A stretch of 37,462 bases of DNA from an uncultured Flavobacteriales bacterium (GCA_913045895.1 CAJWSQ010000004.1:1-37462), one strand, 5' to 3'; shown: positions 1 to 37,462, counted from the stretch's first letter. Notes: a model not told the origin generated them from the letters alone. Translations and numbers: made by a program.

Positions 1-2
1 TA

Positions 3-2024
3 ACAGGAGCTCATTTTCACAATGCACCAATGGGTGTGAATGGTGGAGTAATCTTCAATTTATCATCTGCTTTTCAAATGATGGGAACTGATGATGCTGC
101 TTTTGGTTACTGGACAGCAAACAATACAAATCCTTTTACATCGGCTGTTTCAGCTATGTTTAGAGCAAACGAAGTGTATGTGAATTTACATACAGCTGCT
201 TTCCCGAATGGCGAAATTAGAGGTCAGGTTTTACGTGGTGCTGTTGAATTTGAACATCAGTTAGAAAACAACGGAATGGTGCCAATGGATCCGAATTTTA
301 CACCAAACTTATTGTTTAGTGCGAAGCTTTCTGGCGATCAAGAAGTACCAGCGGTAATGACAGATGCATCAGGTATTGGTGGTTTCTTGTTAAACGAAAC
401 ACGTGATACGATTTGGGTAAACATCAACGTAAATATGTTGAGCGGTCCAATTACAGGCATTCACATTCACGAAGCAGAAATGGGTGCTAATGGTGGGGTT
501 GTAACCAACCTAACCGACATGGTGATGGAAAAACAAATTCAAGGTTACCTTACCAACTTCGATTTAAACAAATTCATCACAGGAGCATACTATGTAAACG
601 TACACACTGATGCCAATCCTGATGGTGAAATCCGTGGACAAATCATGTTCGAAACAGATCCAACTTTAATGGCCAATTTATCTGGCGATCAAGAAGTGCC
701 AGCTGTTTCAACAACTGCTCAAGGTAAAGGTGTTTTCAACTTGATGAATAACAAATCGATGTTGTCTGTTCATGTGGTAGTTGATAGCTTATCTGGCCCA
801 ATAATGGGTGCGCATTTACACCTAGGAGCTGCTGGAACTAATGGTTCAGTAGTAGCTGATTTGAGTTCTTTGGTTGATGGAAATACCATTGTTGGTGAAA
901 TTGATCCATCAGCATATTTAACCGATTTATTAGCTGGTGATGTTTACTTGAATGTACACACTGCGGCTAATCCAGATGGAGAAATTCGCGGACAACTTTC
1001 ATGGGCAAATGCTTTAGTAGTTGACTCATGGTTAAATGGTGCACAAGAAGTGCCAATGGCAAATGTACCAGGAATGGGTGTTGGTGCTATGTGGATGAAT
1101 TCAACTTGGGATACGTTGTATTACGATTATCAAGTAACGGGTCTTTCAGGAGCTATTACAGGTGCGCACATTCACGGTGCTGCAATTGGAAATAATGGAA
1201 ACGTGTTGGTGAATTTATCAAACAACGTGATGGGTAACCGCATCATGGGTGCCATCACAGGAGCAGACTTAACAGATGCTTTGATTGATGAAGTATTGTG
1301 GGGAACAACTTACCTCAATGTGCATACGGCAGCTTATCCAAACGGTGAAATTCGTGGTCAAATTTTACGCTTAGCTCGCGATGGTTACTCATTTGATATG
1401 TGTGGCAATCAGGTTGATCCAAGTTTAGGATTAAACAGCTACGGTGGTGGTATTTTGTCGGTAGATCGTTGGGCTAGTAACGCACACTTGATGTTTACCA
1501 CAACAGAACTTTCTGGTGCTATTACTGCCGCTCATTTACATGATGGTATGATTGGTATGGATGGCGGAGTGTTGTATGATGTTTCGTCATCAGTTACCGC
1601 AGGAAGTGGATATAGCTACTTTGATATTGATAGTGCTAATACAGCCAAAATCAAAATGGGTGGAACGTATTTGAATGTGCATACAGCAGATAACCCAAAT
1701 GGCGAAGTGCGTGGTCAAATCGACAATATGTGGGATTGCCCATCTATTTCAACGGGAATTAACGATGATGTATTTAGTCAAACTGCAATCAACGTTTATC
1801 CAAATCCAGTAACAGATCAAGTTTCAATCTCATTTGATGAATTAACGGTTTCAGAAGTTAATTTACAAGTAATAGATGTGCTTGGAACGGTAGTTTACTC
1901 ACAGAAAATCAGCAGCGTGAAAAACGTTGAAACAATAGATTTAGAAACATTAACAACAGGAGTTTATTTCATTCAATTGAATGCAAACGACTCTAGGTTT
2001 ACTCAACGAATTATTAAGAAGTAG
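3..2024 (+). CDS. CHRD-repeat surface protein with T9SS sorting domain (5' partial)
   Basis: The reading frame is open from base 3 and already encodes a CHRD-type segment (TGAHFHNAPMG) before the first ATG at 30, so the true start is upstream of the window. At least five CHRD units are visible, each ending in a copy of the motif NxHTxxxPxGE(I/V)RGQ; the GE(I/V)RGQ copies fall at 210-227, 624-641, 978-995, 1344-1361 and 1701-1718. Units 2-4 open with a (L)(S/N)G(D/A)QEVP motif and contain GAHIH/GIHIH-like strands. The last ~75 residues (PNPVTDQVSISF to the C-terminal IIKK) form a type IX secretion sorting domain, so the protein is probably exported across the outer membrane and attached to or released from the surface. 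CHRD domains are named after chordin; their bacterial function is not established. Function is unknown; the domain calls are strong. A terminator follows directly. Confidence 0.9.
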   Translation, partial: TGAHFHNAPMGVNGGVIFNLSSAFQMMGTDDAAFGYWTANNTNPFTSAVSAMFRANEVYVNLHTAAFPNGEIRGQVLRGAVEFEHQLENNGMVPMDPNFTPNLLFSAKLSGDQEVPAVMTDASGIGGFLLNETRDTIWVNINVNMLSGPITGIHIHEAEMGANGGVVTNLTDMVMEKQIQGYLTNFDLNKFITGAYYVNVHTDANPDGEIRGQIMFETDPTLMANLSGDQEVPAVSTTAQGKGVFNLMNNKSMLSVHVVVDSLSGPIMGAHLHLGAAGTNGSVVADLSSLVDGNTIVGEIDPSAYLTDLLAGDVYLNVHTAANPDGEIRGQLSWANALVVDSWLNGAQEVPMANVPGMGVGAMWMNSTWDTLYYDYQVTGLSGAITGAHIHGAAIGNNGNVLVNLSNNVMGNRIMGAITGADLTDALIDEVLWGTTYLNVHTAAYPNGEIRGQILRLARDGYSFDMCGNQVDPSLGLNSYGGGILSVDRWASNAHLMFTTTELSGAITAAHLHDGMIGMDGGVLYDVSSSVTAGSGYSYFDIDSANTAKIKMGGTYLNVHTADNPNGEVRGQIDNMWDCPSISTGINDDVFSQTAINVYPNPVTDQVSISFDELTVSEVNLQVIDVLGTVVYSQKISSVKNVETIDLETLTTGVYFIQLNANDSRFTQRIIKK

Positions 2025-2061
2025 TAGTGAGGGTGATCCGAGGTTTTGATAACCCGGATAT

Positions 2062-2092
2062 GGCAAGTCATGGAAGTGGCTTGCCTTTTTTT
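2062..2092 (+). terminator. Rho-independent terminator after the CHRD gene
   Basis: A nine-pair stem (GGCAAGTCA with TGGCTTGCC, one G-U pair) and a six-base loop are followed by seven T residues. It lies 37 bases after the CHRD stop codon, and its T-tract runs into the stop codon of the convergent GNAT gene. Confidence 0.85.
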
Positions 2093-2552
2093 ATTTCTGC
2101 CAATTGATTTTAACAACGTTTACTCCGTTGTAGGTTTTAGTAACTTCAGGCATTTGATTGAATCCAATTTTCAAGTAAAACTGGAGCGGAGAAGGGTAGG
2201 TTTCGCCATTTGTTTTCAGTAGGTTTTTATCGGTGATAACCCAGCCGTTGAGTTCGTCTTCATCAGATTGAATGGTATGAATAAGCGTTTTGCCTAATCC
2301 TTTTTTATGAAAGGATGAATCAACCACAATTCCAAACCATCGTTCATCATTCCGATCGAAAACAAAACACCAGCCTGCAAATACATTATCCAGCTCAAGC
2401 ATATAATGATTGATGGGAGAAATGGAGTTGAGGAAAGCCTTAAATGCCGCCAAATCGGCATATTGAAATGCAATCGGATAAACACTATTCCACAGCTTAA
2501 AAAGTTGTGCTTTTTGGTTTTCAGTTAAGCTATTTTGTTGGGTGATTTTCAT
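2091..2552 (-). CDS. GNAT family N-acetyltransferase
   Basis: This 153-residue protein has the layout of a single-domain GNAT acetyltransferase, which moves an acetyl group from acetyl-CoA to an amine; the substrate cannot be told. Motif A (acetyl-CoA pyrophosphate binding) is visible as VVDSSFHKKGLGKTLI, with the expected (K/R)xGxG pattern, and motif B as FYLKIGF near the C-terminus. The preceding strand WFGIVV fits the central sheet. It is the last gene of a minus-strand series with the genes at 2594, 3506 and 3988. Its first 26 codons plus four upstream bases (2476-2556) are repeated almost exactly at the start of the gene at 3506-3982. The hydrophilic N-terminus and full-length fold suggest this is the original copy. 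Confidence 0.85.
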   Translation of the reverse strand: MKITQQNSLTENQKAQLFKLWNSVYPIAFQYADLAAFKAFLNSISPINHYMLELDNVFAGWCFVFDRNDERWFGIVVDSSFHKKGLGKTLIHTIQSDEDELNGWVITDKNLLKTNGETYPSPLQFYLKIGFNQMPEVTKTYNGVNVVKINWQK

Positions 2553-2556
2553 TGGA
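2476..2556 (-). repeat. 81-bp direct repeat, copy 1 (start of the GNAT gene)
   Basis: This stretch holds the start codon, four bases upstream of it and the first 26 codons of the GNAT gene. By eye it matches 3906-3986 at 78 of 81 positions (differences at 2478, 2499 and 2531). Outside these limits the two loci do not resemble each other. Confidence 0.9.
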
Positions 2557-2593
2557 GTGAAGGTAGTAGATTTAGTAGCGTTTTATCGAATGT

Positions 2594-3295
2594 TTATTGC
2601 AAATTTACTACTCCAACCCATATGTCTTGAATGGTGTAGTAATGTCCTTTAAAGTCAGTGTATCTCTTTGGCTCTCTTCCTAATATGCTATGGCGTAATC
2701 GGTACCACCAGAGGTGAGATTTACCATAAGTTGTTGAAGTGTGAATGGTGTTTCTTACAGTTTTTAAATGAGCACTGATAACAGAATCATTCAGTGTAAA
2801 CGAGTACACTTTGTTAGTGTCGTTGGTAATTGCTTCTCTGTTAGTTTCTCTTAAGATGTCATTAGATTTCTGATCCGAAGAATTTCTTTTTTCTGGGAAT
2901 TTATGGTACGAAACTGAATATAAACTCCCCTGGTATAATTGGTTTTGAATGACGTATAGATTTGACAAAGTAATGGTGTCTTCTTTTAATTTATCTAATC
3001 CAATTATATCAACGTATCCATTATCAGAATCTACTTGAATTCTTAGTACTGATCTGTCATTCAGATTTTTTAGATTTAAAAATTTGGTTCCAATTTCATT
3101 GGTATCGAATTGAATAGACGAAGTGGGGAAGAAGAATAAGGATTGATGCATAGGAGCTCCATCACTGAAGTATAAGACATTGAGATCACTCTTGAAATAA
3201 TGTGCTAAATCGGTGCGTTCAATTTTCAAAACTTGTCCAAAAGTGATTTTTAAAGAACAGATTAATAGAATTGTGAGTATCAACTTATAATTCAT
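2594..3295 (-). CDS. Secreted hypothetical protein
   Basis: I do not recognise this family. The frame opens at 3325, but I place the start at 3295 because the next ten residues begin a good signal peptide: MNYKLILTILLICSLKITFG, with likely cleavage before QVLKIE. That gives 233 residues. The mature part is polar and soluble-looking, with Ser/Thr/Asn-rich stretches and a tryptophan/tyrosine-rich C-terminal third (HLWWYRLRHS). No catalytic motif, lipobox or T9SS sorting domain is visible, so it is probably periplasmic. It lies 41 bases upstream of the GNAT gene on the same strand and may be co-transcribed with it. The 210 bases between this start and the stop of the preceding gene contain nothing I can name. 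Confidence 0.7.
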   Translation of the reverse strand: MNYKLILTILLICSLKITFGQVLKIERTDLAHYFKSDLNVLYFSDGAPMHQSLFFFPTSSIQFDTNEIGTKFLNLKNLNDRSVLRIQVDSDNGYVDIIGLDKLKEDTITLSNLYVIQNQLYQGSLYSVSYHKFPEKRNSSDQKSNDILRETNREAITNDTNKVYSFTLNDSVISAHLKTVRNTIHTSTTYGKSHLWWYRLRHSILGREPKRYTDFKGHYYTIQDIWVGVVNLQ

Positions 3296-3505
3296 CCGAT
3301 AATGTGTTTCGTTGTTTTGTAGCAAATTGTACTATAAGCGAGTTCATCCCTAAGATTATAAATTTCTTATCAATTGAATTTACCAGCTTTCCGTCTATGG
3401 TTTGTAAGTACCTTTATTTACTCGGAATATATGCCCATTGCCATTTTTTGAGCACAAAAAACTGGAATCGTTAGACAATTCATTTGTCTGTTGCAGAGTT
3501 AATAA

Positions 3506-3982
3506 CTAATCATTTATTGAATGCACTTTTTTACTAGGAGCTTTGCTGATAGGGTCATAGTAAATCCATTCGCCTATTTTATGGTAGTAAACATGGTGCT
3601 TCTTTTTGAATAATGGCTTTTTGATAGCCCAACACTTTACTTTTTCTTCAACTTTATATTTGAATCCAATTCCTAGAGTATCTCCATAGAAGTTACGTTC
3701 TACACTCAAAATAGAATCGGAATTAGGTATGGTGTAACTGGAAACAACCAAACAGTTGAGCGAATCGGAGTGATTTTTGATTTCATATGCATGATGTCCA
3801 TATTTTGAAGTGCAGTCGATGTAAACCACTTTATTGGTGTCGAGCTTTAAACGTGAAGTATCCTGGGCTGAAATCTGCTTCGTAAAAAAGAACAGGCAAA
3901 TTAATGGGTAAACACTATTCCACAGCTTGAAAAGTTGTGCTTTTTGGTTTTCAGTTAAGCAATTTTGTTGGGTGATTTTCAT
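3506..3982 (-). CDS. Chimeric gene: GNAT N-terminus fused to a secreted protein remnant
   Basis: The first 26 residues (MKITQQNCLTENQKAQLFKL and the next six) copy the GNAT protein at 2091-2552 except for one Ser-to-Cys change. From residue 27 on, the protein is unrelated: LICLFFFTKQISAQ looks like the second half of a signal peptide with its cleavage site, followed by a ~118-residue basic, tyrosine- and lysine-rich domain. No Met exists between the junction and the signal-peptide core, so the original start has been lost. The gene starts five bases after the stop of the upstream membrane-protein gene. The hybrid N-terminus probably impairs export, so the gene may be a decaying 5'-truncated gene that gained a new start by recombination. 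Function of the secreted part is unknown. Confidence 0.65.
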   Translation of the reverse strand: MKITQQNCLTENQKAQLFKLWNSVYPLICLFFFTKQISAQDTSRLKLDTNKVVYIDCTSKYGHHAYEIKNHSDSLNCLVVSSYTIPNSDSILSVERNFYGDTLGIGFKYKVEEKVKCWAIKKPLFKKKHHVYYHKIGEWIYYDPISKAPSKKVHSIND

Positions 3983-3986
3983 TGGA
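3906..3986 (-). repeat. 81-bp direct repeat, copy 2 (start of the chimeric gene)
   Basis: This is a near-identical copy of 2476-2556 (three differences, at 3908, 3929 and 3961), in the same orientation and about 1.43 kb away. Its upstream edge stops four bases before the ATG, so no promoter was copied with it. Confidence 0.9.
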
Positions 3987-3987
3987 A

Positions 3988-4575
3988 TTATTCTTGCTCA
4001 TTTATTTTTTGTCGTTCCTCATCTACTTTATCCCATAATTCCTGATTTTCAGGATCATCCCATGCTCTTTTGACTGCTTCGATGTATTCAGGATGTTCAC
4101 GTTCTCTAAACTCCAACCAAGTAATATTCGGGATTAACATTAATACGAAGGCAATACTCCCATAAAACCCAACTCTTTTAAATATGCTTGTATAATAAGG
4201 CGAATTTGTTTTTTGATATTTAATTAATCCAACAATAGAACCGATTAATAAACCGAATAATCCTAATCCTAAATTGAAAGAAGAACCCGGCCACGATTGG
4301 ATTTTGAAAAGAATTCCAATCACCGCAGTAGACAAAGAGAGACCAATTAATACAGCACCAATGATTCGATTCTGGCTAATTCCCTTAAAGGCATCTTTTT
4401 TAGCTAAGTCTCTTAATCCAACTTTGTTGAACAGTGCAAATCCAAATGCAAAGTATAGCATAGAAACTAGGAGCAGTGATAATACAGTTAACCCTTCTCC
4501 ATAGGGTATGTTAAATAGGTTTAATGTCAGGGCAATAAATGTAATGATGCCTAGTAAGATTTCAACTTTTCTCAT
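3988..4575 (-). CDS. Four-helix inner-membrane protein with a GldL-like motif
   Basis: This 195-residue protein has four predicted transmembrane segments, at about residues 6-24, 29-50, 71-91 and 99-118, and a possible fifth at 136-152. A charged C-terminal tail follows (REREHPEYIE to KINEQE). The loop motif LFKIQSWPGS resembles the LKI(M/Q)xWPG motif after a helix in GldL, the gliding/T9SS motor protein, and in several uncharacterised Bacteroidota membrane proteins. It is too short and lacks the C-terminal domain of real GldL, so I call it only a membrane protein of unknown function. It is the first gene of the minus-strand series and has a candidate promoter about 55 bases upstream. Confidence 0.7.
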   Translation of the reverse strand: MRKVEILLGIITFIALTLNLFNIPYGEGLTVLSLLLVSMLYFAFGFALFNKVGLRDLAKKDAFKGISQNRIIGAVLIGLSLSTAVIGILFKIQSWPGSSFNLGLGLFGLLIGSIVGLIKYQKTNSPYYTSIFKRVGFYGSIAFVLMLIPNITWLEFREREHPEYIEAVKRAWDDPENQELWDKVDEERQKINEQE

Positions 4576-4629
4576 TCAGTAAAATGTTTGTGTTGTAGTA
4601 GTTACAAGGTTTTTTTGTGGTGCACGAAC

Positions 4630-4637
4630 CAAAAATA
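4630..4637 (-). promoter_or_regulatory. Candidate -7 promoter element (TATTTTTG, minus strand)
   Basis: Read on the minus strand this is TATTTTTG, a perfect match to the Bacteroidota TAnnTTTG -7 element, 54 bases upstream of the ATG at 4575. No well-spaced -33 TTG was found, so the call is tentative. Confidence 0.35.
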
Positions 4638-4666
4638 GACTTATTCAAAGGATTCTAAAAAGACAT

Positions 4667-4700
4667 AAAAAAACCTGCTCTGAAGACCACAGAGCAGGTT
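4667..4700 (-). terminator. Rho-independent terminator after the FG-GAP gene
   Basis: An eleven-pair perfect stem (AACCTGCTCTG at 4672-4682 with CAGAGCAGGTT at 4690-4700) encloses a seven-base loop. On the minus strand it is followed by a run of T residues. It lies about 80 bases past the stop of the gene at 4779 and separates it from the next minus-strand gene. Confidence 0.9.
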
Positions 4701-4778
4701 AAAACAAACCTAAAATAGATCAAGGTGCAAACCTTATATTAACTAAGACACTAGTTATGTTTAAAAGGTTGCATCTGT

Positions 4779-7100
4779 CTAGTTTTTAATTACTTTCTTC
4801 ACCGTTTGTTCACTTCCAGATTGAATCACCAGTAAGTACACTCCATCAGAAATAGCATGAACATCTACTTTTTGTTGAGTGGGTTCTCCTGGCTTAATAG
4901 CCCATTTACCAACAACAATAGATTGACCACTTAAATCAGTTAATTGGTAATTTACAATTGCGCTCTTACTGGAGTTAAACACCACATTTAGCTCATCTTG
5001 AGTTGGGTTAGGGAAGATGCTAACATCATTTAACAGCTTTAATTCAATAAAACCAATATTTACAGAGTCTGTATCGCTTCCTCCGCCTGTGTCACCACCT
5101 CCGTTTCCGCCACCATTACCTCCGCCAGTTGTGTCAGGAGGTACTCCAGGGCCATCATAGTCTAGGCTATACAAACTAAAACCACCACCGCCATCACCAA
5201 CAATCATTTCTAGGCTTTCTGTGAAATTGATATTAGCCAAACTAGGTGTTGCCATTCTTCCGTTGCTTCTAATTGTTTTTATCTGATTGAAACTGCCACT
5301 CAACAATTGATTTTGATTGTATCGATATACATCAACAGAACCGTTACCAGTTCCAATAAAACAATATGTTGAGTCGGTACTGTCAATGGAAGCAAAGTCA
5401 ATAGAAATAAAGTTTAACTGTAAGTATGGATCATAAACTTGAATATCTCCAAATGATGAATTGTCAGCGTTTGAGTTGAAAACAGGAGCAGTTGATGATC
5501 CAGAATTTAAATGTAAACTTAGGGTGCCGTTTGAATTTCCAATTACTAAATCAAGCAAACCATCTTGATTTACATCAAATAATTTAGGTGATGCCATAGG
5601 GCCATCATTGATTTGCATGAAATTGGTTGTTTGCTGAACAAATTGAGGATTACTTCCTGAGTTTGCTGTATTCTCATAGAATGCTATGCTTCCATTTGAT
5701 TGCCCAACTAACATATCAATATCTCCGTCACCATCAATATCACCAAATGTTGAGAAGAATCCATCTAAACTGTCTTGCGACAAGTTATTGTAATCCATTG
5801 TTTGTAACTCAAACTCAGGAGTTATTGAATCACCTGTATTTTTATAGTAAGCTAATTGCCCTAAGAAAGTGCTTACAAAGTTTGCGTCATAAGATTGAAA
5901 GTAACCGTAATTACCAACAAAGATATCTGTGAGTCCATCCTGATCTACATCTACAAATGTTGGATATGCTAATGTTCCCAAATCAACAGCCCATTGATTG
6001 ATCAAATTGTTACGAACGTAGCTAAAGTTGACATTGTTATTTGTTCCATTATTTCTGTAATACCATGAATTGTTTACATCTTCAGACTTGAACTGACTAA
6101 ATGGAGTAGCGATGAGGTCTTTTACACCATCATTATTCATATCAATATAAAATGGCAGTACAAACTCTCCAAGGTTGATAGAGTTGGTATTGGTTGGATA
6201 CTGATACTCAACACTTGTCATGTGGTCATAGGTAGGTGTGCCTCCATTGTATATTGCCGTTAGGTTGTGTGATTCAGTGTCTCCCAATAGTAAGTCGCAT
6301 AAACTGTCACCATTTAGGTCGATGGCCAATAAAGAGCCATTAGCATGTCTATTGTTATTGTTAGCCGAGTTTACACCACTCCCTTTGCAAGTTGCGTTTA
6401 GTATTATTGAATCAGATGAACTTGATTCTGCAAAGCTCCCCCAACAATCATTTTCTCGTACAAAGATTAATGTATCACAATTGGGTGCAACATTTTCGTA
6501 TTTATAGTACGTCATTCCGCCAACTTGATTGGCTACTATATCTAAGTCGCCATCACCATCCATATCCTCAATTGATGGGAAATCGTTTGAAGTGCTGTAA
6601 AGGTTTATATTTTGACCAAAAACTTCAGCATAAATCAAGGGCATATATAATTCCCAGCTATGACCATTGGTTGAATTTCCTCGGTTTTTGTATACTTTCA
6701 TACCAGCTGGTGTGTATGCAAAAATGTCTTCTAAACCATCACAATTAAAATCTCTAAGCAACATCCAGCCCCTAAAATCAGTATATCGAGGGAAGATGTC
6801 TTGGTATTCAGGAGCATATGTGTATGAAACAGTCCCAGATATACCATCATTCAAATAGGTTTTGTATGCCATTGCATATGGATCAAAAACAAAAAGATCG
6901 AGATGGCCGTCAAAATTCAGATCTATAGTAGAGTATTGAGGAGCATTAAGTCCACCAGACCAAGGGTTTTTAAGTGGAACACCGTAGTGTATTACATCTA
7001 TAGAGTCTATGTAGATGTAGTCTAACAAACTATCTGTTTGTGCTTGAATGCTGAAATTGCTTAATGCAATTGCAATGAAGGCTATTATTAGACGTTTCAT
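4779..7100 (-). CDS. FG-GAP/VCBS repeat protein with T9SS sorting domain
   Basis: I use the start at 7100 rather than 7127 because the signal peptide MKRLIIAFIAIALSNFSIQA begins there; this gives 773 residues. The body carries at least eight calcium-loop repeats of the form D-x-(D/N)-x-D-G-x-x-D-(I/L), for example DLNFDGHLDLFVF, DMDGDGDLDIVAN, DIDGDGDIDMLVG and DVNQDGLLDLVIG, as in FG-GAP/VCBS beta-propellers. A glycine-rich linker (GGGNGGGNGGGDTGGGSD) then leads to a T9SS type A sorting domain (SIFPNPTQDELNVVF to KKVIKN). The protein is therefore probably exported through the outer membrane and displayed or released, with calcium-stabilised repeats for binding or adhesion. It is a single-gene unit with its own terminator. 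The exact ligand is unknown. Confidence 0.9.
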   Translation of the reverse strand: MKRLIIAFIAIALSNFSIQAQTDSLLDYIYIDSIDVIHYGVPLKNPWSGGLNAPQYSTIDLNFDGHLDLFVFDPYAMAYKTYLNDGISGTVSYTYAPEYQDIFPRYTDFRGWMLLRDFNCDGLEDIFAYTPAGMKVYKNRGNSTNGHSWELYMPLIYAEVFGQNINLYSTSNDFPSIEDMDGDGDLDIVANQVGGMTYYKYENVAPNCDTLIFVRENDCWGSFAESSSSDSIILNATCKGSGVNSANNNNRHANGSLLAIDLNGDSLCDLLLGDTESHNLTAIYNGGTPTYDHMTSVEYQYPTNTNSINLGEFVLPFYIDMNNDGVKDLIATPFSQFKSEDVNNSWYYRNNGTNNNVNFSYVRNNLINQWAVDLGTLAYPTFVDVDQDGLTDIFVGNYGYFQSYDANFVSTFLGQLAYYKNTGDSITPEFELQTMDYNNLSQDSLDGFFSTFGDIDGDGDIDMLVGQSNGSIAFYENTANSGSNPQFVQQTTNFMQINDGPMASPKLFDVNQDGLLDLVIGNSNGTLSLHLNSGSSTAPVFNSNADNSSFGDIQVYDPYLQLNFISIDFASIDSTDSTYCFIGTGNGSVDVYRYNQNQLLSGSFNQIKTIRSNGRMATPSLANINFTESLEMIVGDGGGGFSLYSLDYDGPGVPPDTTGGGNGGGNGGGDTGGGSDTDSVNIGFIELKLLNDVSIFPNPTQDELNVVFNSSKSAIVNYQLTDLSGQSIVVGKWAIKPGEPTQQKVDVHAISDGVYLLVIQSGSEQTVKKVIKN

Positions 7101-7187
7101 GTGATGAGAAAATGAAAATTTGTACACTAAGATAGACGTAATTCAGACACTAAAGTTTGTTTGCTTTAATCCGTTTGCTAGAAGTGC

Positions 7188-7195
7188 TACATTTG
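7188..7195 (+). promoter_or_regulatory. Candidate -7 promoter element TACATTTG
   Basis: This is a perfect TAnnTTTG match 18 bases upstream of the ATG at 7214. TTTG motifs lie at 7156-7159 and 7160-7163, giving a spacing of 24 or more bases, slightly long for a -33 element. Its position supports 7214 as the true start of the downstream gene. Confidence 0.45.
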
Positions 7196-7213
7196 CCGCT
7201 AAATTTTATTTGG

Positions 7214-7921
7214 ATGAATCGTACATTACCAGTTGTATTGTTACTTGTTATAACTGCATTTTCAGGTGCATTTGCTCAAGATAGTTTGAATGTTGCAGAG
7301 CCCAAGTCTAAAAAAACACCAATGGAAAGAGAAGATGTTTTGGTGCTCGATTTCACTTACGAAACATTCTTCAACAGGCCTGAGGATGTAGATTATAAGT
7401 TCTACAATAACGGTTTTGGTTTGCAGTTTATGTATGACAATCCGATAGGTACAAGTAGAATGAGTGCTGCAATTGGTTTGGGCTTTAGTACTCAGAGTTA
7501 CTACAGCAATGCTCAGGTTAGACGCGTTCAATCAAATGTAGATCCGTTTTATTCAGATTGGGTAAATGTTGATAGCATTGATTACAGTAATAATAAGATT
7601 TCTACTTCATATTTTGAAATTCCTGTAGAGTTAAGATGGAGATCTAATCCTAAACCAAGTGGTTATAGCTGGAAAGTTACAGTTGGATTGAAAGCTGGGT
7701 ACTTATTTGATACGCACGACAAAATTGTACATAGCAATGGCGACAAGTATAAAACGTACATTTTTCCTGATATGAATAGGTTGCGTGGTGTAGGTTTAAT
7801 CCGAGTTGGGTACGGAAAAGTAATGCTTGTTAGCTCGTACTCTTTTACTCCTTGGTTCAATGTAGATAATGGGCCAGAAATGAATCAATTCTCAATTGGC
7901 TTGTCAATTCAGCCTTTCTAA
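7214..7921 (+). CDS. Outer-membrane beta-barrel protein (PorT-like/porin family)
   Basis: The frame is open from 7157, but MNRTLPVVLLLVITAFSGAF with cleavage before QDSLNV starts at 7214, just after a candidate promoter, so I use 7214 (235 residues). The mature protein alternates hydrophobic and polar residues in strand-length stretches with Gly/Tyr/Phe turns (FGLQFMYDN, SAAIGLGFS, SYFEIPVELRWRS, KVTVGLKAGYLFD, VGLIRVGYGKVMLV) and ends in an aromatic residue (QFSIGLSIQPF). This is typical of an eight-stranded outer-membrane barrel. It is convergent with the PAP2-like gene, with one base between the stop codons. The PorT-like label is a fold guess; no T9SS role is shown. Confidence 0.7.
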   Translation: MNRTLPVVLLLVITAFSGAFAQDSLNVAEPKSKKTPMEREDVLVLDFTYETFFNRPEDVDYKFYNNGFGLQFMYDNPIGTSRMSAAIGLGFSTQSYYSNAQVRRVQSNVDPFYSDWVNVDSIDYSNNKISTSYFEIPVELRWRSNPKPSGYSWKVTVGLKAGYLFDTHDKIVHSNGDKYKTYIFPDMNRLRGVGLIRVGYGKVMLVSSYSFTPWFNVDNGPEMNQFSIGLSIQPF

Positions 7922-7922
7922 A

Positions 7923-8540
7923 TCAGAGTGTTAGGCCAAGTAAACCGAGGCTAATTCCAAATCCGGTACAGTATCCTACTAGAACTTGAGCCAAAGTGTG
8001 TTGCTTGAGTTTCAATCGGCTGTACCCTAAAAATCCAGCTAAAATAAATGCCAATATTAGTGTGGGGTTTAGGTTGGTGTTGAAACTAGCTGCTATGCAG
8101 TATATCGCACCAGTTAATCCACCAATTCCAATCATGTGTACGCTTATTTTCCACCAAATATTGATGATGAATGAAATTACAATGGCTAAAATTGCCGTTG
8201 CCATAACCAATAAGAAAAAGCGGTTTAATCCAATATTTCTCAATAAATAATAAGTACTCATGTAGAGTATAGAGGTGATCACAAGAGGAATCCATCTCTC
8301 TTCTTTCATCGAGATTTGAATGTCTGATATCTTTCCTTTTGAATAGAGATAAGCGATAATTATTGAAGGAATTACAAAGGTGTTTAAGAATACTAATCCA
8401 GAAATAATCAGTTGTGCTTTGGGTTGAATAGACAGTACGAAATACAGATCTACCTGAGTAAACAGAATAATCATTCCGTAAGTGGGCATCAACAGTGGAT
8501 GAAACAAAACGGATAAGATTTTTGCTGGCAGGTTGCTCAT
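7923..8540 (-). CDS. PAP2-superfamily-like membrane protein
   Basis: This 205-residue protein has about six hydrophobic helices. Its C-terminal part ends in a motif close to the third signature of PAP2 (phosphatidic acid phosphatase type 2) proteins: S174-R175, five residues, H181, then Gln185 where the canonical motif has Asp. The second signature (PSGH) is replaced by SVHMIGIGG. It is therefore a diverged family member that may still act on lipid phosphates or may be inactive. It starts one base after the rpoN stop codon, so it is almost certainly translated from the rpoN transcript. Confidence 0.65.
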   Translation of the reverse strand: MSNLPAKILSVLFHPLLMPTYGMIILFTQVDLYFVLSIQPKAQLIISGLVFLNTFVIPSIIIAYLYSKGKISDIQISMKEERWIPLVITSILYMSTYYLLRNIGLNRFFLLVMATAILAIVISFIINIWWKISVHMIGIGGLTGAIYCIAASFNTNLNPTLILAFILAGFLGYSRLKLKQHTLAQVLVGYCTGFGISLGLLGLTL

Positions 8541-8541
8541 A

Positions 8542-9999
8542 CTACAAGTCTTTTCTAAGTCGAGCTACTGGGATTCCCAATTGCTCACGGTATTTAGCCA
8601 CAGTTCTTCTGGCAATGTTGTATCCCTTTTCTTTCAGGATTTTAGCCAATTTTTCGTCAGTCAAAGGTTTTTTCTTGTCTTCACGACCAACTTCATCTTC
8701 CAATATTTTCTTCACTTCACGAGTACTCACTTCTTCACCAGAATCGGTGCTTAAGCTTTCGCTGAAGAAACTTTTAAGTAAGAATGTTCCGAATGGAGTT
8801 TGAACGTATTTACTGTTTACAACACGTGAAATGGTACTGATATCAAGATTAACACGCTCGGCAATATCTTTCAAAATCATTGGTTTGATTTTGGTTTCAT
8901 CACCCGTTAAAAAATAATCGCGTTGATATTCCATGATAGCCTGCATAGTAAGCGAAAGTGTGTTTTGTCTTTGCTTTATAGCATCAATAAACCATTTGGC
9001 AGAGTCTAGCTTTTGCTTCACAAACATCAAAGCATCTTTTTGCGATTTACTCGCTCCTTTTTTATTGTTTGAGTATTCTTTAAACATGTCAGAATACTGC
9101 TTACTGATGTTTAGCTCAGGAGCATTTCTGCCATTAAGTAAAAGCTCTAAATCATCATCTTGACTACGAATGGTGAAGTCAGGAACAACGTGTTCAGTTA
9201 CAGTTGCCGATTCACTCATACTATTACCCGGTTTGGGGTTTAGTTTCAAGATTTCATCAATAGCTTCTTTCAGCTGTTCTTCATCGATATTGAATTTCTT
9301 CAATAGCTTATCGTAATGCTTTTTGGTGAATTCGTCAAAAGCATTTTCGAGTATATCAATAGCCAATTGTTGCGCTTCAGATTCAGCATCTTTACGTTCC
9401 AATTGGAGAATTAAGCACTCTTGTAAATCTCTAGCACCAACACCTGGTGGGTCTAAATCGTGAATGACTTTCAGTAACTTTTCCAACTCATCTTCAGATG
9501 TCATGATGTTTTGGGTGAATGCCAAATCATCAACAATGGCGTAAAGCTCACGTCTTAAATAGCCAGATTCGTCTATGTTTCCAATTAGGTGTGCAGCAAC
9601 CTCTTTTTCGTGTTCAGATAAGAGACGCAGTTGCAATTGGTTTTCTAAAAGTTCGTGAAACGATTTTCCGCCACTGAGTGGAACAGCTTTTTCATCATCA
9701 TCGGGTGATGAATTGTTTGAGTAAAGCTTATAGTCTGGAGTTTCATCGTCATCTATGTAGTCTGAAAAATCAAATTCTTGCTCGGCTTCAGTTACTTCAT
9801 CGTAAGCATCGCTGTATTCATCATCATACTCATTCTCTTGCTCCAGCTCATTGCCTTCTTCTAGGGCCGGATTGCTTTCTAATTCTTCTTTAATACGCTG
9901 CTCTATTGCTACAGTGGGAACCTGCAATAGTTTCATCAGCTGTATTTGCTGAGGAGAGAGTTTTTGTAATAATTTTTGTTCGAGCCTTTGACCGAGCAT
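8542..9999 (-). CDS. rpoN: RNA polymerase sigma-54 factor
   Basis: RpoN directs RNA polymerase to -24/-12 promoters and needs an AAA+ activator to open them. The 485-residue protein has all three regions. The activator-interacting N-terminus is LEQKLLQKLSPQQIQLMKLL, followed by an acidic linker (about residues 45-105), the core-binding domain with a Gly-Ala-Arg-Asp-Leu-Gln-Glu-Cys segment typical of the family, a helix-turn-helix (IAERVNLDISTISRVVN), and the diagnostic RpoN box ARRTVAKYR at residues 463-471. Length matches the family. It lies between asnS and the PAP2-like gene, all on the minus strand. I saw no clear -24/-12 promoter (TGGCAC-N5-TTGC) in the intergenic regions of the window, so its targets are elsewhere or not recognisable by eye. 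Confidence 0.97.
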   Translation of the reverse strand: MLGQRLEQKLLQKLSPQQIQLMKLLQVPTVAIEQRIKEELESNPALEEGNELEQENEYDDEYSDAYDEVTEAEQEFDFSDYIDDDETPDYKLYSNNSSPDDDEKAVPLSGGKSFHELLENQLQLRLLSEHEKEVAAHLIGNIDESGYLRRELYAIVDDLAFTQNIMTSEDELEKLLKVIHDLDPPGVGARDLQECLILQLERKDAESEAQQLAIDILENAFDEFTKKHYDKLLKKFNIDEEQLKEAIDEILKLNPKPGNSMSESATVTEHVVPDFTIRSQDDDLELLLNGRNAPELNISKQYSDMFKEYSNNKKGASKSQKDALMFVKQKLDSAKWFIDAIKQRQNTLSLTMQAIMEYQRDYFLTGDETKIKPMILKDIAERVNLDISTISRVVNSKYVQTPFGTFLLKSFFSESLSTDSGEEVSTREVKKILEDEVGREDKKKPLTDEKLAKILKEKGYNIARRTVAKYREQLGIPVARLRKDL

Positions 10000-10100
10000 A
10001 GTTCAATAGTTGGTAGACCCGAAAGTAAGAAAGAAAATTATAGTGGTACGTTTTTTGTGGTAATAATTTTAAAGGGTGATATGGTTTTTTAATTTTTTAT

Positions 10101-10134
10101 AAATCGAGGTTGGATTTCCAACCTCGATTTTTTT
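10101..10134. terminator. Strong hairpin between asnS and rpoN
   Basis: A 13-14 pair perfect stem (AAATCGAGGTTGG with CCAACCTCGATTT) has a four-base loop. On the plus strand it is followed by seven T residues; on the minus strand, the direction of both flanking genes, only TTTATA follows. It may end asnS transcription weakly and block antisense transcription from the left more strongly. Confidence 0.65.
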
Positions 10135-10145
10135 GCTCTTATCTT

Positions 10146-11588
10146 TTAGAATGCAGCATTTCCCGGAGTTCTTGGGAAAGGAATTACATCTCTAATGTTA
10201 GTCATTCCGGTTACAAACAATACAAGTCTTTCAAATCCAGCGCCAAAACCGCTATGTTCTACTGTACCAAATTTCCTTGTATCTAAATACCAGTACATTT
10301 CTTCTTCAGGAATGTCGAATTGCTTCATCTTTTCAAGCAGTACATCGTAGCGCTCCTCACGTTGCGATCCACCTACAATTTCACCAATTCCTGGGAATAA
10401 GATATCCATCGCACGAACCGTTTTGCCGTCTTCATTTAAACGCATGTAGAATGCCTTGATTTTAGCTGGGTAATCATATAAGATAACTGGACACCCAAAG
10501 TGTTTTTCAACCAAGAAACGTTCGTGTTCAGATTGTAAATCTGCACCCCATTCTTCAATGAGGTAGTTGAATTTCTTCTTTTTATTTGGCTTACTGTTTT
10601 TAAGAATATCAATTGCCTCAGTGTATGAAACACGTTTGAATTCGTTGTTTACTACAAACTCCAATTTTTCAATCAAGCTCATATCGCTGCGCTCGTTTTG
10701 AGGTTTGTTTTTCTCTTCGTCAGCCAAGCGTTTTTGAAGAAATTCCAAATCGTCTTTACAATTGTCTAATGCGTATTGAGTAACGTATTTCAAGAATTCT
10801 TCAGCAACATCCATGTTGTCTTGCAAATCTGCAAAGGCCATTTCAGGCTCAATCATCCAGAATTCAGCTAAGTGACGAGAAGTGTTTGAATTTTCAGCTC
10901 TAAAAGTTGGTCCGAAAGTGTAAATCTCGCTCAATGCAGTTGCTCCTAATTCGCCTTCAAGTTGACCTGATACCGTTAAGTTAGTTTCACGCTCAAAGAA
11001 ATCTTGACTGTAATCAATTTCACCTTCTTCTGTTTTCGGAAGGTTTTTCAAATCGAAGTTGGTAACATGAAACATTTCACCAGCACCCTCTGCATCAGAA
11101 GCTGTGATAATTGGTGTATTCATGTATACAAAACCTTTGTCGTTGAAAAATTTGTGAACGGCAAACGACAATGCATGACGAACACGCATAATCGCACTAA
11201 AAGTATTTGTGCGAGGTCTTAAGTGAGCAATTTCACGTAAAAACTCTAAGCTGTGTCTTTTGGGTTGTAGTGGATATTCATCCGGATCCGCCTCGCCTAA
11301 AACAGTAGCAGTTTCTACCTGTAATTCTACTCGTTGTCCGCTTCCTTGTGATTCAATCAACTTGCCCGTTAGTGCAACTGATGCTCCAGTGGTAATTTTT
11401 TTCAGTACATCTTCAGAAACAATACCAGCTTCTACCACACCTTGTATATTATGGATAGTTGAGCCATCGTTAACATTAATAAATGTTACGTTTTTGCTCG
11501 CGCGTTTTGTTCTTACCCATCCTTTAACAACTACAGAAGAGCCAACTTCTGATTCGTGAAGTAAAACTTTAATCTTGGTTCTTTTCAT
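10146..11588 (-). CDS. asnS: Asparaginyl-tRNA synthetase
   Basis: AsnRS charges tRNA-Asn with asparagine using ATP. I choose the start at 11588 ([12 protein letters not shown]), not the frame opening at 11648, because it gives 480 residues, normal for the family, and a promoter-like element at 11609-11616 lies within the longer version. The N-terminal OB-fold anticodon-binding domain ([20 protein letters not shown]) is followed by the class II catalytic core. Motif 2 is [20 protein letters not shown] and motif 3 is [20 protein letters not shown], ending in [12 protein letters not shown], as in bacterial AsnRS. It is upstream of rpoN on the same strand, separated by a hairpin. Confidence 0.97.
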
Positions 11589-11608
11589 TGATGCAAAATT
11601 TAAAGCTG

Positions 11609-11616
11609 CAAATGTA
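11609..11616 (-). promoter_or_regulatory. Candidate -7 promoter element of asnS (TACATTTG)
   Basis: On the minus strand this reads TACATTTG, a perfect TAnnTTTG match, 20 bases upstream of the asnS start at 11588. No -33 TTG with normal spacing was seen. Confidence 0.45.
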
Positions 11617-11754
11617 GTGAATGCCATCCATCCGATGCATGTATCCACAAATATTACCGCTCATCATTTATTATCATTTGATAACACCGCTCAACCTGTA
11701 CTTGAGTCAGTTTAGCTCCACATTTGACTAGTTAAAAGTTGTATCAGGAAACTT

Positions 11755-11784
11755 CGGAAACTTTTAACACGTAAATAGTTTCCG
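11755..11784. promoter_or_regulatory. Candidate TetR-family operator (30-bp palindrome)
   Basis: Perfect eight-base arms CGGAAACT (11755-11762) and AGTTTCCG (11777-11784) flank a 14-base centre that is itself partly symmetric; 24 of 30 positions are palindromic. A third half-site, GGAAACTT at 11747-11754, repeats the left arm directly. It lies just upstream of the candidate -7 elements and 33 bases before the tetR start, where an autoregulatory TetR operator is expected. Confidence 0.6.
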
Positions 11785-11788
11785 TAAA

Positions 11789-11796
11789 TAATTTTG
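11789..11796 (+). promoter_or_regulatory. Candidate -7 element of the efflux operon (TAATTTTG)
   Basis: This is a perfect TAnnTTTG match 20 bases before the tetR ATG at 11817. A second match, TACTTTTG, lies at 11800-11807 and would give an almost leaderless transcript. The upstream palindrome would cover the -33 region of either. Confidence 0.45.
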
Positions 11797-11816
11797 ATTT
11801 ACTTTTGCACGCAATT

Positions 11817-12440
11817 ATGGATGACAAACTCAAAGAGTTAATTGGTAAAATCTCAGAGACATTCATCAAGTACGGCATTAAAAGCGTTACGATGGATGAT
11901 CTTGCTAGGAACTTACACGTTTCTAAAAAGACGCTATATCAATACTTTGATGATAAACAAGATTTGGTGAAAACCTGCTTGAAACATCATATTGATGTTG
12001 ATATGTGTGAGATTAAAGCCAATTCTGAAAATCGAGTGAATGCCATTGATGAGATGTATAGTATGGGAAAAGCGGTTTCGCATAGAGCGAGTCAAATACA
12101 TCCATCCATTTTTTACGATTTAGAGAAATATTATCCTGAAGCCTGGGATTTATTTAACGATTACCGCAAAGGCCAAATTTACGAAACCATTAAAGACAAC
12201 ATTGAACGTGGTATGGCTGAAGGGCTTTACAGAAGCGATTTAAATGTTGACGTAATTGCTGGGATTTATGTTTTACGCATAGATGATTTAACCAATCAAG
12301 AAATATTCCCGAGCGATAAATACCCATTTGGAGATTTATATCTAGAAGTTATGCGCTATCACATTCGTGGAATGGCTAGCGATAAAGGAATTGAATACCT
12401 AAAACAACTTGTTGAACAAGAACGCAATAATCAATCATGA
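11817..12440 (+). CDS. TetR/AcrR family transcriptional regulator
   Basis: This 207-residue protein starts at ATG 11817; a TTG at 11805 in the same frame lies inside the promoter region and is less likely. The N-terminal helix-turn-helix fits the TetR family: FIKYGIKSVTMDDLARNLHV followed by SKKTLYQYFDDKQDLV, with the usual K-x-T-(L/I)-Y-x-(Y/H)-F recognition helix. The C-terminal helical domain, which binds the inducer in this family, is diverged and gives no ligand clue. It is the first gene of a tetR-tolC-adaptor-pump operon, and its stop overlaps the next start by four bases (ATGA). It most likely represses its own operon through the palindrome at 11755-11784 until an efflux substrate binds. 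Confidence 0.93.
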   Translation: MDDKLKELIGKISETFIKYGIKSVTMDDLARNLHVSKKTLYQYFDDKQDLVKTCLKHHIDVDMCEIKANSENRVNAIDEMYSMGKAVSHRASQIHPSIFYDLEKYYPEAWDLFNDYRKGQIYETIKDNIERGMAEGLYRSDLNVDVIAGIYVLRIDDLTNQEIFPSDKYPFGDLYLEVMRYHIRGMASDKGIEYLKQLVEQERNNQS

Positions 12441-13765
12441 AGAAAATAACACTTTTTAGTTTCTTGCTGATGGCTGTGTTTAAGCTGCAAGCTCAAACTG
12501 ATACGTTAAGTTTCAGCTTAGAGGAGGCGAAAGCCTATGCTGTAGAACATAGCTACTTTACAAGGCAAGCAGTGATGGATGAAGAAATCGCTCAAAAAAG
12601 AGTGAAAGAAACCACCGGAATTGGTTTACCACAAATAAGCGGATCAGGAAGTTTTCAAGATTACATTACGGTGCCAACTATGGTTCTTCCTGCAGGAACA
12701 TTTGGAAATCCAGAGCCGTTGGAGACAACCTTTTCTCAGCGCTATTCAGCTACTGCTGGCATATCCGTAAGTCAGATTTTATTTGATGGTTCTTACATTG
12801 TTGGCTTACAAGCTGCTCAAGTCTATCGCGACTTAGCAACTAACCAACGCGTGAAATCTGAGCAAGACATCAAAAATGATGTAACACAGGCTTATGCTGC
12901 AGTCTTGGTGGCACAAGAAAATATTGAAACTCTTGAGCGAAACTTAGAGCTACTGAAGGATACATATGAAGATACCAAGGCTATGTATTCAGAGGGTTTT
13001 GCTGAAGAGCAAGATGCCGATCAGCTACAGATCTTGTTCAGCTCAACTGAAAACACCTATGAAAATGCTAAAAGGTATTTAGTAATTGCTGAAAACCTAC
13101 TCAAATTCCAAATGGGTATTGAGGTAGCTTCTGAAGTGAGTTTGTCTGATGACTTGGATATGGTTGTGGAATACGGAAAAGAGAAAACGCTTATCGCTCA
13201 GCAATTCAGTTACTCAGAGAATATTGATTTTAAAATTGCCAAGACAAATGAAGACTTGCAGTTTTTGAATTTAAGAAATACCAAGGTTTCTTATTTGCCA
13301 AGGTTGAATGCATCGTTTAACTATCAGCAACAACACTTCTCAAATTCATTCTCTGATATCACCAATTATTGGTATCCTGCCACATATTGGGGGTTAAACT
13401 TATCAGTACCCATTTTTTCTGGTGGTCAAAGACATTTTCAAGTTCAACAGGCAAAGTTGGAATACGAAAAAGCTAGTCTACAAACAGAGCAAGCAAGTCA
13501 GAATTTAATTATTCAATACAACACTGCAAAAGCAGATTATATCTACACATTAAGTAGATATGAAAACACCAAAAACAACTTAGACTTGGTTCAAACCATT
13601 GTAGAAAAAGAAACTTTCAAATACCAAGAGGGTATGTCATCAAGTTTAAATGTGGCCAACTCTCAAATTCAGTTTTTAGAAATTCAATCAAACTACATAC
13701 AAGCCACGCTTGACCTAATTAACGCCAAATCAGAATTAGATAAAATCCTCAACAATTACCAGTAA
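12437..13765 (+). CDS. TolC family outer-membrane efflux channel
   Basis: This 442-residue protein has a signal peptide (MKKITLFSFLLMAVFKLQAQ) and the two-repeat OEP (TolC) layout: long coiled-coil helices rich in Gln, Glu, Ala and Asn (for example AYAAVLVAQENIETLERNLE) alternating with barrel strands (SATAGISVSQILFDG and ATYWGLNLSVPIFSGG, the two strand motifs common in this family). It forms the trimeric outer-membrane exit duct of a tripartite pump. It overlaps tetR by four bases and is followed after one base by the adaptor gene, so all parts of the pump are on one transcript. Confidence 0.95.
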   Translation: MKKITLFSFLLMAVFKLQAQTDTLSFSLEEAKAYAVEHSYFTRQAVMDEEIAQKRVKETTGIGLPQISGSGSFQDYITVPTMVLPAGTFGNPEPLETTFSQRYSATAGISVSQILFDGSYIVGLQAAQVYRDLATNQRVKSEQDIKNDVTQAYAAVLVAQENIETLERNLELLKDTYEDTKAMYSEGFAEEQDADQLQILFSSTENTYENAKRYLVIAENLLKFQMGIEVASEVSLSDDLDMVVEYGKEKTLIAQQFSYSENIDFKIAKTNEDLQFLNLRNTKVSYLPRLNASFNYQQQHFSNSFSDITNYWYPATYWGLNLSVPIFSGGQRHFQVQQAKLEYEKASLQTEQASQNLIIQYNTAKADYIYTLSRYENTKNNLDLVQTIVEKETFKYQEGMSSSLNVANSQIQFLEIQSNYIQATLDLINAKSELDKILNNYQ

Positions 13766-13766
13766 G

Positions 13767-14906
13767 ATGAAAGCAAAACACAGTTATTTAATCGCGCTAT
13801 TAACCTTGTTAGTAGCAGCTTGTGGAGGGAAGAAAGAAACCAGCTTTGATAAATTGATTGCTCAACGCGATAGCTTAATGAGTGAACAAACTGAACTAAA
13901 CAAAAAGCTGGAGGAAGTAGATGATAAAATTGCGAAACTTGATACTACTCGCAAAAAATTAAAAGTAACAGCATTTGAATTGCAACCAACTTCATTCAGC
14001 CATTACTTCGATATTTATGGTAATGTGGAGGCTGATGAAAACATCCAGATTTACGCTCAATCTTCAGGTGAGATTTTATCAATCAATGTAAAAGAAGGCC
14101 AAGAAGTAAAAGCTGGTCAGGTATTGATGCGTATAGATTCTGAGGTATTGCAACGCAATAAAGAGCAAGTTCAAACGCAGCTTAAATTAGCGAACGATGT
14201 TTATGAAAAGCAACAGCGTTTGTGGGATAAAAACATCGGTACCGAAGTTCAGTTTTTAGAGGCCAAAAACAACAAAGAGTCTTTAGAGAAACAACTGGCA
14301 GGTATCAATGCACAAATCGATATGTCAATTATTAAAGCTCCTTTTAGTGGTGTAATTGATGATATCTTCCCTAAAAGAGGTGAGATGGCTTCACCTGGAA
14401 TGCCATTGGTGAGATTGGTAAACCTAAACAGCGTTTACATCAATGCTGATGTTTCTGAACGTTACGTTTCAACTGTTAAATCTGGAACAAAAGTAAAAGT
14501 GCGTTTCCCAGAGTTGGATATTGAAATTGATACAACAGTTGTGCTTACAGGCCAGTACATCAATCCAAACAACAGGACATTTACCATTCGTGTGAATGTA
14601 CCAAACAAAGAGGGATTGTTGAAACCAAATTTATTGGCTCGTTTGAAAATCGAAGACTTCAATGCAGATTCTACAATCGTAATTCCAAACGGACTAGTAC
14701 AACAAACACCTAGTGGTGAAAACTTTGTATACCTATTGAAACCAAGTTCTGAAGGTCATCAAACAAAACGTGTACTGATTGATGCAGGCATGAGCTATGG
14801 AAACAAAACCATGGTGAAATCAGGTATCGAGCCTGGAGATTTGTTATTGAACAAAGGTGCTAGAAGTGTTAAAGATGGTCAAGAAGTTCAACTTGTAAAG
14901 GGATAA
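13767..14906 (+). CDS. RND efflux periplasmic adaptor (membrane fusion protein), lipoprotein
   Basis: This 379-residue protein bridges the inner-membrane pump and the TolC channel. It starts with a lipoprotein signal peptide ending in the lipobox LVAAC (Cys19), so it should be lipid-anchored. A short N-terminal coiled coil follows (about residues 28-65), unusual in that it precedes the lipoyl domain. The barrel-sandwich (biotinyl-lipoyl-like) half-motif GEILSINVKEGQEVKAGQVL and its partner (SIIKAPFSGVIDDIFPKRGE) flank the helical hairpin (about 135-185). The beta-barrel and membrane-proximal domains follow. It sits between the TolC and RND genes. Confidence 0.94.
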   Translation: MKAKHSYLIALLTLLVAACGGKKETSFDKLIAQRDSLMSEQTELNKKLEEVDDKIAKLDTTRKKLKVTAFELQPTSFSHYFDIYGNVEADENIQIYAQSSGEILSINVKEGQEVKAGQVLMRIDSEVLQRNKEQVQTQLKLANDVYEKQQRLWDKNIGTEVQFLEAKNNKESLEKQLAGINAQIDMSIIKAPFSGVIDDIFPKRGEMASPGMPLVRLVNLNSVYINADVSERYVSTVKSGTKVKVRFPELDIEIDTTVVLTGQYINPNNRTFTIRVNVPNKEGLLKPNLLARLKIEDFNADSTIVIPNGLVQQTPSGENFVYLLKPSSEGHQTKRVLIDAGMSYGNKTMVKSGIEPGDLLLNKGARSVKDGQEVQLVKG

Positions 14907-14918
14907 ATCCATTGAGTA

Positions 14919-17900
14919 ATGCAAGAAGATCAACAAAATATACAACCGGATAAAAAGCCAAAATCCATCAAGGAGTTTGCGCTTTCAACCATGTCGGTGA
15001 ATAACCGAACAACAGTAATTGTAATTACGGTAATTGTATTATTAGCCGGATTATTTTCATACCAATCCATGCCCAAAGAGGCGTTTCCAGATATTGTTAC
15101 CCCTGAGATTTATATCGGGACAGCTTATCCTGGAAACTCAGCAATGGATATTGAGAAGCTCATTACACGTCCTTTCGAGAAAGAGATCAACACGATTTCT
15201 GGTATCGATGAAATGACATCAACTTCTATTCAAGGTTATTCTTCTGTTCAAGTAACATTTGATTTTAGTGTTACTCCAGAGGAGGCACTTAGAAAAGTGA
15301 AAGACAAAATTGATGTTGCCATGAGTGATTCTGATTTCCCAGATGATCTTCCAGCAGATCCAAATGTCTTCGAGATGAACTTCTCTGAGTTGATGCCAAT
15401 TATGAATGTAAACCTTTCAGGTGATTTCAGTTTAGATCAACTTAAGGAGTACGGTGAGTATCTTGAAGATGAAATCGAAGACATCCCTGAAATTACATCG
15501 GTAGATATTAGAGGGGTAATGGATAAAGAGGTAAAAGTTGACTTAGACGTTCATAAAATGGAGTCTGTTGAAGTTAGCTTTGATAACGTAGCCAATGCTA
15601 TTTCTCAAGAAAACTTAACTCTTTCTGGTGGTGATATTAAAAGTGATGGTTACAACCGTTCTGTTCGTGTAATTGGTGAGTACTCTGATTGGAGAGAAAT
15701 TGAGAACATTGTGGTTAAGCACGAAAGAGGTAACACCGTTTACTTAAGAGATATTGCTATGGTATCTTTTGGTGAGCAAGAAAAAGAGAGTTACGCTCGT
15801 CAGTATTTGAACCCAGTGGTTTCATTAGATATCAAAAAGAAAGCCGGTGAAAACTTGCTTTTAGCATCAGATCAGATCAATGAAGTAATCAAAAAAGCAC
15901 AGGAAGAAGTATTCCCTGAAAACTTAGAGATTTCCATTACAAACGATCAATCTGATAACACCAGAACTCAGGTAGATGAATTGGCAAACAGTATCATTTT
16001 AGGTATGGTGCTAGTTGTTGTGGTTCTATTGTTCTTCTTGGGTTTACGTAACTCATTGTTTGTGGGTATGGCAATTCCGTTGTCTATGTTCTTATCGTTA
16101 TTTATCCTCAACATCATGGGGATTACCATGAATACCATTGTGCTTTTTGCTTTGGTATTGGCTTTGGGTATGTTGGTTGATAATGGTATTGTGGTGGTTG
16201 AAAACATCTACCGTTTAATGGATGAAGGTAAAAAGCCTCTGGATGCAGCCCGTCAAGGTGTTGGTGAGGTAGCTTGGCCAATTATTGCTTCAACGGCAAC
16301 AACTTTGGCAGCATTTATTCCACTGATTTTCTGGCCTGGAATTATGGGTGAGTTTATGGGATACCTTCCAATTACACTCATCATTGTATTGTCTTCTTCA
16401 TTATTTGTGGCATTGGTTATCAACCCCGTGTTTACAGCTTTATTTATGAAGTTAGAAGAAGAAGATGAGCAAATTCCTCGCAAGCGTTTGATCATTTACT
16501 TTGCTGTATTAGCGGTAAGTTTATTTGTAGATGTTGCTGGCGATGAAGTTGGGCCAATAAATGTTTTGGCAGGATTTATCGTGTCTATCGTTCTGATATT
16601 ATTCCTGAAAGATTTCAGTTTTTTATCAGATTCAACAAACAAGAAAAACATCCTTTTCCCATCGCTTGGGTTAATTGCAATGGCTCTTGTTTACTTTGTT
16701 GCAGGGCAAAATGTAAGTGCAAACTTTATTGGTGTAACGGGTTCATTCTTAATTGTGAATGCGTACATCATTTTCCCTTCTTCGCAGTTTTTCCAACGTA
16801 AAGGAATTCCAGCTTTAGAAGACATTTACGATCGATTTATCGTAACAGCACTTCGAGGCAAAAATCCATACTTATTCTTAGGTGGAACAGCTGGTTTGTT
16901 GGTTTTGGCGTTCGTTTTATTGATCGCTTTCACACCAAAGATCTTGTTCTTCCCGGTTAACCAGCCGCATTACCTAAACATCTTTATCGAGATGCCAATT
17001 GGTACCAATATCGAGAAAACCAATGAGGTTACTAAAGATATTGAGCGCACGGTGATTAATTACCTAAAAAAGTATGAAGAAGTTGATCCTGCCACTGGCG
17101 ATACGGTAAACTTCTTGGTAGAATCTGTAATTGGTCAGGTTGGTGAAGGTACTTCAGATCCAAAACAAGGTCAGCAAATGGGAACCACACCTCACAAGGG
17201 TAGAATTACGGTTTCGTTTGTGAAGTTTCAAGAACGTGAAGGTGTAATTACCGCTGATGTACAAACCGAAGTTCGTAATGCTATTAAGAGTTATCCTGGT
17301 GTAAAAATCACTGTAGATAAAGATCAAAGTGGTCCTCCAACGGGTGCACCAATTTCAATTGAGCTTAGTGGCGATGATTACTATGCAATGATGGAAGAAG
17401 CAGAATACATCAGAAGTATGATTGATGCTTCAAACATCGGTGGTATTGAAGAGCTAAAGTTAGATGTTGAGCAAGGTAAACCAGAGCTTTCTATTATAGT
17501 TGATAGAGATAAAGCAAGAAGGCTAGGTCTTTCTACATACAGCATAGGTAATGTATTCCGTACGGCTATTTACGGTAATGAAGTCTCAACTTACAAAGAA
17601 GGTGAAGACGATTACCCGATTTACGTGAGAATGGCTGAGGAATACAGAAACAATCCTGATTTCTTGATGAATCAACGTATTACGTTTAGAGATCCATCAA
17701 CGGGATCTATTGTACAAGTTCCGATTTCAGCTGTTGCAACCGATAAAAAGGTATCTACTTTTAGTGCTGTAAAACGTGCAGATATGGATCGTGTAATTAC
17801 CATATCATCAAACGTTACTGAAGGTTACAACGCCACAGAAATCAATCAGAAGATTAAGCAAATGTTTGCGAATTACGAGCTTCCAAAAGGCATGAAAGTG

Positions 17901-18551
17901 AGCTTTACTGGTGAGCAAGAAGAGCAAGCAGAAGAAATGGCATTCTTGTCTACTGCATTAATCATCGCGATGTTCTTAATCATCTTGATTATTGTAATGC
18001 AGTTTAACTCAATCAGTACTCCTTTTATCATTGGAGTTTCAGTATTCTTCAGTTTAATTGGGGTATTGTTAGGATTGGTAATCTTCCAAATGGACTTCGT
18101 TATTATGATGACCATGATTGGTATCATCTCACTGGCGGGTATCGTAGTGAACAACGCCATTGTATTGATTGATTACACCAATCAGTTGATTGAAGAGCGA
18201 AAAGAAGAGCTTGACATGGACGAAGAAGATCGTTTGAGTTTAGATGAAATTAAAGTGGCTATTGAGCAAGCTGGTAAAACGCGTTTACGTCCAGTATTAT
18301 TAACGGCAATTACAACTGTATTAGGTTTGATTCCGTTGGCAATTGGACTTAATATCGATTTCTTCAGCTTCTTTACAACGTTAGATCCAAACCTGTACAT
18401 GGGTGGTGATAACGTTGCATTCTGGGGGCCAATGTCATGGACCATCATCTTTGGTTTGACATTCGCCACATTCTTAACATTGGTTATTGTACCGGTGATG
18501 TATTACATCTTAAAAAGAATGAAATACGCGATGTTCCCAGTTAAGAGTTAA
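14919..18551 (+). CDS. RND family efflux pump, inner-membrane permease (AcrB-like)
   Basis: This 1210-residue transporter drives export using the proton gradient. It has the RND plan: TM1 near residues 30-50, a large periplasmic porter loop, TM2-TM6 from about 345, a second porter loop and TM8-TM12 near the end. In TM4 the AcrB Asp407-Asp408 pair appears as Asp421-Asn422 (MLVDNGIVVVEN), and the TM10 lysine (AcrB Lys940) is Asn1078 (GIVVNNAIVLID). It is about 170 residues longer than AcrB. Much of the excess lies between TM6 and TM7 (about 512-648), where four extra hydrophobic segments occur near 522-540, 547-565, 578-595 and 603-620. Substrate range is unknown. It is the last gene of the operon and is followed by a terminator. 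Confidence 0.95.
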   Translation: MQEDQQNIQPDKKPKSIKEFALSTMSVNNRTTVIVITVIVLLAGLFSYQSMPKEAFPDIVTPEIYIGTAYPGNSAMDIEKLITRPFEKEINTISGIDEMTSTSIQGYSSVQVTFDFSVTPEEALRKVKDKIDVAMSDSDFPDDLPADPNVFEMNFSELMPIMNVNLSGDFSLDQLKEYGEYLEDEIEDIPEITSVDIRGVMDKEVKVDLDVHKMESVEVSFDNVANAISQENLTLSGGDIKSDGYNRSVRVIGEYSDWREIENIVVKHERGNTVYLRDIAMVSFGEQEKESYARQYLNPVVSLDIKKKAGENLLLASDQINEVIKKAQEEVFPENLEISITNDQSDNTRTQVDELANSIILGMVLVVVVLLFFLGLRNSLFVGMAIPLSMFLSLFILNIMGITMNTIVLFALVLALGMLVDNGIVVVENIYRLMDEGKKPLDAARQGVGEVAWPIIASTATTLAAFIPLIFWPGIMGEFMGYLPITLIIVLSSSLFVALVINPVFTALFMKLEEEDEQIPRKRLIIYFAVLAVSLFVDVAGDEVGPINVLAGFIVSIVLILFLKDFSFLSDSTNKKNILFPSLGLIAMALVYFVAGQNVSANFIGVTGSFLIVNAYIIFPSSQFFQRKGIPALEDIYDRFIVTALRGKNPYLFLGGTAGLLVLAFVLLIAFTPKILFFPVNQPHYLNIFIEMPIGTNIEKTNEVTKDIERTVINYLKKYEEVDPATGDTVNFLVESVIGQVGEGTSDPKQGQQMGTTPHKGRITVSFVKFQEREGVITADVQTEVRNAIKSYPGVKITVDKDQSGPPTGAPISIELSGDDYYAMMEEAEYIRSMIDASNIGGIEELKLDVEQGKPELSIIVDRDKARRLGLSTYSIGNVFRTAIYGNEVSTYKEGEDDYPIYVRMAEEYRNNPDFLMNQRITFRDPSTGSIVQVPISAVATDKKVSTFSAVKRADMDRVITISSNVTEGYNATEINQKIKQMFANYELPKGMKVSFTGEQEEQAEEMAFLSTALIIAMFLIILIIVMQFNSISTPFIIGVSVFFSLIGVLLGLVIFQMDFVIMMTMIGIISLAGIVVNNAIVLIDYTNQLIEERKEELDMDEEDRLSLDEIKVAIEQAGKTRLRPVLLTAITTVLGLIPLAIGLNIDFFSFFTTLDPNLYMGGDNVAFWGPMSWTIIFGLTFATFLTLVIVPVMYYILKRMKYAMFPVKS

Positions 18552-18573
18552 AATGGGTAATAATTAGTTGACA

Positions 18574-18607
18574 AGCCCTTGTAGAGTTTTCTGCAAGGGC
18601 TTTTTTT
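18574..18607 (+). terminator. Rho-independent terminator of the efflux operon
   Basis: A stem of AGCCCTTG with CAAGGGCT, extended inward by a few weaker pairs, is followed by a run of seven T residues. It lies 23 bases after the pump stop codon. Confidence 0.88.
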
Positions 18608-18709
18608 GTCTAATTATTAGGCTTTTTTTTAGCATGTTATTTTCAATGTTTTTATGTTGATTTTTTTTTAAATTAGCCACTATTAAAATTATTCTAAAAC
18701 ACACTAACT

Positions 18710-19920
18710 ATGAAAAAGCTAACTATTACTATTTTTTGTATTATATCTTCTTTTTTCTGTCACAACCACCTACAAGCTCAACTTTACATAAATAATGCGG
18801 GTTATCAGTCAATTACGAATGGTAATACGGATTATGTGGGTATTAGAACAAGCACACCAGCTGCTCCATTAGAAATAAAGGAGGTAGCAGGTACAACTGG
18901 AGGGTCTCAATGTGTTGGATGTACAACTCTGCTACAACTTACAATGCTCTCATACGCTTTAAATCAACTCCAGCCTCTGGTATGATAAACCCTAATAATG
19001 CGTTTGATTTTATATTAAATGGAGGTAATTCTTTTACATTATCTGAGTATGATTATTCTACTCAGAATAGTTCAAATCTAGTGTCGTTTAGTTCTAGTAT
19101 ATCAAGGTTCTACAGTAATATTCGAATAAACGATGTGGCTGAACTTGGTGAGACGACTGCACCTGATAATACAACTGGGTATAGCTTATCATTAGGAATG
19201 AGAAATGTATCCGGAGGTGGATATTTAGGGAAGGGTGTTTCATTAGTGACAAATAGTTTGGGGAATTTCTATTTACTAATGAATACTACTACCAATGGAA
19301 TTGGATCGTACTCTCAGGCAGGTGATCACATTAGGCTAGAGGGTGATGAAACAAATAGTCAATTTACAATAGGATTTAGAAATACAAGGTTTAAAATTCC
19401 CGCATCAATTACAGGTGCAAGTAGATATCTGGACTTAAGTTTTATGGACGATAATATTTCAGGTACTGATAAGAGGTATTTTGTTATCAGAGCTTTATCG
19501 TCATCAACCAACGCACCTAATACACTTGAGTTTTGGGATCCTCAAGGAAATGGGAACGCATACTTTGCTTTACCTGTTAGAATTGGTGGGAATTATGCGG
19601 ATGTTTCTATGGTTTCCAATTCTCAATACCAGCTTTTTGTTTCTGGTGGTATTAGAACAGAATTGGTAAAAGTAGACAGTTATAGCAATTGGCCCGACTA
19701 TGTTTTCAAATCTGAATACAATCATCTATCTTTAGATGAACTAGAATCATACATAAATACAAACGGACATTTACCTGGAGTACCTGATGCAGAAACAGTA
19801 GAAAAAGATGGTATTGAATTAACTGAAATGAATGCAGTTTTGCTAGAGAAAGTGGAGGAGTTAACGCTTTACGTTCTTGAACTTCAAAAGCAAATTGATG
19901 AATTGAAATCTAATAACTAA
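18710..19920 (+). pseudogene. Tail-fibre-like secreted protein, frameshifted
   Basis: Two overlapping frames make one protein. Frame 2 from 18710 gives a signal peptide (MKKLTITIFCIISSFFCHNH, cleavage near LQAQ) and the start of the mature protein (VGIRTSTPAAPLEI, a motif common at the head of Bacteroidota tail-fibre-like proteins). Frame 1 continues from about 18905 (WMYNSATTYNALIRFKSTPA) to the stop at 19920. A missing base in roughly 18895-18940 would explain the shift; no slippery heptamer is obvious. The C-terminus has the widespread Bacteroidota module WPDYVFKSEYNHLSLDELES with HLPGVPDAE and a coiled coil (VLLEKVEELTLYVLELQKQI), similar in layout to phage tail-spike C-terminal trimerisation regions. 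The stop overlaps the next gene's ATG, so it heads a three-gene operon. It could be a real pseudogene, a sequencing error or phase variation. Confidence 0.75.
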
Positions 19921-20765
19921 TGCCTATGTTGAAATATAAATATTTGCTTTTATCAGCTGGGGTTTTAGTTTTTTTACTTTCATGTTGTAGAGACGATGAT
20001 TCGTGTTCTGATCCAACAAACCCAAAATGTAGCAACTACGATCCTTGCTATTACAGTGAAATACCAACGGCTTATTTCACAATAAAAGATGTAATAGTAT
20101 CAGCTCCTGACTATAATTCATATTCTTCTCAAATTTCTGATACATCTAGAGGTGGGTTGTTGGAGTTTGCTGCAAGCCCTAATTCTAACAATTCAATCAA
20201 ACATACTTGGTATTTGGGCAGCGAAGTGATTCATGATTCTTCTTTTATCCGTGATTTTTCGGATGTAGATTACAGGCCAGTTACAATTACTGTATCGCAT
20301 GTCATAGAATATGATGTAGATCCTACCTGTTATCCATATGCTTCTGGAAAAGACTCAACAAGTAGAACCTTTGTTTTAGCTAGATATTTCAATGACCTGC
20401 CCATATTTGGAACATACAGAGTAGCAGATAATGAAACTCCAAACGATTCATTTGATGTTACAATAAGAGTGTATGGAGTTACAAATAGTGGTTTGGTTAC
20501 AGATACAGTACCAATTACTAACGGTGACCAGTACATGGAGGATATAAGCTATCACAGAATTGAAGTTGTAAACCTAGAAAGAGGGAATCGAGTGATAAGA
20601 AATTCTACTCAATGTGGTTTCAATTTTGCATATAGTAACATTATAGGTAGACCTATTTCTAAGTGTGTATTCCGATTATCAGGTAGAAATAGAATCTCAA
20701 TTCTTTATTATGAACAATTTGAAGAAGAATATCACACGCTAATTGGAAAACGCCTACACCTATGA
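19920..20765 (+). CDS. Surface lipoprotein of unknown function (PKD-like domain)
   Basis: This 281-residue protein begins with a lipoprotein signal ending LLSCC, followed by Arg-Asp-Asp-Asp. An acidic run directly after the lipidated Cys is the Bacteroidota lipoprotein export signal, so the protein is probably on the cell surface. The middle (LEFAASPNSNNSIKHTWYLG through VTITVSH) resembles a PKD/Ig-like beta-sandwich. The rest is not recognised. The start codon overlaps the upstream stop (TAATG); a second Met at 19926 would serve equally well. Its own stop overlaps the next ATG by four bases. Codons such as ATA, AGA and AAT are frequent, as in the other two genes of this operon and unlike the efflux operon upstream. 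Confidence 0.75.
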   Translation: MPMLKYKYLLLSAGVLVFLLSCCRDDDSCSDPTNPKCSNYDPCYYSEIPTAYFTIKDVIVSAPDYNSYSSQISDTSRGGLLEFAASPNSNNSIKHTWYLGSEVIHDSSFIRDFSDVDYRPVTITVSHVIEYDVDPTCYPYASGKDSTSRTFVLARYFNDLPIFGTYRVADNETPNDSFDVTIRVYGVTNSGLVTDTVPITNGDQYMEDISYHRIEVVNLERGNRVIRNSTQCGFNFAYSNIIGRPISKCVFRLSGRNRISILYYEQFEEEYHTLIGKRLHL

Positions 20766-23683
20766 AAATTTTAAAGATTTTAAAAACAACGATATTGACA
20801 TTGTCATATGTGTCTTCATCATATGCTCAATGTGACGTAACTCAAATAAGTACAAATCCAATTGATGGTCAAGCTGTAAATGATCAATATATCAATTTGA
20901 TAGTTGAACCATTAGATGGAGTAAATTTAAACTACACCAATAATTCCTATTTAAATACAGGTTTTAATTGGTACCCTGGTAACCAAATTACTATTGATAA
21001 TTTAATTGATGATGGTTGGACAATACCGTGGGGTTCCAGTATCAACCAAATAAAAATGGTTAACCCATTTACAATTAATATGCCTTCTGAGTATTCATAT
21101 TTACGAGATGGTGCAAGTAATAAATTAACCGAATATAGATGGGAAGACGGATGGGAACTGATGTATATGAACATTGGGAAGTTCCCCAATGGAGACTCAA
21201 TAAGTAAACCTTCAGAGGGTACTTTTTATCATGATTACGGGAACTCTACAATAGGAGAAAGCTACACCCCATTAGTAAGCCCACCTGGACTACCTTTTTT
21301 TGTGTTATACAACAGGTATACAGGCTTACTGAGGTTTTTTGGAAGTCTTTGGGTAGAAGACTACTATACCTTTGAGAATTACGAGGTAAGGCTTACAATG
21401 CTAAATGGAGTATCAAACGATGTAAATGGAATGTTTAGGCACGCAGAATCTATTGATTTAGCACTAGATCAAGAAACGAATGTGTTGTCAATTAGAGTTC
21501 CCAAGGTTAAACCTACAAACCTAAACCAGTGGTTTGTAGCCGAATTTCAAATGGGATATGACCCCTGTGTTTGTACAAACAATACTGGTGAGATGGATTT
21601 TGAAATATTGGCTATTGATAGTATGTATGTCAATATTTCAGGAAGAAGTATTGCAATTACAGATCAAATTGATCCAAACAATTATATGCAAGATGATTTT
21701 TTGAATTTTACAGGAAATCAAGATGCTGGAAGTCGAATATATCCATACATGAATAATTTATATGAAGAGTATGAAACTAACCTAGATATATACAACCAAC
21801 AAATGAATGATTATAATGCGCAGCAAAATAATTTGGTAAGAAGCACTGTTGGCCAAATGAAAAAATTAGCAGTTGATGGAGTTTTATCAATCATTCCTGG
21901 AGGTGCTATAGCTGAATTTGCTATTGAAAGCGCTGCCCAGTTAGGTTTATCAAAAGTTATTAATGATACAAATGATTTGAAAAAGGCTATTGAAAAAGGA
22001 TCAAAAAACCTTTTAGGAAAAGGCTATGATTTTTTATCAGCCCAAATATTTGGTCAGGATGTAAATAAACCTGTACCACCAATTGTGCCAAGTGCAACAT
22101 TTGAAGAGTCTAGTTTTAGTGGATCTATTGTTTCAACATCTAGTATAAATACACCTCCAATGTATGTTCCTGGAAGTTTCCCAGGTAATAATCAGTCACC
22201 TAATTTAACAGGCCTTGGCCCTCATAATTTTCCTGCATATAATAAACCAGTTGGTTTGTTTGCAGTACTTGAAACGCCTAATTTATTGGCCAACTATGTA
22301 GAAATTTCCGCATCTGATAGCGAATATATTTCCGACATTAAAGTTGAAGGTACTGATGGAGAAAATCATGTTTGGTACAAGGGAACAGTTCACAAAAAAA
22401 GGAACTTCAAAAAACAGTTTTACTATAAAATTGATGATGCAATAAAATATGTCATAAATGAACATTTAGATTTTGATCCTGATAAAAGTTCATATTATGC
22501 ACAACTTGAGGTTGAGTATTTTAATAATTTGGATAGCAGTGTGATTGTTAAGTTTGATAGTATTAATTACCATATGGAACAGTATGGTGATTTTATTTCC
22601 AATATGGGTATAAGTAATCACTTTCCTGAACAAACAGTTAATGGCAATACAATTGGACAAGTTTTAATCTACAACAGTAATTGGACACCATTGAATAATC
22701 TCCATCAAATGACATTTAGTACGCAAATGGATATTGATATAGATTATAAAGACAGATATGTATGTTTCATGGATTCAATAACTAATCCACACTCAACTTG
22801 TGGATTGATAAACAATATGTCAATGAGTCAACTTGAAGCAGTATTCGATTTAAATGTAAGTAAGGTCAAACTAAAAATTATGGCTGACATGTACTTTGAT
22901 CAAATAGGTTCAAATGAAAAACAAGTTAACACCACTCAGGTCTTTACCCATTTGCTATATGATATAAACAGAGAAGAAAATTACGTTCAATTAGTAGATC
23001 ATTTCAGTGAAAACACCATGTATTATCCAGGTACTACTATACTTGATAACGAGTATATGGATCCTAATAACGATAAGGTATGGTGGCAGAATGGAAATAC
23101 TTTGTATGTCTATTCAGAAGATATCATTATTAAGGGAGATCTTCATGTTGCACCCGGATATGAACTTGTATTGGTGGCTCAAAATTCTGTAGAAACTAAC
23201 GGTAATGCTGACATTTACTCTGAGCCGATAACCATAGAAACAAATTCTAATTTTTGGGGAACTGATGATGGGCATCCTGCAACTTCAGATGAGGTTAGTT
23301 TATTTTGCTCTAACAGAGACTTATACAAAGCCTATCAACCATCTGAAATAGCAAGAAAAACAGGAGACACAGTTTCGGTAGATTCAAATGAAACCATACC
23401 CAACGATGAGAATGATTTATTGTTAAAACCAGAGGTAAGTATATATCCTAATCCTGCTAACGAATATGTAGATGTATTAATTCAAAATTCATCTCACAAT
23501 ACCGTATACGTAAAACTATATACCATTCAAGGTGGAGTATTATTAGATAAAAAAGTTTCTGGAGAGTTAAGCTCTCAGTTTAGAGTTATAATGAATAACA
23601 TTCCTCCTGGAACATATATTCTTCACTTAGTTACCGATAATGGCAATCAGTTTAGTGAAAAAGTAATTTTATCAAATAGATAG
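20762..23683 (+). CDS. Large T9SS-exported protein of unknown function
   Basis: This 973-residue protein has a signal peptide (MKILKILKTTILTLSYVSSS, cleavage near YAQ) and a C-terminal T9SS type A sorting domain (SIYPNPANEYVDVLI to EKVILSNR). The first ~320 residues look like beta-rich domains. Residues ~330-365 are a Gln/Asn/Tyr-rich helix (YEEYETNLDIYNQQMNDYNA), followed at ~366-402 by a hydrophobic, Gly/Ala-rich stretch (DGVLSIIPGGAIAEFAIESA). A Pro/Ser-rich linker (~430-490) leads to a second beta-rich half. A region near residue 800 (YSEDIIIKGDLHVAPGYELV) resembles the right-handed beta-helix sections often found just before T9SS domains. I recognise no enzyme. It closes the three-gene operon and is followed by a terminator. 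Confidence 0.8.
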   Translation: MKILKILKTTILTLSYVSSSYAQCDVTQISTNPIDGQAVNDQYINLIVEPLDGVNLNYTNNSYLNTGFNWYPGNQITIDNLIDDGWTIPWGSSINQIKMVNPFTINMPSEYSYLRDGASNKLTEYRWEDGWELMYMNIGKFPNGDSISKPSEGTFYHDYGNSTIGESYTPLVSPPGLPFFVLYNRYTGLLRFFGSLWVEDYYTFENYEVRLTMLNGVSNDVNGMFRHAESIDLALDQETNVLSIRVPKVKPTNLNQWFVAEFQMGYDPCVCTNNTGEMDFEILAIDSMYVNISGRSIAITDQIDPNNYMQDDFLNFTGNQDAGSRIYPYMNNLYEEYETNLDIYNQQMNDYNAQQNNLVRSTVGQMKKLAVDGVLSIIPGGAIAEFAIESAAQLGLSKVINDTNDLKKAIEKGSKNLLGKGYDFLSAQIFGQDVNKPVPPIVPSATFEESSFSGSIVSTSSINTPPMYVPGSFPGNNQSPNLTGLGPHNFPAYNKPVGLFAVLETPNLLANYVEISASDSEYISDIKVEGTDGENHVWYKGTVHKKRNFKKQFYYKIDDAIKYVINEHLDFDPDKSSYYAQLEVEYFNNLDSSVIVKFDSINYHMEQYGDFISNMGISNHFPEQTVNGNTIGQVLIYNSNWTPLNNLHQMTFSTQMDIDIDYKDRYVCFMDSITNPHSTCGLINNMSMSQLEAVFDLNVSKVKLKIMADMYFDQIGSNEKQVNTTQVFTHLLYDINREENYVQLVDHFSENTMYYPGTTILDNEYMDPNNDKVWWQNGNTLYVYSEDIIIKGDLHVAPGYELVLVAQNSVETNGNADIYSEPITIETNSNFWGTDDGHPATSDEVSLFCSNRDLYKAYQPSEIARKTGDTVSVDSNETIPNDENDLLLKPEVSIYPNPANEYVDVLIQNSSHNTVYVKLYTIQGGVLLDKKVSGELSSQFRVIMNNIPPGTYILHLVTDNGNQFSEKVILSNR

Positions 23684-23703
23684 AATACAAATAGAATAAC
23701 AGT

Positions 23704-23730
23704 AAAGCCCCTGTTGAAGGGGCTTTTTTT
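23704..23730 (+). terminator. Rho-independent terminator of the three-gene operon
   Basis: An AAAGCCCC/GGGGCTTT stem with a seven-base loop runs into seven T residues, 20 bases after the stop at 23683. Confidence 0.9.
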
Positions 23731-23805
23731 ATTTCTAGCTTATTGTTAATGCCGTTTGCACTTCTAATAGCAATCGTTAACTTGTGATTTAAATCGCATT
23801 CGAAC

Positions 23806-25602
23806 ATGATTCGCACTATATCAGTCTCTTTATTTTTTGTTTTTAGTACCCTTTTTTCATTTACCCAAACGATACGTTTTATTGATCCACCCAATTGGTT
23901 TTCTGGATTGAAAACAGATGAATTGTATTTGCTTTTGGTTGGTGATGATTTGGTGAATTTAGAAGATGTAGAAGTGGATTATCCTGGGATTTCCGTTCGA
24001 AAATGGGATCCGATGAACGATCATGATAAATATGCTTCGTTGGTTTTGAGAATTGAAAAAACAGTTCAACCCGGTACTTTTGAAATAGTAGTTAAAGGCA
24101 AAAAGAAGACAAAGGTTAGTTACGAATTAAAAGCGCGAAATAGTTACCAAGCGCAATCATTATCTCAGCAAGATCTGATCTACAATATCGAGTTAGATCG
24201 ATTTGTAAATGGAAGTACAGAAAACGACTCGCCCAAAGGATTTTTAGATAAAAAGATCAATACCAAATCTGATTCTAACCGACATGGTGGAGACTTAAAA
24301 GGGTTGCAACAGTTTTTAGAATATCCGCAATCACTTGGAGCAACAGCGGTTTCATTAAGCCCGGTTTTAGAGTGTAACCAAAAATCAAATTCATATCAGG
24401 GTTTAGCACCAACACATTCCTATAAAATGGATGCTCGCTTTGGCTCTACTTCTGACTTAACTTCAATCATTAATCAATTGCATCAATCAAACATGAAGTT
24501 TATTCAAGAGATGCAATTTAATCAGTGGGGTAACCAGCATTATTTGGTTCAGAATAAACCTTCAGAAAGATGGTTTCATCAAGCTAGTGATCACAATTCG
24601 GCAAAGCAATCTAGTCCAGAAGTACTGTTAGATCCTCATGTTTCTTATATCGATAAAAATCAGTTCAACGCAGAGAAAATAGCCCTGAATACGGTAGACT
24701 TAAATCAAGAAAACGAGCGATTAGAAAATTATTTGATTCAACAAACCATTTGGTGGGTTGAGACTTACCAAATTGATGCTATTAAAGTGCTTCAATATGC
24801 TCAAACAGATCAAATTTTCTTGCGCATTTGGCGCGATCGGTTGCTTGAAGAATACCCTTCACTTTTTGTTTATGCGGATATCGGTATAGAATCTGGCTTA
24901 AATGCGGTTACTCAGAGTTGGTTTATTGGTGAGTCTGGTCTTAACAAAGAGTTTCATAATCACCTCGAAAGTGTTGTGGATCAACAATTAGAAGAGTCTA
25001 TTCTACAATTGATGGAAGAAAATGAAGATGCAGTTTATGAAGCATTATCGGCAGACTTTTTACTTCCCAATCCTGAGAATTTGGTTTTAGAATTACCCGA
25101 AGCTGATACAGCTCATTATTTTGATTATTGTCATCAAGCGCTTGATAAATATAAAGTGGGAGTTGGATTACTGGCAACGCTTAGAGGTATTCCAGAGTGG
25201 AAGTCTGGAACTGAATTTTTAAGATCGAATCATTCGCTTTCAAATGCGAAATACCACAACTGGAATGCTGGTGAAAGAGATAGTTTGCAGCAATTGGCGT
25301 TTGATTACACTCAAAAATTATTTCAGTGGAGAGCTAAGAATAATGCTGTTGCTGAAGGTAGATTGCTTCAGTTCGCTCCCCAAGATGGTATTTACACCTT
25401 TTTCAGACATACTGCTGATGAAATTGTAATGGTTACTGTAAATACTTCAAGCCAATCTAAAGTGTTGGATTTAGCTCGATTCAATGAAATTGTAGTTCCA
25501 AAATCAAAGGCAGTTGATGTAATTTCAAATGAAGAATACTCTGTTTTCGATACTTGGCAACTGAAACCAAATGAAATCAGAATTACGTCTATTCAAGAGT
25601 GA
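23806..25602 (+). CDS. GH13 cyclomaltodextrinase/neopullulanase homologue, catalytically degenerate
   Basis: The 598-residue protein has a signal peptide (MIRTISVSLFFVFSTLFSFT), a Cyc-maltodextrinase N-terminal beta domain (DPPNWFSGLKTDELYLLLVG), a GH13 barrel (GGDLKGLQQFLEYPQSLGAT, SPVLE, YKMDARFGS) and a C-terminal beta domain. These match SusA-like amylases in order and length. However, the conserved regions have decayed. Region I DxxxNH reads E235-M-Q-F-N239-Q240. Region II, normally GFRVD, reads A325-I-K327-V-L329, so the nucleophile Asp is Leu. Region III has Asp358 where the acid/base Glu should be. Region IV NHD reads E432-A433-D434. It is therefore probably a non-hydrolysing periplasmic or secreted sugar-binding pseudoenzyme. 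No susCD genes are nearby. Confidence 0.85.
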   Translation: MIRTISVSLFFVFSTLFSFTQTIRFIDPPNWFSGLKTDELYLLLVGDDLVNLEDVEVDYPGISVRKWDPMNDHDKYASLVLRIEKTVQPGTFEIVVKGKKKTKVSYELKARNSYQAQSLSQQDLIYNIELDRFVNGSTENDSPKGFLDKKINTKSDSNRHGGDLKGLQQFLEYPQSLGATAVSLSPVLECNQKSNSYQGLAPTHSYKMDARFGSTSDLTSIINQLHQSNMKFIQEMQFNQWGNQHYLVQNKPSERWFHQASDHNSAKQSSPEVLLDPHVSYIDKNQFNAEKIALNTVDLNQENERLENYLIQQTIWWVETYQIDAIKVLQYAQTDQIFLRIWRDRLLEEYPSLFVYADIGIESGLNAVTQSWFIGESGLNKEFHNHLESVVDQQLEESILQLMEENEDAVYEALSADFLLPNPENLVLELPEADTAHYFDYCHQALDKYKVGVGLLATLRGIPEWKSGTEFLRSNHSLSNAKYHNWNAGERDSLQQLAFDYTQKLFQWRAKNNAVAEGRLLQFAPQDGIYTFFRHTADEIVMVTVNTSSQSKVLDLARFNEIVVPKSKAVDVISNEEYSVFDTWQLKPNEIRITSIQE

Positions 25603-25603
25603 T

Positions 25604-26458
25604 TTAAGAATGCTTTTGAGCTAAAAATTTCACGATAGATTCAATGGGTTTCTGAACCACATTCCCAATTTTCAAATCCAATTCACCAGCTGCTTCGTGC
25701 AATATTTCATTAAAGTGAAATCCAACTGATCCTACAAAGTGAACGGGAACAGTTGCTGATTCTGGGTATCGTTTCACATGTAACTCAAGGAACGATTTGA
25801 TCCCTTCTTTAATGATTGGCTTCACAAAAGGATCGTCTTTAAACTCTGAGAAAAACTTTGAAAAACTGGCTAAATAAACGTTAGCTCTTGGTTTACGATA
25901 CACGTTTTTAATGATGTCTGGATAATTGATTTCAGGGAAAACCTCTAAAAATCGTTTTAAGATGTGCTCAGGTAATTGCTCATATAGATAAGCTCGTAAC
26001 AATCGTTTTCCAAAATAACTACCTGAACCTTCGTCACCTAAAATATATCCCAATCCAGATGTTTTTTGAATCAACTTTTCACCATCAAAATAACAGGAAT
26101 TAGAACCAGTGCCTAAAATACAAGAGATACACGGTTCGCCATCGTAAGTAGCATAAACAGCGGCAGTCATGTCGTGATCAACATCGGCCTTTGCATTTGG
26201 AAAAGCACCCATCAACCCAGACTCAACAATCTTCTTTAAAAAATCTTGAGAACAGCCAGCACCAAAGAAAAATACCTGAGTAATTTCTTTCGAAATCTCT
26301 TTCAATGCTGCGTTTTCAAGAATCTCATCTTGAATGGTTAAACTGTCTTGAAAATACGGGTTAAAACCAATGGTGTGGGTTTGTTTAAGTGTTTTGAAAT
26401 CGTTCGATAAAACAATCCAATCGGTTTTGGTTGATCCGCTATCTGCTACTAAAATCAT
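25604..26458 (-). CDS. BadF/BadG/BcrA/BcrD-family kinase, probable N-acetylglucosamine kinase
   Basis: This 284-residue protein belongs to the ASKHA (actin-like ATPase) fold. The phosphate-1 loop is ADSGSTKTDW at the N-terminus, the phosphate-2 loop is LGTGSNSCYFDG, and the GDEGSGSYFGK segment that follows is typical of the N-acetylglucosamine kinase branch, which phosphorylates GlcNAc from cell-wall turnover. The conserved HFVGSVGFHF near the C-terminus completes the adenosine site. Length matches Bacteroidota GlcNAc-kinase-like proteins. It is convergent with the GH13-like gene, one base between the stops, and divergent from the HMG-CoA reductase gene. Substrate assignment is from family resemblance only. 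Confidence 0.85.
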   Translation of the reverse strand: MILVADSGSTKTDWIVLSNDFKTLKQTHTIGFNPYFQDSLTIQDEILENAALKEISKEITQVFFFGAGCSQDFLKKIVESGLMGAFPNAKADVDHDMTAAVYATYDGEPCISCILGTGSNSCYFDGEKLIQKTSGLGYILGDEGSGSYFGKRLLRAYLYEQLPEHILKRFLEVFPEINYPDIIKNVYRKPRANVYLASFSKFFSEFKDDPFVKPIIKEGIKSFLELHVKRYPESATVPVHFVGSVGFHFNEILHEAAGELDLKIGNVVQKPIESIVKFLAQKHS

Positions 26459-26565
26459 ACTTAAGAAATGCGATATACTTCAGTTTGTTCAGAGTACGAA
26501 AAGTAACTAAAATTTACAATTACCCTTGTTGTATTGCACCTCGATTCTTCTTTTAAGCCTATGAA

Positions 26566-26599
26566 TTGTACTTCTATCCCTCTTTTTAAGATATTTTTG
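26566..26599 (+). promoter_or_regulatory. Candidate promoter of the HMG-CoA reductase unit
   Basis: A TTG at 26566-26568 and a perfect TAnnTTTG -7 element (TATTTTTG, 26592-26599) are separated by 23 bases, within the range described for Flavobacterium promoters. It predicts a leader of about 50 bases before the ATG at 26654. Confidence 0.55.
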
Positions 26600-26615
26600 C
26601 TTTTCGAATGCACTT

Positions 26616-26636
26616 TTTAGCTCCTTTGGAGTTAAA
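26616..26636 (+). other. Leader hairpin upstream of HMG-CoA reductase
   Basis: A nine-pair stem with one G-U pair and a TTT loop (centred on CTCC-TTT-GGAG) lies within the predicted leader, ending 17 bases before the start codon. No T-tract follows (the sequence is A-rich), so it is not a terminator. It may stabilise the mRNA or influence initiation, or it may be incidental. Confidence 0.35.
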
Positions 26637-26653
26637 GAGAAAAACAAAAAGTT

Positions 26654-27997
26654 ATGTCTGATAAATTCATCAAAGGTTTTTCAAAACTGTCGAAAGAGGG
26701 AAAGATTGAGTGGGTAGCTGAGCATTATTTCAACAATGCAGACGAAGGCAAGGCACTTTTGGAAAAGTATTGGCATCCAGATGCTAAAACACAAAAGCTC
26801 CACGATGAATTTATTGAGAATACAATCACCAATTTTTATTTGCCTTTTGGTGTAGCGCCAAACTTCAAAATTAACGATGAGGTTTATGCTTTGCCAATGG
26901 CTATTGAAGAGAGCTCAGTAGTTGCAGCTGCTGCAAAATCGGCTTCTTTTTGGTATGAGCGTGGAGGTTTTAAAACCGAAGTTGTTTCAACCAAAAAAGT
27001 GGGTCACGTTCACTTTGTTTACTACGGTGATTACAATAAGTTATGGGAATTCTTTAACGATATAAAAGCTCGTTTTTACGAAGATACGGCTCATATCACT
27101 GCAAACATGCGCAAACGTGGAGGCGGTATTTTAGACTTGATGTTGATTGATAAAAACTTCGAAGAGCCGAATTATTATCAAATCAAAGCTACTTTTGAAA
27201 CGGTTGACTCTATGGGAGCCAACTTTATCAATACGTGTTTAGAAGAATTTGCGCAGACTTTACAACGTGAGATAGCTGCTTCAAACCTTTTCACTGAAGA
27301 GGAAAAGAACATCCAAATCATCATGTGTATTCTGAGTAATTACACACCTGAATGTTTGGTTCGTGCTGAGGTAAGTTGTCCGGTTGAGTTCTTAGCAACT
27401 GATGGCGTTTCGGCAGAAGAATTCGTACAGAAATTTGAGAGAGCGGTTCATGTTGCTCGTATTGAGCCCTATCGCGCTACAACACACAACAAAGGAATCA
27501 TGAATGGTATTGATGCGGTTGTTATCGCTACAGGAAATGATTTCCGTGCCATCGAATCGGCTTGTCACACATACGCGGCACGCAGTGGTCAATATCGCTC
27601 TTTAACTGATTGCTCAGTAAAAGATGGAATCTTCCGTTTTTGGATTGAAGTTCCACTTGCATTAGGAACTGTTGGAGGATTAACCAGCTTACATCCAGTT
27701 GTGAAATTGGCTCACGAAATGTTGGGCAATCCATCAGCTAAAGAATTGATGGGCATTGTTGCTGTTTCAGGATTGGCTCAAAACTTTGGTGCTTTACGTG
27801 CTTTGGTAACTACAGGAATTCAACGTGGACACATGAAAATGCACTTGTTGAATGTGTTGAATCAGTTGGAAGCAACTGACGATGAGAAAAAACAAATGGT
27901 AGCCCATTTTAAAGATAAAGTGCCTCATTACAATGAGATTGTAACTGCATTCTGCAATTTACGCGGTGTGGCTAGTGTTGAGGATTTGAAAAAGTAA
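26654..27997 (+). CDS. mvaA: Hydroxymethylglutaryl-CoA reductase, class II
   Basis: HMG-CoA reductase makes mevalonate from HMG-CoA with NAD(P)H, the committed step of the mevalonate route to isoprenoids. The 447-residue protein has the class II (bacterial) motifs. Catalytic Glu55 lies in ENTITNFYLPFGVAPN, the MAIEESSVVAAAAKSA motif follows, Lys280 is in HNKGIMNGIDAVVIATGND together with Asp296, and His393 is in GIQRGHMKMH. The cofactor-binding DSMGANFIN motif is also present. A candidate promoter lies about 60 bases upstream. The GHMP kinase gene starts three bases after its stop, so the two are co-transcribed. Confidence 0.96.
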   Translation: MSDKFIKGFSKLSKEGKIEWVAEHYFNNADEGKALLEKYWHPDAKTQKLHDEFIENTITNFYLPFGVAPNFKINDEVYALPMAIEESSVVAAAAKSASFWYERGGFKTEVVSTKKVGHVHFVYYGDYNKLWEFFNDIKARFYEDTAHITANMRKRGGGILDLMLIDKNFEEPNYYQIKATFETVDSMGANFINTCLEEFAQTLQREIAASNLFTEEEKNIQIIMCILSNYTPECLVRAEVSCPVEFLATDGVSAEEFVQKFERAVHVARIEPYRATTHNKGIMNGIDAVVIATGNDFRAIESACHTYAARSGQYRSLTDCSVKDGIFRFWIEVPLALGTVGGLTSLHPVVKLAHEMLGNPSAKELMGIVAVSGLAQNFGALRALVTTGIQRGHMKMHLLNVLNQLEATDDEKKQMVAHFKDKVPHYNEIVTAFCNLRGVASVEDLKK

Positions 27998-28000
27998 TTG

Positions 28001-28891
28001 ATGGCAGCTAAGCAAGATTTTCACGCCAACGGTAAGCTACTTCTCACAGGAGAATATGCTGTTTTGGATGGTGCTGAAGTCTTGGCAATTCCAACTCAAT
28101 TAGGTCAATCTTTAAGTGTAGAATTACACGATTCTGAATCTCGGAAAATAGAATGGAAGAGTTTCAATCACGATGGTTCTATTTGGTTCGATGCACTGTT
28201 TGATGCCGATTTCAATATTTTATTTACCAATAAAACTCGTGTAGCTGAAAAGCTAAAAGAATTGCTCTTAACAGCCTGCGCGATGAATCCTGATTTCCTC
28301 CAAGAAACAGCTTTTTATGAAGTAATCATGCACTTAGAATTTGATCGCGAATGGGGATTGGGTTCAAGTAGTACTTTGGTGAGTTTAGTGAGTCAATGGG
28401 CTGGAATTAATAGTTACGACTTACTCCAGAAAACATTTGGAGGAAGCGGATATGATGTGGCTTGTGCTACAGCCAATTCGCCTATTTTGTATCAGCTAGT
28501 TGATGGAAAACCAAAAGTTACTTCCATTGATTTTAATCCTGAATTTAAAGATCAACTACATTTCTATTATTTGGGAAACAAACAATACAGCGATCAGGAA
28601 GTGAAGCGTTACCGCGATTTAGAGTTTGACAGAAATGGATTGATTCAACAAGTTTCTCGGATTACTCAAGAGGTTTTGAAATGTAGTGATTTTGATGCTT
28701 TTCAAACGTTGATGGAAGAGCATGAAACGCTTTTATCACAAATCCTTCAAATGCCAACTGCAAAATCAAAATGGTTTCCAGAATACAAAGGTGCTGTTAA
28801 GTCTTTAGGCGCTTGGGGTGGCGATTTTGTGATGTTGATTGGAGAGCCTTTAGAAGGCTCAATTTCTTTTCAACAAATGTTAATTTGTTGA
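28001..28891 (+). CDS. GYDIA-type GHMP kinase, probable phosphomevalonate kinase
   Basis: This 296-residue GHMP kinase starts at ATG 28001; a TTG at 27998 is in frame but less likely. The N-terminal HANGKLLLTGEYAVLDGAEV, the ATP-binding WGLGSSSTLVS and the GGSGYDVACATANSPI segment place it in the GYDIA-type GHMP kinases of Bacteroidota. The C-terminal SLGAWGGDFVML is the third GHMP motif. Because a clear mevalonate kinase is encoded at 31439 and a decarboxylase at 30369, the step left for this enzyme is phosphorylation of 5-phosphomevalonate. That is inference from pathway completeness. It closes the unit with HMG-CoA reductase. Confidence 0.85.
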   Translation: MAAKQDFHANGKLLLTGEYAVLDGAEVLAIPTQLGQSLSVELHDSESRKIEWKSFNHDGSIWFDALFDADFNILFTNKTRVAEKLKELLLTACAMNPDFLQETAFYEVIMHLEFDREWGLGSSSTLVSLVSQWAGINSYDLLQKTFGGSGYDVACATANSPILYQLVDGKPKVTSIDFNPEFKDQLHFYYLGNKQYSDQEVKRYRDLEFDRNGLIQQVSRITQEVLKCSDFDAFQTLMEEHETLLSQILQMPTAKSKWFPEYKGAVKSLGAWGGDFVMLIGEPLEGSISFQQMLIC

Positions 28892-28928
28892 AAGATTTAA
28901 ACTTATTGATTATTATTACGTAAAATTG

Positions 28929-28947
28929 GAGTTATTAAGCTCTTTTT
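28929..28947 (+). terminator. Weak candidate terminator after the GHMP kinase gene
   Basis: A five-pair stem (GAGTT with AGCTC, one G-U pair) and four-base loop run into five T residues, about 40 bases after the kinase stop. It is short, so readthrough into the following two-gene cassette is plausible. Confidence 0.35.
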
Positions 28948-28972
28948 CATAGCATTTAAAATAAACTCAACT

Positions 28973-29149
28973 ATGAAATCTAAACAATCAACTTTACTAC
29001 GAAAATTAGCTAAGCAACTTAAAAGTCGTGAGAATGAAAACCCTGCTGTGGTCAGACAATCGTTGGAATCTGCTAAGATTGTTACATCAAGTGGAGAGTT
29101 TACAAATAAGTATCCTAATATAAGGAGGGTAATCTCATTAGCTAAATAG
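28973..29149 (+). CDS. Small protein, possible antitoxin of the ART-like cassette
   Basis: This 58-residue frame starts MKSKQSTLLRKLAKQLKSRE and ends YPNIRRVISLAK. It is strongly basic, with a predicted N-terminal helix and a short C-terminal half (SLESAKIVTSSGEFTNKYPN). I do not recognise the family. It ends four bases before the ATG of the ART-like gene, and the pair lies as an island between the two mevalonate units, so it is probably co-translated with its partner. Size, charge and position are those of an antitoxin or immunity protein, but no known antitoxin DNA-binding motif is visible, so this role is inference. Confidence 0.6.
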   Translation: MKSKQSTLLRKLAKQLKSRENENPAVVRQSLESAKIVTSSGEFTNKYPNIRRVISLAK

Positions 29150-29153
29150 ATTT

Positions 29154-29759
29154 ATGTACCACAGTCGAACTAATCTACTAATAGGTTTTCATGGTTGTGA
29201 TGAATCAGTTGCTCAGCAGTTAATTAACAAACCTAAAAATGTCCGAACAAGTGAAAAGCCCTTCGATTGGTTGGGGCATGGATTTTATGTTTGGGAAAAT
29301 AACTACAGTAGAGCTCTTCAATGGGCTAAAGACAAGCAAAAGAAGGATAAAATCAAAAAAGCATCTGTAGTAGGTGTTGTATTCACATTAGATTATTGTT
29401 TGGATTTACTGGATAGTGAGTTTATCGGGATATTAGCTGAATATTATAGCTTAATGCGAGATGATCTTAAACTAATTGGTAAAGAACTGCCTAAGAATAA
29501 AGATGTAAAAGAAGATCAATATAAAGACCTATTGATTAGAGAACTTGATTGTTCTGTCATTGAATACTTGCATCAAAAAATAGAGGAAGCTATTAATGCT
29601 AATGAAAATTCAGGGTTAAAAAAATTTGATACAGCAAGAGGAGTTTTCACCGAAGGAGGTCCAGCTTTTCCAGGAGCTGGTATAAAGATGAAAAGCCATA
29701 TTCAAGTTTGTATAAGAAATATGGATTCAATAAAGGGTTTTTTTCTACCTAGAATCTAA
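29154..29759 (+). CDS. ADP-ribosyltransferase-fold protein (PARP/DUF3990-like), possible toxin
   Basis: This 201-residue soluble protein shows the spacing of PARP-type ADP-ribosyltransferases. An N-terminal strand carries His13-Gly14 (LLIGFHGCDES), and a second block, FDWLGHGFYVWE with Tyr45, is followed by a Ser-Arg-Ala helix (YSRALQWAKDK). Compare the HG...GKGIYF...S-x-SA layout of PARPs. The C-terminal block, ARGVFTEGGPAFPGAGIKMK followed by SHIQVCIRN, would supply the third active-site residue; Glu167 and Gln184 are both candidates. Such proteins modify targets using NAD+ and often act as toxins. The preceding 58-residue gene would be the antitoxin. Its stop overlaps the convergent YkuK-like gene by three bases. 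Confidence 0.7.
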   Translation: MYHSRTNLLIGFHGCDESVAQQLINKPKNVRTSEKPFDWLGHGFYVWENNYSRALQWAKDKQKKDKIKKASVVGVVFTLDYCLDLLDSEFIGILAEYYSLMRDDLKLIGKELPKNKDVKEDQYKDLLIRELDCSVIEYLHQKIEEAINANENSGLKKFDTARGVFTEGGPAFPGAGIKMKSHIQVCIRNMDSIKGFFLPRI

Positions 29760-30208
29760 TGACAAAGTACATTGGCTGCCCAAGTAGCCATCAATAAGTT
29801 GGGTTTTGCTTTAGCCATGAATCCAAGAGATGTGACATATCCGCTGGCTGCATTCAATATCTTATGACTCGGAAAGCTAGGATCCTCATTAAAATCTAAA
29901 TCCACTTGATGTACAGGTAGCTCACATACATCTTCAATAAATTGGGCCAATTCAACTGAGCGCTCAATCTCATTCCAAAGCCTGCTCCACATATCGTTGA
30001 TGCGTTTTAACTTTTCTTTTCGATACAAAACGTGGGCACCTTTTTTGGGATATCGCAATACAATGGTAGTTGCATAAACCGAAACATTAGCATAATTCTG
30101 ACTGTCGCAACCCACGTGAATCGTACACTCAGGATGTTTATCCATAAATTGTATCAAATAGGTTTTGAGGTCTACAGTTTCTCGGTTGTCCATGCGTATG
30201 AAATCCAT
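29756..30208 (-). CDS. YkuK-type RNase H-like protein (DUF458)
   Basis: This 150-residue protein matches the RNase H-like YkuK family (formerly DUF458) in its core: the strand TIHVGCDSQN with an acidic residue, then VYATTIVLRYPKKGAHVLYR, a long helix, the strand VHQVDLDFNEDP, and ILNAASGYVTSLGFMAKAKP, where the AxGYV motif is typical of the family. The two acidic strands would carry metal-binding residues in an RNase H fold. Whether it is an active nuclease is unknown. It points against the mevalonate genes, converging with the ART-like gene and diverging from mvaD. A second possible start is the Met at residue 6. The 160 bases upstream are shared with the mvaD promoter region. Confidence 0.8.
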   Translation of the reverse strand: MDFIRMDNRETVDLKTYLIQFMDKHPECTIHVGCDSQNYANVSVYATTIVLRYPKKGAHVLYRKEKLKRINDMWSRLWNEIERSVELAQFIEDVCELPVHQVDLDFNEDPSFPSHKILNAASGYVTSLGFMAKAKPNLLMATWAANVLCH

Positions 30209-30368
30209 AAGATATTGCTTTTTAGTGCCTTGAAGATAAGAACTTTCATCGGAAAGGGCACTTTACAACTTCGTTAAGACATCGTAAAATCATTGAAAAT
30301 GCATTAATAAAAGATTGATTTCATCCATTCAATTGAAATCATGCATTTTTGCTCTGAAATTGAATATT

Positions 30369-31436
30369 GTGGAGCAATTTATACCTGATTTCTCAATCGA
30401 TCTGAAAGCTGGAGACAGCACTTGGAAAAGTCCCTCAAACATTGCATTAGTCAAATATTGGGGTAAAAAAGGCGATCAACTTCCAGCCAATCCATCGGTA
30501 AGTTTTACCCTTTCTGAGGCAACAACTCAAACCAACGTAAAATGGACACCAAAATCTGGTGCAGATGCCAAAAAAACATTTCTTTTTGAAGGGGAAGAAA
30601 ACCCCAAATTCGGAGAGAAAACATTTCGCTTTTTTGAGAAAATCAAACCGTATGCTCCATGGTTAGATGAATTGGATCTGATCATCGATACCAATAATAC
30701 TTTTCCGCATTCCAGTGGAATCGCTTCATCAGCAAGCGGTATGAGCGCCATGGCTTTTAATGTGATGAGCATGGAAAAGCAAATGAATCCAAATCTAACA
30801 GAAGATTATTTCTACCAAAAAGCATCATTTTTAGCTCGTATAGGTAGTGGAAGCGCTTGCCGATCGGTTTATGGTGGTTTGGTAGAATGGGGCGAAACGC
30901 CTTCTATACAATCTGCATCTGACGTGTTTGGAATTCCATATCCAAATCCAGTAGATCCTGTTTTTCAAGATTATCAAGACACCATTTTGTTGGTTGATGT
31001 TGGTCAGAAAAAAGTATCCAGCACTGTTGGTCATGGTTTATTGAAAGGCCATCCTTTTGGCGAAAGTCGCTACCAAGTGGCTCATCAAAATTTAGAAAAC
31101 CTGGCAAGTATTTTTCAATCTGGTGATTTAGACGGATTTATCAAAATTGTAGAATCTGAAGCTTTGATGCTTCATGCGTTGATGATGAGCTCTCAACCAT
31201 ACTTCATTTTGATGAAGCCTAATACTTTGGCAATCATAGAGAAAATTTGGACTTACAGAGAAGAGACCAAAATCCCAGTTTGTTTTACTTTAGATGCCGG
31301 AGCAAATGTGCATATGCTTTATCCAGCTGCATTTAAACAAAACGTGCTTGAATTCGTTAATGCTGAGCTGGTTGGCTATTGCCAAAAGAAGAAATATCTT
31401 TGTGACTCGGTTGGGTCTGGTCCTCAACAACAATAA
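30369..31436 (+). CDS. mvaD: Diphosphomevalonate decarboxylase
   Basis: MvaD converts mevalonate 5-diphosphate to isopentenyl diphosphate with ATP. No ATG precedes the conserved start in frame (an ATG at 30341 is out of frame), so I use GTG 30369, which places the family's opening DFSIDLKAGDSTWKSPSNIA correctly; this gives 355 residues. Motifs are SPSNIALVKYWGKK, the ATP loop FPHSSGIASSASGMSAMA, ARIGSGSACRSVYGG, and the catalytic Asp309 in TLDAGANVH. It heads an operon: the mevalonate kinase gene starts two bases after its stop. A poor -7-like element (CATTTTTG, 30344-30351) lies just upstream, implying a very short leader. Confidence 0.95.
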   Translation: MEQFIPDFSIDLKAGDSTWKSPSNIALVKYWGKKGDQLPANPSVSFTLSEATTQTNVKWTPKSGADAKKTFLFEGEENPKFGEKTFRFFEKIKPYAPWLDELDLIIDTNNTFPHSSGIASSASGMSAMAFNVMSMEKQMNPNLTEDYFYQKASFLARIGSGSACRSVYGGLVEWGETPSIQSASDVFGIPYPNPVDPVFQDYQDTILLVDVGQKKVSSTVGHGLLKGHPFGESRYQVAHQNLENLASIFQSGDLDGFIKIVESEALMLHALMMSSQPYFILMKPNTLAIIEKIWTYREETKIPVCFTLDAGANVHMLYPAAFKQNVLEFVNAELVGYCQKKKYLCDSVGSGPQQQ

Positions 31437-31438
31437 CA

Positions 31439-32377
31439 ATGATTAGAGACGCGCTTTTTTACTCAAAAATTCTTCTCTTCGGAGAGTACGGGATAATCCA
31501 AGATTCAATGGGGTTATCTATACCTTACAAAGCGTATAGAGGTGAGTTGAAGTTTAAGGAACAACCTTGTAACGAGTCAACAACATCTAATACTAGTCTG
31601 CGTAAATTCTTTGATTATTTGGTAGAAGCAACCCAAAGTGGTGAGATATCTATCCCTATGAATTTAGCTGATTTTGAAGCTGATATAAACAATGGGATGT
31701 ATTTTGATTCTACTATTCCTCAGGGGTTTGGAGTTGGAAGCTCAGGCGCTTTAGTTGCAGCTATTTACGATAGATATGCAACCCATAAGATAGATTCTGA
31801 TAAAGAGCCTTCTAAAGACGATTTGGTTTCTCTTAAAGAGCAATTTGGTCAGTTAGAAAGCTTCTTTCACGGGAAAAGTTCAGGAATTGATCCATTGATT
31901 TGTTACCTGAAATTACCCATACTAATAAAAAGTAAAAAAGAAATAGGTACCGTTGGAATTCCTGAATCTGGTGAAGGCCAAGGAGCCATTTTCTTATTGA
32001 ACTCTGGTCAGCCAGGAGAAACGCAACCTATGATCAACATCTTCATGGAAAAAATGAAGCATGAAGGTTTTAGAAACATGTTTAAGAGTCAGTTTAAAAA
32101 CTACAACGATGCATGTATCAGCAGTTTCTTAAAAGGAGATGTAAAGCCGTTGTTTTCCAACTTGAAACAACTCTCGGGTCTGATTTTAGAAAATTTCGCA
32201 CCAATGATTCCTCGCTCTTTTCATAACATTTGGAAAGAAGGTTTGGATTCAAATGCATACTACTTAAAGCTTTGTGGTTCTGGTGGTGGAGGCTTTGTTT
32301 TGGGCTTCACTGAGAACTTAGATGAAGCACGTACTCGCTTAAAAGATCACGATTTAGAAGTAATTTATCGATTTTGA
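31439..32377 (+). CDS. mvk: Mevalonate kinase
   Basis: This 312-residue GHMP kinase phosphorylates mevalonate. It opens with YSKILLFGEYGIIQDSMGLS (substrate-binding motif 1), has the ATP loop GFGVGSSGALVAAIYDRYA, the mevalonate-kinase-type HGKSSGIDPLICYL with the catalytic Asp, and the third motif LKLCGSGGGGFVLGF. The HGxxSGID block distinguishes it from the other GHMP kinase in the window, at 28001. It starts two bases after mvaD and overlaps the UbiA gene by four bases, so the unit is translationally coupled. Confidence 0.92.
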   Translation: MIRDALFYSKILLFGEYGIIQDSMGLSIPYKAYRGELKFKEQPCNESTTSNTSLRKFFDYLVEATQSGEISIPMNLADFEADINNGMYFDSTIPQGFGVGSSGALVAAIYDRYATHKIDSDKEPSKDDLVSLKEQFGQLESFFHGKSSGIDPLICYLKLPILIKSKKEIGTVGIPESGEGQGAIFLLNSGQPGETQPMINIFMEKMKHEGFRNMFKSQFKNYNDACISSFLKGDVKPLFSNLKQLSGLILENFAPMIPRSFHNIWKEGLDSNAYYLKLCGSGGGGFVLGFTENLDEARTRLKDHDLEVIYRF

Positions 32378-33258
32378 GTGCCCTTTGGAATAGGCAATAT
32401 CAATTTGCCTGGTTCAAACTCATCGGGTTACTATCTTTAGTTAGATGGTACAATATTTTGGTGGTGATGTTGGCGCAATACCTAGCAGCCATCTTCATTC
32501 TACATCCTGAAAAGAAACTACTCACCGTACTTGCCGATCCTTATTTACACCTGATGATTTTTTCATCGGCTTGTATCATTGCCTCAGGATTTATCATCAA
32601 CAGCTTTTATGATCTTGAAAAAGACATTGTCAACCGGCCTAAACAGGTTGTTTTTAGTCGATTGGTTAGCCAGCAAACCTGTTTGAATTTCTATTTTTTC
32701 TTCAACACTATCGGCATGATTTTGAGCTTCTATGTCTCCAAACGAATCATGCTTTTCAATTTCCTGTTTTCTATAGGATTGTGGCTGTATTCGCACAAAT
32801 TGAAGAAAGTATTATTGATCGGAAATATCTCAGCTACCATTCTAACAATTGCTCCTTTCTTGATGATGGTGTTGTATTACGAAGAAGTGAATTATGCCAT
32901 TTTCTTCTACGTTTGGTATATGGGTTTTGTGGTTCTCGCTCGCGAGATTATCAAAGACAATACAGCTGAATTGGGTGATGTTTTATATGGCTATCACACC
33001 ATTCCCGTTCAATGGGGATTACCAACCACCAAAAAGATTTTAGTAGCATGTATGGTGCTATCATTTATTCCTCCCATACTTTTGTACTACACATACGAAA
33101 TTGGATATGTGAAGCTTTACTTTGTGTTGAGTTATCTACTCATTTTGATTTCCATTTTTCTGGTGATCAAGGCACAAAACAAGCATGAATTTGAACGAAT
33201 CAATACCATTTATAAGTTCATTATTTTATCAGGTATTGTCAGTATAGTTTTGGTATAA
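32374..33258 (+). CDS. UbiA-family prenyltransferase
   Basis: UbiA enzymes are membrane proteins that transfer prenyl chains to an acceptor. This 294-residue protein has about nine hydrophobic helices. The two aspartate motifs are NSFYDLEKDIVNRP (NxxxDxxxD) in the second helix region and EIIKDNTAELGD (DxxxxxxD type) after the fifth, as expected for Mg-prenyl diphosphate binding. The start is a TTG that overlaps the mevalonate kinase stop; no earlier or closer ATG fits, and the first helix begins about 17 residues later. It lies between mevalonate kinase and dxs, overlapping the next ATG by one base (TAATG). The acceptor (quinone, glycerol phosphate or other) cannot be told from sequence. Confidence 0.85.
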   Translation: MSALWNRQYQFAWFKLIGLLSLVRWYNILVVMLAQYLAAIFILHPEKKLLTVLADPYLHLMIFSSACIIASGFIINSFYDLEKDIVNRPKQVVFSRLVSQQTCLNFYFFFNTIGMILSFYVSKRIMLFNFLFSIGLWLYSHKLKKVLLIGNISATILTIAPFLMMVLYYEEVNYAIFFYVWYMGFVVLAREIIKDNTAELGDVLYGYHTIPVQWGLPTTKKILVACMVLSFIPPILLYYTYEIGYVKLYFVLSYLLILISIFLVIKAQNKHEFERINTIYKFIILSGIVSIVLV

Positions 33259-35084
33259 TGCAATCGGTTTTAGAGCATATTGAATATCCTTCGAATATCA
33301 GAAATCTTTCTTCAAAAGAGCTTGAGATTCTCGCTCAAGAGCTACGCACATTCATTATTGATGTAGTTGCTCGTCAGGGTGGACATTTAGGTGCTTCGTT
33401 AGGAGTTGTTGAATTGACCATCGCCTTGCATTATGCATTAAATACACCCGAAGATTTATTGATTTGGGATGTTGGTCATCAGGCTTATGTTCACAAGGTT
33501 TTAACCGGTAGAAAATCGGTTTTTGAAACCAATCGTAAATACGGTGGTATTTCAGGCTTCCCTAAAAGGTCTGAAAGTGAATACGATGTTTTTGGAACTG
33601 GACATTCTTCAACATCTATTTCTGCCATGTTGGGGATGGCCACAGCAGATCGCCTTCAAGGAGTTGATCGGCAACACGTAGCTGTAATTGGTGATGCTTC
33701 TATGCAAGCTGGAATGGCGTTTGAAGCTTTGAATCATGCTGGTATTGCAGATACTAATATATTGGTTGTTTTGAATGACAATCGTATGTCTATTGATCCT
33801 AGTGTTGGCGCTCTAAACGATTTTTTAGCACATTCTGCAGAACATGTTCATCAAGATCCAGATCGTATTTTTCGTCAAATTGCAGGAGAAGAAAAACACC
33901 CAGAAACCAATTTATTCGAAGATTTACATTTCCAATATTTCGGCCCTGTTGATGGTCATGATACCGAAAGACTAATCAAAGCGATTGAATCACTCAAACA
34001 AATTTCAGGACCTAAATTGTTGCATTGTGTAACAGTTAAAGGTAAAGGCTATGAGCCTGCTGAAACGGGTGATGCAACTAAATGGCATGCACCTGGTTTT
34101 TTTGATCCGTTAACTGGGAAAGTCCTTAAAAATGAATTGGGTGTAGAGGCACCTAAGTTTCAAGATGTTTTTGGAAACACACTCATTGAATTAGCAGAGA
34201 AAAACAAAGCTATTGTTGGTGTAACACCTGCCATGCCTACTGGAAGTTCATTGAAAGTTTTTATGGATACTTTTCCAGATAGAGCCTTTGATGTTGGAAT
34301 TGCAGAACAACATGCAGTTACCTTTTCGGCTGGGTTAGCAGCGAATAACATACTTCCTTTTTGTGCTATTTACAGTACTTTCTTACAGCGTGGATACGAT
34401 CAATTGATTCATGATGTAGCTATTCAGCATTTAAAGGTGGTTTTCTGCGTTGATCGCGCTGGTTTGGTAGGAGAAGATGGTGCAACTCATCATGGCGTTT
34501 ATGATCTAGCTTATCTGCGTTGTATCCCAAATTTAATTGTGATGGCTCCGAGAAATGAATGGGAGCTTCGTAATATGATGTACACTGCGCAACAGGATGA
34601 GATAACTGATAGTGTGGTTATCCGTTATCCTAGAGGCAGAGGAACAAAGATTGATTGGCAAAATGAAATGGAACCTATTGCAATTCCATCATCAGAGGTT
34701 TTGAATCAAGGTGAAAAAATAGCTATCCTCTCTGTTGGCCCTATGGCAGATATTGCTCTTCAAGTTTCTCGTGATTTTGCTGAAAGCGGTCAGCAAATTA
34801 CAGTTGTTGATATGCGTTTCATTAAACCTTTAGATGAAGAAAGACTTGATGAAGTTTTAAAAAATCACACAACTATTCTAACACTCGAAGATGGATCAGT
34901 TGAAGGTGGTTTTGGCTCAGCAGTTTGTCAATATGCAGCATCTAAAAGATACCAAGGAACCATTGAAGTAATTGGTATTCCTGATGTGGTAGTGGAGCAC
35001 GGAACCATATCTGATTTATACCACTATTGCCAAATGGATGTAGCCGGAATTATGAAAAGGCTCCATCGGCTGGGGCTAGCTTAA
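33258..35084 (+). CDS. dxs: 1-deoxy-D-xylulose-5-phosphate synthase
   Basis: DXS joins pyruvate and glyceraldehyde 3-phosphate using thiamine diphosphate to make DXP, the precursor for the MEP route and for thiamine and pyridoxal phosphate. The 608-residue protein keeps the key parts: the His43 motif GGHLGASLGVVELTIALHY, IWDVGHQAYVHKVLTGR, the TPP motif from D146 (GDASMQAG) to NDNRMSI, FGPVDGHD, the catalytic Glu in GIAEQHAVTFSAGLA, and DRAGLVGEDGATHHGVYDL. The TPP motif reads GDA instead of the usual GDG. It is about the family length (~620) with a shorter insertion after the TPP motif. It is the last gene of the mvaD-mvk-ubiA-dxs unit, and its 3' end overlaps the convergent mannosyltransferase gene by 35 bases. 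Confidence 0.95.
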   Translation: MQSVLEHIEYPSNIRNLSSKELEILAQELRTFIIDVVARQGGHLGASLGVVELTIALHYALNTPEDLLIWDVGHQAYVHKVLTGRKSVFETNRKYGGISGFPKRSESEYDVFGTGHSSTSISAMLGMATADRLQGVDRQHVAVIGDASMQAGMAFEALNHAGIADTNILVVLNDNRMSIDPSVGALNDFLAHSAEHVHQDPDRIFRQIAGEEKHPETNLFEDLHFQYFGPVDGHDTERLIKAIESLKQISGPKLLHCVTVKGKGYEPAETGDATKWHAPGFFDPLTGKVLKNELGVEAPKFQDVFGNTLIELAEKNKAIVGVTPAMPTGSSLKVFMDTFPDRAFDVGIAEQHAVTFSAGLAANNILPFCAIYSTFLQRGYDQLIHDVAIQHLKVVFCVDRAGLVGEDGATHHGVYDLAYLRCIPNLIVMAPRNEWELRNMMYTAQQDEITDSVVIRYPRGRGTKIDWQNEMEPIAIPSSEVLNQGEKIAILSVGPMADIALQVSRDFAESGQQITVVDMRFIKPLDEERLDEVLKNHTTILTLEDGSVEGGFGSAVCQYAASKRYQGTIEVIGIPDVVVEHGTISDLYHYCQMDVAGIMKRLHRLGLA

Positions 35085-36606
35085 TATCTTTGTGGTCGTG
35101 AATTTTAAAAATCCGAACCGTAAAGTTCTTGTTGTTTGGATTTAACCAGTGTAGAAGCGCATCAATATGACTTGGCTCTATAACTTGAACAAGTTCTAAT
35201 TCACATTCAAACCCATTCTCAAATCTAGCTTTTCGTTCATCAACAAATTCTTCTTCAAGCATTACCAAATAATTGGGGTAATGATCTTCACGGTAGATGG
35301 TTTGTTGATTTTTAAGCCAATCTCCGCCATTTTTTTTAGTGGTGTAGTAGAACGATTTCCAATGACCCAAATAAAACTTAGGTGGGTTTCTAGCTTCATC
35401 TAGATGAGATGCCTCAACAACCATGTTTACATAGTCGTCTTGGTTTCTCAACCAATACATAGCTTCAACTTGGCTCTTCTTGGTGTAAGCAGGAGTTACG
35501 AAGAATAAAAGTATCGTGTTTAACACCCAGAAGAATGTCCACAAACCTTTGTAGAGTTTTTCTCTTGAAGACCAGAAGGTAGAGTTGTTTTTAAAGGCTT
35601 CCCATCCCATTAATCCAGCAATAATTAAGAAAGGAACAAATGGCAATATGAAGCGCTCTTGTTTGTTAGGGAAGTATGAGTGAAGAGCAAAAAACAAGAA
35701 AGATGGAAGTACTAATATTAGATACTTTTTCCATCTGTAACCAAAGCCCCACATCATAAATAGACTGACAGGTGGAACCAATAAGCCAGCAATTGTACCC
35801 AAATACATGTACCAAGGCCTGTCGAAGTAAGTTTCTTTATGCTCAATATTGTATCGCACATATTCTTGAAACTCGGCAAAAGGCTGTTCCCAAATAAAAA
35901 TATCTGCAGCTTGGGTAAGTGAGAAAAACACAATTCCAGAAACACCAAATATTACTGCGGCTTTAAATCTTTGTTGAAGGATTAAATACAAGCCAAATCC
36001 AATAGCAAATGCACCTGTTTGATAACGGATACCCATAGCGATACCTATCATCATACCAGCCATCAGAAGATACTTATTCAGGTTTTTCTCTTCGTACTTA
36101 ATGAAGTTCCATGCTACAGCTAAAAGAGGAGGGATGCAAACTACTTCAACCAAGTTTCTGACAGAAAGAATAGGCATCAACCACAAAACTGCTAGAATTA
36201 GTCCTACAGTTTTTGCCATTTTTTGATTAGAAAGTCGCTCGGTTATTTTGTAACCTAATGAGATGATTAAAAGTGAGTATACCGCATGGAAAAATCGAAT
36301 GATATACATCTTTACTTGTGGATCGAATATTCCTAGAATGTTCTGGAAAAACCACAACATGATGTAGTGTATGCCAACATAGAAAAAACTGTGACCTTCA
36401 GGATGTGGATCTGTTTGATTCCAAGGAAGCCATCTGTTATAATCGTAATGATCTACCCAACTTTGTGAAGCCTCAATTACTAAAAAGTGATCATCAAACA
36501 TTCCAAACCCTTTAGAAAAGATTACTGAAATCAGTCTAAAGAAAATGCCAACCGTTAAGATTGTTTGTAATGGGTAGTTGTTCCAGTAATGTTTGATTTT
36601 TTCCAT
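35050..36606 (-). CDS. GT-C fold mannosyltransferase (GT22/PIG-B-like)
   Basis: This 518-residue polytopic membrane protein has about ten to eleven hydrophobic helices. The first outside loop carries the catalytic-type acidic pair (FGMFDDHFLVIEAS), as in GT-C enzymes that use lipid-linked sugars. The HSYFPNKQERFILPFVPF segment is the GT22 signature (H-x-x-x-x-K-x-E-R-F-x-x-P) known from PIG-B/ALG-type mannosyltransferases. It probably adds a sugar to a lipid or surface glycan on the periplasmic side; the donor and acceptor are unknown. The start codon follows the hairpin that ends accC transcription, so it has its own promoter or relies on readthrough. Its C-terminus overlaps the dxs end by 35 bases. 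Confidence 0.8.
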   Translation of the reverse strand: MEKIKHYWNNYPLQTILTVGIFFRLISVIFSKGFGMFDDHFLVIEASQSWVDHYDYNRWLPWNQTDPHPEGHSFFYVGIHYIMLWFFQNILGIFDPQVKMYIIRFFHAVYSLLIISLGYKITERLSNQKMAKTVGLILAVLWLMPILSVRNLVEVVCIPPLLAVAWNFIKYEEKNLNKYLLMAGMMIGIAMGIRYQTGAFAIGFGLYLILQQRFKAAVIFGVSGIVFFSLTQAADIFIWEQPFAEFQEYVRYNIEHKETYFDRPWYMYLGTIAGLLVPPVSLFMMWGFGYRWKKYLILVLPSFLFFALHSYFPNKQERFILPFVPFLIIAGLMGWEAFKNNSTFWSSREKLYKGLWTFFWVLNTILLFFVTPAYTKKSQVEAMYWLRNQDDYVNMVVEASHLDEARNPPKFYLGHWKSFYYTTKKNGGDWLKNQQTIYREDHYPNYLVMLEEEFVDERKARFENGFECELELVQVIEPSHIDALLHWLNPNNKNFTVRIFKIHDHKDIKLAPADGAFS

Positions 36607-36611
36607 GGTGC

Positions 36612-36642
36612 AAAATAAAAAAGCCGGAACTTAGTCCGGCTT
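36612..36642 (-). terminator. Rho-independent terminator after accC
   Basis: An eight-pair perfect stem (AAGCCGGA with TCCGGCTT) and six-base loop are followed on the minus strand by a T-rich run. It lies between the accC stop and the mannosyltransferase start, and ends the accC transcript. Confidence 0.85.
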
Positions 36643-36667
36643 AATTTAATATGAAATTGTTTTCAAT

Positions 36668-37462
36668 TTACTTTTTGTAGTCCCACTCTTCCAAGAACTT
36701 GGTAGTAAAGTCTCCTGCTTGGAAACGTTCATTAGCCATTAGTTTTTGATGGAAAGGAACTGTAGTATTGATTCCTTCGATGATATACTCATCCAAAGCA
36801 CGTTGCATCTTTTTGATAGCTTCCTCACGTGTTTGAGCAACTGTAATCAACTTAGCAATCATTGAATCATAGTGTGGAGGAATTGAATATCCAGCGTAAA
36901 CGTGGGTATCGATTCTAATTCCGTGACCTCCTGGTTCGTGATACGATTCAATTTTACCTGGGCTTGGACGCCAATCGTTGAAAGGGTCTTCAGCATTAAT
37001 ACGACACTGAATAGCGTGCATTTGAGGTAAATAGTTGTCACCAGATATTTTTTCTCCAGCAGCAAGTTTAATTTGCTCTTTGATCAAATCGAAGTTGGTA
37101 ACTTCTTCAGTAATCGTGTGCTCTACTTGGATACGAGTATTCATTTCCATAAAGTAGAAGTTACGATCTTTATCAACCAAGAATTCTATGGTACCAACAC
37201 CTTCGTAATTAATAGCTTTTACTGCTTTTATAGCAGCTTCACCCATCTTCTTGCGAAGAGCATCAGTCATGAATGGAGAAGGAGTTTCTTCTACCAATTT
37301 TTGGTGACGTCTTTGAATAGAACAATCGCGCTCACTCAAGTGACAAGCACCACCAAATTGGTCACCAGCAACTTGAATTTCGATATGGCGAGGTTCTTCA
37401 ACAAACTTCTCCATGTACATTCCATCGTTACCAAATGCAGCACCAGCTTCTTTTTTGGCTTT
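36668..37462 (-). CDS. accC: Biotin carboxylase subunit of acetyl-CoA carboxylase (5' partial)
   Basis: AccC carboxylates biotin on the carrier protein with ATP and bicarbonate, the first step of fatty acid synthesis. Only the C-terminal ~264 residues are in the window; the frame stays open to the right edge ([13 protein letters not shown] precedes MYMEKF). The visible part contains the ATP-grasp motifs [20 protein letters not shown] and [15 protein letters not shown], the catalytic [16 protein letters not shown], and the biotin-carboxylase C-terminal domain with [20 protein letters not shown] and [10 protein letters not shown]. The usual length is about 450, so roughly 185 residues are missing. 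A terminator follows it, so accC is the last gene of its unit. Confidence 0.95.

What the first reader, a model, noticed from the sequence alone, without database searches (positions are those of the whole stretch)
18710..23683. AT-rich three-gene operon for surface proteins: tail-fibre-like, LES lipoprotein, large T9SS protein
The three genes overlap by 1 and 4 bases and share a terminator. They encode a secreted protein with a phage-tail-like coiled C-terminus, a lipoprotein with the acidic run after Cys that signals surface exposure, and a 973-residue T9SS cargo. Their codon use is more A/T-rich than the efflux operon before them and no function is known. The set could form a surface complex, adhesin or contact-dependent device.
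Basis: partly seen in the sequence, partly recalled or inferred. Interest (0 to 1): 0.6.

Follow-up and report, generated by a model that had tools for sequence, protein, structure and literature searches.

The report
Tail-fibre, lipoprotein, T9SS-cargo surface operon
Three neighbouring genes in this Bacteroidota bacterium (a tail-fibre-like protein, a lipoprotein and a large type-IX-secreted protein) form an undescribed gene set that recurs in the same order across the phylum, in which a phage-type fibre domain is paired with secreted cargo, most likely to build a cell-surface recognition or delivery device.

Summary
The three genes are real and form one unit between two terminators, but the first (FIB) is frameshifted: its signal-peptide start (18710-18985) and main body (18910-19920) lie in different frames. 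LIP (19920-20765) and T9 (20762-23683) are intact; T9 ends in a T9SS type A sorting domain. AT-richness is modest and codon use is average, so nothing points to foreign origin.

The gene set is not random. FIB-LIP-T9 recurs in this order, often with 1-4 bp overlaps, across Bacteroidota: of 57 T9-family genes, 22 have both partners upstream, 9 LIP only, 9 FIB only. LIP and T9 co-diverge (Mantel r 0.81); FIB is a looser partner.

FIB's C-terminal domain is about 50% identical to that of a structural protein lying among baseplate and neck genes of uncultured myophages. Elsewhere it precedes other T9SS cargo (proteases, a lipase) and RHS-like giants; in the same genus it sits with an unrelated lipoprotein and a lipase.

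Best reading: a Sec-exported, phage-derived trimeric fibre paired with a cognate lipoprotein/T9SS-cargo couple on the cell surface. Function, complex formation and activity of this frameshifted copy remain unproven. No description was found in the searched open literature.

The parts
18573..18602 (+). terminator-like hairpin closing the upstream efflux operon
   Evidence: 13-bp stem plus T run; the scan found 4 terminator-like sites against 2.5 expected by chance, so position matters more than the match
18710..18985 (+). FIB gene, N-terminal piece: Sec signal peptide (..LQA|QLY, fits the Bacteroidetes Q-rule) and a tail-fibre VGI..TP motif
   Evidence: Q-rule PMC5837995; VGIGT..P-type motif in 72 of 122 FIBs, 0 of 325 background proteins
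18895..18945 (+). zone in which FIB changes reading frame (approximate)
   Evidence: the related FIB in L172 is a single 404-aa ORF
18910..19920 (+). FIB gene, main body (336 aa, other frame), no Pfam, NCBIfam or significant PHROG family
19588..19917 (+). FIB C-terminal domain (about 110 aa, coiled coil; ..PDYVF..HLP.VPSA..G..L.EM...LL.KVEELTLY..)
   Evidence: 49-51% identity over 72-78 aa with the end of a structural protein of uncultured myophages
19920..20765 (+). LIP: 281-aa lipoprotein, lipobox Cys then RDDD, conserved C.DP.NP.C.NYDPC motif
   Evidence: overlaps FIB by 1 bp and T9 by 4 bp
20762..23683 (+). T9: 973-aa Sec/T9SS cargo of a family with no described fold
21143..21574 (+). T9 conserved core: EDGWEL...LYNRYTGLLRFF...YDPCVC
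   Evidence: alignments A4-A6
21830..21931 (+). T9 hydrophobic helical segment at the place where most relatives carry a P(Y/F)(V/I)GxAxxxxDFFxGGG-like stretch (coordinates approximate)
   Evidence: low model confidence, function unknown
23441..23668 (+). T9SS type A C-terminal sorting domain (residues 894-969)
   Evidence: PF18962, E 8e-10; TIGR04183; matches solved CTDs by fold
23704..23726 (+). terminator-like hairpin closing the trio

Best explanation
The locus encodes one surface system of three parts. FIB is a Sec-exported tail-fibre-like protein with a constant, phage-related C-terminal domain, probably a trimerisation or folding-chaperone tail, and a variable N-terminal part that would bind a ligand. 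T9 is exported through the type IX secretion system and cut at its C-terminal sorting domain. LIP is an outer-membrane lipoprotein that has evolved together with T9 and is its cognate partner, most likely as anchor or receptor. I propose that FIB supplies recognition and the LIP/T9 couple supplies the surface-bound working part, FIB being a generic adaptor that other loci pair with other T9SS cargo. Shown: gene order, tight coupling, phylum-wide conservation, LIP-T9 co-divergence, homology of FIB-C to a myophage structural protein, FIB next to other T9SS cargo, T9SS signal, host SprA. Inferred: trimerisation, surface position of FIB and LIP, physical complex, ligand binding. Given the frameshift, this particular copy may be inactive.
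For: FIB-LIP-T9 in order in the window, G005, G015, G020, G002, G203, G249, G170, G143 and named relatives such as Agaribacillus aureus and Ignavibacteria MAGs; of 57 T9-family genes 22 have both partners upstream, 9 LIP only, 9 FIB only, 17 neither; commonest LIP-T9 gap -4. T9 and LIP distances correlate, Mantel r 0.81, p 2e-4, against 0.36 for T9 and FIB-C. FIB-C is 49-51% identical to the C-terminus of proteins encoded beside baseplate wedge and head-tail adaptor genes; a further FIB-C protein lies beside a tail sheath gene. In G002, G020 and L128 the protein in the FIB slot ends instead in Peptidase_S74, the phage tail-spike chaperone. In 60 other FIB loci the next gene is a T9SS-tail protein in 20 (control 4/337), within four genes in 28 (control 11/337); partners include M4, S8, trypsin and reprolysin-like proteases and RHS proteins, and C25 and RHS proteins on contigs classed as viral. 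Same-genus G001 has FIB + unrelated lipoprotein + PGAP1/DUF676-like lipase with a CTD + second lipoprotein. Tandem FIBs have C-part identity 0.54-0.86 (array means) and N-part 0.25-0.35. Host has SprA.
Against: No structure, interaction or expression data. FIB has no T9SS tail and no lipobox, so how it would cross the outer membrane is unknown. 17 of 57 T9-family genes have neither partner upstream (some lie near contig ends), so T9 can do without them. The window FIB is frameshifted. The T9 models are low-confidence (pLDDT 64) and gave no fold beyond the sorting domain. Pfam gives no domain for LIP or FIB.
Confidence: 0.5

Rival explanations
1. Antagonism module: T9 is an effector exported by the T9SS, LIP is the lipoprotein that protects the producer, and FIB aims the effector at target cells.
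For: LIP and T9 co-diverge like a cognate pair. Extra LIP copies without their own T9 occur (L107, L109, L117, L127) as does an orphan LIP in G013 (L065), as with orphan immunity genes. In the same genus the T9 slot holds a lipase flanked by two related lipoproteins. FIB also precedes RHS proteins, one with a Cytotoxic domain and a small downstream gene. A hydrophobic Gly-rich segment is common in the T9 family.
Against: No toxin domain or known fold was found in T9; 9 loci have FIB-T9 without LIP, which a toxin-immunity pair would not tolerate easily; LIP usually lies upstream of T9, whereas known immunity genes usually lie downstream.
Confidence: 0.22
2. FIB is an assembly factor: a periplasmic or outer-membrane folding chaperone that keeps the T9SS cargo export-competent, without any ligand-binding role.
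For: FIB directly precedes many unrelated T9SS cargos; it has a signal peptide but no export tail; its C-domain occupies the slot of an S74 chaperone domain.
Against: N-terminal parts vary strongly between tandem FIBs whereas a chaperone should be constant; arrays of up to eight FIBs without adjacent cargo exist (L259); most T9SS cargo of these bacteria has no FIB.
Confidence: 0.13
3. Ordinary co-transcribed adhesins or nutrient-binding proteins with no joint device.
For: Surface proteins are often clustered in Bacteroidota; the T9 models look like strings of beta-sandwich domains.
Against: Order and overlaps are conserved across classes of the phylum, and LIP and T9 co-diverge.
Confidence: 0.1
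4. In this genome the module is a decaying remnant (a statement about this copy, compatible with the others).
For: FIB frameshift; related copies are also broken: in-frame stops in T9 of G020 and G015, T9 frameshift in L060/L106, truncated T9 in L064, split T9 in L095.
Against: LIP and T9 are fully open here; a single frame change in a draft metagenome-type assembly can be an error.
Confidence: 0.3

Closest known systems
T9SS type A cargo proteins (Por_Secre_tail / TIGR04183)
   Same: T9 has signal peptide and CTD; host has SprA
   Different: the rest of T9 is a family without Pfam domain or recognised fold, coupled to LIP and FIB
Phage tail fibres / tail spikes with intramolecular chaperone (Peptidase_S74, endosialidase type)
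   Same: FIB-C is shared with a structural protein of uncultured myophages; S74 replaces it in the same operon slot in three relatives; VGIGT..P motif
   Different: FIB is Sec-exported and encoded with T9SS cargo, not with virion genes; the window FIB has no S74 match
Flavobacterium johnsoniae sprCDBF gliding-adhesin operon (own knowledge)
   Same: operon of surface proteins built around a T9SS cargo
   Different: no SprB repeats, SprC, SprD or SprF seen here; no tail-fibre domain known there
TANFOR / RHS polymorphic toxins of Bacteroidetes (PMC7073777)
   Same: modular secreted proteins near T9SS substrates; FIB also precedes RHS proteins
   Different: no TANFOR, RHS or toxin domain in the window trio

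Membership tests
T9SS type A cargo | C-terminal sorting domain above curated cut-off | tested here: met
   39.3 bits against 27; TIGR04183 38.8 against 23
T9SS type A cargo | host encodes the T9SS translocon | tested here: met
   SprA_N, E 1.6e-116, over cut-off; other components not tested
T9SS type A cargo | export and CTD cleavage observed | not testable with these tools
   needs proteomics
Surface-exposed (LES) lipoprotein | lipobox Cys | tested here: met
   LLSC/LSCC at residues 19-23 by inspection; no signal-peptide predictor was run
Surface-exposed (LES) lipoprotein | lipoprotein export signal right after Cys | tested here: inconclusive
   RDDD in the window, but relatives have CKH, CKREE, CKKCHD; consensus recalled from own knowledge
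Phage tail-fibre C-terminal domain | homology to virion proteins encoded among tail genes | tested here: met
   49-51% identity over 72-78 aa; neighbours baseplate wedge and head-tail adaptor, and tail sheath beside another FIB-C protein; no match in INPHARED phages
Peptidase_S74 (endosialidase chaperone) | Pfam PF13884 match | tested here: not met
   none in the window FIB; present in the same slot in L035, L066, L128
Phage tail-fibre C-terminal domain | trimeric fold | not testable with these tools
   only monomer prediction available; FIB was not folded
Polymorphic toxin with immunity gene | recognisable toxin domain | tested here: not met
Polymorphic toxin with immunity gene | protein neutralising the toxin | not testable with these tools
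   LIP-T9 co-divergence is compatible but not proof
sprCDBF-type gliding operon | SprB repeats and PorP/SprF-like partner | tested here: not met
   no such Pfam match in the trio; flanking genes are efflux and amylase-like

The most novel reading that the evidence does not exclude
Bacteroidota have domesticated a myophage tail-fibre domain into a Sec-exported, array-forming family of recognition fibres (FIB) that are systematically encoded with T9SS-exported or RHS cargo and deliver or display it on chosen target surfaces. The window trio would be the FIB-LIP-T9 branch of such a fibre-guided secretion system.
Probability: 0.3. Interest if true: 0.85.

Novelty: new variant of a known kind. Interest (0 to 1): 0.62.

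Why it matters
T9SS carries much of what Bacteroidota display or secrete, yet what gives its cargo target specificity is largely open. A phage-related fibre family encoded in front of proteases, lipases, RHS proteins and an unknown multi-domain cargo, with constant C-termini and variable N-termini, offers a concrete, testable candidate for that specificity. It also gives a genomic marker (the FIB C-domain, in 70 of 396 sampled genomes of the phylum at E 1e-12) for finding effectors that current databases call hypothetical.

Tried and rejected
Foreign origin by codon use: rejected, synonymous codon use is average. Pore-former idea for T9, raised by long strands around a helical insert: two fold searches found only the sorting domain and generic Ig-like folds, so not claimed. 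Fold of LIP: not predicted, both jobs went to T9; Pfam on nine LIPs gave nothing. PDB sequence search: only CTDs for T9, nothing credible for FIB (59) or LIP (60). FIB-C in INPHARED phages: none; found in IMG/VR contigs instead, some of which look like host DNA. First genome-contig query failed for lack of a conserved stretch; redone with another alignment. Literature searches gave no description of the trio or of a FIB-T9SS link; subscription papers are mostly not held.

Full report
WHAT IS IN THE WINDOW. The trio lies between an RND efflux operon (TetR, OEP, HlyD, AcrB-type genes at 11805-18551) and a cyclomaltodextrinase-like gene at 23806. Terminator-like hairpins lie at 18573-18602 and 23704-23726 (four found against 2.5 by chance, but placed exactly at the two borders). 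LIP (19920-20765, 281 aa) and T9 (20762-23683, 973 aa) overlap by 4 bp, and FIB ends 1 bp into LIP. FIB is not one reading frame: 18710-18985 gives a signal peptide and the start of the fibre, 18910-19920 gives the rest in another frame. The closest relative, in the same-genus genome G001, is one intact 404-aa ORF, so the frame change near 18895-18945 is either damage or an assembly error in a 371-contig draft.

COMPOSITION. GC of the three genes is 0.33-0.35 (4th to 17th percentile of 328 genes sampled from the window and 400 kb of its genome), GC3 0.23-0.25 (3rd to 12th), but synonymous codon use scores at the 45th to 73rd percentile, and other T9SS-tail genes in the sample have similarly low GC3. 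The genes are a little AT-rich but use the host's codons. In G001 the same interval, between the efflux gene (76% identical) and the amylase gene, holds a gapdh gene and no trio, so the module is an accessory block.

DOMAINS. T9 has a T9SS type A sorting domain and the genome has SprA. Nothing else in T9, LIP or FIB matches Pfam, NCBIfam or the PDB convincingly. AlphaFold models of T9 and of a relative, L107, are low-confidence (pLDDT 64); Foldseek recognised only the sorting domain and generic Ig-like folds.

CONSERVED MODULE. T9 homologues in the same family have LIP and FIB upstream in G005 (several copies), G015, G020 and G002. LIP occurs in 6 of 35 family genomes and in 6 of 396 phylum genomes; a T9-family core occurs in 16 of 396. 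A genome scan with the motif [LFV][IVM]LYN[RK]YTG gave 37 further loci with names, including Filimonas, Niastella, Hymenobacter, Agaribacillus, Aureivirga, Flaviaesturariibacter and Ignavibacteria MAGs. Of 57 T9-family genes, 22 have FIB and LIP upstream, 9 LIP only, 9 FIB only, 17 neither; the commonest LIP-T9 spacing is -4. LIP and T9 distances correlate strongly over 30 loci (Mantel r 0.81, p 2e-4), T9 and FIB-C only weakly over 15 (r 0.36). LIP and T9 thus behave as a cognate couple, and FIB as an interchangeable partner.

FIB IS PHAGE-RELATED AND GENERIC. The FIB C-domain was found in 70 of 396 phylum genomes and 16 of 35 family genomes. In IMG/VR contigs it forms the C-terminus of proteins encoded beside a baseplate wedge subunit (L306), a tail sheath (L309) and head-tail adaptors (L311, L313); identity to the window domain is 49% over 78 aa (L306) and 51% over 72 aa (L313). 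In three relatives the protein in the FIB slot ends in Peptidase_S74 instead. A VGIGT..P-type motif occurs in 72 of 122 FIBs and 0 of 325 other proteins. I read 60 FIB loci: the next same-strand gene encodes a T9SS-tail protein in 20 (control genes 4 of 337), within four genes in 28 (control 11 of 337); 8 more are followed by proteins of 1000 aa or more. The control comes from one genome (G000), so the enrichment is indicative rather than exact. Named partners are M4, S8, trypsin-like and M12B reprolysin-like proteases, RHS with a Cytotoxic domain, and C25 and RHS/DUF6443 proteins on contigs classed as viral. In G001 the FIB operon carries an unrelated lipoprotein, a PGAP1/DUF676-like lipase with a CTD, and a second related lipoprotein. 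Tandem FIBs (up to eight, L259) keep the C-part (mean identity 0.54-0.86 per array) while the N-part is near the level of unrelated sequence (0.25-0.35).

INTERPRETATION. Shown: a conserved, coupled, phylum-wide gene set; a T9SS cargo; a lipoprotein that co-diverges with it; a fibre protein sharing its C-domain with a myophage structural protein and found with many cargos. Inferred: FIB forms a trimer, reaches the surface and binds something through its variable part; LIP anchors or receives T9. The main rival is an effector-immunity couple, supported by extra and orphan LIP copies but without a toxin domain, and with nine LIP-less FIB-T9 loci against it. A chaperone role for FIB is the third possibility. 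Because FIB is frameshifted here and several related copies are broken, the window copy may not be functional.

NOVELTY. The searches of open papers found no account of this set or of a fibre-T9SS link. The ingredients (T9SS cargo, lipoproteins, tail-fibre domains) are known; their systematic pairing is what seems new. I therefore file it as a new variant of a known kind, and give the stronger reading, a fibre-guided secretion system, a probability of 0.3.

Noticed in passing
   Followed up: partly
L172:4423-8800 (same-genus genome): FIB followed by a lipoprotein, a PGAP1/DUF676-like lipase with T9SS tail and a second lipoprotein related to the first.
   Followed up: partly
L259:1915-10187: Eight tandem FIB genes, 5 bp apart, with constant C-part and very different N-parts.
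   Followed up: partly
L264:9386-18229: Two FIB genes followed by a 2099-aa RHS protein ending in a Cytotoxic domain and a 96-aa downstream gene.
   Followed up: no
L301:153-3618: FIB directly before a gingipain-type (C25) protease with T9SS tail, on a contig classed as viral but probably host DNA.
   Followed up: no
L305:1-9248: FIB-T9 family gene followed by a second FIB-CTD pair, with an integrase-like gene nearby (recognised by eye only) on a contig classed as viral.
   Followed up: no
L270 and L264: FIB genes beside pilin- or secretin-like genes (recognised by eye only), a possible second context for FIB.
   Followed up: no
G005 loci L028, L029, L030, L031, L036, L067: Several near-identical partial copies of the trio, some at contig ends, one interrupted beside a transposase-like gene (recognised by eye only).
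   Followed up: partly
L065:7995-8762; L107, L109, L117, L127: Orphan or extra LIP genes without their own T9, as expected of immunity-like or receptor genes.
   Followed up: partly
L170:6497-7675: In the same genus the trio's site between efflux and amylase genes holds a gapdh gene.
   Followed up: yes
window 21830-21931 and T9 relatives: Hydrophobic Gly-rich segment (PYVGxAxxxxDFFxGGG-like) conserved in much of the T9 family; role unknown.
   Followed up: partly
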